Source of the DNA: Trichaptum fuscoviolaceum
Taxonomy: Eukaryota > Basidiomycota > Agaricomycetes > Hymenochaetales > Trichaptaceae
NCBI GenBank assembly: GCA_910574455.1
Contig: CAJSYZ010000003.1
Span: forward strand, 4,091,250-4,155,249
Length of the DNA stretch: 64,000 nt
Reading direction: 5' to 3'
Position 1 is the stretch's first letter; every line of letters starts with the position of its first letter. The notes under the pieces were generated by a model, which saw only the letters and a program-made list of their open reading frames with translations, searched no databases and was not told where the DNA came from. Made by a program: the position numbers and the translations under genes. Positions 1-64,000 of this stretch are shown one piece after another.

Positions 1-1806
1 TGAACAATGGAATCACCTGGGGTTACGTTGTACTCATCTGCACAATCGCATTCTTTGGCAAATTCGTCGGTTGCTTTACGACTGCCAAGATATTCGGATT
101 TAGCTTGCGCGAGTCGGGTGCCATTGGCTCATTGATGGCATGCAAGGGTCTCGTCGAGCTTATCGTGCTCAACGTCGGCCGGCAAGCAAACATACTTAAT
201 GGCCGCCTCTTTGCGATGTTTGTCCTGCACGCTATCGTGCTCACATTCTTGACGACTCCACTGACGCTCCTGTGGTACCCTGAGCATATCCGGACGAAGG
301 CATCAGGCAAGAAGACCAAAGAGAGCGATACGCCCGGCCTGTCCGGCGAGTCGGGTCCCTTTGAAGGCACAGACAAAACTAATTTCACCGTCGTGTTAAA
401 CCGAGTGGAACATCTTGCTCCTCTCATGACACTTACGCAGCTTTTGCAACGACCCATTAATTTTGCGAGTTCGAAGGAATCTCGTGTTTCGTCTGATGCC
501 GATGGGAAGGCCTCCGTGTTTACCACAGACGTTCCGATTATACCTGAAGCGACTTCGGCTAAGGAAAAATATGTACAACAGAACCCGATAGCGATTTCAG
601 CACTGCGGCTCATTGAGCTCACGGAGCGTACTTCCGCAGTCCTCAAGTCACAGGAAGCGTCAGCTCAAATTCTTGCCCGCGCGGACCCGCTGCTCTCGGT
701 ATTCCGAACCTTCGGCCGACTACATCGCATCGCAGTGCAGAGTGCACTGGCTGTAATCGGGCTCGACGAATTTGCGGGTCGTGTTTCAACCTTTGCCAGA
801 GAAAGCGGGGCACATATGGTAGTTGTGCCATGGAATATGGAGTGTGCAGCGTCAGGGGAGGAGAACGCTAGTCAGTCGCAAAGTTTGGTGCAGAATCCTT
901 TCGAGAATATCTTCTCCAAGAATAGCAGTGATCGAGCCTTAGCATCGCATTCGCCTGCGGTTCCATCCGTCGTCTACTCATCTTTCGTCCGGAAAGTCTT
1001 CGCAGATTCTCCAGCAGATGTAGCGCTCTTCATGGACCGCAGCAACTCAGAAGACATTGATGTTGATGTTCATAGTCTGGGGTCAGGAGGATGCCACCTT
1101 TTCCTTCCATTCTTTGGCGGACCAGACGATCGCCTCGCCCTCGATTTCGTAGTGCAACTATGTGCCAATCCGAGCGTGACTGCGACTGTTCTACGGGTTG
1201 AGAAGACAGAGAACCACGAGCAAAGTACTATGTACAGCATAGACCACGAGAAGTTCGCGGCTCTTGCCAATTTCACTGTTCATGTGCGCATCTAATTTCC
1301 TCATTATATCAGAATTGACTGTAGCTAACCTTTTTCTCTTCTAGGGTGCAGCTAATGCGGATACAGTATACGGGATACAAACCTCTGAAACCCGGCTTAA
1401 GTCAGAAACCGCGGATAACATCCTATGGGCACGCTACTCATCTCGTGCATCACAAGTGACCTTGCCAGCTTCTGTGCAAGAGGCACTTTCCCGCATCACC
1501 TTCCATGACGCTGCCTCTCCTCGCCCTTTGCATCACGTACTGGAGCGTTCCAACCGTCGATCGCTCGGACTCAACTCAAGTAACTCGAAGTCGATAATCG
1601 CTGTGGTGGGACGGGGACGGCGTATGGCACAGGAGACTCATCGTGTGGAACTGAAAGAGCTTCTGCTTACCTGTGGTGTGTCCGGGGGTGTTGGTGGCGA
1701 ATTAAGCCGCACAATGGGTGATGTCGCAGCTGCTTTTGTCGCTTCAAGTAACCAAACGAGCGTACTGGTGGTACAAGCAGCACACGGACGTGCTGGCTCA
1801 GTCTAA
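1..1806 (+). CDS. KHA1: K+/H+ antiporter (CPA2 family, KHA1-like), 3' part
   Basis: This is the C-terminal part of a monovalent cation/H+ exchanger of the kind that works in endomembranes to balance K+ and pH. The reading frame is already open at base 3, so the 5' end lies outside the window. Two exons are visible, 1-1283 and 1345-1806, separated by a 61-bp GT-AG intron in phase 0. About 580 residues are seen. The first 100 contain the last membrane segments and the family-typical stretch GAIGSLMACKGLVELIVLNVG (visible over about 117-180), followed by a hydrophobic segment and the WYP step that ends the exchanger domain. The rest is a long soluble tail that resembles the universal-stress-like C-terminal region of fungal KHA1 proteins. 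The identification rests mainly on the membrane motif, and assignment to KHA1 rather than another CPA2 member is an inference. Confidence 0.88.
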
Positions 1807-1945
1807 TGAATGCAGGAGAGTGATGCTATCTAAACATCAAACCTGCATATACACATCATACAAGCATTCGATCCCTTTACACTTCTAGCCTATCTACGTT
1901 AACGATTTATGACGGAATGTAATATAGTATTTAATAGTGGAAAGC

Positions 1946-3198
1946 TCACGAAAGAGGATTGATTGTATTCGCATTAAATTCCATGCGCATTTTATTCTCT
2001 GTTACCAGCTCATCGAAGCGTACCAGAGTTCCGCCGAAAATATCTAGAGAGCTGAAGAAATAAGTCAAGTTAATTCCTTCTTAGATACACGTCCAAGACA
2101 AAAAAAAACTCTGACCTGCCGTATGTAAGGTCGACCTTACCAGCGGACAAACGATCTACAAGATCGAGGTCGGAGATATCTTTTGCCCCTCCCGCATAGG
2201 TCGTCGGTATTCGTGCCCATTGCCCTAACTCTGCATGACATGTCATCAGCACGCTATGCATGAGGTAGACCACGTTAGGGTTTTCACTAACTGGCAACGA
2301 GTTCCTCGTCAATGCCACGACATAGTCCTTCTACATCCGCCGCATGAATTAAAAACTCGCTGGAGCGGAGCCATAAGCATAAATTTAACGTTGCAATAGC
2401 TCGCACCCACCTACAGTATTCAGAGAGCATATCAAGGGTCTCTAGAAAATCAGCATGAGAATTCGAGAGCAACAGAAATCATATAAATTGAAGACTACCT
2501 TGACAAACCTCCATGTCAGTGATATCCTGCCACTTGTTCATGGCTACAAGCCATTTATTGTCCCGTCTTCGACAACTAAATAGAAATCAACATTCGTACG
2601 ACGTAGAGTATTGAATAATTTGCCTTATATCTACCACTAATCTATGCTTCCCAACTGCTTCTGATAGCGAGCGTAATCGCTCCAACGAGAAATGCGCAGA
2701 TGGGAATAGAAAGGACGTTACTATCACCTAGTGAAGAAGTTCATTACCGGTAAGATCGATTCGAAGTTCTTACAAACCTTGCTGGCCCCAAAGCCGATCC
2801 AGGTGAGGGCATTCTTATCATTTATCCCCCCTCCAATTTGCAGACCTCCTAAGAAATTGTAAGACATTAGGCAAGTAAGCAATCGCAATGCATTTCACCT
2901 GGCCAAGCACTCAGAGCAGCCTTTGCAGCTTCGTCGTTCCCAGGACCCAGTTTTATAACATGGCCACCCAGAAGATCATGTCTCTTGTACAGTTCTGCAA
3001 AGAAGGCAGGCGATTCACTTGAGGATCGAAATTAACACCCGTTCGAGTGGTACATGTGTGAAGTCGGACACGCCTTGCAACAAAGTTCGTCTTCAGTTGT
3101 GCGCTGTCATCTGACAAGGTGCCCCCAACAATTTGCTTGACCTGGCCGTCGTGAAGATCAATACATGGTCGAAAAATGCTCTTGCGAGCTGGTGACAT
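1946..3198 (-). CDS. HIS6: ProFAR isomerase, histidine biosynthesis
   Basis: This is 1-(5-phosphoribosyl)-5-[(5-phosphoribosylamino)methylideneamino]imidazole-4-carboxamide isomerase, the TIM-barrel enzyme of the fourth step of histidine synthesis. Nine exons read as one frame of 264 residues (yeast His6 has 261): 3198-3072, 2994-2899, 2848-2778, 2727-2624, 2575-2499, 2441-2411, 2359-2292, 2230-2116 and 2051-1946. Family motifs appear in order: [17 protein letters not shown] near the N-terminus, [67 protein letters not shown] and GKVDLTYG. Intron 4 (2623-2576) has a GC donor; only that junction restores the conserved SCRRRDNKW segment. The frame is also open upstream of 3198, but the sequence there is unlike the family, so the ATG at 3198 is preferred. 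It is divergent from the neighbouring REEP-like gene. Confidence 0.95.
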
Positions 3199-3552
3199 GG
3201 GAGTTGAGAACAGAAGTACATATGCAAATCGGGCTATCGGACAAAACCGAACTTGGGCCACTGCAGAGGCCCGGACCGTCGACGCGGCGATGAGCTCACA
3301 CCTCAAGCGAAGGCACGCGTCGAGAACGCGTCTCCGTTGCACAACACGGCTTCCACGACTTTCATTTTCATCTTCACTACCTTCACGACTTGCTGGCCAG
3401 TCTCGAGAACGTCGCACTATAAAGGTCTTGCGAGCTTTCAAGTTGTGCAGAGTGCCCTCCCGATCCATCGACCGAACTCAGGCTGACCGTGACCATCTTC
3501 GCAAGAGGCAAAATACAATTTCATACCTGCCGACTAACTCTTTCTTAATGAG
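3199..3552. promoter_or_regulatory. Divergent promoter region, HIS6 / REEP-like gene
   Basis: This 354-bp stretch separates two divergently transcribed genes. A TATAAA lies at 3418-3423, 130 bp upstream of the REEP-like ATG and in the right orientation for it. No separate TATA for HIS6 was seen. Long frames cross this region on both strands, but they lack family similarity. Confidence 0.45.
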
Positions 3553-6086
3553 ATGCCTCTTATCGTGCCTGCTCTGCGGCTTCTCCTGCTGTTTCTCAAC
3601 GTGTATGAGTCGTTCAAAACGCTACAACTTCCCCAGCGATCTGCACGTACGGGAGAAAGAACTGTTCGAGCACTTACGCAGAGGAAACGAGATATGAAGG
3701 GCTGTATGGCGATCTGGCTTGTGTGGGTATGTATTTCTCCAGCTTCTTCAGATTTGGGTGCTAACGATATTTAAGTGCTGCTTAACGATCTACGAGAGAC
3801 TCTTCGATGGAATTGTTGGTCTTTTTGTTCCATTCTACAGCGAGCTCAAGGCTTTAGCCTACCTATTTCTTATCATAACTCGTGCTCGTGTAAGTCGATA
3901 TTCTACATTCTTGGTCGTTCTCTGCTGACAAATTTATGACAGGGTGCCGAGCCTTTGTACCTACATGTCTTGCGGCCACTAATCAAACCATACGTCTCGA
4001 CCCTCGACTGGTCGTTAGATCTCGTGTCTACACTGGGCGACCTCTTGCTACTTGTCGTTGCTCTACCGTATAATCTCTTCGTGGAATGGTGGAGACCATC
4101 TGTACCGGAAGAGCTCCGACAGGATGCCACTGCAGGAGCGAGGCAAGATATACCGCCAAGCCGGAGGGTTACGCGATCCAGAAACTCATCAAATGGTGAT
4201 ACTGTAGCCCCCTTGAAAGCTGCTGTGGGAGTGAGGACACGATCATCAAGACAGAACCTAAGTACAAGAACTCCGTACAGCGGACCTGCTGGTCCTTCGA
4301 AACCAGTCTCTACTGCAAAGCAGGACGGTCATGCTCGGACTCGCTCAGACATATCCTCTAGGGCAGCTCCAATGGTATGTGGCCTGTAATAGCGAAGGCG
4401 TCTTTCTCAGTTAAGAATTTGAATTCGTCAGGCACTATATGAGGTCTGGCATCCTCCCCCTATGCGGGAAGAAGGACGGCGCGTTGTCTCTGACTCTGCG
4501 GCAGAAACAAAACCTGCGGCATTCGACTCTTCCTCAATGGCGCATGTTTCTACTCCTGTAAGAAACTCTGACCAGATTACACCTTCAACATCTGAAGTTG
4601 AGGAATGGCGCTTGTACCCGCCTTTCCCCTCGGCCTACCCCGCAACTCCACACATAGCGAGTAAATCAATATCGGGTTCATCATCAGGCTCTGGAGCTGC
4701 CAATGGCCTACCTCCCATTGGAGAGGACGGAATGGATATCAGTCTCGTCGAGGTCGAAGTCGAAGAATGGCGAAAATACGAGCCTTTCCCTTCCGCCTAC
4801 CCTCCAACTCCTCAGATGGTTGCACGCTCGATTGCCGTTACGAAGACCTCAAGCCACCAGCCCGCCTTGGAGCCTGTGGAGGAACATAACCAGGTATCTG
4901 AGCCCGAAGAGGAACGGGTAGAACGGGCTCCCGATATTCCAGAAGCTCCTACGCAGAGAAGAGAAACTCGTAGTCGGCCAGCACGCCCTAAACCGACGAC
5001 CACCCAATCTTTACCAAGTCGTACGGGTAGACGGACGCGAGGGAGGGACATCCCGCGTACAAATTCACTACAAAAAGATTCTGCTGGGCAGGATTTTTAC
5101 CATCGCCCGAGCGGTCGCGTGAGTCCAGTGTAGAGGACTCCCGCTCACGTGCCAGCTCGGGTGAAAAGATGGAAGGAGGGAGTCAACAAAAACGACAACT
5201 TAACGATGATGACGAAATGATTATGGATGTGGATGACGAAGAGGATGTTGATATTGAAAGTGACTTGGACCTTGACTTGACACTACAGACACCGGCTCGG
5301 CCTATAATCAAAGCGCCGCGAAGACTAATTAAGTCTGCTTCTGTCGATGTAGAAGATGATATGGACGATGCGACAGAAGCACTGGAACCACGACGCTCGC
5401 CGCGTAAAATTGCCTCTAATGCTTCCAATCTACTTGCTGTTCCGTCTGCGACGACGCGAACAAATTCCAACTACACGCTTTCTTCGTATAGAAACAGCTG
5501 GGCTAGCAGTCGGTCAGGTTCGCTCACCACACTTAGCCGTGCCTCTTCGCTACGCACGAGCGAAGCAGTGTCGAAGGCTCCGTCAACGCAGTCAGTTGCT
5601 CCGTCTATGTCTTCAAGGGGAAGTAGGAGTAGCGGTCAGACATCGGCATTGGAAGCATCGGATTCAAGCTCCGTCGCTGGTGTCAAGAGGCCGATATCTG
5701 CTTTAGTAGAAGATAAAGCTCCTCGGATAATCAAGAAGACCGAAGCGCCAGTTGCACTTTCGAGGGCGCCAAGCGGAGGGTCCCGACAACCCCTTCGTAC
5801 GCGCACTTCAACTCAGGATACTCGTTCTTCGAGGACATCTCAGAAGCGTTCTGCAGATAATGAAACTCGAAGGCCTTTGGACGACGCTTCGGATACACTC
5901 GAAAGTGCGGACGAGAGCAATGTAAAGCGCACCACGGGTGCAACGAAGAAGCGTAGACGATTGGGGCCAGCCGTATCCCGTGCGACATCTTTATTGAACC
6001 AAGCTTCGTCGCTTGAGCAGGTTCCTGAGGAAGCGGCGGCTTTCGGTCGGTCGACTAAGCGATTGCGAACACCTGGAGGTAAATGA
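3553..6086 (+). CDS. TB2/DP1/HVA22 (REEP/Yop1-type) membrane protein with long tail
   Basis: The N-terminal third is a TB2/DP1/HVA22 domain, the hairpin membrane domain of ER-shaping Yop1/REEP proteins. It contains WLVWCCLTIYERLFDGIVG, PFYSELKALAYLFLI, TRARGAEPLYLHVLRPLI and a further hydrophobic pair (LLLLVVALPYNLF). Exons are 3553-3726, 3776-3889, 3943-4374, 4432-5118 and 5169-6086. All introns are GT-AG and phase 0, giving 774 residues. The rest is disordered, rich in Ser/Arg and acidic clusters, and carries a duplicated motif near 4594 and 4756 (VEEWR.Y.PFPSAYP.TP). The last junction is the weakest. A TAG at 5131 would end a shorter protein, but a 50-bp intron (GTGAGT at 5119, CTCAC branch-like site, AAAG at 5165-5168) joins the next open frame in phase, and only 35 bp would otherwise separate two same-strand genes. 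The domain is firm; the single-gene model is likely. Confidence 0.82.
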
Positions 6087-6310
6087 TAAGAACGGGAGGG
6101 ACGAAGTGATAATTAGACAATCTTGATCCCTTTCTCTGCATATCCTTGCATTGTATCATCACACGCATATTCATCAGACCTGTATATATATTCCAAGACA
6201 ACGCTTTGCACCGAATTGCTTTGAATTTGCAATTATGAAAACCTTCCACATAGATTAATACAAGCTATGACAAAATCAGTGCGATGCAAATTTCATTCAA
6301 TGATGTGGAT

Positions 6311-8401
6311 TTAGTATTCGTATGCGCCCTCCAAAATGCCTGTCAACGCTTCTTGACCGTCTTCGCCTACGACATCGCCGATGCCTGGTGCGAGGTCAAG
6401 CACGCGACGCTGGGGAAGTGTTCCTTTCACTAGACTGGGAATATCATCTGTCGTGTATCCGATGGCTTTGAGCCCACGCGGAACCCCAAGTCCATCTAAG
6501 AAGCGTGCAATGGCGTCGTACAAGTGTGCGCCAATATCTTCATCCGGAATCCGGGCGACAACAGGATCAAGAGGGGAGCCGCTTCCACCAGTGAGGAAGG
6601 TTGCGAGTGCCTCACGATGACGTTCGGGTGATGAAGGTGCGGTAAAGCGGAAGACTAGATAGGAGTTGATTATTGATGCTTGCAAACAAGTTTTAAGAGG
6701 AATACTAACCAGATGGACCAGTTAGGGCAACACTGACACCATGGGGGATAATGGGGTGGTCGACTTGATATCCGGGGTGTTTGTACTTTGGACCAGCTTT
6801 GTTCAGTCCAGAGATCTGATCGTGGGGTGTCAGAAAAGTAGGACAAGAGGGCTAGCATAGGTCATAAGCTTACGGGATAACTCATTCCATGGCATAGATG
6901 GACCCCAGCATTACCGAAGCCGATTCCAGCAAAGGCAGCGGCCAACCTGATCAGATAGGATGTCAGTATAGCAGCAGAAAATAACATTATGTAAAACCGA
7001 ATGGGACTCACAGCATTTGTTGCTTCGCTTCACGGTCATCCCGATCCTTCGCTATACGGGGAAGGTACTTCACAGTTTGCTTGAGAGCCCAAAGGGAAAA
7101 TATGTCTGCAACTGGGTTGCTTCCCTGATATGCAGGTCGGTTGATTGGGTTTGTCGGTCGAGGAGTACGCTCGTAGTATCTACGACCGATCGAATTAGCG
7201 ACTATCGCATGTAAGATAGGTCGAAGAATGCTAACGGGATAGCAGTATAACTCTCCAAACTGTGAAAGAGGACATCAAGGCCGGCACTAATGTGCACCTC
7301 TGTGGGGCACGACTCTGTGTTCCTTGTGTCGACTATACCAAGGGTAGGCTTAAGGGCGCGCGATGCAATACCAGTTTTGAACGACTTGGACGTGATATCC
7401 AGGATGGCAGTCCCTGTCGTTTCTGACCCTGTTCCTGCCGTAGTAGGCACTGTGAAAGGATGTTTATGTTGTGTGTCTCATACATCCATTGCATTCAAAG
7501 CATGAAAATTCTTACCACAGATCAACGGTCTAAGCTGTTGTGCAATTGGAAGGCCTTTCCCGATCGGCGCATTTATGAAGTCCATGAGATCCGCATCCTT
7601 ATAAACCGTGAACCTGAACGTATCACAGTTTTAATATTATTGTTCCGCTCGTCCTAGAGGGGTGTTCCTCACAAGTTTGCGGCTTTTGCAGTGTCCATAA
7701 CACTCCCACCCCCAACTCTGTAGAAAACAATGCGTCAGATCCGGTGTATATCGGGGACTCGACACCAAGCTTACGCAAGGAAATGGCTAAAATCATGAGA
7801 GCGGGCCCAAGCAATCGCATCCCTCCAGCTCGCTTCCGTTGGCTCTGCGACAACCTTGTCGTAAACCTCGAAAAAAAGGTCGTTCTGTGCTGACAGAGAG
7901 TCGATGGCCTGGGGGTATATTAGAAGCGAATATGGATAACCGTCTCTTGGCAAGTTATCATACCATCTTCATGGGCGGAAGTTTCGCCACGTTCGGATCG
8001 GTGAAGACACCAACCTAGTAAAGCAGGGATGACGAGTTTGGTCATACTGGTTCAGTCATCTATGCCTCAGAAATTCGACAAACCTTCGTAGCTTTCATGT
8101 TCTTTAAATCCATTCCCACCTCTGCAGTGACGCCATCACCAAACCTCAAATTTGAAGCAGCAACCTGTTTCAAATACATAACTTATGATTATGGGCCAGC
8201 TTCACCGTTAGAGCTCCACATTACCTCGAACGCGTATTCCTTTTGGACTACGTCCACAGGTGTAGCCATCCTTCGTAGCTGGTGCACCAAGCCCCCATGA
8301 CCATGTGCACCTGTCGTGCGGCAGCCATGGCAGGGGCAAGCGGTATGCTGGGACGCCCTTATAAGGCGAAGGATGGTGTTACGCTTCGAGGCTGCAGACA
8401 T
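6311..8401 (-). CDS. Hydroxyacid-oxoacid transhydrogenase (iron-type ADH family), mitochondrial
   Basis: This is an ADHFE1-like enzyme that couples oxidation of 4-hydroxybutyrate to reduction of 2-oxoglutarate. Eleven exons sum to 496 residues, the usual length: 8401-8225, 8164-8084, 8014-7964, 7908-7775, 7717-7673, 7613-7516, 7449-7236, 7179-7012, 6946-6874, 6815-6710 and 6654-6311. The N-terminus is basic with a His/Gly-rich stretch, as in mitochondrial members, followed by [14 protein letters not shown]. Further on are [15 protein letters not shown] (nucleotide site), [45 protein letters not shown] and [11 protein letters not shown], which carry the expected Asp and His metal ligands. The C-terminus ends GILEGAYEY. 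All introns are GT-AG. The gene converges on the REEP-like gene and is divergent from the protease gene. Confidence 0.95.
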
Positions 8402-8760
8402 GGTGGTGAGACGAGAACAAGCAAGGGACGAGCGAGAGTCCCATGGTATGGTTAGCAGTTCCGTTCCGTGAAGTGTGTACAGTTTAAGCGCTGCCAGTGA
8501 CCCGTGGGGAACTTTGGCGACTCGGAGCCGAGATGCCGCTCGCGTGACCAATGATCGACGGACAGGGTCGCGTGTGACAGGTCACCTCTTTATCTCCATA
8601 CAAGCTTTTGCCACGCTCGGGCTTCTATCAGGTGTTGTTTCACGACCGCGGCGGCGACCGTCGATCTCATCTTTCTCCTCTTCTCCCCCACCCTCCTTTC
8701 TCACCTCCCTTCTCTTCACAACACACTCATTTATACACGGTCTTTTTGGGGAGAGCAAGG
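8402..8760. promoter_or_regulatory. Divergent promoter region, transhydrogenase / aspartic protease
   Basis: These 359 bp separate two divergent genes. The protease-proximal end (about 8670-8730) is strongly pyrimidine-rich, as is common just upstream of fungal start codons, and is followed by a TTTATA at 8730-8735. No specific operator was recognised. Confidence 0.4.
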
Positions 8761-11204
8761 ATGAGGTCCAACTACTTGTCGGTCGTTTTGGCTTTAGCGA
8801 CGAACACTGCCGCTCTCACCATTCCATTCAAACAAGCGAGGGGGCACGTTCCTGTTAGCAAAAGAAGTGGACTCGGGTCGAAGCAGTTCAATGTAGTCAA
8901 GGCAGCGGCCAATTCTGACGATGATATGAACTTGAAGTGAGCGACTGAAATTTCTTCCCGGAGCGGCTGCTAATGCTCCATATCAGCTCTGTTAATGACC
9001 TGATTTACATTGCAAACGTGAGCAGTGATTGCAATACTACTTGATGATAATTGTCTAAATCAGAATGCAGATCACAGTCGGGGGCTCTGGTAAGAAAGTG
9101 TGGCCTTCCTTTGAACCTACGTCTCATTGTTCGGGTAGAATATCCAGTTCAGTTAGACACCGGGTCTTCCGACCTTTGGATAAAAGGTCCATCTTTTCCT
9201 CTGCAAAATGTTTCGCACACGGTAAGCGTGAACTCTCTATTCGTATCTCTTGATCTAATATGTTAATTCACGACCGTAGGCACAAACACTCAACTTGACT
9301 GTGTGTTATCTGGGTCTTCGCTATCTGCTCACCTTGATTGACTTTATCAAATTAGTACGGAATTGGTTGGGCGTTTGGGAACATCACGACCGCTGAGGTG
9401 GAGTTCGCCGGGTAGGTGACTCCGACAACTCCAGGAATGACAGCATCTCATGAATATCATTAGAATATCCATACCGTCACAAGCGTTCTTAGATGTCTCT
9501 GCAGCATCAAATCCTGCGCTCTCTTATGGCGCTGATGGCATTCTTGGACTAGGATTTACGTCCCTCTCTACGATAGACTCTACAGTGAATAGAACAAGTG
9601 CCTCTTGGGGGCGAAGTATTCTATACAACGCTTTCCTTGACAATCCGAATGAGCCCAACTACATCACGTTTGTCCTTCAGCGCAGCTCAGAGCCGAACGA
9701 CGATGTACAAGGGCAGTTCACCGTAGGTAAGCTGTGCATCTCGCTGCTTAATCTCGGTTAGAATCAGACACTAATACTGTCTTCTTGATATTTTCCCTCG
9801 TAGGCGAGATTGACCAGACATACTCGAATATTTCTAGCTCAAATGAACTTCCAACATGGCCTGTTGTTTCACCAAAACGATGGAACGTCCTTCTCGATTC
9901 TTTTATTGTTGGCACTCAAACTTTCAGTGTTTCGACCAATGTTTCGAATGCCCCCAGTAACCAAGCGGTGGTTTTGCTTGATAGCGGAACATCCTATACG
10001 TGAGTGTACCTATCAATGGCACAGAAGACTTCTAATGGGGGTTGTGTGTTGTAGGTACTGCCCTGTTGATGTCGCTCAAGCCATCTATGGCAATGTCAAT
10101 GGTGCTAAATACGATACCAGCACCGGCTTTTGGAGTGTGCCTTGTGACGCCGAGATTGACATGGCCCTGCAATTTGGGTTAGTAAGATAAACATTTAGCA
10201 TCACACATGCATGCTCAACTTCCTTGACAGTGGCCAGGTCTTTCCTATTCATCCTCTTGACGTGGTCCCAAAATCCGTTTCAGATACTAACGGCTGCGTG
10301 GGTTCCTTCGTTCCGCAAAGTATTTCTGTTGGTGGTGGAGAGTTGTGAGTATAAGCAAGCTGCTTGTATAGTGTAAATTTCTCTAAACGTTACTCATTGT
10401 AGTGATTGGCTCATCGGAGACAACTTCCTCCGTTCGGTCTATAGCCTTTACGACTTCGGGGACTTTGATTCATCAGGCAAGATGGGCAATCCTTACATCA
10501 AACTCCTATCTATCACAGACCCGAATGTGGCCTCTCAGGAGTTCGTATCCGTGCGCGGCGGTACCGCGAAATCCAACATCACGTACAACGCATCCGGCGT
10601 TCAAGCTTCCTCGTCAGGAGGCTCTGTTTCTCTCTCCCTTGCGAGCAGTACTGCGGACAAATTGGGTCAGCTCGTTGATTACATCCCCGCTATGCTGGGC
10701 ATCCTTGCGCTCAATGCTCTAGCGCTACTCGTCATTGCCGGCGTAGGCGTATGCTGGATGTGCCGCGGCCGCCGACGCGGTGCGACTAAGAGCCTCAAGA
10801 AAGGACGTTCTCAATTTTCGCTCCGCTCTCCGTCGCCGTATCCCGGTGTTGCCGCTGGCGCCCGAGCGGCAGGTTCTTCTTCCGCAGTTGACATCGGGGA
10901 TGGACATGAATACGAACGGGTATCTGTAAATGCACCGGGCGAACCAATGGACGAACCATTCACCCCTCCAGAGCCAGCCTTCCACGCGTACGAGGGTGAT
11001 ACTCTTCGGCCTTTGCAAGCCCCGCCTGCGATAGGCTCGAGACCATACTCGATGTTCAGTATGTCGAGTGGTAGTGGCTTACCGCGAGATTACCGCGTGA
11101 GTACAGCGGGCTCAGATATGACAGCGTTCGTTCCGCCTTCACCTTCATTCAAGAAAGACGGTTATGGAGGCGCTAGCGGTGATAGGCCTAAGTCAATTGC
11201 TTAG
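8761..11204 (+). CDS. Membrane-anchored aspartic protease (A1, pepsin-like)
   Basis: This is a secretory-pathway pepsin-type endopeptidase with a membrane anchor. Eleven exons give 627 residues: 8761-8936, 8987-9017, 9071-9089, 9139-9221, 9280-9300, 9356-9411, 9464-9726, 9804-9999, 10055-10177, 10231-10344 and 10403-11204. A signal peptide (MRSNYLSVVLALATNTAA) is followed by a short propeptide containing KR. YIANITVGG leads to the first catalytic Asp in VQLDTGSSDLW. The flap region reads YGIGWAFGN, then GADGILGLGF, and the second catalytic site is VVLLDSGTSYTY. FDWLIGDNFLRSVYSLYDF closes the fold. A Ser-rich stretch precedes a transmembrane helix (about 10670-10760, ILALNALALLVIAGVGV), a basic stop-transfer sequence and a cytoplasmic tail of about 145 residues. 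Exons 3 and 5 are micro-exons of 19 and 21 bp that encode essential fold residues. Confidence 0.93.
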
Positions 11205-11728
11205 TCCTTGAGGAACACACATTCTATTCAGCCAGATCCGTGTTTCTAATAATTGAGGACAGTTTACTTTGGAACTATGATAATCAGGAACTTTACACAG
11301 TCATTCTCCATCTCCACGACTTCATTGCTCATCACCTTTTTGCAAATTTTCTCCGACATAGCCCCTCCTCATCCTCTCTTTTTATATGTTTGCTGTCCAG
11401 TATGCTCTCGCTCCCTGTATATATACTACGTAGCCTCGTATAACGCGTACGTTCCTTTCGCTCAGCTATTGACGCGGAACGTCATTGACTGTGTCTTTGT
11501 ATGTTCTTCGACACTCTTTATACATAATTACATCTCGATCTTTCAATTTACGAGTGTTTGGACTTTGATCGTTCGCTGGTTGGGCACTTCCCTCTGCATC
11601 ACAAGTTACTTTCACGCTATGCGCGTCTCGTCTTGCTTGTTAATACTATATTTTGGATATATACATTATAGCGTTGAACCGTCAACACAGCAGATACGAT
11701 AAGTTCCATTGTCCGGAATTGCCCTGCC
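11205..11728. other. Convergent intergenic region
   Basis: This 524-bp AT-rich stretch lies between two convergent genes. Open frames here are pyrimidine-rich and look non-coding. It most likely holds the two 3' UTRs and terminators. Nothing else was seen. Confidence 0.5.
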
Positions 11729-13669
11729 TTAAGATGCCCGAGCAGCCATCTCAAAGTCAATCCCCCGCTGTACTTTGCTAAATGAGTCTTTCAGGCTCAT
11801 AGACCTCTCCAATAACGGGACGTGCTGAGGAGTACCGCGTTTCTTGACTGCCTTGCTCTCGATCTTCATTTCTTCCCATAAGCGTTTCTCCACAGGCGAA
11901 GCAGCCTCGTCTGCCACAGTTGCAATCATTTTGATCATGGAAATTGCAAGTCCGTATTGATAATATGGGTGGTAATCGAATGTTTCTCGTTTTATCTTGA
12001 ACCATTCCCACCAGTCAAACAGAGCGAGCATACGGAGACACTGGCGCATCGCAACGCTGGATTTGCTTGCTATGGCCGTTCGCGCGAGATACATGGCTGA
12101 CAGTGGGTCAAGAGGCATATTCCGACCTTCCGACCTTTCCATACGTTGTGGTATCCTTCCGTTCTCGGCAGGCTCGTCTAGTAGTTCATTCGAGTCAAAG
12201 CCTGTCATGCGCGTAAACACATCGCAGGCACTAGACCAGTCTTCGCATCTCCAGCATATGGTGAGGGCCAACTGGTAATTTAATTTGCTGGGTAGTAGTT
12301 TAGGATTTCGCTGATCTAGAGCGCTTTCAACATGCATACGCCGGATTAGGTCAACGACCTTCTGTGACTCATCGCCAGGGCTCAATGCCGCAAGGCTATG
12401 ATAGGCAAGGAGGACCTGATGCACATGGAAGTGATCAAGAACTAGAATTTTGTTGTCTGTGACCTGTTTCGCGTAGTATGTGCATAACCTATACTTTTGT
12501 AGCTTGTTGCACATTTCCATAACGGCCTGGAATGAATCCCAAGAAAGTTTTGCCTTTGGCGGTGGGGGTGTTTCGCCTGGTGGCGCAAGACCGTAGTAGT
12601 CACGGATTATCTCGATCGCCAATTGATGGTCAGACGGTCGTCCACGCGCAAGGAGTCGTAGAATTGGAACGGCCGCGTACCAGGTCAGCTCAAATCCTCG
12701 CTTCTCCATGTCTTTCTCGAGCTGACGCCATAATAGTTTAGCATCTGCAGCGTTTTGCTCGTCGATTGACAAGTTTCCAAGCTTCTCGGTTGATCGTCGA
12801 TCGAGTAAAGCCCAAAAGAATGCACCATAGATCGAACAGTCAGGCGCAATAGACCCGCTTTCGTCAAGCGAATAGAGAATATCAAACATCTTTTGATATT
12901 GTCCAGTTCTGCCTAAGATCTTCAGGTAGTAGGCTATCGGTACGACCGAAATGATTGCTTTTGATTCACGTTGTTTGCAGTCATTCACATATTCGCGGTA
13001 GGCTTGGTAGACGGCTTCGCAATGTTCCAGTTGCTTTGGATATTTCTGCCAATCCCTGGCAGAAATAGTGTTCCATCCCTGAAGTAGGGTCGTATACACT
13101 GAAATAGTAGGTCGAAAACCTCTGCGTTTCATCTAGAACAGCATCGAAAAGTTAAGTTACTTCACTTTCGGTAGGATATGTAGTTGACGAACATTAAGAT
13201 ATATAGAGTGAGCAACTTTATACTTTCCCTCACCCATCGCATGATGCAGTAGCATGCTCCACACTGGAACACTTAAGGCAGCCTTTGGCAAACGTCCCAC
13301 CAGTTGGACTGCATCGTCGAACTTTCCTCCTAATAGCAGCTCTTTCACGTGGGCTGAAGTTTTGTACGGGTCGGCGGTAGAGCCTTGCTGGAATCGCAAG
13401 GGATGTTTTCCTTTAGTCAATGAAGGACCCGGACGACTATTCGACGAAGCGTGTTCAGCCGAGTTTGAGTTTCCCCATGAGACCCGCCGTTCTGCAGACC
13501 ATGCAAGCTTTCTTTCCTCTTTTCCACTCCCAGACGGCACAGGTTCTGAAGGCTTTGAGTGGGTTTGTAGGCCTGTCGAATGTGCGAGGCGCACGAAGTC
13601 ATTCCGTAGTGCCGAACGGGGAAAACTAGATGCACATAGTAGAGCAGAAGATACAGATCTCGGAAGCAT
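11729..13669 (-). CDS. PPR-like mitochondrial protein
   Basis: Two exons, 13669-13166 and 13132-11729, join through a 33-bp phase-0 GT-AG intron (short but in frame) to give 635 residues. The N-terminus (MLPRSVSSALLCASSFPRSA) is a typical mitochondrial presequence. Helical repeats follow that resemble pentatricopeptide units, for example PVWSMLLHHAMGEGKYKVAH, SVVPIAYYLKILGRTGQYQK and MFDILYSLDESGSIAPDCS. Such proteins bind organellar RNA and act in its processing or translation. The specific orthologue could not be named. The intron is shorter than its neighbours; the alternative is two adjacent frames of which the second starts at the ATG at 13132. Confidence 0.7.
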
Positions 13670-13935
13670 CCTCTCTTAGAGTCCAGGGGAAGAATAATTC
13701 AGCCAATTTCGCTGAATGTAGACCTGTAGAAGTAGTGGAGAGATGTAGAGCCAAAGTTGGTCAAACGAAGAAACTCCAGCTTTCTAATTACGTAAACAGT
13801 CGATCATTACATCGACCGTGACCGACTGCAGAAGCGTACATATGTATATCGGAAGGACAAAGGCTAGCAGAACATAAGATTCAAAGAGATAATAATTTAC
13901 ACAAAGCAAGATGTACGAATGGAAAGGAGGATCAA

Positions 13936-16900
13936 TCAAGCCTTATGTCTACTTCGGCGTGATTTATTGATTGTACCCGACCGCTCTAAACCAGCTCTCG
14001 ACCGCATCCCCCTCACAGTTTGCACGATTTCAGCTATAGAAGGAGAGTAGTCAGTGAGAAACGTTTCTATATTACATGGTGAAGGCGGAAGAGCTCACCC
14101 GCTAGACGGGAGCTTTCAGCTTCGAAATCGTAGCGCTTGTCACCCCCGTCACGCTTCACGATCAGCTTGAAGCTCGAAGACGCCTTGGATGACTGGCTAC
14201 AACTAACAACACTCTTGATATTGTAAAGGACAGTCTTTCCGCTGTCAAAAACACCCCGAGCTTTGTTAGCAGATGGCATGATCTATGCAAGAAATTGAGT
14301 ACGTTTGACTAAATATTGAACGTGAATCTTACGTGGATGTAATCTCCGTCAATAGCAAGGGTTCTCTCCAAACGCGCGACCAGCATCGGTACTTTCCTAT
14401 ATACAGTATACCTCTGATAGAAAGATTAGAACTTGCCCAAAAAGCTTCATTTTCATCTCTCTCGCATACCTTATACTCAAGATCAAGCAACTTGTTCTTG
14501 GGCTGGATTTCCGAGATTCTCCGGAAAATTGACGCATTTGGATCAACCTGTCTACCAGTGGTCCTGCGGTCTGCATCGATGGCAAAGCCATACTTAGGAA
14601 GATTTGTGCGAAGCACGAGAACGAGCTCAGAGCTTCCCTCCAAGCTTGCAACAGTACGATCGAGTGGTATGAGGATCTTCTCGTCAGTTGAGAGTAGCGC
14701 CCATTCCTTGGGATTCGATAGCCTGCGCCTTCGGCAAACAGCTTCTAGCACTTCTTGCATGTACATTGCGGAAGTGCTTGAAACGGTTGTCAGTATCAGT
14801 TGTTCATGGATCAAAGAACTTTGTGAGGGTAACGTACACTGGAATTGTTGTTGAATAATGCGCTGCAGTATCAGTGACATCCGCTATTCGGATACGCAGG
14901 AATACTTGCGGGCCATGGCTAGAAGAGATATTGAGTGTCGACAAGCCGACAGATGTTCCCAAGGCTGAACCAATGATGGCGCTCGTGCCCGGTCCAATGG
15001 ACAATTGTGTAGCAAGGGAAGGTGGTGGTTCTTGCTTCTTCTTTGCTACGATAATTCGGGACGGACGCCTGACGAGTTTTGCCTCTAGCTGCTGGTTTTG
15101 TGCAACTGTTGAAGTAACGTGCTCATGTTAGCGAATGTGTGCTGCATGTTAGATGAACGCAGACAAACTTTGTGAGGGAGTTGCTTCAATAATAGCATAA
15201 GCATCAAAGCCAAACTTGAAAACCTTCGCCGTTCGTTCCGGAGCTAGTATGAGCTGTTTTAGCAAACGATATGATCATGAAGGATGTAAAGCAAACCTGG
15301 AAAATCCTCATCTACTTCGCCGTCATCCTCGGCAGCCCTCATTATCCAGCCAATCGCGCTTAGCCGAGTAGCTTTCTTCTGTTCATCGTCCTCAATTCCT
15401 TCGTCAAGTTTCGGAAGCCAACCTTCCTCCCAATAGCTCCACAGAGCAAAGCCCATTACCTCCTCAAATGTTGCGTCCTGTCGGACATTCAGCCTAAGAG
15501 GCTTTCCACGCGGCGTTTGGGCATGTGGGAAGAAGACCGTCACTGTCATCGTTGCGACCTCTGCACGGCCTGAGATGAGGGCATAAAGCTCGGTGAATGG
15601 ATTTAGAGAAGTGTTGGAAGAAGCCAGCTTGGCGGAGAGGGCGGACGCCGTAGTACGTGCCGGAACGACCTTTCGGCGAGTAAAGAGTGTATCAACTGGA
15701 GAAGCTGAAGGTGCACTTTTGCCATTAACGTGCAGTGACCTTTGAGTAGAAGGCTCACGACTTGCGGGTCTACGCTCTTTTGTTCGTTCCATGGGTATTT
15801 TAATCATTTCGAAGTGCGCATCAATAGTAGCCTGTGTAGCATCCGATGCCTCCCCGCTATTACTGTCATTCGTAACATTGCGGCGATGGTGTCCACTGGG
15901 GTGTGCTTCACTGACTGGGCTTAATCTTGATCTTCTGTTGCCGGAAACTCCCACCTGAAGTGAGTTGTTGTAGGCAGATGATGCAGAAGTCGAAAGTGCA
16001 GAATTTGAAATGGAATTCATTATTCCTGAGCTATCAGAAGCACCGCCTAAACGAGGCGGCGCGAAGACGCTGTCCAAATGTTGAAGATTATTCCATAAGT
16101 AAATTGGTATGATAATGAAGAAACGTACGGGTCGAACTCATCGGCCTCCTCGATTTCCCCTTCCGCCAACTGTTCGATGAAATCGTCCTCAGGTAGACTC
16201 TCGGAGACGCCGCCTTCCGGTTCCTCATCTGATGAATCTTCAGGATTCAATGGGGTTTCAAGAACAATACGTCGTTGGTCATTGTTGCCTGCTGAAGTAA
16301 AATGCGCTCTTCTACGCTGGCGTCTAGCTTGCAAAGCGGCAATTTTTGACATGCTTTGGAGGACCATAGGAGTACCTGCAGCTGGAGACTCCGATTCGAC
16401 ATGTGCTACTGGTTCTGTTTCAACCTTCTCTATAAGTGTTGTGGCGATTTCGGAAAGGGACGAGCCTCCAGCGCTTCGACGTTTGCTGACTTGAATGAGC
16501 GATTGATCGTCAACCTCTTGAGAAGCCAGGGACTGGAGAGCGGTCGGTGATGTAGATGGAGGGGCTGCTGGGGTTGGCTCACTACCTGCACGCACTCTCT
16601 TCGGCGTCGCCTCCACTACTGAGATGGACGGACGAGCAGCATGATTCGTCGTCATTGCTCTCTTGCCAGTCACTCGCATTCCGAGTCCGCCGCTTCGATT
16701 AGGTCCCACTATTGTTTCTCGGTATTGCAGTTTGGCCCCAGGGAATCCACTATGAAAACGTCTGCCATTTGGCGCGTCTGAACTCTCTTCGTCGGATACC
16801 TCTGGGCTTTGAGGCATGTTCAGCTCTGGCCAGCGCTCAAGTTCTGCAGCACCTGATGCAACCACATTAGAGTTTCCGGTGTATCTTGGCCCAAAAGACA

Positions 16901-17047
16901 AGATTCTTGGGCCATAAGGGTCTTCAGCATGGCGCAGATAGTTCAGACGGAGGTTGTGGATTAAGTAGCTAAACGGAATTGGATATGAGGACGTTGCGTC
17001 TCCTATGCAACAACTTGAACGCACTCTGGGTCGCAAATAAGCGACAT
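13936..17047 (-). CDS. SIN1: TORC2 subunit Sin1/Avo1
   Basis: This is the stress-activated-kinase-interacting subunit of TOR complex 2, which recruits AGC kinases to the plasma membrane. Nine exons give 882 residues: 17047-17025, 16968-16129, 16069-15297, 15243-15169, 15105-14838, 14776-14470, 14413-14333, 14282-14099 and 14033-13936. The start was chosen because the tiny first exon yields MSLICDPDYLIHNLRL, the conserved Sin1 N-terminus. YLRHAEDPYGPRI follows. The CRIM domain lies near residues 444-545 (NPFTELYALISGR, VTVFFPHAQTPRG, EEVMGFALWSYWEEGWLP). A Ras-binding-like region precedes a C-terminal PH domain (about 762-868) that starts RYTVYRKVPMLVARLERTL and continues GDYIHIMPSA. The region between the N-terminus and CRIM is Ser-rich and probably disordered. 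All nine exons are in phase. Confidence 0.94.
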
Positions 17048-17621
17048 CCTCTCATGATACTCCTATGTAGTAATACTGAGTTTCGGTTCTTCGATGAAGA
17101 GTGCTAGAAAGTGAGGACAAGGGTATATCGCTTTAGATGGTGATCGTGACGGTGCTAACGGTCTTCATTGTCAAGCTCAACGGCGCGCGACTGCCGCAGG
17201 ACTCACTGGCAGCCTCCGCGCTCAGAAAGGCAAGCTCATTTTAGTCATTTCCACGTGGATAATGATCGACGTTACGACTCCGCTTTGGTAGTCTGAGGGT
17301 AGCGTTCGAGGTTTCACCGCAGAAACGGCTAAAAGTCGCACATATTTATTAAACTAAGAAGGAGAAAGACCTGATGACTTCAATTCGTAGCTTCCTGACA
17401 CTGTACTTATGTATATGCATATAGTCTTTTTGCCATCCGGCGAATTTCACGGAACAAACTGCTCCCAAGCCGTGAGGCTTCATGCGTCACCGTCTTTCCA
17501 CGTCAAACCCACACTCGATGTAATACAAACGGTATAAAGCCTAGAAGCAGCTCACTAGAAACAAGATCCGGTTCCACCGCGCAGGTCTGACCCTCAAGCA
17601 AGACAGAGAGCGATCTCCCAA
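17048..17621. promoter_or_regulatory. Divergent promoter region, SIN1 / secreted protein
   Basis: These 574 bp separate divergent genes. TATAAA at 17533-17538 lies 84 bp upstream of the secreted-protein ATG and is well placed for it. No coding signal was seen. Confidence 0.45.
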
Positions 17622-18365
17622 ATGGCGCTCAAGCTCGAGCTGCTGATCTTATTGTCCTCCTTGCTGTCCCTCGCCGCTGGCGTACCTAGTTGGATCGGAG
17701 GGGGGTGGATCGATGGATATGCAGGCCTAAGACAAAGCTCCATAGGCAATATAGTACCTGGAGCATCTTTCATCGAGGCCATGACGGGCGGTGTAAACCC
17801 AGACCAGCGCTATCGTCCTAAATACCTGGGTGTCGGTGCCCCTCCAGGTTCGTGCAAGTCCATATAAGCAAATCAAATGTTTGAGGTGTCAATAACTGGT
17901 TACCATCCTCAGGTATGCCCGGCCCAGCGGTCGTATACGAAAATCCATCCCCTCCACTATTCTTCATCAACGATCGACAGCTTTGGCAACTCACGAACCA
18001 GACCTCTATCCTTCGAGTGAATGTTAAAAACGTAACCGATGTAGCAGGACACCCGGCGCCTCTGAAGCTGGAGCTTAGTGACGAGAGAGAGGGAGTAACT
18101 GGTGGTACCTGGAGATGGCGAGGAACGATGCTGCACTATGACCTAGGAAAGAGCACCAACAAAGGACTATTTTTCAATTGTAAAACGTCCTTTGGGACAA
18201 GGGGCGTCTATATGTCGTTGGAAGAGTCAGTTTAATCTTCTCTTCATAAAGTATTGGCATCTGACTCAGCTTGATTCCTCCAGTATTCCCGAGCCACAAG
18301 GCTGCAAGTTCACCACGTTACACAGTTTCGTCACCAGGTTAACCGGTCATGGCGATAGGCCGTAG
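17622..18365 (+). CDS. Predicted secreted protein, unknown function
   Basis: Three exons (17622-17847, 17913-18225, 18284-18365) with GT-AG introns give 206 residues. A clear signal peptide (MALKLELLILLSSLLSLAAG) is followed by PSWIGGGWIDGYAG. The mature part has several possible N-glycosylation sites (NQTS, NVT) and few cysteines. I do not recognise the family. The compact size, leader and glycosylation sites suggest an extracellular or wall protein. Its TATA is upstream at 17533. It converges on OST1, with only 162 bp between stops. Confidence 0.6.
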
Positions 18366-18527
18366 CTGGTAAAGAAGCCGACAGAATTCTGTACCGTTAG
18401 TGATATACCGTGCATCTCACCTTCATATGTAAAACCAGTAGCATACTGCAATCGACCAAGACGAGATGAAAGTGGAACACATCTGATAAGTTGCGCAATA
18501 TGTCTTAAATAACAGGTACATTGATGT

Positions 18528-20278
18528 TCAGTACTTTTTGTCGCGGATCTTCCAGTCCAGTCTACGTGCAATCCCACCAACCACGAAGAATACAAGGAAA
18601 GCTACCCCCACAGCGAATGGCTTTCGTAGGTGCATTGAAAATGGCACCTTGTATGCCACCTACGATAAGATGAAGCAGTTTATATCAGCGAGTTGTAAGC
18701 AGTAAGTCAAAGTAACATACGTAGACAAAACCTTCGTGCCTATCGGTAAGATTTCCATAGACGAAAGAGATGGTTGGACGACCCGCCGAGTCAAGATAGG
18801 TCTTGTGCAGTGATTGCTTGACGGTTTTAGGTGCGAACGGCGGGTAGACTTCCAGGTCGCTAAGGAGAATATCGTATGTTGGATTATGTTGGGGAGAATA
18901 TCAAGACAGGACTCACGTAGCACCTTCGGGGAAGATTACTTGAAGTTCCGCATCTTCGATGACAGTATCCGGGAAATCTGTCATAATTGGAATCTCGGCG
19001 ATGTACCTTCCAGTACTCTTATCATACGCAGCCCAATCCCACAAAGGCATGTCCCATCCGACGGTGAATGTGTAGTTCCAACCACCGAGCAGTGGATACC
19101 TAGGGCGGAGTTCAAGAACTGTAGATTGTGCAGCCTTCACGCCCTTAGGTACAGAAGGCACAGGGCGGAGGGCCGAAGTCGAGACATTCCCGACGATATC
19201 CGTATAGTATACATCATGTGCACCGGGCGGGAGGTGCAGGGAAACAGCACGCATAATGTGACCAGCCGGACGCTGATAATATGCCTGTTGCTGGTGCTCA
19301 AGACGGGAAAAGTGACCTTTGAGACTGGGAACACACCGGATCAGAGACTTCCGTAATTGATTTAATAACGGAAACTCACTCTGGGCCGTCATTGTGTAGC
19401 CAAATATCATCCTGGATATTCAAATTGGCACCCCAGTGGCTAATCTCGGCAGCGCGCTTCAGCTTTGGGATCGTCATCTTTGGCAGGTCATGTTTGAAGT
19501 GGACAGTGATGCGCTTCTGAGTGCTTGTCCTGAAGTCGTTGGATGCGGACGCAGGAATGTTGTTGTACGGTCCATACGTGATGGTCGCACCGGATTTGGT
19601 GGCAGGTGCATCAAGCGTAAAGGCGTCAAGACCTTCAGGCTGGGTGAAGGACTTGATGTTTGGACTTGGTGCCCTGAATTGTTGTTAGCTAGTACGTATG
19701 ACTTTGAAGAAACAGAAAGCTTGCCTTATTTTAGTACGCTGAACGTGTGTCGGGTAAGGGCTAATGACGAAGAGGTCTGTTTCGTACTTTAGGTACATGT
19801 CGTCGTTCTGGCCAACGGATTGCGGCCAGGCATACGTTGCATGTGTCTGAACAGTCTCAAGCTCGAGGGTGATAACTTCATCTTTCTTCAGACCTTTGGG
19901 TAGCATCACTGCGAAAGGATACGTATTTCTGTATGATTCACAACTCAGTTTTGCTAGCACTATAGTCAGGTAAGATATGACATACGTTTGGGCATTGAAT
20001 CCGAATTTCTGGATCTCCAGAGGTGTGTCTTCGCCTCTAAAGCGAGCCTCCATGAAACTTGTTCTCTCGCCATCCTCCTTCCCAAGTGCAAAAGTATAGA
20101 TCAGAGTGCCTGTCTCGAGAGCTCGTGCAGCAAATGTCGTCTTCAGGTGAATGAGCGAACCGGCCAGCTCTATTGTGCGCACTATAGCGGTATTTTCAAA
20201 GGAGTGACTGGCAAGCGCATAGTTAACCAGCGCTGTCAGAAAGGAGAGGCAGAGCAAGAGATGTCGATAGGTGGCCAT
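18528..20278 (-). CDS. OST1: Oligosaccharyltransferase subunit OST1 (ribophorin I)
   Basis: This is a subunit of the ER oligosaccharyltransferase that adds N-glycans to nascent chains. Six exons give 489 residues (yeast 476): 20278-19986, 19928-19725, 19673-19380, 19324-18917, 18859-18721 and 18659-18528. After a signal peptide (HLLLCLSFLTALVNYALA) comes SFENTAIVRTIELAGSLIHL. Ribophorin I motifs include NTYPFAVMLPKGLKKDEVI, RFDLPKMT-type residues near 19470, WGANLNIQDDIWLHNDGP and LPPGAHDVYYTDIVGNVST, with PRYPLLGGWNYTFTVGWD further on. A single C-terminal membrane helix (PFAVGVAFLVFFVVGG) precedes a short basic tail ending DKKY. Intron 2 (19724-19674) has a GC donor in the context AG|GCAAGC, supported by the conserved R-A-P-S-P-N join. 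Confidence 0.95.
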
Positions 20279-20494
20279 AGCGAACGGCCAGAGATAGTGG
20301 ACGCGCTCGAACGTAGTTGTTTTTGAGTGCGCGCTGGCTGCGACGTGGAACTTGTTGCGATCACTCGTCTCCAAATTTAGCCATGCCAAAAATAGAGTAT
20401 TTTAATTTTGAAAGTGAGGAATTGCATTAAAATGCAAGTATGGTATTCAAAGCGTTCATAATTCGCAGAGCTAAGTCTATCGACCATGGTGGCA

Positions 20495-21563
20495 CTACCA
20501 AGCCCAGGATGAGCTGGGATTTCGAATTGGCATATCTTCCCTCACGAATCCAGGAGAGACTATCCTCCTTAGCTTCACTTCCCGGTCTTTCGCTCTCTTT
20601 TCTTCGGCCGTCACGCCTTCTCGAAGCATTACAACCATCTTTGCCTTGTACTTCTTCCTAATTCCCATTTTACTCCGGCCTTTGATCTCCAGCCGTTTGG
20701 CCATGGCACCTCCAGGGCCCTTGTTTACCCAGGCCTCAGCTTTGAAAAAAGAGAACAAAATGTATCAGCGGATAGCAATGTAAGGCAATGCAGACGAGAT
20801 ACTCACAGATCACGAGCTTCTCTTCCTCCAAACCACGCGAGATGGCATTTACCTTCGCGTGTGCGAGCATAGACTTTATACGGCTTGACGCACGCTTTTC
20901 GCTGAACATCATCTGAAGGATAGCGGAATCAACTGGTTTTCCTGCTATCTGTTCGGCGAGCTTCCCCAGCTTCCTATGTGAGATGGAGAAGACCGCAGTC
21001 TGCGCACGATGCTGTTTATGTCGAAGTCATTGGCAGCGTAGAATTATAGAGGAAGATGACGAAAATTGAGACCTTTCAGTACAAGTCTCACCGCACCGAT
21101 TACGAACGAAAAGCGCACCTCGTGAGCCTTCTTCGCCAGTGCGTTTGCAGACGAAGGAGCGGCAGTATCTCCATCAAGTTTGGTCGCGTTCGCATCCTCA
21201 TATTCGAAGACACTTGCCTGGCCACTTTCCTTCGCCTTCTCTCGCGCCTCCTCGACCTCCTTCTGGTTGTCCAAGTCGCGCAGACGCGGAGAAACTTGTT
21301 TCCGGAACCAATCCATGGGATTCCACGCACTTCACAATGCTTTAATTAAGGCTAGCATTAAGTGGTACTGGTGTTGTACGTACGTTCTCCGCGAGTCCCA
21401 TTGCACTGGACCTCGGGAACTAGAGGCGATAGGAAGAGTTTGCAGATGGAGCAATGAAGGCTGTCTGCGCGCAGCTAAGAAAGGGTCAGGTTATAAGACA
21501 TCATCAACGAGCATTCTTTGCTTTAGACGCACCAGATATTAGGTTCTGTCTAGCAACCTGCAT
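20495..21563 (-). CDS. MRPL22: Mitochondrial ribosomal protein uL22m
   Basis: This is a large-subunit protein of the mitochondrial ribosome that lines the exit tunnel. Five exons give 260 residues: 21563-21533, 21474-21384, 21329-21119, 21011-20807 and 20739-20495. The first two exons encode a basic presequence (MQVARQNLISAARRQPSLLH). The uL22 core is recognisable from FSISHRKLGKLAEQIAGKP, DSAILQMMFSEKRAS, EEEKLVISEAWVNKGPGG and RLEIKGRSKMGIRKKYKAKM. Exon 4 may start 12 bp later at a second in-frame AG without breaking the frame. The gene is on the same strand as OST1, whose promoter must lie within the 216 bp between them, and is divergent from YOS1. Confidence 0.9.
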
Positions 21564-21838
21564 TGCGATCGTACTCCCTTCCCCTTCAATCTGAGTTGTT
21601 GAGCATGAAAGAAATGGACTCACTCTGAGCCCAAGAATGGCATGCACGGCTTTTGCCGACTACTACTAAAACCCTCCACGACAAACAGCCACGACGAGAC
21701 CACGACAACCTCAACGCGTCGCGCAGATTGCGCAGGCCTCAGCACATACCATACTTTCTCTGAATCCCCATAAATACGACCTCAGCTTCTGAGGAAGCAA
21801 CTCGTTCGCTCTGAGTCTCCTCATTCAACTCATCCACC

Positions 21839-22257
21839 ATGTTGGGTCTAGGATCCATATTTTACGTCTCTCTACTTCTCATTAATGCCATGGCTATTTT
21901 GAATGAAGAACGCTTCCTCGCAATAAGTATGTCCTCTGCTGATACCTGCGAGGGGCAAGCGCTGATGGGTCTTCCTCTAGTCGGGTGGACATCGAAATCT
22001 ACTCAATCAGCACAACAAAACGTATACCATCAACCTTACGATCCATATTCTGGAATTGGAATGAATGGGCCAGGGCAAGACATAGGCGTGAAGGCGAAGT
22101 TGATAAATCTTATTGGAGCAGTAAGAACGCTCATGAGAGGTACGTTTCAATGCTATTAGAACAAATCCGTGTATTTCTAACCTATCAATGATCTGTAGTA
22201 CCATTAATATTCATTAACATTGGCGTCATCGTATACGAGTTGATTTTGGGCGGTTGA
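21839..22257 (+). CDS. YOS1: ER-Golgi transport protein Yos1
   Basis: This is a small membrane protein that works with Yip1-Yif1 in budding of COPII vesicles at the ER. Three exons (21839-21926, 21981-22139, 22199-22257) give 101 residues. The N-terminal hairpin reads LGSIFYVSLLLINAMAILNE then ERFL, and the C-terminal half has the strongly conserved VKAKLINLIGAVRTLMRVPL followed by a second membrane segment (FINIGVIVYELILGG). Length and motif order match yeast Yos1 and human IER3IP1. The gene is divergent from uL22m (275 bp) and converges on the GILT gene (131 bp). Confidence 0.95.
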
Positions 22258-22388
22258 CGACGAGACCTGTGATGTATATGATACACTGGCAGATGAACTA
22301 TTGCTTAACACAACATGGTATAATATGGATAGCAACGGAGAAGCGAAACAAAGGAACAGGGAATTTGCTCAGAGAAGGCTACCGACTA

Positions 22389-23278
22389 TCAGGCCATAAC
22401 TTTCGCGTTCAACTTGTCGTATTCTTCATTGATCTGCCGAACGAAGTCCTCGGGTGCATGGCCGTTCTGTAAATCGCATTGAGTACAAACAATAACGAGA
22501 AAATTAGAACCGACTTACTTCACATTCCTTCCACGTCTCGTCATGAATGCATACTTGCTTACCGTTGATAAGAACAGTGCAGCTTTTGCTGTACAAATGG
22601 TGAGTGGTATCCTGCATCCCGAAGCTCACAAGCCACACTCACGTAATTCCCAGCTCAACACTACTAACCACACTCTCCTGCAACAGAGCAATGCCCTCAC
22701 TGCCTTTCCCAAGACCATCCACTCCTGCACATTTACCGACGCCACTTTCTACCCAGTCAAATCTAGCCGTAGCTGCACATTTCAAAGCAACGTCCGGGGT
22801 TCCTATTGCATCACGTCCGTTGAAGTTCTGGCATTTGAGATAGCTCCACCAATATTGCTGATCGAGATACTTCGCAGCGCATAGCTCCTGAACATTTCCA
22901 GCACATTCATATGGTCCATGCATACAAGTGACTCCATAGTCTTGCTCTGAAGAATTCAGTCTGTGGATTGTTGTTGAACTCCTTGGGAATATGGTGATAT
23001 GTAGAGAACACGTACTTTCCAATGAATGACAGTGACATTTGGATTTTATCACCCACTTGAGCAAGCACCTTGTCAAACACAGACTCGCAAAGCAAAGCAT
23101 CGGGGCATCGAGACATTACTCCCAGAGTAACTGGGACCTTTATGTCGCCGTTAGTAGCCAGAGGCATCTCAGGCATAAACTCCTGAACGTGAAGCATGAA
23201 CCGTGCGTTCGCCACTGTCGCAAGCACAGAGGTAGCTATTAGCGATAGCAAGGTAGCCATTGTAATTGTTCGCCTCAT
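22389..23278 (-). CDS. GILT-family thiol reductase-like protein
   Basis: Four exons (23278-23016, 22960-22643, 22588-22519, 22466-22389) give 242 residues with a leader (TMATLLSLIATSVLATVANA). The family signature CQHGxxECxxNxxxxC is present as CMHGPYECAGNVQELC, followed by SYLKCQNFNG and a C-terminal cysteine pair (GKQVCIHDETWKECEN). Gamma-interferon-inducible lysosomal thiol reductases cut disulphides in acidic vacuoles through a CxxC near the N-terminus. Here the equivalent place reads SRCPDALLC, where the two cysteines are five residues apart, so redox activity by the usual mechanism is uncertain. The start could also be the ATG at 23260. All introns are GT-AG. Confidence 0.88.
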
Positions 23279-25157
23279 ATTCGCTATCGTTTGTTAAGGC
23301 AGTCGAGTCGACGCAGTCTTAAGGTTGAAAGCAAAGTTGGCCTATTGCTATTGCGGATGCAAAGTGACCTCTTGCGTCATTTCGTGGAAGTTGAGGACCC
23401 TGAGTCCTGACCTTCAACGTTTGCTTATGTCAACAACATATTACTACTTCTCAATCCTGAACATTAACTCAAGTTGCCCCTCTATCTCGCGCCAGGAGAA
23501 GCAACTATGTTCTGTTTTCCATTATTGAATGACCGGTCTCGCTGAAAATATCTTACCTTGGTAAAAGTAATCCCAGAAGAACTATTAACGTCGAATATGA
23601 TCACTGTTAGCAACTTCAGCACCCAAAGCTCTGTTCTTGAGCCGTCTTCTAAACCTCTTCGTGCATCGAGGCTAGGTCCTTCATCTATAGGATGCCTTTT
23701 CGACTGTATCAGTCGTCGAAAACTGTTCCTGTGCGTTCTATGTCTTTTATATGCAATTAAATGATCCACTTTCCTTCCATATTTGTGTTTGTACTGTCTC
23801 AAGGTTTCCCATCGACGCGGCTGTCTAGGTATGTTAGCAGTATCTGTGCCTACTGCATCTTCAGCTAGGGTCAACATCGCTCAAGAATACGAAGATTTGA
23901 ACTCGGTCATTTCCCCTTACTTTCGCCCCCCGATTGATATCGGTAGTTGTCGTGCGTCCAGCCATGTCCCCAGGTGCTCAGTCGCAATGGCGCTATGATG
24001 AGACACGATGAAAAAGTATCGCAACTCAGCGTCTCTGCGTTCATGTGCCGAAAGCATCGGATGTGCTGCGTTTCTGCTCGGTTTCAGAACTAACCACGAT
24101 ATGCCATCATTCATGTGTTGAAGAGCCCGCCGATGAGTGCAATCGAATACGCAGAAGAAGTTAGCGCATAATCTTCACGATTGTGATTCACAAAGATCTT
24201 ATTAAGATGCATGAGCGTTGTGCAAGAGGGAGGGGGCGCTCTGTCTATCTTCATGACTGATTCGACTTGTTGCAGCCTGAGTGACAGAAGCCCATAGACA
24301 GTGCCAACGACTTTGCTGGGCCTTTAAGCCTTTGGCAGCAACAATGACACCATCTCTTCCTGAAGACTCCGGAGGCATCGGTATTCAGACCACTTGAAAC
24401 ACTGGGGAAATTAACAGGTGACTGTAGCGCGCTTTGAGCTTCCCGATACTGAGCGAAACTCACAGCGCTGTGGTTCTCGCGGTGTAACATATAACACATT
24501 GAACGAAAGAAGGGTTGCCGCACGATTAGCGCTGCAATGGTCGGTCAAATGCTTGCTCCAACCATCTATGGGTCTCAGTACCGCGGCCCGTTCATCAGCA
24601 AACCCCAGTCTTCTCTTCTTTACGTCGGATCATAGGTACACATGGAGACAATATTGCATAGGCGTCGTCGTCGCATTGGACCCAAGTTCATAGAGTAGAG
24701 TTGCCGGTTGCATAGATCTACGCTTTCCAGACCCATCTCCGCCGAGCACTGCTTCTCGAATTTCCAATAGGAATGTGTCTACGTATGATAAGGTTTCGCT
24801 ATCTTGATGAGCAAAGTTGCGAAATGCTTCCAAGCCGTGAATCCATGATGTGGTCGCAGTACCCTCGATCGGCCATGAGCGGATATCCGTGGCCCTGCAA
24901 TGCCCCTTCACCAAGCAGATAGCCGCTGACTCGGAAGAGCGTCTTTCCTTCGCATCAACTTCGTGTTCTTAATCCGCGGATGCGCAGGACGGCCGAGATC
25001 GGGTAGAAAGGTCAACAAACTAGTCTTTGGGCTGCACTTCGTCCTCAGCCTGCAGACAGTCAAATTCAACCCAAATTGAGACGCAAATATTTCAAAGAGG
25101 GGTTTGGTGAGTATGCTAGTGTCCGTAGAAGTACAGAGATGCGTAACGTGGAATGTA
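23279..25157. other. Long intergenic region without a supported gene
   Basis: About 1.9 kb. Open frames on the minus strand near 23482-23877 and 24630-24914 have plausible amino-acid composition but no recognisable motif and no convincing joined exons. They could be parts of an unrecognised gene or degenerate sequence. Confidence 0.35.
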
Positions 25158-25900
25158 TCAGCGGTCATGTTGTGCCGTGTCCCACCATTTCCGTGCTTCC
25201 GAGTCAGACAATGGTGGAACAAAGTATCGACACCGACTTTGAAAAGCTGGGAGAGTCGCGGATTCATGAGTGAGGATCTAAGATCACACGAAACAGACAC
25301 TTGCCTTCGAAAGATCTCCGACGAATAATCGCCTCGACTGTTAATTCATTGTGAATTTGATTGCGCTGCGCAGATGTACATTTGAAGTGTACAGTTCAGC
25401 AACGAATAGTAGTCATCGCCATCATTCAAATACTCGCCTTCACCTCAGCTTCAAAAGAAGCTCGCCTCAACTCCTTTTTGGCCTCGCTGCTCAGATCGAC
25501 ATTGTCGACCGCACTGCGATTGTTGTCTAAACTCTGGTCAACAACATCAACACAATATTGGATGATCTCCGATCTTCTTTTCCAGTTCGCTAAGAAGCGA
25601 GCGAGCAGATATTTAGCTCTGTGCAAGGTATATCTCCATAAGTATCTCACCAACGAGATCTTGCCAAAAGTATGCACACGCTTCTTCCCCCGGATTGTTC
25701 GAAGACGTGCTTGACGACGTCCTTGCGCGTTCTCGAAATTGAGCAGCTGTCCGATTCAATCGCATTGTTACAGTGTCATCCACTTTACGATACTCCTTCA
25801 TTAATTCTGTAAGACCCGAACACGAACACGAACTTAGCAGCCGAAGAACATGAGGAACCGTGCACAAATTGCACCTTTGAACATCGACAGGTTGTGGCAT
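25158..25900 (-). CDS. MIX23: MIX23 / CCDC58 / Cid2-type mitochondrial protein
   Basis: Four exons (25900-25651, 25589-25444, 25365-25305, 25246-25158) give 181 residues. The family pattern is clear: ELMKEYRKVDDTVTMRLNR, then EEACAYFWQDLVANWKRR, then EIIQYCVDVVDQSLDNN, QIHNELTVEAIIRRRSFEA and FQSRCRYFVPPLSDSEA. MIX23 is a cysteine-containing protein of the mitochondrial intermembrane space that supports protein import, and its S. pombe relative Cid2 was found through caffeine sensitivity. The third intron (25304-25247) begins GCAAGT, a textbook GC donor. Using it is the only way to reach the conserved SRCRYF block. The extreme N-terminus (before about residue 30) is Cys-rich and less certain. 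Confidence 0.88.
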
Positions 25901-27520
25901 GTCGACGGGTCAATGTTGACGCTCCTAGTACCTGATGTTGGGGAGTAGACTGCCTGGCTGCCCAAGGCAGGTCGATATGGGGCCATGATGTGGTGAAGCT
26001 ACAGTTGAGTGTAGTGTCGACCATACGCTGCCGCTGCTGACCAGTGAACGAGTTTGCTTTACAATGCGCCGATCGACGACTTGAATGCCGGACGCCGCCC
26101 CTGCTTTCGCCGAACTCTAAATGCACGTGACTCGGACTCGGAGATACCGGTGTTTAATTCGGCCCGGGAAGTCTTTCACTGGCAGCTCGGATGCAATCTT
26201 CTGCCACTGCAGTGAACCTTGACTGCCTTTTTTGGCAATGCTTGTTACGGTCGTTTCTTTCGACGTGTTCTCTTTTCCAAGTCTTTTCACATCTCTTTAA
26301 TTATTCTTAGGAACAAGCTCGGCTAGAAACTATAAGGGATCGTTGAATCTAGAACTGCGCTGCAATCTCTCGTTTCAAGAGCCACAACATAAACAATTCA
26401 GGAGGTTGTATATCACTAGCCGGCCGGGCTGGAGTCTGGTCTGTCGATGCTCTCCGATCTAGTATAACAGGTTCCAACGGGATCCCAGTCTCATACATCG
26501 CAAGCGTAAAAGAACAGCAATATAAGGGTCGACGCCGACAAAGGCCTGAATCTGTCAAGATCCGGTTTCGTAAAGGGGGGGGGGCGTACGCTAGTGAAGG
26601 TAGAAAGAACGTTGCAAATTTCCTCCGATGTCAATTGAATCGGAACGAGGCTATGGCGGCCCGTCGATCATTAACTCAGACGGGACACGCTACTACAAAC
26701 TCTACTAAGGCTTCGCACGAACAGTGCTCTACTCGTCTTCAAGAATCTGACGATGGCTCAAGCATCGAATATGCCATTAGAACTCCCTAGACTCTGCCAA
26801 CAGTGGCGACGTCTCTAAATATCAATATCAGCAAAGCATTAGCAAGAAGCAAACCATAAGTATTTCCGAGAATACCCTCGAGTTAGACCCGGGTGACCAT
26901 GCGCACGCTTAGCAGCGGAGATTCTCTTGTTCTATTGACACCCCTAGGAGACCTATTCAGCAAATGGCTGCATCAGATTTTGTCTCTGTGCAAGATCTGC
27001 CGAGAAGAGATAAATTGGGATGTCGCCTACATGCTAGCGCGTGCGTAAGAATGAGGAGCGTCGGCGACCGGATTTCCATCGCAAGCGGGGAGAAAAAGTA
27101 AAATTATATGCGGGGATAATCCTATACATGTACATGTCGTAATGTCATATGCGTAAACCGAGCCTATGAAAAGAAGAAACCATTGCCTTTGAAGATGCGA
27201 ATGATGGATGTAAGGGGGACGGGGAACTGGAAAGCAAGTATAATGTAGGTAAGGGGGATTCGAGATTGAGCATTAAGTGCGTAGAGAGCATATGTACTGA
27301 GTAATAAATACGAGAGCGGTGCTTGACATAACAAGAACATAGCAAAACGAGTTGAGAGCAAGACGAAGTTTTGATACAGCCAGTGACACAGAGGAATTAA
27401 TGAACCTGGATATATATAACATAACCCAAAGTTATAGCCCACAGACACAGCATCGAAAGAAAGAAAGAAGAAGGGGATGAAATGGGTAAGTCAGCGTTGC
27501 CAATCAACAGCTTGGGCTTT
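25901..27520. other. Intergenic region, no supported gene
   Basis: About 1.6 kb between the MIX23 start and the zinc-finger stop, both on the minus strand. It must hold the MIX23 promoter and the zinc-finger 3' UTR. A run of nine G lies near 26576-26585. No coding exon was convincing. Confidence 0.35.
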
Positions 27521-29567
27521 TTATCTTCTGCTCCCATCGTCTACCTCATCGGGTTTGGCGACCCAGGGTGCGAGTGTTTCGAAGTGAGAGTTAGCATGAT
27601 AGGAGTCGGTCGTTCTATGACGCTTGCGAGGTCCCAGAGGCTTGTACCCGTGGACCTCGACCATGTGCTTGTGTCGACGAGCTGGATCACTGAACTTTAT
27701 GTCGCAGTCATCATTTTTGCATGGATGGGGTTTTTCTCCGGTGCTAATGCGTAGTTGGTGTGAGAAGGGCTAGCGACGAAGGCAGGGAGGCAGCTTACTG
27801 TCTGTTCACATGAATATTCAGAGAAACGCGCTGTGGGAAGGCTTTGCTGCAGTAAGGGCATATATGATCCCTGTGATGGTAAAAGTCAGTATCCTGCGGC
27901 GTTGGAAGAAGTAATGAGGCGGGCTACGTACTTGAACTGTAGATGGCGCGTCTCAACGTGCCTCTTGACGAGATGCCGTTTTGCAGTATATCCACAGAAG
28001 TCTGTCTCCGAGCCGCTGTCGCCGACACGCCAAACACATCTGAACTCCGTCTGGTCATTGGGCCCGTGTATCATGTGTGCGTGGTCTTTCCATGCATTCT
28101 TGTTGCGGGGCACCACTGGAGCCTGAGGCACCGGAAGCCTCGAGTAAGAACCTGAATGGGGAGTACTGTGCAAGGAATGAGAGTGCACATTAGGGGAACC
28201 TCCAAAGGATGCAGAGTCTCCATAGTCATATTCATCAGTCGAGTCATGACCGTGTGGACTCAGCCTCTTGAGAATGTTGGAAGGGCTCTGCTCTTGTGTC
28301 CCCCAGTACACCGGGCCTTGTATCCGGCTCGTGACGCTAGGTAAGACTGGGGCATGGAGGCTAACGCGAGGCCGTATAGGGGGTAATATGGGGGGCGGGC
28401 TGGGCGGTACCGAGGACGCCGTTAGCGACGGGGAATGCGACGAAGATCGATTGTAAGGATTGCGGTTCAGCCTGGCGCAAACCAATCAGTTTGCGCATAC
28501 AACCGGACTATCAAGATTGGGATACGTACCCACTAGAACTATAGCGCGCTAATGAAGATGATCCCGGACCAAGTGACTGGGGTGCAGAGTCTGCTCGCCA
28601 CAAGCCTATCCGGATGTTCCGATCATCTGTACTCGGGGCAGACTGGTTAGGGTATAGACGCAGATCCAATGACGAGTTTGCGTTCGGGAAAGATGATGGC
28701 TTCCAGTTTGGTCTAAACAGCTCGAATATGTTAGACAATGTTCAGGGCGCTTCATGAGCGCACTCACGGTGGGTAGGTTTTGTGGGGTAGAGGCTCGAGG
28801 CGGGCGTTGGGCGCAACCCTGGGGCTTGGACTACCACTAGACGTGCTATCGTCAATGATATTCCGTCCTCCAGGAAAGTTGGGATTGCGCCTCTCAGTAT
28901 CTGATGAGTCAGTATATGAGCGGGGAGACCCTGCATCCACAGCTTCCGGCGAGGAAGTAATGTATGCGCCATTCCTACACTTCTAGTCAGATCTCAGTAG
29001 TTCTATAGTGCAGGGGAATTGAGTGTGGTCTACCTAGTAGATGGTCGACTGGGGAATTGAGAGAGCTCGCCGCTGGGAGAATGGAAAGAAGAAACCGTGT
29101 GAGTAAATCAACAAATGGTAGTTTACAGCGGAGTTCATACTCGGACTGCGTCAACTCATCGATCTCCGACAACACGGGTGACGGATATGAGTGGTCTACT
29201 GTGTCTTCAATGAGCCGAACATCCTGATCATCGCCGATGAGGGTAGGCGAAATATCATCACTTCGACATATTAAATAACGAATTGAGGTGGAGAATGGAT
29301 TGATCTTACTCTTCGCCTATGCTCTCGTTGTCCCACTGAACGCGAGAGGTCAAAACTGGTGCCCCCGGTTTCCGCCCAGCTTTGTCGTTAAAGTAATGTG
29401 TATATCTGCGTCTGTACAATGAATGTAAAAGTTAACATCAAGCGAAGAGCGTGCGGTGAAGAGCTATCGCACGTTGTGCACTCGCGAAGAGACCGCTGGT
29501 GGGCCACCTCCGTCCGTAAGCGGGTAAGGTTTCCATCTGCAGAGGCGATGGAGAGTGATGAAGCCAT
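27521..29567 (-). CDS. C2H2 zinc-finger transcription regulator
   Basis: Nine exons can be traced: 29567-29473, 29411-29310, 29260-29127, 29072-29034, 28974-28768, 28712-28530, 28471-27932, 27870-27799 and 27743-27521, about 530 residues. The N-terminal 400 residues are Ser/Pro/Asp-rich. The C-terminus has an atypical finger (CVWRVGDSGSETDFCGYTAK, then HLVKRHVETRH) and two classical fingers, CPYCSKAFPQRVSLNIHVNRH and HPCKNDDCDIKFSDPARRHK with HMVEVH, joined by TGEKP. The linker and the Cys/His spacing indicate sequence-specific DNA binding in the nucleus. Exons 1-4 are mutually in phase and exons 5-9 are mutually in phase, but the 4/5 junction is one base out with canonical sites. The target genes are unknown. 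Confidence 0.8.
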
Positions 29568-32500
29568 TGCGAAAGAGGGGATTAGAATGTCGAGTCGTAC
29601 TGAACGAAGCGCCCAGGACTGCCAATCGCGCGGGCTTATTTTATAGCAAGGATGAGCTCACAGCCGCGAAGTGGACACGGGCTGTTAATTTAAGGGGTCG
29701 ATTAGGTGGCGGAGCAGCCAGTGATTAGATATCTGGGAATGGTACTGTAGACCCGTGAATTCGGCTATTTGTTCTGTCTAGATTTGGGGAAACGGCTGTG
29801 TTTATAGCGTATAGCGGTCTTCGGAGGAGAGATCAAGGAGGGCGGAAACACTCCCGACGTGCCCACCTAGCCGTGCCCGTCGTTGGAGTCCACACAAGAA
29901 GCTGGATGAGAGCAGAAAAGGCAAATGCAAAGTGTCCGTCGTATGGTTACTTTTACTTATGGTCTGAAAACGTCGTGCCGAGTTGGTAATAATGTGCCTC
30001 CGGTAAATGAGAATCTAGTGCCGGATAATCGGTTCAGAGGTGGGTCCGTATTTGCTGGGTAATCACCAGAGATCTCAATGGAGGATTTCGACAGCTGATG
30101 TCCTCGGGAATGATTAGTGTGAATTTATTGGATTCGAGGTGTTTACGTCGCTAGTTCAGCATGTGAACCACCGTAAATAGTTATCCTGGGGTGCGACCTA
30201 GAGAGATACTCACCAGTGAGATATTCCTCAGCTGATCATAGATTGTCAAGTCCTGAGACGGTCTCCAAGAGCTATCCAGACGCTATAGTCTTCTTTTCTG
30301 ATTTCTAGCTCGATTTTGGCGTGTTTTGGGCGCGCACAGACGCGCGTTGCTAAGAGAGGTACTGGAGGTGTTGTAAGTCTTTCTCTAGAGCTTGGCCGAT
30401 GACGCGGTCGGGTGTAGAGGTGCTGGTGGGTGTGCTTAGCCTACCTGGCCATAATCTATGCCAGCGTGGGGGTCCTGACCCAAGGGAGAAAGGTGACCGA
30501 GGCCACCATCCGAGCAACCCGAGCCTCCGTCCAATGGCCGGAATAGGCAATGCAAGGGAAGCTAAAGAGGAGACCCGAATAGGCACATACTGGCGCTTAA
30601 CCTTGTTTGCCGTCGTTCGGCATACAAACCTTCTCTCATTCGATCCATGACAATGTCTACTTTCGAGTTATTCTATATCAGCCAAGTCATTTGTGATACT
30701 CTTCAGAAATAAACCTCGAAAATAGAGTTCAAAGTAAGCTTTTGCAGATAGAATTTCTTTGGCGTGCAGTAGATTTTTAGAATATTGTTCCCAATCGCGT
30801 TCGCAACATTTGCGAGCAGACTGCATAGCAGAGGGGGCGATCAGTGTGATGACCGCCTATCACAGTTACGCATTGGGTGGAAATGTGCAAGAAGCTTGCC
30901 ATCGGCAGAACGCCTCGCTGTCTGGGAACAACGTAAGCGATCTACCGTCGCGAATTGCAGTGATCTGTGACCATATTCAGCGAGCCCGATTCCGAAGAAG
31001 CCAACAATAACAGCATCATAGGCGCTCATCGTCATGCGAATATGTGCCGCACATCATTTGGGTTAACATTGATGAAGTTGTGCATCCTATCAATATCATG
31101 ATCAGCTGTGTCAGCGTCCGATAATTTCGTCTCGAACCTAATGTGTATACGGATATAGCACATAGATCGTTTGCTGGAAGCGTCTCGGAGTCTCCCTGCT
31201 GGTTCACACCTTGCTCTTGTTCTCGTCATGAATGTGCACCCATACAGAATATTCAAAGTTTTTACAAAAGATTGTATCTTCCCGCGCGCCGACGGGTGTG
31301 TGAGGTCGTAGCTTCGGTACCTAATAATTGAATTGTTAGCGTTGTAGATGGTAGTTGAAGTCGTTAAGCAGAACAAGGGCTTCCATACTAAGCTTAAGAG
31401 CCCTGACTAGTCGAGTTACTCAAGGGGCTCCCGAGTAAGTAAGGGAGGCACTGGCAACGCGCCTACTTTGTTGACATGATCTTGCTGATCGTATGTATTT
31501 CGCTTAGCTCAATGCTGAGCCCTTGTAATAATTGGTGCGAAAGATGGTCAATCCTGTAACACGAGCTGGATCTCTGCTACTAGCAGTAATAGATCGGGGC
31601 ACTGCAACCGACAACAGTTCCATGAGGCAAGTTGCCGATTCGCCTTTCGTAGTTTAAGGAAGATACGTATAAGGCGAATCGCGCGAAACACGCGCCGACC
31701 AGTGTACCTGCACGTCCAGAGGAGACAATTACGAAGGAGTCAGCGCAAGTCATTGCGAACACGTTGTGGGGATATTATGCAGCTTATCTGATTTTCTGGA
31801 AGCGCGCATGCAGACAGACCCTGGTCCCAGTTCACGATTTTGTTGCAGGTAGCCGGCGGGCCTAAGGCATTTCTCCGATCTCGACTTCTTCACTTTCATT
31901 CCGAGCCGAGGCCCTATCCGAACCTACGCATTGAGCTAGCGTCAATATGACACATTGTCCCTGAGTTAGGTGCACTTCGCGCATTGAATCAGTGCTATTC
32001 CTGCACCTTCGAGCATTGCATATGAGGTTGGCAGCCAAGCCATACATTTCGCAAAAGAAATTACGCCCTAACCCTTCAGCGCATGCATTGTTAAGTGTAA
32101 ACATGTAACTGACTTTGGAAAAGGGCGTGACACGCCCAAACATGAAGATTGTATGTGAGAGTCTGCATCACACTAACATCTAGCAGGTGAGCTTCATTAA
32201 TAGAGTCCTGGTGGCTTCCGGCTTATTAGATTGATTACCGTTCAGCATGATCGGCTTGCGATGCGGAAAAAAACGATCTGCAAGCAATGAGAATGTCAAT
32301 AATTTCTTTGATTGGGGCTAGGGAGAAACTAAGCACACAATCAACAGTCAGAAAACGCCACGGGATGAATGCCTTGTGTGAAATATGTTCTTCCATAACT
32401 ATTCCACGATAGAGATGGCTACACCTACAAAACGTCCGTTAGCTCTGGCTGGTCCAGCGCTAAATGAAGACGCTCGTATGGAGACGTAAATAATTGATTA

Positions 32501-33293
32501 CCCGCAGGGAGTTCGGAAAGTCATGTAGGGTGGACACGGGCAATGTTTATAGACCGGACTTGCCAGTCGAGGGTCGGAATATGCGAGCGGGCATTGGATG
32601 TCAGGCCGAGATAGCCAGCATTGCGTCCATAACGCGTAACGAGCATAGTACATATTTGCCCACCATTCCCCAACCATTCCGAGATGAAGACAATTTGTAG
32701 AGTGCGGCAAACAGCGGTTCGCAGTCGATATTGTTTTGAGCCCCTTGCAGCTCTGGTGACCACGAAGTAACGCACAAGTCGTGCTCGGAAACAAACTCCA
32801 CTCGACTTGTGGGACTACCAATTGTCCGCGCGCAAGGGAAGGGCTGATGCTCGAAGAAACGTCCGTTAAGTTGACAATGATCCAGCTCCGTCCGAGGTCC
32901 CCGTCACCTCGGATATTGCTGTCTCCTCCGATCCGCTGGTTGGCAACGGTGGAGGCAATGATGGTTTGATGGTTTGCCGGTCAGTATGAATGAAATACGG
33001 CCTCTAAATGTTAGCCGGACACTTGTGCGGTTTTGATGAGGGATTGAATCGTCCTGGCTTCTCAGCATCTGGAAATCCACAAGTTTATCAGCGGGAGAAC
33101 TGCTGCGTGATACGTACAAAGTGAAATACAACAATTCGATGTTCGAGTGCACATGATTTAGTACAGTGTACATATGAATGAAGAGAATGTTTAAGACTGG
33201 GATCCGGAGCATCACTGTCAGTCCATGAGCTCAAGGCATTGACAAATTAATACTTACTTAGTCCATAAATGAAAAGCGATGTGAGAAGAGTCT
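29568..33293. other. Gene-poor region, 3.7 kb
   Basis: It begins with the zinc-finger promoter. A GC-rich patch near 30395-30560 is open on both strands but has no family likeness. Around 32500-32820 a minus-strand frame has a coding-like look but is interrupted in other frames. I could not assemble a gene. Degenerate coding sequence is possible. Confidence 0.3.
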
Positions 33294-34033
33294 TCAAAAG
33301 TCCTCATTAAAAATGTCCGTCCCTTTACGAGCCTCTGAAGTATGGTCGTCAATTTGCATAACAATGTGGTCGGCCGAGTCCGATGCAACATTAATTTGCT
33401 CGTGGAGGATGGTATGAGCCAAAGAATTAAGATGGGGAGTGGATAATTTCTTCAGAGGCTTGATAGGCCGACTTGGGCTTGGTGTCATTACGAAGGTAAC
33501 AGAATCATCATCTGACTCCATTCCAGCATCCCCATCAGCATCCAACCCCGACAACTCCTCCTCTAGTTCCGCGCGACCGCGCTTTTTCGGAGACGGAGAT
33601 GGTGAAGTCGGAGCGGACGCTGGGGAAGAGAACACGTCCAGTAGCGTGTCGTTTACAGAGCGAAAGATAGTAAGTGTATCAGAGACGCCTGCTTTAGCAC
33701 GTGGTTTCTCTGGGGAGGGGAAGGGAGTAGGTGGGACAGAGCCGAGTTTGTGCGTGGCGTAGCCTTCGGTAACAGCTGTTCCTGGCGTAAGCCTACTACT
33801 AGCAGAGGAGAAGATCTAGCACGCGCACTCTTTCTTACACGTGAACCAATGTTTTGCAACCTGGCGGTAAGATCGTCTGAGACGCTACAAACGCGTCCGC
33901 ATTTCCGTCAGACTTGCTCGACTGATGTTGACTGTAGCGCTCACTAGTTATTGTAGGGCGCTCTCGACGCTACGAAGACATTCCTGTCTTCCTCTGTCAA
34001 GAGACGTTTAGTGGGTGTCGCGGGGAGTTCCAT
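33294..34033 (-). CDS. Spd1/Dif1/Hug1-like ribonucleotide reductase regulator
   Basis: Three exons (34033-33945, 33884-33829, 33775-33294) give 208 residues. The conserved core spans the two introns and reads DLTARLQNIGSRVRKTVTEG then YATHK, which matches the short motif shared by S. pombe Spd1 and yeast Dif1/Hug1. The N-terminus MELPATPTKRLLTEEDRN and the patch ASRAPYNN also fit small, disordered cell-cycle regulators with TP sites. Members of this family restrain ribonucleotide reductase by binding or by moving its small subunit to the nucleus, and are destroyed in S phase or after DNA damage. The tail is acidic and Ser/Pro-rich (SPSPSPKKRGR, then an acidic run). The assignment rests on one short motif, and another small cell-cycle inhibitor family is possible. 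Confidence 0.6.
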
Positions 34034-36441
34034 GGTCGCGCTCGCAGCTACAGAGTAGGCGAGTAGTGCATTGGCCTAAGAGTCTGACGCGTTGAGGTCT
34101 GAGACGGGTTCAAACGAGCGGGTAGCGGAGTTTGAAAGCGCGTTCACTGAGTTCAAGTTCAAGTTACCTCAGGCTGCCAGCGGGTATGTAGTATCAAATC
34201 AATCGCACACCAACACCATCCGACTCAGACTGGAATTTTGTACTGAAAACATCGTCTATCACTGGCAAGGAATAGCGAACATTGCTCCGCGCTTGTTTTC
34301 TCTTGTTCAGGCACCCATGCCAATACTGTAAACTTCAAGTTGAAGTCCCGCGAAGTCGAGCGATTGCAACATGTACGAAAATTATGCTCGAAAGATCTTG
34401 AAGAATTTTCTTGGTACAAGCATCTCATATCTTCGAGCTGAGGCTTGTTTGTGTCAAGAGCGCAATCTTCCTGACAATCCTATCGTTCTAGTCATACAAA
34501 AGGTATGTGGTTGTCTTCTTATCCAAATACGTGTTGAGGATGCTAACCCTTGATCTTCTTTCGTCACGCAATAGTGGGAGTCGATGCCAGAAGTCTCATC
34601 AAGAAGTGGTCGTAGACAAAGAACTTGTATGTGCCACTCCAAAGTCATGCGAGTTTACTTCAAGAAGGTATGGAGTATGTATATGTTTTTCTCCCTCTTA
34701 ATTCCCTAAGGCTTAATTTTTGCTACTAACCAGCCCTATGTGACTTGCAGGCTAAACACACGGTATAAGTTACTCTGAATGCTTACTCCGATCCAAGCAG
34801 AATCACGGAATTCTCTGATTGCATATACGTCACGCGGGTTTCTAATTTCAGCGATTCACGATCGGCTCTCTCTCTGGGCTCCGAATTTCCCCTTTGCTAG
34901 TTGTCCTTCTCCACATCCCTCGTATGGTATATCCGGGAGCCTACTGAATAGACACGGAGATGACGGAGATGATCTCGACTTGGGGTCATTTTGAAGTAAG
35001 GCCAGGCGCTTCGTGCAACATCTGCTAAAAGAAGATGATTCCTCCTCTTAGCCGCCAGATATCTTTTAGGAGCAAGTCAGGGCCTATATCTGTGATGACT
35101 TACTGTCTGAAAAGGTATTAGGCTCGAGGACGACAGCTTGTGGTCTCAGCAGTGCTGCCAGTGAATGATATGACTCAAATCTCTGAAAATACCTCCCATC
35201 TGCGCCCACTAATGCATATCAAGATCAGACAGCGCGCACTTTCCATGATTTACTTTCTTTGTCTCTGACTTCTCCTGCACCGGTGCGGAGGTGTGGGTAG
35301 ATCTGCTTCCCGGTGAAGCAATTCATATACTAGCTCTCTTGTCGTTATCAGGGAAGAAATATTGAATCCTTGTTTTTTGCCAGTTCCCACTATCACAGAC
35401 TTCGATTTGATGCACAACGTAGGCACCTTTGATGATTTGAGCAAATTTATACGCCGTGCACTCAGGCGCTGGGATATTGAGAATCCAGGATGGAGTCGGG
35501 GAGCCGTAAAGTCCGACTTGTATCAATCAATAATATCAGCCAGTGGCATATCAACGTTCGAAGACCAAGTATGTACATGAAGCGAGTAAACCCACGATAG
35601 ACGGTCTGCGTTTAAGGCGCACGCTCACACAGCAAATTTCTAGAGTCATCTGAGGAGTCATCTGAGCAACAACCGTCCTTTCCGATACAGAAACTGACCA
35701 CTAGTAGTGGCTTGTCGTAAAGAAGAGTCTGCATGCAGGGACTTTCGATGAAAGTTGCGCGTTCAACACCATTCTCAGTAAATCGGCGTCGGGACCAAGC
35801 CAATGCTACTGATGCAGTACAAAATGGTGCACCTCTTGATTTTCTGCGGTGATAACTGTAGCTTGTCCAACTCTACCCCGACTCGAGTGTCGGCCCGATG
35901 ATGCCTCCGGTTACTCCGTCTAAACTTGAAGACTATATTTGGACTGCATATCGCCATTTGAGGAATGCGCAAATCTCGGGGACAGCCAGCACTTCTTCGG
36001 CGCCAAATCAAAGTTGCAGTGTATCCCTAGAATATGTCGATTTCACTGAAGGCAGTGATATCTGGATTTCTGGGGCAATGACGGTCATATGATAACATGC
36101 ATAGAGTGATTTGGACATTGCCGATAAACCAACGACTCGTCGAAGGGCGCCAATCGTGATTGACTCACACTTTCATGCTGAATGTACGCGTATGCTTCCT
36201 TGGTTCCGGGATCGGTCGCACTGCCCTGGGGTTTGAAGCACGATGTTTATGCATGGCAATACGAAGTCCGCGGCACTGAATTCAGACTCCGCGAGTCATG
36301 ACTCCAAACCGAGGAAGTTGATAGATACTCTGACAGAGTGAGGATGAAATACGGATACAGATGATCAATGATAGGGTGAAACAGGGAAGGAGAAGGTTTG
36401 ATATCTCTGAAAGGATCCCATAGTTTAGATTCCAAGGAACC
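34034..36441. other. Region without a supported gene
   Basis: About 2.4 kb. On the plus strand, frames at 34371-34503 and 34576-34668 can be joined by a GTATGT...AATAG intron (34504-34575) into a short unrecognised protein, and another frame at 35400-35580 looks coding-like (KFIRRALRRWDIENPGWSRG). None has a known motif. Treat them as unproven. Confidence 0.3.
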
Positions 36442-37369
36442 TTAGGCACTCTTATCTTCCTTGGCCTTCTTCGCTTTCTCGGCCTTGATACGCGCCTGCT
36501 TAACGGAGGTGGTGAAATAGGTCTATTAGGGTACAATCAGATGTCACGAGGCCGTCATAGAATAGCTGATAACATTACCCCAAGTACGAAGCCAACAAGG
36601 TTGAAGAATGGAACCCAGAGCTAAGGAAAAATATTAACCACGAGCCTGACAGTGCAATGTAGGCGATGTACCTCTTGGGGGATGAACTTCTGTGCGATAA
36701 TCAAAGATAGGGGCGAGGTTATCCAAGTCATCTTCACATAAGAGTCAGTTTGCTAGCCATGACGTTCATCGACAGACCCATACCCTCATAACAGACATGA
36801 AACCGCCTTTAACGGTCCGAACAATATCGTCTATTGACTTTGCTCCATTGATGATAGCCATTGACGCAAGATAGACTGATAATCAATTCATGAGTCAAGA
36901 TAAGGTCTAGGGCACTGAACACGGAAAGAACGAGCCTGACGCCTGAATCGGGGCAACAAGCAGATTGCTTGCAAGAATTTGGCCAATCTTAGCACCCGTA
37001 CTCGTTTTTCCCGCGAACTTTTTCTGCAGAGCCCCAACAAGTACATGCCCAAGCGGTGCCGATACGAGGAGTCCGTAGAAAGCCATCTTGAACGACTTTG
37101 CGTCGATCTTCGCACTAGCTAACAAGTGCGTGATGAAAGACGCGTTCTTTTGAGGCCTCTGTACTGGAGCATTAGCAATATGTGAGGCAAGAACTTCCTG
37201 AGTAAAGCATAGAGTTCCTGATATACGAGGAGAGTCAGTACAATATTCAAAACACAAATGAGTGGTGAGACATGCCAGCCGTGATGCACTTGGTGCGCAA
37301 AGGATGTGTAGCCAACTGCGTGAGGTACGACGCGAGCAGCGCATTGGCGTTCTTCGCTGAGACAGACAT
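36442..37369 (-). CDS. Mpv17/PMP22 family membrane protein
   Basis: This is a four-helix protein of peroxisomal or inner mitochondrial membranes. Six exons give 216 residues: 37369-37276, 37217-36936, 36875-36784, 36731-36672, 36620-36579 and 36522-36442. Motifs are ASYLTQLATHPLRTKCITAG, MAFYGLLVSAPLGHVLVGAL, ASNLLVAPIQASVYLASMA, RVTWITSPLSLIIAQKF (the first two residues are partly ambiguous at an exon join) and WVPFFNLVGFVLGTYF. The C-terminus is a lysine-rich tail. Introns 1 (37275-37218) and 2 (36935-36876) have GC donors (G|GCATGT and G|GCTCGT). Each is the only junction that preserves the conserved segments, and the second is weak by consensus. The gene is divergent from RPL35. Confidence 0.88.
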
Positions 37370-37991
37370 TACTGAAGCACCTCTTCGACAGCAAATCAGC
37401 AGTATACAGACGTGGGTTTTGAGTAAGACGAGGTTGAAGAGGTTAACGACGACGATGAGCAGGGGGCACGAGTTCCGGTCTTCAACTAGCGCAGGCACTT
37501 TGCGGCTGCTGGTGATCACGATGCTGGGGTCGGCTAAAACCTTCCCGGTAGGCGCCCAGGAACACTCAGGGTCGTAAAGTTGGGGTAGCTTCCATAAACG
37601 GACATTTAGACGCTCCTCGTACAGCGTTAGTAGTAAGTAGTCTATGAGACGCTTTATTCTCTAAGCTTCAAGCTTCAAGAGATTAAGAAATATATGAGCC
37701 AAATCTACTCAGCGCGATGAAGCGAAGGACGATATTGTATTTGAAAGCTAATGGTCAGAGACGGAGACAGCACCAATTTAAAGAGAGGTAAGCGTGAGAG
37801 TATCTTTACTGCACTTTTCGGTCCAAACCGTAGAACTGTACAGTTGATGACATAATCCACACACAATTCGAAGTTGCATCTACGCGCCCGCCAACGTCAA
37901 CGACAGCGACCTCAAGGTAAATTTATGACTTTTGGTTTCATGTATCTGCATATCTCACGTATCTCATTCCCTTTAGACCTCAAGATATAAA
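37370..37991. promoter_or_regulatory. Divergent promoter with RPL35 5'-UTR intron
   Basis: These 622 bp lie between the Mpv17-like gene and RPL35. Just before the RPL35 ATG a likely 5'-UTR intron runs 37917-37976 (GTAAAT...CCTTTAG, 60 bp). It is flanked by the same nine bases, GACCTCAAG, upstream of the donor and across the acceptor. Introns in the leaders of ribosomal-protein genes are common in fungi. Confidence 0.55.
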
Positions 37992-38561
37992 ATGCCCGGA
38001 AAAGTCAAGGCCTACGAGCTCCAGTCCAAGTATGTTGTTGATGGAACTGCTGGTGGAAGTGGACGGGGTTTGCTGATGGAGATACACTGTTTGTGTGTTA
38101 TAGGTCGAAGAATGACTTGGCGAAGCAACTCACCGAGCTCAAGGGGGAGCTCCTTGCTCTGCGGGTACAGAAGATTGCGGGTGGATCTGCTTCGAAGTTG
38201 ACGAAGATGTGCGTAGTCCTTTATATCCTTTATAAACTATTTTCTAATTCTTACGAATATGCAGTAACACCGTCCGCAAGTCCATTGCGCGTGTCTTGAC
38301 TGTCACAAACCAGAAGCAGCGCCAAAATCTCCGCGAATTCTACAAGAACAAGAAATACCTACCTCTTGACCTCCGCGCGAAGAAGACCCGTGCAATCAGG
38401 AGACGATTGACTGCAGTGAGTTGTACTGTTATCATATGTTCGAAAGCTTTTGTATTCAATCTCTCTTCCATTATCTCTAGTACGAGAAGACACGTAAAAC
38501 TGTCCGGCAGCACAAGAAGGAGATCCACTTCCCCATCCGCAAATACGCAGTCAAGGCATAA
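37992..38561 (+). CDS. RPL35: 60S ribosomal protein L35 (uL29)
   Basis: Four exons (37992-38029, 38104-38208, 38265-38415, 38481-38561), all GT-AG, give 124 residues, the normal length. The sequence shows [74 protein letters not shown], and the basic end [17 protein letters not shown]. The protein sits at the exit of the cytosolic ribosome tunnel. The very short first exon and the leader intron upstream are typical of highly expressed fungal ribosomal-protein genes. Confidence 0.97.
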
Positions 38562-41500
38562 GTGATGCTAGTATTTGTGAGGGGTTGAGGATGAGGTTTA
38601 GGCGTATGCTTTGTCGTGTTCCGCTCTTACTTTTCTTATTTCTTTCCATTTGTATGTCGCATCATGCATTACCAAAATATGACGCTGCTATTGTGCCATG
38701 CATAACTTGTATTCATATCTGAAGCTTCTGCTGGTTCTACGCAGCCCACTCTTGATCTGAACGGATATCTCCGGTAGGTTCATCTTACTGAAACCTTATT
38801 ACCGTGGGGCCTCTCATTCCCAAAGGTTTAAGTTGAAGCTCTTCGATAACTATATGTAACTATAACTCATGAGACCTGCAATGAATACAGCCAAAGTAGC
38901 AACTATAATAATAGTACTTTCATATTTATATAATATCCTACATTTTTTTCGACCAGAAATTCAGTAAACTTGTCCATATATTTATATGTCAGAAAAGACT
39001 TTGCGGATACGTCCTCCTCCAAACTACTCTGGGGCGACCTCCCGATCTTCAGCATCGCTAGGGCCGTCTTCCGTCGCCTCGTATGGTGAGAGATCGACCG
39101 GGACCTCCGAGAAGGATCAACAGGAGACCGGTCCTTAGGATATACCGATTCTGAAAATAATTCGGCTGTCTTTCACAGACGCGTATCTTAAGAGACAACA
39201 CTTCATCAGCATCTCGTCGGTCGTCGGAGGATTGGGATAATGTGTCGCCATAACTTCCACCCTTAGATTTATCGTATATGTCAAACAAGCCGCGGTGCTC
39301 ACTTGAACTAAGCGTTGAAGATGTGATGATCTACTACCGTATGCGCCGTAGCTAGATCGAATGCAACAAGACGACGATAAGGGTCGCAGTTGTTCTAGGT
39401 CAGTAAGGCCAGACGAAAGGCTTTAGTTCGATGGGCGATATGCTCAGCTGTGGGTTTGGGTAAGTCCTTGAGAAAGAAGGCTTCGTTCTAAACGAAGTCA
39501 TAGCAGTAGGCATTGGGATAACCATTGCAATTTCCATTGGTCGTAAACATAGCTCGTGCGAGGTAACCGTAGCTTCTGACAGTTGACGTCCCATAAGATT
39601 CAAGAACTCATGGAATTTGTTGTTTCTGAGTTCAAGGGGAGTGATTAAATGTCTATAATGAGACTGATGTTGTGATAATAAGACGTGTGAGAGCCTCTGC
39701 GCCCCAGACTGTAGGCGTTAATGCTGCATACCCAGTATCAGGTGATGAAATTTGATTTGAGTTCTAGATCTACAAGGTGTATCACGGCTTCCTGAGTTGT
39801 CAAGGGAAGACATCGGCGCCGAGAAATCTTCAATAGCGACCCCATTGGAAAACAAAAGATGCGATGGGTTTCTTAGTAGCTCCATAGAGTATATCCAGAG
39901 TAGTGGAAGCGGACAGTGTTGTGTGGATAGAGAGAGGCAATGAACATACTTCCTAAGAAACACAATAGAACCGAGGAGATAGAGCCGACCTTCAAACATT
40001 AGATACATCGATCGTCGCTCCCCTCCAGGATCAAAGGACGGCGCGAAGAGGTCAGATTCACGAGAGTTTGAAACACTTCGTGGACAAGGCATCCAACTGA
40101 CAAGATTATATTTGAAGTCCTTGAGAATCAAGTAGTATTAGCGGACTCTGTTGAGTTGAGTTCAATGAATCTCTACCCACCGTCATGCCGAATAAATTCT
40201 CCGGGAGATAAGAGCTCTGTAAAAGGGGAATCCAAGCATACGCACGATGTCGCGATTTCCGTCCGAGATGAAAAAAAGAACAAAGCTTGTACAAGGTTTG
40301 AGAACCTGATAGGCAACTGAGTTCAGAAGCCATTCAAAAGTAAATGTGCAAACCAATGTGCAAGTGCGGAAAACACCGCCCATTACCCGCAGATGCTTCT
40401 TGGACAAAAGCTCGGCAGATGGCTGAGCGCGACGATTGATAATTGGTGATCGTGAGCAATCGGGGATCCCGGACGGCACCCCGCCCATGGATGTCCAATC
40501 CGTCAGGCGTATTCCTAATTGAGCCATAGTAGGGTGCACGCCTGGATGCCTCTGATGTCGTTGAGGGGATGTCATTTGCGTTTGTGTATTCGCCGCCGCT
40601 ACTGCAAGTCGGTTTGCCGAAGTCTCGTAGCTCTAGCTCCCTACTCCTATCCTTCCGCCCCCATTTCCCCCGACGTCTTCACTGTCCAAATTTTCAGCCA
40701 CAGATCCTCTCGTACACAGACCTGTAACATACCGCTCTGGTTGCCCTGGCCGGCCCTCCTTGGCGCTGGGTACAAGTCCACTGGATCTCGACGACCACAT
40801 ACCCTTGCACAGGTGATTGACCCCTCAGATCATGAACATAATCAGGCTGCGACATAAAGTAGGAGTCATGCCGCCTTAAACTAGCTCCATCCAGAACCCA
40901 TCACCAGGGTGCGAGATAGCTGAGCGATGGGCATGTTGAAACATGTCATTCGGATCCAGTCAGGAGACAAGACGACCTCAGAGCACAACAAGCACAATGT
41001 ACGACCGCTTTGAATAGCTCATGGAATTCTCGAGTTCCGGCGATCACTGTTTGGAACTATCTGCCCTCTCGACATTGTGTTCGCAAGGTTTCAAGGAGAT
41101 GAAGTGCGAAGGGTTCAAGGCAGATCGCGTCTGACTTAATAACAAGGACCGCTCGTAATCTCTATAGTCATGCAGATGAAAAGAGGGGTAAGCTTCAAAG
41201 TGAATTGAGATGCGAAGCCAAGGAACTCACAATGAATGAGTGCACGTTCTATTAGGGCACTAGGCGCTAGATGCGCTATCATCAAACAACATCTCCACTC
41301 CTTCCATCGCACACGGAAAGAATCTAGGAGCGGAATCAATTGATGCCTTCCAATGCATCCCTCAATGAGTGCGAGGACCTTGAGAAAGTGGAAAAGTAAA
41401 CGAAATGAATGCGAATCAACTTCTTCGGGTTGTTGTATGTTCGCCGAATCTAAAGACATGGACTAGATGGCGAAATAAGGGAATACCGCAGACCAGGATA

Positions 41501-41572
41501 CCCTAAATCATATACCAATAAGGTATAATACACCCTCTTTAATTAATACACATAACTGGTATATACTATTCT
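38562..41572. other. Region without a supported gene
   Basis: About 3 kb from the RPL35 terminator region onward. Minus-strand frames at 39718-40131 and 40183-40575 are hydrophobic and could be remnants of a membrane protein, but no intact model or motif was found. Base composition becomes AT-rich after 41460, where the repeat island begins. Confidence 0.35.
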
Positions 41573-41943
41573 GGATTATCCCTTATACATGGATTATCCA
41601 GAATGACATGGATAATCCATAGTATAATATGATATAGTACTGCATTTCTGCTTTCAAAAGATGGATCAAGGATAGACATAGATTATACATTATAATAATA
41701 ATGTTAGTAGAAGCCTTAAAGTCAAAAGATGTTACAATTTCCTACTATGTCAGTGGCCCCCATTACTCTGAACCCTCTGCCCTATTTGTTTCTATTCTTG
41801 TCTTGCTCAGTCATCCTCCAATGTGACTCTCAATCCTCAACCAATCCAATGCTACACATGTACCCTTTGCTCTAACCCTCTGCCTACCGCTCTCACACTA
41901 TTAATTGTAGCCTATCATCTACTTTCTTATTGCTCTCTTCTTA

Positions 41944-42093
41944 GGGCCTGCTCGGATCCGGCGGTAGCGTCAGCTGGCGGGAGGGAACGAGGTATTTTCC
42001 AATTCAGTAGGCCGGTCTTGGCCTTGACTACCGCCTGCCAATTTCCATAAAAGGCTATCTGTCGCCGCACTACCGCTGGATACGAGCAGGCCC
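41944..42093. mobile_element. 150-bp Tourist-like (PIF/Harbinger) MITE
   Basis: The terminal inverted repeats are GGGCCTGCTCGGATCCGGCG at the left and, read on the other strand, GGGCCTGCTCGTATCCAGCG at the right, and they match at 22 of 24 positions when GTAG is added to each. The element is flanked on both sides by TTA (41941-41943 and 42094-42096), the 3-bp duplication used by PIF/Harbinger elements. It has no coding capacity. Confidence 0.8.
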
Positions 42094-42527
42094 TTACTCA
42101 TCTTCCAATATACTCTTGCTCTGCAGCTGCAGTATATAAACCCCTGTACTTAGCATGATCAAACTCTAAGTTCAATCTCCTTTGTCAAACCCCCCGTCTC
42201 AAATCTCTGCTATACATCTATTTATCTCCACTCCACATTGTAGGCCTTTGTCTATACAATGCTTAGTGTTGAGCCATAGCTCCACTATCTACTGAGCAAC
42301 TTAATGTTGTGTTCTCCAACTATACAAGACTGTAAGTTGAGACGTAACAACCGCAGCTGTCTTTTATCTTGGGACATTCTAGTCTGGTTCATGCATTAGC
42401 TTGTCTATTAGTATAATGATTTTCCTATAGAAGGAATACAAGACTGAAAGCAATGTCTCTAGGCTGACTGCTTTAGTAGAAGTAGAACTTCTATAAGATA
42501 ACTAATAAAGGAATAATCCAGTCTTGT

Positions 42528-42778
42528 ATGGATGATCCACAGAAATATGGATAATCCAATATAGATATGGATTATCCATGTACATATGGATTATCCACGC
42601 ACATATGGATTATCCATGCACATATGGATGATCCACAGAAATATGGATGATCCAATATAGATATGGATTATCCATGCACATATGGATGATCCAATATAGA
42701 TATGGATTATCCATGCACATATGGATGATCCAATATAGATATGGATTATCCATGCACATATAGATGATCCAATATTAT
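42528..42778. repeat. Tandem array of 19-20 bp units with palindromic GGATNATCC core
   Basis: Thirteen consecutive units each begin ATGGAT or ATAGAT and contain GGATTATCC, GGATGATCC or GGATAATCC. Two unit types, one ending ATGCACAT and one ending AATATAGAT, alternate in the second half to form a higher-order repeat of 39 bp. Three further single cores lie at 41573-41619. Confidence 0.9.
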
Positions 42779-43700
42779 GACCGTATACGGTTACGGCTTC
42801 TACTTACTATATTTAGTATATGTAGTCTTAATATAGAGTTATTTTACCACAATTTTGCAATCACGCGAGTCCAAGTCGGACATCATCAAGCCTCAAGACA
42901 GTGTCAACGCAACAAAACTTCAAGCTCTTTGCAAGATCCCTCTCTAGGTTGATCATGTAAATGACTCTTTATAATTATCATTTGAGGCCACAGATCTCAT
43001 TCATGGTTGTCATGGATCTAGGTCAGTTAGCCGATGGGCTCATTCTGGAGAGCAGCCTTGCTATATATGTATTATGATTTGAGACCGAAGAGGTTGTCAC
43101 ACTTCTTCCGCGCTGTGTTTCCCAAGAGAAGACCGATGTAAAGCCTGTCATCCCGCCTACATAGGAAGAAGTACAAATCACTAGCCTTAAGATTACGGCG
43201 AATGTTGGCGCGGTACAGGGTAGATTTGCGTCCAGAACATTGACGCCGAGTCCAAGCTCAAGTTTGGTTTGGTAGAGGTTGTATACTGCAAGTGGGCGTG
43301 GGCCAAAGACATGGTATGTGTCCTGCTCCTTCTCATCTTCTTGTATTATTCAAAAAGTAGATTTAAACCACGTCCCATTTCAATCGATGGCCAACCTCGA
43401 CACCTGACCCTCTATCGACGCCGACACTCCTGTCATCTACGCCACACGCTCGGACATGTCTGCGCATAAGCCTTTCAAGCAAATAACAAACTCGACTGTC
43501 GTTATAGGGGAACGATCGTGCATGTCATCACATGTATAGACAATACGCGCACAAAGTTGCGCAACGCAGCTTGTGCCATTGGAGACGCGAGCCTTATGAA
43601 GAAGACGGAGAAGGCTCAGATCAAGATATTATGTGAGTCTCAACACCAGTAGCTTTGCAATGCTTGAACTCACCATTTCACAAATTTTTTTGCTGGTTTA

Positions 43701-43835
43701 TATACCCGTATGACCCGTATGACCGTATTACGGACGTCCCGTACCCGTATGAGAGTCGCAACTTTTGTTTTACGGCCCGTATCCGTATTGAGCGGCAAAA
43801 AAATACAGCCGTGTGCGTATACGGTACGGTGCGGA
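43701..43835. repeat. CCGTAT-rich degenerate repeat tract
   Basis: Close-set, direct and inverted copies of CCCGTATGA, CCGTAT and TACGG occur over about 135 bp. A related short inverted motif (GACCGTATACGGTTACGG) sits at 42779-42796, just after the tandem array. It is probably part of a non-autonomous repeat. No boundaries were found. Confidence 0.5.
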
Positions 43836-44560
43836 GCCCTACAGTTGCGCTCGGCTTACATCCAACAGCCATACTAGGACGTGAGTATCAAAGAGAATGG
43901 CTCGGTGGCACCGTACCATCCCTAAGAGCGGCGAGGGAAAAGGGATCCTGTATGCCTTGGACTGGACTGCGGGCGGTCCGTAGTAGAGGCCCAGAGGAAG
44001 ACACGCTACGAGATGGCGGGCTGCGGCGATCTTTGTCAGTCATTGAGTATCGGTGATGGTGGATGCTGGTCAAGATGAGCTAGGGTGCAGACATGCTGCG
44101 GTCGTCCTTCTATGCTGATCGTGAGCTGGCTGGGCCTCAGTTCACGTTCATGCGCATGCGCCTATGGCCCGCAGCGCCATCGGAAAACCTGGACGTGACC
44201 CGCATTTCTTTGACCTCTCAAGAATCTTTGACTCACACCTTATTGCCTCCGTGCTTTTGTCCTCAAAGAAATCGATATTATCGACTGAGCACTCACTCTG
44301 AAATGCCGCTGAAAGCGGTGCGCTAAGCCACTTCAGGGCTCCAGCATTTGGTGTTCCGTGCTGGACTGGTTTCACCTTGTTTACATCTGTTCGAAAAAGA
44401 GGTCGTTGAGACTACAAAATAAATTAAATGATAGCAATAGACTTCGGTATGTGTGTAAAAAGATAACGCTTCCTTCATGCCCATCCACGGGTAGCGGGCT
44501 CTGCTGTGAGTGCACTCACAGCCTCTAACTGCTTGTTGTGCCAATGGGTGCCTAACTTGC

Positions 44561-44702
44561 AACACGACTTGGCGCGTGAATACCGTGCGCGACGCGACTT
44601 GACGCGTGACTACCGTGCGCGACACGACTTGACGCGTGACTACCGTGCGCGACGCGACTTAACGCGTGACTCGGTACGCGACGCAACTTGACGCGTGACT
44701 TC
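44561..44702. repeat. 30-bp minisatellite
   Basis: About 4.7 copies of a 30-bp GC-rich unit are present, with GACTTGACGCGTGACTACCG as its first 20 bases. The last copies diverge. The unit length keeps a plus-strand frame open as a 10-residue repeat (LTRDYRARRD), but there is no other sign of coding. Confidence 0.85.
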
Positions 44703-45606
44703 ACCGCACTGGTTGACGCGTCACCCTCACGTGCTTCCACTCCTCACGCGTGTGGAAGACGGACGATTGTGTCTTGCAATATTCATTTGAGCTAGCCGTT
44801 CCTTTGCTAGATTATCTATGGATGCAATGAATATTTAGAAGCATCACTGTCGCCAATCAATGCCTGGCACATTGAATGCTCCGTTGGTATCGCTTGAGTA
44901 GTGGTGATTGCGCAAGGGCATTGCAGGTGAGAGTGTGGCATTCGGAAAGAGCACTTACGAGGGGTGTGTAGCCTCCGGAGGAGTGCACCTTGAGTGGTGT
45001 TGGTCTATCTGGAGGAGCTTCAGAGTCTAGATAGTTGACGGCGAAAGCATGCGTGCCGGCGTCGTTGGTAAGAAGGGAACCTGGAGTCCGGTGATGAGTC
45101 CTCACAGCTCCGATGCATTGATCAACCTAATTTTTGCTCGGAGGACTAATACGGTTCACCATCCGCGGAGCGGCACAATTTTTTATCAAGGTTTGCCGCG
45201 TCACCGATGCGCGCAGGTCTTCTCCTGATTAGGTAGTTGATACCTCTCACAGGAGAACTTCAGGAAACCAAACAACAAGTGTACGGATTCCCTACTCATG
45301 ATTAGTTAGCGTAGATAGAAAATGCTCGTACGAACACGTACCAACTTCGTGCGTAAATTATGGTGTAGATTTCACTGCTATCGAGAATATATAGTGTATT
45401 TTCGAGCGTTTTTGAGCACGGCGCTCATCCTATTCTTATTCAGCGAAGAAGTACTTCGATGCGCTCAAGGCTTCATACATCACAAAACCCTGCATCTCTG
45501 CGTTGTTCTCTGTGCACATGGTTTCATTAGAATCACGAACTGTGCACAGATAAAAGGTGGACGTACGTTGTTATGCCACGATACCCCTTTATCATTTGAA
45601 CCATCC

Positions 45607-46960
45607 ATGCCTTTCCTCGCGACTGCAATTCTTGGTCCCATTCGACGTCGGCTTCGCCGTGACGGTCGAGGCGCATGGGTGTTGCGGTTGCTGGACATCG
45701 GGATGCCTGTAGCAGAAGCAGCGGCCGCTAATGCAGGAGTCCCTGCACCTAACACGGGGGGCTTGGTGGCCCAGATGATGGTAAGTGTTCTACCACTCAT
45801 TGAGACTTCGACAGACTTACTTAATTTAACAATTATCATAGCAGGTTCCCTCCGCACGAGATCGAATTGAGAATGTACGTGCTCGCGCAGCGAGCACTAT
45901 AGTTGAGTTCGAACATCGAGCTCCTCCGGCGGGGTACGACGAAGACGTTCAGCAAATGGTACAGTAAGTGCACGAAGTCGCAGTGAATTCTTACTTACTG
46001 TCCATTTTCTTACCTTTTTACAGGAATCTACATGAAGTTGTTGAGACATGCGAGGCCCTCCGACTAGTGTTGCTAAAGTTCAGTTCAGGATAGGCCTGAA
46101 CCGGGTTCGAACTCCGAACTGAACCAGGTTCAGGTTCAGGTTCAGAGAAATCTCAGATTTTGAACCTGAGTTCAGTTCGGGGTTCAGGCCTCTGGAGAAA
46201 TGCTGAACCTGGTTCGAACCGGGTTCGAACCCTGAACTTCAGGTAACTTTCCCACCCTTTAAAGATGGAAAACCTTATAGTTTGACAATTATAAAGTACT
46301 TAAAATGTCAATTAAAAGTGAAACTTATCAACATTAAGCAGAATCTATGTCTAGAATATACTAAATGTACTAAGGTTCATTGCTGAACTGAATTTGAACC
46401 CAGTTTGAACCCAGTTCAAGTGGGATTATATAACAAAATTTCCATATATGGTATGTACTAAGGCTTTCTAAAAATAGATACTTGAACCGGGTTCAAACCA
46501 GGTTCGGCCAGAATTTGGGCTGGCTGAACTGAACTGAACTGAACTTCGAGTTCAGTTTGGGGTTCAGGCTGAGGCTGGAAAATCTGAACAGTTCAGTTCG
46601 GGGTTCGGACCAAAAGGGGTCTGAACTGAACTGAACTGAACTTTAGCAACACTACCTCCGACAGGAGTCGCGCCTTGCTATATTTTCGAGGTTGAGTAGG
46701 ATCAGGCACTTTTTGGCGGGCGCGGAGACTATTCTGACGTTGTCTGCTTCGGAAATTGCGGTCAGTCTCTTTTCAGACGTGGAAGACTGTAGATACTTAC
46801 AGTGTCACTCTTTCAGAAACTTCGAAGCGACGAGCAGACAGCCGCTCTCCAGACTGTCACCACTGAGATTCGCAGGGCTTCGGCCTTCGAATCTCTTTTC
46901 TTCATGATTCTTTTCGTTTTTTTCATAATCTTCGCCCTCGTTTTTTTTACGTCTCATTAA
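45607..46960 (+). CDS. Tail-anchored membrane protein, unknown function, with MITE insertion
   Basis: Exons 45607-45780, 45845-45963, 46024-46066, 46647-46760 and 46817-46960 read as one frame of 197 residues if the MITE at 46065-46654 is removed as an intron (46067-46646). The chain starts MPFLATAILGPIRRRLRRDG, has an Ala/Pro-rich patch, then long amphipathic helices (VRARAASTIVEFEHR, IFSRLSRIRHFLAGAETIL) and ends in a hydrophobic anchor (FFMILFVFFIIFALVFF) with three polar residues after it. That topology predicts a tail-anchored protein facing the cytosol. I do not recognise the family. The first ATG in good context is 45607; the frame is open farther upstream. Without splicing, a stop appears within 14 codons of the insertion. 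Confidence 0.55.
46065..46654. mobile_element. 590-bp hAT-like MITE with 8-bp target-site duplication, candidate introner
   Basis: Perfect 24-bp terminal inverted repeats begin TAGTGTTGCTAAAGTTCAGT at the left and at the right (other strand). The element is flanked by CCTCCGAC on both sides (46057-46064 and 46655-46662), an 8-bp duplication as made by hAT transposases. The interior is full of GTTCAG/CTGAAC direct and inverted repeats, and no protein is encoded. Its third base starts GTGTTG and its end carries TTTAG ahead of the last eight bases. These sites would let the element be spliced from the host gene. Confidence 0.85.
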
Positions 46961-47796
46961 CTCGTTAGCTCAATCCTTATTGTGAATCTAACGAGTAGTG
47001 TGTTTGTGTAATATGCAATAAAAAAATGGCCACGCAAGAATCGACAATGGGTATGCTCGATTCAATCATGTCAGAATTCCGCGCTGGTATAGATTGTTTG
47101 ATGTCTGATAGGTTATTGACCTCATCTGTCCCTCCTGCGACTACGGTGCGACCTCTCTCGTCACCTAGATAGAATACGATCTCGGAGAATATTCACGTAG
47201 GATGTGCTGCTAGCCGCAATCTTAATTAAGCGTGGGTCAGGAAAAGACGTCTCCCAGAGGACACTGATGACTCACCTTACGAGTGCATCTGAGAATAGAT
47301 TCTTTCAGGTCCGTAAGCGCCCGGCAATTTCTACTGTACGATGATCTCTATCAGTGCGATTGGTGCGACATAATAAGATAGCGTTACCTGTGTTTAAAGC
47401 TCTGCTATCGACACTTCCTCGGCACTTCTCCTGCGACTGTTTTCTCTATTGCTGACTCCGCCTCTGCGTCTCTCCCTATCATAAGTTCGACGATATCTGA
47501 AAAGATCAGTAGACGAGAGCGAGCGTGAGTTATGTGCCATGCAAGTATACTGGAGTTCTTCATCTAATACCGAGGATGTACGATGGGCGTCTGCCCACTT
47601 CTGCAGTATAGATTCTGTTGGCAAAACGATGACGAGCAGTACATCTGAACGGTCCCCGTAGCTACTTATGTCCATGTTGCAGCGAAAGCTTTGAATGTAA
47701 AGTAGTATTTTGAGGGGCAAAAGACAGAAAGTAAATACATCAAGAACATAGACTACAAATACTCGTTTATATTTACACTAGAGTACAGGAAACTAC
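46961..47796. other. Intergenic stretch inside the island
   Basis: A 49-codon plus-strand frame at 47027-47173 (MATQESTMGMLDSIMSEFRA...) and a minus-strand frame at 47394-47720 with a basic Arg-rich end are open. Neither has recognisable similarity. They may be small element genes or chance frames. Confidence 0.3.
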
Positions 47797-50700
47797 TCAG
47801 AGTTCATTATCTACACGGGATCTTTTGTTCGGGCGTTGACCCGTAGTTTCTATCTCATTAGATATAATGTCTCCTGAACGCGGTGTACATGAACCTCCCC
47901 CACTAGATGATAGAGAAGCGTCAAGGGTTGTCGGAATTGAGTCTGATTCGCTCTCAATTCTGAGAGCCAGCAAGAGGGCTATGCGTTCACCCTCGTCTTC
48001 ATCTTCCGAATCCATATCCATATCGTCTTCAGAGTCGTCCGCTGCTGTCCCTGCATCATCAACATTGCGATTGTCTATCATCTCCGGTCCCCAAGGAGGT
48101 AATGCATCATTGGTACCCGATATTCTCATATGTCGCAGAGTTGGCTCCCAATCATAAAAGAGTTGGCGCAGTAACTGCATTCTGTGTCCAATGAGGTACG
48201 ATAAGGACTCTTCCCTACATCGTGCTAAATAGAGATGAGCGTGTCTTCATGCTGAATAAGGGGAACTACGAACTTGCGCGATCAAGGGCATTCTTGTGTT
48301 TCTGCCATTCTTCCGTAAACCATTTATGGAGCGCTCGTCGCTCCTCCATCAGGCGTCGTGTCTCTTCCTCGCATCGGTCCCTCTGTTGCAACCATTTGAT
48401 GCCTTTCCTCACATTCGCATCTCGCATCCAACGAGCTAAGTCTGTTCCATCCTCGTCTGATAATCCCAAATCCAACCAGACGTCGGAATCAACGTCCATG
48501 ATTACCACGTCTTCAAACTGCAATTGGATCGGTGCTACAGCTCCAGCAGGTGCTTTCCCCTTATTGATAAGGTCCGCAAGACGTTTACAATGCGAATTGT
48601 ACTTGTTGACGTCTGACTTCAGCGACGATTCCCGTTTCTTCACGTGTGTTTCCATCTCTCGATACAATTTGTGCTCTGAGCAATAGATTAGCGTTGGCGG
48701 AGACTGAGGCACGTATTGGCACTCACTGTTGACTTCTCGCATGTGTGGGCGCTGTATTTGTTCGACCTCTTGGCGTCTTCCGAAACCCTTGTTTCGTATA
48801 CGTAGAAGGACATTCATAGCGTTTGTTCAATGCGTAAGAAACTCCTTATGATCACGTAATACTGCCACGGCGTTTTGTGCAGTGGGGTCACCGCCAATCA
48901 ATGTATAAAGTCGCGAGATCTTCTTTTTCATCTTGTCAATTTTCGCTAATGTATCTGCGCGGATGTACTCGGTATCCTCCGCTGTCCTCGTACCTGCTTC
49001 CAGTCCCGACGTAACATCCTGAAGTATAGCATTCATGGCCTCTAAACCTTGCTCTGCTTGCAGAATCTCATCAACTGTCTTCTGTCCAGCATTCTTATTC
49101 TCCCCTGGATAAGTGAATTAGCGATAAGAAGAATTGACAATTATGGCGACTCACGGGGTGCCTTTTTCGATTGATGGTTGACTTGGTTTTCCATCTCCTG
49201 TCTAAGTTCTGACTCGGGTATGTTACAGTGGAGTATTCCATCTTTCGCCTCTTGGTACAATTTCTCGCAATGCCAACGCCGGGAGACGATCCACTGTGCC
49301 AACCGTCGCCGAACTAGATCATTGATATACTGTATCTGTTCATCAATCAAAAGAATTCGCCTGTGTGTCTGAGCTGTAACATTAGTTCTACGCCGTAGTA
49401 CCCAATTAATGTGTACGTACTCCACTGACTCTGCAAACCGGGATGAGGAACTTTAATTGACTCCAGACTCGCTCGCACGCTTCTCCGTCTGTCAGCCCGA
49501 ACCCCTCTCGCTTCCTTGGATGATACACTAGTTGACATGCCCATTGGTGTCCATATGCGTGGAAGATAGACACGGCGAAATCAATACGTGATAGATCCTT
49601 CCCCAAGAAGTCCCACTTAATGCAACTCAGTTCAAGCTGACAGCCTATGTCGTATAGAAGCCCTATCTTCATGGTAGGTGGAAGATGCTCCAGAAGAGCT
49701 CGAATAGCAGCAATAGCGTAGAATTGGCATTCTCCAGGTGTACGCATGTTGATAGCAAACAAGACTATCCCGTGACGGCAGGTAGACACCATCAATCCCG
49801 TGTCGTCGAATATGTCCGCGTTAGCTTTAGCTCGACTCTCATCCATAGCTTTGAAAGAGCCTTCGCAACCCTCGTAGTGTTTTTCGTGCATCTTCAACGT
49901 CTTTGCCTTGCTACGAGGCTTGCTCCTACGCTCATTGACTAAACGTTCTGCTTCGTCTACGTTTGATTTTGAGATGAAATTGCTATCCACTATGTCTAGT
50001 GGAATGTCGCTTGGTCGTTTAATACGCTTCAAAGTGAAACAGCAGTCCAACGCCATTTGAACACTTGGTATCGAAATTCAGTTATATGATCATGAACAAT
50101 GGACGAGCACTATGCGCACCTCTCATTACATTCTCCGCCAAAGCACGCCGGACAACGCCTTCGCAAGTAATCGCTGGGACGGTCGCGATCGTTTGCCTCT
50201 TCGGGTGTGTTCGATGATAGATCTTCGCTTGGCGACGGTTCCACGTCATAAGATAATGTACTGGGCGTTACAGGATCGATACGAATATTTGCAGCTTCAT
50301 CGTCTTTTGACATTGCGATGTAGTTCGAAATGCGTGTTTCCGCCCTATCGCGAAGAATGGCAAACCATTGAAGTGCCGCTGCGAATCGCTTCCTCAAAGA
50401 GTCCTGGCATGGCGTCAGTGCTTGTTCTACCAAAAGAGATTGGACAACTAACTATCTTTGGTACATCATACGATAATTCAGAGAGAAAGCATTGAAAACT
50501 TTGCACGAAGCCGGTCCGATTAGGGGCTAAGTGGAGAAACATAAGTTGCGCTAATCGCAACAGTTTCATGGACACAGCCAGCGACGGATGCATTGGCGCG
50601 TTCCCGAAAAGTCCACGTTTTAAGAGTTGGAGAGGGGCAGGATTGCATTGGCAGATGTCTAAGCTTATGCTTTCGATTGCTATACAGAGAAACCGATAAG

Positions 50701-51293
50701 ACTCACGAAAGGGTAGGGAGAAGCATGCGCCACATACAATCAAAGTGAAGGCACAAAACAGTAAGCCTTCTGGGTCTACATACGCAGTTACCCGGCGAAT
50801 TTACCGTAACCTCCACGGGGTCCCTGAGGTAATGTGTCTTCCACATGAGATCACAAAAAGGATTCACTAGAGCAGGAATAATTTCTGTCCTCCATCGCGT
50901 CCATTGCGCGATCTTCTTCTGAGTATTCCTCGACGTGACGGTCTCTTGTTGTTGCAGAATGCGAGAAGCATCAGGAAAGTATGGATGTTGATCAAAACTG
51001 TCGTCCATCATCGGCATGTCATTCAATAGTGTTGGCATATCTTGAGTACGTTCTTCACCAATTTTAGTGCGCATTCGCGATCGAGCCTTACCCCTACGAG
51101 AAGGTGTAGCCGCAGGAGCTGCCACATACGAGTTGGACAAAGTGGAGCAACGAATTTGGCCAGGTTTCAGTCGTGACTTCTTGCTGCGGTGGTGAGGCAT
51201 CGGAGGGGCGTTTACAAGCTTCTTCGCTGGGGATTGAGCTCCGCGCTCTAGCTCAGACACTTTTCGACAAGGGGTCTTGACTGGACTAGACAT
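47797..51293 (-). CDS. KDZ (Kyakuja-Dileera-Zisupton) transposase, one in-frame TGA
   Basis: Eight exons are in phase throughout: 51293-50738, 50658-50453, 50403-50120, 50063-49421, 49368-49155, 49104-48727, 48675-48270 and 48181-47797, making 1023 codons. The N-terminal part has the cysteine cluster found with KDZ transposases (NCVCRPRRLTVLCLHFDYIC, then QCNPAPLQLLKRGLF). SDYLRRRCPACFGG leads to the catalytic core: QMALDCCF with the first Asp, GLLYDIGCQLELS with the second, FAVSIFHAYGHQWACQLVYH, and FGLTDGEACERVWS with the Glu. The C-terminal helices and acidic tail are normal for the family. Codon 727 (48829-48827) is TGA where the frame otherwise runs on cleanly. Either the gene carries one nonsense change, or the product is truncated after the catalytic core. 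KDZ enzymes are predicted to be DDE-type cut-and-paste transposases with an RNase H-like fold. Confidence 0.9.
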
Positions 51294-51725
51294 GGTTTGC
51301 AGACGTTAGTAGAGCGTAAGAGTACAGACCATAGTCAACTTACGGGTCTTCGTCGAACCACCTTCCTCGACTTAGACGAGCCACATTCCTCGACTTGTGG
51401 TTTGGAATGGAGAGGACCACACACAGAATCTATGCGAAGCCGTATCAGAGCAGTGAGTCACATTTTAGATTATGCATGTACTTGATAAACACTTACTATG
51501 CTAGACAACAAAACTGTACAACCGCGAACCGCAGATGGTAAATTAACAGCATTTAACGTATTTACATAGGGGATAACCATATAGACACATCTACATATAT
51601 ACGAAACACAGTCCACAATTGTCTATTGTTTCAACGAGGGAGGGACTGGTAAAGGAAGAGATGGTATTCGGCTGAAATACTTGACAAAGGTCTGGATGTA
51701 AAGTTCCACAAGTGTGCGCAGAGCT

Positions 51726-54078
51726 TCACGAAGTTGTTCCTTCTCTGACGGGAGAACAGAAGGTAAGTCTATCATTGAAGGAAGCTTTCCATTCCTTCAT
51801 CACGTCCCTTAGAGCTTGAACCGATTTTGGTTCCAAAGAGTCCCCCCAATATTCTTCGACAAATGAGTTTGTGTCAGGGAAGAGGGAAAATTCTCCGCGA
51901 GTAGGGCAACGAAATATTTGGCGAAGCAGAGACCAATGGAGGCTACGCTCATCCTTTGACTTCGGGACGGTCTGAGCTAGCATCATTCCATCAAGAGCGC
52001 AGAATTCCACACGAAAAGATATCTCATTCAACTCCCATTGAATTTCTTGACGTAGACATTTGTCATGACGGATCATGTCAGGCGAAATATGTTGTCCACG
52101 CCAAAGGGGTCGTAGGGCAGGGTCATATGAGGGAAGGGCGTACTCGCTGGCAAACGTAACCTTCATGGCAGCCAAGGCAGCTCTTTTGGCTTTTTTGGAA
52201 GGACGGACTTCGTTTTCTGGACGCGGGTCTAAGGAGGTTGATGGACGGTCTTCCAAAGTGTCATAAAGGCGGGCAACGGATTCTGACGCATACTCTAAGG
52301 ATACAGGCTCAGTTTTGCTGTAGTTGCCAACCAATACGCTTGACCATTCCCCGAGTCGGCGGAAAATGGGAGTGAAAGTTCCGCCACGGATAAGAATGCG
52401 AAGTAGAGCAGGTCGAATGTTCAGATAGTTATGATATAACTTTACGGTCTTGTCTATGTCTGGGTGGACGAGCAGAAAACCGGGTGGCATGGCATAGAAG
52501 ACAGGCGTATTAGAGTCCTTCTCTATTTCGCCAAGAGACAATAACATTTGTCGAAAAATGTGATCATGTAAGGGGGCGTCAGGCTGGCAATCAATGGGGC
52601 TGTCTGGGATGAAAAGGTACTGAGACCGAGGTCGGTTGAGCTCGTGATGCGCACGTGCCCGTTCCTGCTTGCGTAACAAGGCCTTCTTTGATGCCATGGG
52701 TCTGGACCGCGCCGGTGATGAAGTATGAGATGAGGGTACCCGAGCCGGCGTACGAGCTGTTTGATGAGTGTCCCGAGACGACGAATTCGACGAGAATAGC
52801 GCGGAGATGGGGTGAGTGGAAGGCTGGCCTAAAAATATCTTTTCCTCAGCTTTGATGATTGCTACGAGCTGTCTCATCCCCTCATCCGTCCATACATTAT
52901 CCGAAATACTGCGGAGATCGTCCTTGACATCGAATGTACCGAGTACAGGTCTCTTCTCGTCCTTATTGATGAGGAAAGGAGCGTCGCAAAGATAGTCGCT
53001 TTCGGTCCAATCAACCATGCGATGGGCAACCTCGAATATTTTCGTCTCACGAGTAATAGACGATGGTGGACGGATGTACCAAATGGGGATACCGATACTG
53101 AAAAATGTCAAGACGACAGCGGGGTCTCGGGAAAAGGCTCCCCGGACCTTGAGTAGCGGATAGGGCGCAGGTAACAATGATTGCAAACGGGGTAATACAA
53201 TATTAGAGAGATTGTTGATGCCAATCAATTCTAAGGCCGCGCGCTGGACCTCGCGAAATGTTGTAAGATTGAAGAACCATCCCGTAGCCACGGTCCTCAT
53301 GCGGTCCATAGCTCCGCGGCCGCGTCTCTCGAGTTCGACCAGTAAGCGATTGAGTTCCGTTTCTCCTGTTTTGGAGTACGATTTCCTTGCATTCGCAAGA
53401 CTCAACTCGAATGCGCGCGTTAACGCGTCAAGATATCGTTTCTTGAACAGTCCAACCGGCTGGCCCAGGGAATCAACGCCTCCCCCCACGACTTCTACGT
53501 CCGCCTCTGTGGGAGCGTACCATAGTACCTCGTCACCCTCGATTGAGCTAGAATTACGAAACCGGAATGGTATAGTTGAATGATGGAGGGTGGATTTGGT
53601 ATGAAATTGAGGCCAACGGCTAAACTCCTGTGGGCCCAAAAGACCGTCGGAACGAACAGATATTCCCTTAATCATGTCTATTATAGGGACGTGCGGGACC
53701 CAGTGTGCGTTTGGAGATGTTATAGCGATATGGGATAACTGATAGGATATGCGCCCATCATAGGCACTTATATCCACGTCCCTAGCTTCAGCAACATGTG
53801 TGGTTAGGAGATGTCAAAAATGACACAAAAGCTCAACTTACATAGACCATGTGTTACCTGCAGAGGACTCATCTTCCCCGCAAGCTTGATTCAAACACAG
53901 TAAATTTCTCCTATTCTCAGATAAGAAATCATAAAAAGTTTGAATATGGATAGAAGTTTGAGCTTACCGAGCGGAAGAACCGTACAGATGCTCCTTACCA
54001 GCGTAGTCCGGATGAGCACGTATAGCTGGTACAGAGAGATTTGATCTGCACGATCCGTATCTAATGGCAAACCCACTA
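51726..54078 (-). CDS. Large unrecognised protein next to the KDZ transposase, 5' end not found
   Basis: Three exons (54078-53968, 53884-53858, 53785-51726) are in phase and give at least 731 residues. The first exon begins in mid-codon, so at least one more exon lies upstream. I see no known domain. The chain includes WVPHVPIIDMIKGISVRSDG, a long helical part (KKRYLDALTRAFELSLANAR), GWFFNLTTFREVQRAALELI, a basic Ser-rich hinge (SRPMASKKALLRKQERARAH) and a folded-looking second half (FRRLGEWSSVLVGNYS, YALPSYDPALRPLWRGQHIS). The single last exon of more than 2 kb is unusual beside the fragmented host genes and fits an element-borne gene. It is co-directional with the transposase (432 bp apart) and divergent from the next gene. 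A role in transposition is only a guess from position. Confidence 0.6.
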
Positions 54079-54941
54079 CTGGATTAACGAGACCTGCCGA
54101 AAATCTTCACGTGCAATCCTGGTTATGAAAAGAAAGAATGAGAATCTATAGAAATCGAAACATATTAAACAACCTTTGCTATAACGGTGAATCAGAAAAC
54201 GTCGCCTTGAATAAAAACAAAATTAGTGACGGAAAGTGCATCTGAGTCGATACACAATGCACAGACGGGGTGAGCTAGTGCACACCAACAAGTCTATGGC
54301 CTCATCGTGGGCTCTAGGCTCACGAACGAGGACTTTAACGAAGAAGAATATGATTGAGGCAATAGGAAGGGAGGGAACGACTGATGTGTCAGAGAGGGGA
54401 TGGTGTTATGGGTGGGAAGTACTTGCGTGCGCCCGCGCTACTAGTAAAGTAACACGTCATGAGGGCGCACATCTGTCTTTTACCATCATCAACTCCTTTG
54501 CCTCCACACAATGCCGCCCTCGATTCCCTCGATTCCCTCTGCTCGCAGAGCTCCAGCTGGTGTTGGGGCTCTGCAACTGCCATTCGTCTGCCTAGAGCTG
54601 GCGATCTGGCGGGATGAGTTCTACTGTTGGTCATGTTTGCATTAGCCAGCAGAACGCAGTATCGACTTCTTATCTTCGATGACCCCGTATTCATCTTCAC
54701 ACAATCCGTGCATACAATACAAGATGGACATTTACAAGGTGAGCTCAATTATGTTGTCATTGCATTTGCATCCATATTCCAAGTTGCCAATCACGCCTCT
54801 GTGGTTGTACATGCATAACACCCACAAATTTTCTCATTTCAAATACCACAACCACATCTCTCTCTCTACATAAAATGTTTCCGCAGTCCACTCCTCTTCA
54901 CGCAACTACTTACCTTACTGCTTCACAGCGCAAACGTCCTA
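54079..54941. promoter_or_regulatory. Gap between two divergent element genes
   Basis: These 863 bp must contain the missing 5' exon(s) of the minus-strand gene and the promoter of the plus-strand gene. From 54600 on the sequence is AT-rich with TATA-like runs, for example near 54867. No exon could be fixed. Confidence 0.4.
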
Positions 54942-57863
54942 ATGCCTCAAAAGAAACGAAGGCCAGCCGCTACCAACGTCCGTGTCTCCCAGACCGGTAA
55001 AGCGATAGAGCAACCGAGCGAGCGTTCTAGGCGTGCGATGAAACGGGCTCAACTAGCTGAAGAGACGGAAGTGGTCAGCACCAACAAGGTTAGGAGAAAA
55101 TCGTTAATATTTTCTAAATCATTTCCTGACGCAAATTATCGCACAGGATCCCGCTCTCGCGACAGATGAAGGACCTGCGTTGCCACGTCAGAGAGGGAAA
55201 AGAAGAACGAAGAAAGGAGCAACCGACATTGAACCAACACATTTGGCTGCCGCTAGCTCTGGTTCTATTTCGAGGAACGAAGCAACCCCTGTCATCACGG
55301 GAGCGCGGGGCCAGGCCGAACCAAACGAAGTTCCTGGAACAGGCGACGTGGATGCCACCGAAACAAGTACGGTAGACTGTGGCGATACTATTGTAGACCG
55401 CAGCGAAGACAGAACGACGACGCACGCTAACGAGACCAGTAATGTCTACCCCAGCGAAAACGATGGCTCCAATTCAGACGAAGAACCCGCAGACGTTGCT
55501 TCTCGGTCACCCTCGCCAGACATAGCAAGCGATTACGAGGAAACAGATGCTGCACGGAGGAGAAGGCGCGCAAATCGACGATACGTTGAGCTGGACACTG
55601 ATGAAGAAGATGCCAATCTGGATCGTGACTACGTAGACGAGGTAATGGGTGATGACAACGCGACGCAAGTAATACGGAGAGATAAGCGTGGAGGCGGGGG
55701 AGGTCGCGGGGAGTCCGACGAAGAAGATAATGACGACGACGACAACGGTGACGACGACGACGACAATGGTATAGATGAGGTTGACTATCAAATAGTTCCT
55801 GGCCCTCTTCCAGCGGAAATTGAAGCGAGGATAAACAACTTGTTCGCGCGCACGCTTCATGAGGCTCAATCCATCGCACGGGATGCGCGAAAGAAGCCTT
55901 CGCAGATACTAGACATGATTATATTGTCTAAGGAGAAGACATTACGCAAAACGTCGCTCTGGGACAAATATCAGGCGTGGTACAGCGCGAATGTCGAAAA
56001 TTGCAAAAAAGGTATGTCTTGTTTCACATTTCGTTGTCGCAGCTGAGTAATATTGCTTTAGACTCGGGCTGGCATAGACGGTGCTCAGAGAATTACAAGA
56101 AAATGAAGAAACTACCGTCGGAGGAGAGGGAGAAGTTGAAGAAAGAAATCGAAGAATTCTTTGAAGGGGATCACAAAAAGGACGATCGTGTTGTGAACAA
56201 GGCAGCATCAGTTAAGAAGGTTGTCAACGAGTTGATCAAGAAGGTATGTCATGTAATTACTTTGATTTGCATTGTAGCTGATTCAGTAGCTCCAGTCTCA
56301 CGAATACTTCGTGAAGCACGACATATATTGCTTTGGATATGTCCTAACCTTTGGGGTGCACCAGGCGACGGAAGTGAAGCCGATGATGTTCTGTGGAGCA
56401 GATCCGCTAATGGACGTGTTCCAGAGAGGAGGTTTCCCACTAAGCGACCAAGCTCTCTATGATATTACCACGCAGCTCAGGTTAGTCGTCCCCTCGCTTT
56501 CATTTCAGAAAACCTTGACACAGCTGGTCGAATAGAGAAACGCACAGGAAAGCCCAAAAAGGAAAGTCACCTGCGACAGCACCTAACACGCTGAGTTATG
56601 GCCTACGATTGACTCCTGCAACACTGAAGGCCTCGCGGGACGCGTTGGATGCGTTGCTCTTAGCATATATAAAAAATGGAATCGGTAAGCCAATGAAAGT
56701 TTACATACGCCAATACTAATTTAGTCGAACTAGCTCAAAACTCATGCCGCAATGAAGCTGAGAGACACCATTTTCTGACTACAAAACGTATGCAATGGAA
56801 AGACGCGGAATCAGTGTTCATTGAGCATCAAGTTGTCTTGATGGACTGGCCTAGTGACCTTAGTGGATCCGCACAAATTCCAGGCCCAAATTTCGCGAAA
56901 CGATCGCTGTCGAGAGATAATTACTGTGCAATTTTCAAACCGATTGTTGACTGGCAAGAAAAAGGCGGGTTCACCGAAGAAAAGTGGGGACAAATGTTGA
57001 GCGAGGCGAACGCGAAAAGGAACGCACTCGAAGCTGCTCAGAAGGAAGGAAGGACTCTCGACTACACCGCGGTAGACTGTGCTCCTTCAATGCGTCCGAT
57101 CCTCTGTGTGGTTCCTTGGCCCGATGGTTAGTTTCGCTTCTTCGTTTACTTGATCGGTCGCTAACAAATCTAATGCAGAGAAGAAAGATGCTGATATCGA
57201 TACACTGGTTGGAATGGCCCTTGTTACAGACACAAATGGCGCGGGCCGTCTATTCGTAACACGCGAGAAGCTCGAACGTACGCAAAAGAAGAAAAAGGGC
57301 AAGGGCAAAGGCAAGGGCAAAGGCAAGGGCAAGGGCAAGATCCACGCTCAGAAGCAGGAAGTAATTGATGTAGATGCTCAAGATCCATATCCTTTAGACA
57401 CGCCGCCTTCTCCCCCTCGACCAGACGAGTCCTCCCCCGCACCTCCTTCCCATATGGCCCCTTCCCCTCTCCCCACCGCCTCTGCCCCCTTGTCCTCTCA
57501 CGCAGGTCCTCGACGCTCATCAACGCAACCGCCCTCGCCTTCTTTGGCTTCTAAACGCATGCGCGAGGAGTCGCCTGGAGATGTCGATGACATTCCAAAT
57601 AAAGCTGGTCCGTCGAAACGACCTCGAACCGCTGGCTTTGTTGCTGAAGCAAACGATTCCTGTGTGTTGAGTTCAATGTTAGCCGCACAAATAGTTAAAC
57701 TGATATAGAGTTCTTACCAGCTGCCACCGAGACTGCCACTGCCACTGCCACTGTCATGGCCCTTACCAATGATTTGGTTTTTTCATTAGCGAAGCAAGTT
57801 GAACAATTAACTGCTGAGGTGCGGGATATGCGCAAGAATGGTCAACGACGTGAACCTGCTTGA
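54942..57863 (+). CDS. Large unrecognised acidic/basic protein of the KDZ island
   Basis: Eight in-phase GT-AG exons (54942-55088, 55147-56011, 56062-56243, 56290-56480, 56524-56684, 56725-57126, 57179-57661, 57721-57863) give 857 residues. The N-terminus is basic and low in complexity, then strongly acidic (EEDNDDDDNGDDDDDNG). A central alpha-helical block (TSLWDKYQAWYSANVENCKK then YKKMKKLPSEEREKLKKEIE) looks like a diverged HMG-box, though this is weak. A conserved-looking part follows (MFCGADPLMDVFQRGGFPLS, PGPNFAKRSLSRDNYCAIF, TLVGMALVTDTNGAGRLFV). The C-terminus has a Lys-Gly run (near 57298), a Ser/Pro-rich stretch, a basic nuclear-localisation-like KRMREE/KRPR pair and a short terminal coiled coil. 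The make-up suggests a nuclear chromatin or DNA-binding protein. I know no family name. It is divergent from the preceding gene. Confidence 0.65.
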
Positions 57864-58137
57864 AATTATTTTTATTTTTTATTCTTTCCGTTGTGGCTTG
57901 ATTTTCTTTTGTCGTAGTCTATGTTCTCACAAAATAGGAGCTATGTATATGTGATATGTATTTACCAAGTACATAAGAATATGATCTATTGCTAGAATAT
58001 TATTAAGTGCAACAAAATACAGAATTATTCAAGCTGATTATAGCCGGATAATAAGGATCCTTGCTACTGCCGAACCACAAAACCAGGGTTGTCTATGTAA
58101 GCCTGTGCGTGGATGACCACATGGTCATGTGGCCCAT

Positions 58138-58492
58138 GGATGATCCAGAACCAATCCATGTGGCTCATGTGACTCTGGATCATCCATGCCACACGGACAA
58201 TCCAGCATGGTTCAGGCTCTTATGGATCATCCAGATATGCATGGACAATCCACAAGAGCCTGGTCAAGTGTGGATGATCCATTTAAGTAAGGATAGTCTT
58301 GACCTAAATGGATTGTCCACATTACATGGATAATCCACGATTGCCTGGATAATCCAATGGTCCTGGACCATCCATACTTAAATGGATTATCCTCTTATAT
58401 ATATTACAACCTACATTTTATTAATATTTAATTCATGGATTATCCATTAATATGACACCACTAAGCTATATTTATTGGCAATGGACCATCCA
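58138..58492. repeat. Dispersed cluster of palindromic GGATNATCC-type cores
   Basis: About thirteen cores, such as GGATGATCC, GGATCATCC, GGACAATCC, GGATTGTCC, GGATAATCC and GGACCATCC, lie 8-40 bp apart, most followed by A. The spacer sequences differ, unlike the left tandem array. Several local inverted repeats arise (ATGTGGC/GCCACAT-like pairs near 58125-58190). Confidence 0.85.
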
Positions 58493-58495
58493 CAC

Positions 58496-59982
58496 TTTCC
58501 TATACCATTTATGTATATCTATCTGTAGTTCTTTGTTACACCTTAGAGGTGTAAATGAAGGGTATCCTGTACTGAATACCGAAGCATTCACAAGGGTAAG
58601 TGCTGGCTGCAGCAGCAAAAAAAATCCGGCTAACAAAACAAAACTGGTTAGTTTAGTACCCTATGGCCCAAGCGTCATAGCCACAGAGAGGCATCTCGTT
58701 AAGATACGTGTAATGACGACAAAACCTTGAAGTCTGGGATTGTGTATGGTGTGCGTTAGTTCAGTGCGTTACAGATAAGATTGTTAGGTTAAGACGCACT
58801 GCAAGCCTCTGATATACATGCCAGCAGTCCATGTCGCACATAATATACAAACTCAGGCTCGAGAGCGACGAGACGAGTGTATAAAATGTGGTGAGCATCT
58901 GATTGTTGTTCCGAACGCAGCAAGTTCCGAATGCTTATAATACATATGAAGCTCTTGAGATATCGATATATCATTAGGCTCACTTGCTCAACTTGAGCTA
59001 AGGTTTTCCAGCAGAGACAATGACGTGCCTCGTCCAATAGTGCCTGTCCAGTGAGTCTCTACGCCACAGTGTTGTTCAGCTGCCTCTCTCGCTGTCTGTT
59101 TGAACGATTCGAATAGAGCATTAGACGAAGCAGAGTCCTGCAACCCCAAATACCATGACCAAACGCATGAATTTCATTCGTTACGATTCCACAACTAGAC
59201 ATTCGCAGATCTAGATGAACTTCAAAGTTCATAGTATCGCAGTAAGTGTCATGGTTATGGCATATGTTTCGTATTCGAGATTATGCCAGGCTTACCTTGC
59301 GATTTGACAATTAGAAGGATGACCGACACATCAAGATGAGCATATCCCTTGATCCTTCCTCTTCGATGGTGTACGATATGCAGTTTCACCTCATCCGACC
59401 TTTATGACAATGTACAACCCAAGCACCAACTCTCGATCGCGTTCTCGTCGGTAACGTAGTTCAATGTGATTGATCACTGGCAATAGTCGCCAACTTTCCC
59501 CAGAGATATAAAGTTACAGCCAAAGCGATCGAAAGACGGCAGCATAATAAACCCTTGCAACGTTTGAGAAAAGAAAGACCTGAGGGCAACCTGTGAATCG
59601 GCGGCGCATTGACGTATTTAAGGTTCAGCAAAGTTCAAGTTCGAGTTCGGACCGGCGGCCCGGGACTGACTTCAACTACAACTTGAAATTGAATGAAAGT
59701 AGACTACCGTGACATACATAGGAGGAGTAACATACGAGAAAGAGTAATCAAGAATAAGATCGGAATGGCGATCAAAGCAACCCGGAGTCCAAATACAACT
59801 TTACATACATGAAATACTACGAATATTATAGTAGTATGGGGCGGACTGGTGGCAAAAATATAGCATAAGAGGGCAGGTTAGCACGGTGTTCCCCAGCTAA
59901 GGCTTTCTGGACACGTCGATTTCCGGTCGTACTAGATATTTTGATAGATCAATAGGATATGAGACCATTGCTGAGCTATCCT
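58496..59982. other. Right flank of the island, no supported gene
   Basis: About 1.5 kb. It contains a stretch rich in AAGTTCAAGTTCGAGTTCGG-type repeats at 59630-59700 that resembles MITE interior sequence. No terminal repeats could be paired. No coding exon was seen. Confidence 0.35.
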
Positions 59983-60779
59983 TCAAAATCGATATTGTGT
60001 GCTGTGTTGATTTCCTTGGTTCGTGGAGAGCATGGGCCTAGCTTCATTCCAAGAAACGGCCGGCGGTCGGACGGCCTTTGGTAGAGCAATGACTGCCCGC
60101 TGAGACACAGAGTACCCCGGCGGTCCTTCTGCACGCGTGACTCTGTACGGACGCGGAGCCGGGTTGGGACGTGTTTGAGCAAATGTGTTTGACGCATTGC
60201 GCATAAACTGGGCGTACGGGTTACCGGGACTGCCGGCTAACGGAGTGGGTCGCGGGCGGACATGCACGGTAGGCAGTGAGCCAAGACGCGGCTTAAACGG
60301 CAGTGATGGCAGAGTGTATGTCGTCGGCGACATACCAGGGGAAGGGGTGAGTTTTTCCGGGGAACAGAGCGATGAATCTGAGTCGTTGCCCAAATTGTAT
60401 TTGTACTTCAAGTCAGAATTCAGCGCTTGGATCTTGCGCCTCCTTTCACATGGACAACCGCGTCCGCAGGGTATACCAGACATGTAGCACAAGTGGGCAT
60501 TCGCCTGCGCAGTAAGCCGTTTACCGACTTCGAAGTCGGCTGAGTCGACCTTGAAGAGACCTCGAAAACATGTAGCAATGACAGCGAGGAGGACAAGGAG
60601 CGTGAAGAAGCAGAATATGGACGCGATGGTGAGGATGACTGAGAAAAGGAGTAAAATGTAAGAACGTTAGCCACTTTAAAGAAGAGATAACAAAAAGATG
60701 TTAACGCGCCGACTGTCTTATCACCCATGACAGCGTGAGCTTTGTCATACACAGTTTGGACCGAGGAAAAGAATGTCAT
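59983..60779 (-). CDS. Single-pass membrane protein with proline-rich tail, unknown
   Basis: Two exons (60779-60725, 60638-59983) give 236 residues. A short N-terminus (MTFFSSVQTVYDKAHAVM) joins one strong membrane helix (ILTIASIFCFFTLLVLLAVI). A short Cys-containing part (CYMSGIPCGRGCPCERRRK) follows that could be palmitoylated or bind metal. The remaining 150 residues are Pro/Ser/Arg-rich and probably disordered. The donor GTGATA at 60724 was chosen because it is the site that keeps the membrane helix in frame; the more obvious GTTAAC downstream does not. I do not recognise the family. Plasma-membrane or vacuolar location is possible. Confidence 0.55.
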
Positions 60780-61253
60780 AGTTGGCTGAACTAGTGGAGG
60801 AATAGAGTATCTGTTAGTGTAGTGTCCGTGATGTTCTGGAGGTAGCCAGTTCTTGTATAGGAGTAGCAAGTGTAGACAATAGATAGCGTCGAAAGGAGCT
60901 AAAGAGTATGGGTTGCATGCACCTGGCTATTTATTGCTTCATGCCAGCCCAAGACAGAACACTAGGCGTTGCAATCTATACTGGAGGTGGCTGGACACCT
61001 GGCCTACATGGTATGCATTGCAATCCAGACCAGGTGTATAATGCGGTTAAGAGAACTTGTCAAGGAAGTTGATCGGTCCACAACATATCGGTTCCCCAGA
61101 CTGAAGTTCAACGTAGCCCAAACATGCCCCGATATTTCGTAAGATTGATTCCAACTCTTCGAAGACAGGATATATAAGAGTTGAGTATTGCTTGATATAA
61201 TACAGGTTGAAGGAGCACAAATACATTCCCTTTCAAAGTATGGGTACATGGAC
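60780..61253. other. Intergenic region
   Basis: These 474 bp lie between the 3' end of GNAT paralogue 1 and the start of the membrane-protein gene. They resemble, weakly, the sequence downstream of paralogue 2 (shared CCAGACCAG near 61025 and 63075), which suggests the duplication included the 3' flank. Nothing else was seen. Confidence 0.4.
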
Positions 61254-62344
61254 TTATAATGATATCTTGGGTTCTAAAGGTCGCACCATCTACAAACGTT
61301 CATTAGCATATTGCAAACCATACGGAAATATTGAACTCTCACTAATAAAATAGGTAACGGAGGTGCATTCCACGTCGGGTTTCCCTCCCCGATCATCGCC
61401 TTCCCTATCTCGACAAATCCATGCGAGTTGTAGAATTCGGTGTTTATAGGGTTGCTCGATAGCAGATAGGTGGCACGACCCTCTTCATCAGCCAAGCTGG
61501 TGATGTAGTCAACCAGCGCGCCCCCATATCCCCGCCGTTGAAAATCTGGATCCGTGGCTAGAGAATCAACGGTGCGCATCTCCTTTGCTGCATCTCCCAG
61601 GAGCTCTGTAACAACAGCCTCCAGCTTGGTCTTCACCTCCGCGGCTCGCTGTCAGACACAGGATTTAATCAACAATCATGAAAGAATGGTTTGTATGTAA
61701 AAGCAACAAACCTTCCGCTGTTCTTTCGATTCTGAAGCACGTTGGATAAGACCCATGATACCGCCAAGCAAGGTAGAAAGAAAGCGATCGGTCTTGCTGG
61801 GATTGTCAATCGTCTTCGGAGGGAGACTGTAGAGCAGGTTTGTAAGTGACTTTGGTACTTGCGAGTATACGCCAATGTATTATTACACTCACGCGACTAC
61901 GACAGAATGTCCTTTATCGACGGTGAAGCCTGTGCGTCTGCGAATCCATAGGTGGGGAGCTAACGTGAACTGCAGTTTTTGTGCGCGTTTGTAGCGCTTC
62001 GGGTTCCGTACGTCCTGCGAAGAGGTCTGGTTAGTTACATCCCGTAATAGTGCGGTCGTAGAACGCACAGGAGCATCGCGGAGGTACGAGAACAAGGGGT
62101 CGTCCTTAGCTGCTCGTTCCAACGTATTTGCAGTCGCTTTCACATCCGCTACATAATGGATTTAACGACCAAAGTCTGAAAGACGTCCGGCAAAGGTCAT
62201 ACCTGACTTGAGGGGCTTCACCTTTACTTTTCCGTTCAGCAACAATTCCGACTCTGCGTACATATCTGCCCAGAAATGATTGAGAGCAACCTTCTCGTCA
62301 AGGTAATCCGAGACGAGCGACATTGTTTCACGAGACTGAGCCAT
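61254..62344 (-). CDS. GNAT-family N-acetyltransferase, paralogue 1
   Basis: Five exons (62344-62203, 62148-61893, 61826-61712, 61648-61343, 61289-61254) give 284 residues. The acetyl-CoA-binding motif A is visible in exon 4 as DPDFQRRGYGGALVDYITSL, preceded by VDSLATDP and followed by ATYLLSSNPINTEFYNSHGF then VEIGKAMIGEGNPTW, the typical GNAT beta-bulge and C-terminal strand. The N-terminal half is helical. The start at 62344 (MAQSRETMSLVSDYLDEK) was chosen because a TATAAA on this strand lies 99 bp upstream; the ATG at 62323 is also possible. The substrate is unknown. Small stand-alone GNATs of this layout are common in Agaricomycetes. The tandem copy downstream shares the intron positions. 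Confidence 0.85.
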
Positions 62345-62442
62345 TGCTACGGATAGGAGTTCAGCCTTGTAGTGACTTCGCGTGACCGAGCGAAGACAAG
62401 ATGGCGGGATGAAGGAGGATATGCATTGGCGGTGATCATTCA

Positions 62443-62448
62443 TTTATA
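62443..62448 (-). promoter_or_regulatory. TATA box of GNAT paralogue 1
   Basis: TATAAA on the minus strand lies 99 bp before the chosen ATG. Because it overlaps the upstream in-frame ATG at 62443, it argues against that codon being the start. Confidence 0.5.
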
Positions 62449-63297
62449 AAGGTGTGATGGAGCTGCGCAGAGATTGGCATGAGAAGCATCATCTGTTTCC
62501 GTTTCTACCCATGTGGTCGTCCTCGTCGTGTTTTGCTGCGGCTGCGGACACCGATCATCATCTTCAAGTTCCCACACCTCTTCGAAATGACTCAGATAAC
62601 ATTACATCTTTGTATGCAGTAAAATTGAAACAAGGGAAATGCTCATTTGCTGGTCAACAACAGTACTTGCTTGACTATTTGTTGTCCTCCTGCGATACGA
62701 AAAAATAAATGTTATTACAGCTCTTCCGCCGCGTACTAGTCAGGTCCTTAAATCTCCGAATCTCTAAGAAAAAGAGACCTTCGATCACCAATAACAGATT
62801 AAGTCTTGCCATACAGAAAATTTCATTGCGTGATTTGTAGAGTCTGGAGTAGTAGTCAGTCCAACGTAGCACATTGACTCAGGCCGGCTTCAAGTTTATC
62901 TGCTGTGGCACTCGAGGACGCCGAAGTAAGTAGTAAGCTGTTAGATATTAGAATGAAGACCACCAGTCCATATCGACAGACAAGCAAAACAGCTTTAGGA
63001 TGTAAGGTGTCGCAATAGAGACTGGAGATAGCCGGTTTCTCAGAGACTTAGGTCCGAGGAAGTGTATTGTTATCCAGACCAGATATGCTTAGGCCAGGGC
63101 CGCCAGGCGATGGAGAGCGCAGTCTGTCCGATAATTGAAGTCGCTTAGTGGATCTAACGTCCGGCGTAAAACTTGAAGTTGATATATCTTGAATGTGAAA
63201 GCCACCAGTAGTGTAGAGACACACGGAGGTGAAGATAGGGTAAAACCATGGCTGGGTGAACACAAACATATTCCACTAAAAGTAGGGATACGATTAC
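62449..63297. other. Intergenic region between GNAT paralogues
   Basis: About 850 bp. It carries the promoter of paralogue 1 and the 3' region of paralogue 2. No gene was supported. Confidence 0.4.
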
Positions 63298-64000
63298 TTA
63301 TATTGATATCCTGCGTTCAAAAGGTCGCAGCATCTACGAATGACTGTGAGTATGTTATAAGCTGAAGAAGAAATATAGAAAACACTTACCAATAGGACAG
63401 GTAGCGGAGGTCCCTTCCACGTCGGGTTTCCCTCGCCGATAAACACCTTCCCAATCTCGACAAATCCATGAAAGTTATAGAAGCCGGTGTTTATGGGGTT
63501 ACTCGACAATAAGTAGGTGGAACGGCCCTCTGCATCTGCTAATCCGGTGATATAGTCTACGAGCGCACCACCGTATCCCCTTCCCTGGAAATCTGGATCT
63601 GTGCCGAGCGAGTCAACATTGCGCATATCCTTCGCAGTGTCTCCTAGAAGCTCTGCGACAATGCCTTCCACCTTTGTCTTTATCTCTTCCATTCGCTACA
63701 TGGAATTACATAGAATTAGCATCTATGTAACGTACGGGAATAAATGTGCAACTGTACCTTTCGCTGCTCTTTCGTTTCTGATACATGGCGAATGAGTCCA
63801 ACGACGCCGCTAATCAGAGTGTCAAGATAGCGGTCGATCTTGCTGGGTTTGTCGACCGCCTTGGGAGGAGCGCTAGGAGACAAAACGGAGAACGATGAAG
63901 ATGGCTTATTACAGCGTTATATCGAGATGCATGCACTTACACGCATACGACGGCATGCCCATGATCAACAGCAAACGCCATGTGTTTGTGAATCCATGAA
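63298..64000 (-). CDS. GNAT-family N-acetyltransferase, paralogue 2 (5' end outside window)
   Basis: The visible exons are 64000-63941 (partial), 63872-63758, 63695-63390 and 63333-63298. The 115-, 306- and 36-bp exons have exactly the same lengths as in paralogue 1 and the same phases. The motif A reads DPDFQGRGYGGALVDYITGL, and GRSTYLLSSNPINTGFYNFH then GFVEIGKVFIGEGNPTW follow. The last exon encodes MLRPFERRISI, against MVRPLEPKISL in paralogue 1. The arrangement shows a tandem duplication. The 5' half is cut by the window edge. Confidence 0.85.

Follow-up and report, generated by a model that had tools for sequence, protein, structure and literature searches.

The window, by which we mean the whole stretch of 64,000 nucleotides of Trichaptum fuscoviolaceum DNA that was analysed, holds at 45607-46960 a gene of 191 codons in four exons, separated by introns of 64, 60 and 56 nt, and the third exon is interrupted by a MITE. 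The initial annotation had already placed the MITE in a coding exon, which is exon 3 of this gene, and had made no mention that the exon lies inside a 17.1-kb transposon. The features needed to follow the argument are these.

41482..41488, plus strand: left target duplication of the large transposon, AATACCG
41489..58574, no strand assigned: large DNA transposon of 17,086 bp with termini CAGACCAGGATACCCT and CAGTACAGGATACCCT; homologue at C10:2785540-2802219
45607..45780, plus strand: cargo gene exon 1, from the gene model, the identical protein from C10 and the paralogs
45845..45963, plus strand: cargo gene exon 2, from the gene model and the C10 copy
46024..46760, plus strand: cargo gene exon 3, split by the MITE; its empty form measures 139 nt
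46057..46064, plus strand: target site duplication of the MITE, copy 1, CCTCCGAC; present once at the C10 empty site
46065..46654, plus strand: MITE copy, 590 bp, non-coding, with abundant GTTCAG/GGTTCGAACC subterminal repeats
46065..46088, plus strand: left 24-bp terminal inverted repeat, TAGTGTTGCTAAAGTTCAGTTCAG, whose outer 16 bases do not vary among the 22 copies
46067..46646, plus strand: hypothetical GT-AG intron, predicted, with donor CTA/GTGTTG and acceptor ACTTTAG/C
46631..46654, minus strand: right 24-bp terminal inverted repeat; no variation at the last 29 positions in any of the 22 copies
46655..46662, plus strand: target site duplication of the MITE, copy 2, CCTCCGAC
46817..46960, plus strand: cargo gene exon 4, encoding a hydrophobic C-terminus and the stop
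49406..50056, minus strand: open frame with a KDZ transposase domain (PF18758, E 6.1e-53), convergent to the cargo gene
58575..58581, plus strand: right target duplication of the large transposon, AATACCG

The terminal inverted repeats of the MITE are perfect over 24 bp and are flanked on both sides by an exact 8-bp duplication, CCTCCGAC, at precisely the positions first assigned to them; across the whole window this is the sole perfect 24-bp inverted pair with identical outer 8-mers among pairs up to 3 kb apart. A wider search for copies with 8-bp duplications, as the initial annotation had suggested, was made in the assembly that contains the window (59.09 Mb in 12 contigs) using the 24-bp end with up to 2 mismatches, and returned 44 end matches, which make up 22 elements when paired; the reversed pattern that served as the control gave 0. 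An exact 8-bp target duplication borders 17 of the 22 copies (the exceptions being L004, L017, L018, L020 and L022), the length is 589-590 bp in 18 of them, and divergence from the family majority sequence runs from 0.5 to 6.1%, the window copy standing at 1.53%. The element is thus short, non-coding, multicopy and uniform in length, with inverted ends and target duplications, as is characteristic of the MITE class, and the paired elements, the exact duplications and the low divergence from the majority indicate a real and fairly young family. The majority sequence has just 17 CpG sites, and 43 of the 60 C>T or G>A changes that separate copies L001-L012 from it lie in CpG; this bias is a mark of cytosine methylation decay. 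One copy (L022:1501-2373; C6:828781-829653) extends to 873 bp, its two halves being separated by about 283 additional bp. There is also a second non-autonomous family, related to the first and 1,229 bp long; it is represented by two copies with 99.7% identity, both bordered by an exact 8-bp duplication (L024:1501-2729, from C2:2598049, and L025:1501-2729, from C2:1950029), and its ends, TAGTGTTGCAAAGG, are 73-78% identical to those of the MITE. Two inverted pairs of TAGTGTTGCAAAAG ends, 1,370 bp each (C7:1013976-1015345 and C9:5070808-5072177), probably form a third group with similar ends.

Some of the MITE copies have landed in other mobile elements or repeats. Six of them lie inside retroelement reading frames (L003, L005, L009, L013, L014 and L021), the retroelements being Tf2-like, which together with the short introns and the many KDZ transposases suggests a mushroom-type basidiomycete; L010 sits in the same retroelement repeat as L005, and L004 and L019 sit in a repeat common to both. 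Including the copy in the KDZ transposon, 10 of the 22 insertions are in mobile or repeated DNA. At the other 12 sites the flanking pieces tested carry no Pfam domain; repeats also occur in the flanks of L008, L012, L016, L017 and L020 among these 12, and L002, L007 and L011 cross open frames of 150-441 aa. Within the 40 flanking ORF pieces chosen for the scan, a subset of those enumerated, no copy (0 of 22) could be assigned to a host exon that encodes a Pfam domain.

The same genome also has an uninterrupted copy of the gene, at C10:2797147-2797902. It had been predicted that removing the element together with one copy of the duplication restores the reading frame, and C10 carries exactly such a site, with one CCTCCGAC, no MITE, and aligned flanks whose identity is 98.2% to the left of the site and 99.7% to its right. 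The C10 copy encodes an identical protein of 191 aa from DNA with two synonymous differences. In nine paralog loci of greater divergence (34-49% identity over each matched stretch) exon 3 likewise has no insertion, and, given this and the empty C10 site, the MITE insertion is derived and recent. In the unspliced window copy the frame meets a stop 9 codons past the insertion point, within the 14 codons of the original estimate, leaving 120 residues against 191. Excision at C10, rather than insertion at C3, where the window lies, is disfavoured as the C10 site is perfect, with a single duplication and no footprint. We also rejected the possibility that C10 is an allelic copy, as outside the 41489-58574 block the two places share no related DNA. 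Nor does the assembly give the impression of containing two haplotypes: the chaperonin family PF00118 gives 28 exon matches in 10 places, and no two of these places have matching score and range, the two measures by which they were compared.

The similarity between C3 and C10 is not confined to the gene. Identity spans the window from 41489 to 58574, both copies end at the same bases, and beyond these limits there is no similarity between the two, the outside flanks being unrelated. The termini of the block are inverted (CAG...CTG; CAGACCAGGATACCCT and CAGTACAGGATACCCT are identical at 14 of 16 positions), and the flanking duplication is the 7-bp AATACCG at C3 and the 8-bp TGATTCGA at C10. A transposon of about 16.5 kb without the MITE is therefore present at two unrelated places, the copies as they stand (window 41489-58574 and C10:2785540-2802219) spanning 16.7-17.1 kb. 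With a PF18758 transposase, defined ends, 7- and 8-bp duplications and independent sites, the block has the properties of a KDZ transposon, a type assignment that is loosened by the 7-bp duplication in the window as against 8 bp at C10. A short tandem array with a unit of about 60 bp, made of CGACTTGACGCGTGACT-type repeats, occupies 44559-44740 in the window, and the two transposon copies, at C3 and C10, appear to have different numbers of its unit.

The 191-residue gene is mobile-element cargo in the window, and a recurrent, although not constant, partner of KDZ genes. A protein database search with its product matched only the window's own reading frame and returned no annotated relative. 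In a second, diverged group the paralog again has a KDZ transposase as its convergent neighbour (C7:1941781-1946984 and C1:4154313-4159512); these two paralogs, at about 1.946 Mb on C7 and about 4.159 Mb on C1, are 99.65% alike, with the KDZ transposase about 4 kb away. That the gene is not always linked to KDZ follows from 7 of the 9 other distant paralog loci, where no KDZ match was found within 40 kb. These seven form three near-identical groups (99.8-99.9%), namely C3:5282982, C3:5536064 and C2:92347; C1:17382 and C2:124331; and C7:5396775 and C12:152003, and at least five of them are no more than about 152 kb from the end of a contig. Such a distribution would suit a host gene that was segmentally duplicated together with a neighbouring KDZ gene and is not cargo at all, a reading that we consider improbable, given that the block has inverted CAG...CTG termini with a different short duplication at each place, that its outside flanks are unrelated, and that the pairing of gene and KDZ recurs in the diverged group. 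The superfamily of the MITE itself leaves more room for an alternative. Elements of the hAT superfamily have the terminal consensus (T/C)A(A/G)NG and the target duplication consensus nTnnnnAn; the MITE ends, TAGTG in 22 of 22 copies, agree with the former, the 8-bp target duplication has the length usual for hAT (exact in 17 of 22), and the duplications have T at position 2 in 8 of 17 and A at position 7 in 7 of 17, a lean that fits hAT although the preference is weak. A 14-base end pattern, allowing 1 mismatch, was used to scan the genome for an autonomous partner and gave 65 places (33 forward and 32 reverse, against 12 and 5 for the control), of which 44 are the 22 elements, 4 are the two inverted 1,370-bp pairs and 17 are single ends. 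The hAT-dimerisation domain PF05699 has at least five matches in the genome, from 7 scored candidates, and none of those five is within 190 kb of a TAGTGTTGC-type MITE end. Neither the end-pattern scan nor these PF05699 matches yielded a transposase with the MITE ends anywhere in the genome, so that hAT is the likeliest assignment and not a demonstrated one; the element is probably hAT-like, as first proposed. The scarcity of hAT domains, together with 115 exon-level PF18758 matches that make KDZ transposases abundant in this genome and the 8-bp duplications that the cited part of PMC12730594 gives as usual for Zisupton as well as for hAT, would also be compatible with a MITE of another superfamily that makes 8-bp duplications, for example P or Zisupton/KDZ. 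We regard this as a lesser possibility, though a real one, as the sole KDZ element that we delimited ends in CAGACCAGGATACCC, unlike TAGTGTTGC, and as the TAGTG ends and, weakly, the T2/A7 lean of the duplications fit hAT. A hAT-type transposase most likely moved the MITE, and it is a hAT source that we infer here.

The remaining alternative is that proposed in the initial annotation, in which the spliceosome uses the GT at 46067 and the AG at 46646, which lie within the inverted repeats, and the MITE has thereby become a new, introner-like intron of 580 nt that adds six codons. Our recomputed translation agrees that removing 46067-46646 keeps the frame, introduces no stop and leaves 18 nt, the six codons LQHYLR; the splice would also work in either orientation owing to the symmetry of the inverted repeats. 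The same 18-nt remainder would keep the frame open in 8 of the 10 crossing frames examined. It is, however, a fixed property of the MITE ends, with a prior chance of about 1/3 of being divisible by 3, and 6 of those 10 frames belong to retroelements, in which the frame neutrality holds equally. The splice signals were compared with 15 introns of one gene family. The candidate donor scores -1.78, below all 15 family donors, which range from 1.1 to 9.2 when scored leave-one-out with a weight matrix built from the same introns, a yardstick whose edges were set by eye from paralog alignments and which may favour consensus donors. In the window 59% of 3776 GTs score at least as well, and the candidate ranks 27 of the 40 GTs at 46024-46699; its score is not that of the usable 5′ splice site which an introner should carry. 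The acceptor, at 3.0, is ordinary: 23% of AGs score as much or more, and the family acceptors span -4.5 to 8.2. No CTNAY branch motif is present in the last 100 nt of the candidate intron, against its presence in 14 of the 15 family introns, a contrast of little weight given that CTNAY is also absent from 52% of random 100-nt stretches of the window; the stricter CTRAY occurs in 8 of the 15 family introns and in 0 of the 3 introns of the window gene copy. The non-consensus donor and the lack of a perfect branch site had both been conceded from the outset. At 580 nt the candidate is about ten times as long as the family introns (50-79 nt), while it falls inside the range of median introner lengths, 30-654 nt (PMC9860276), and introners of Aureococcus give a precedent for an element that carries both splice sites (PMC9860276). 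The outer bases of the MITE are invariant in 22 of 22 copies, as is expected of transposon ends in any case. Among the 22 sites, of which 12 have no Pfam domain in the flanking pieces scanned, none was seen to coincide with an intron of a recognisable host gene, and 10 are in DNA that is mobile or repeated. The positions of the GT and AG that leave 18 nt would be a chance placement, with no sign of splice-site function. On sequence grounds we consider it very unlikely that the MITE acts as a new intron and is spliced, even partially, at sites within its inverted repeats, and the claim that it created one finds no support in its donor, its branch region, its length or the positions of the other copies.

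We propose a model for the locus that most reasonably fits these observations, namely that a young hAT-like MITE lies in exon 3 of the cargo gene of a KDZ-type transposon and has probably inactivated that copy, a reading that we hold with considerable confidence. A non-autonomous DNA transposon, most likely mobilised by a hAT transposase, inserted recently into exon 3 and duplicated 8 bp of target in doing so. Protein read through the insertion would end at 120 residues instead of 191, and the uninterrupted copy of the same large transposon remains on C10. The GT and AG near the MITE ends belong to inverted repeats that are expected to be recognised by the transposase. We infer that the interrupted cargo-gene copy has lost its function, most likely through truncation.

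The MITE shares with hAT-type MITEs a short, non-coding body, TAGTG inverted ends, 8-bp duplications and a uniform length (18 of 22 copies at 589-590 bp); it differs in that no hAT transposase with these ends was found in the genome. Maize Ds1/Ds insertions, which are hAT elements, have reportedly been spliced as introns. They too are non-autonomous elements in an exon with potential splice sites near their ends, whereas the sites described here are predictions made from the letters alone. The scheme of the initial annotation is that of the Aureococcus introners, elements that bring both splice sites with them and add 4 bp together with an 8-bp duplication (PMC9860276). Both have the 8-bp duplication and both keep the frame, with a hypothetical remainder of 18 nt here and 12 there; the present case differs in its very weak donor, in having no copy shown as an intron and in that its splicing is hypothetical. 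Among fungi, the cited part of PMC9860276 describes introners without duplications and inverted ends, and introner-like elements are reported in Dothideomycetes in the portion of PMC4457414 used here. Literature searches of titles and the starts of abstracts gave no hAT MITE with splice-site ends in a basidiomycete. The large transposon is best compared with the KDZ (Kyakuja-Dileera-Zisupton) elements of Agaricomycetes, which, in the part of PMC12730594 that deals with them, carry TET/JBP cargo genes. The likeness extends to the KDZ transposase, the CA...TG outer ends, the 7- or 8-bp duplications and the extra gene inside, with 7-bp duplications and CA..TG ends attributed to Kyakuja in that part of the source (PMC12730594). 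The cargo differs, being here a protein with a hydrophobic C-terminus and not a TET/JBP enzyme, and two Kyakuja families are described there as lacking inverted termini (same part of PMC12730594), which in the present element exist and are identical at 14 of 16 positions.

The locus offers a clean case of nesting, a young MITE within a gene carried as cargo by a larger transposon, and the empty site is preserved in the same genome. It also lends itself to testing whether an exon can tolerate a hAT-type element whose ends resemble splice sites. Were the MITE to be spliced after all, transposon-made introns with duplications and inverted ends would extend to fungi, as set against the fungal introners in the cited part of PMC9860276, and the locus would represent a DNA-transposon introner in a fungus, caught beside its own empty site within one genome.
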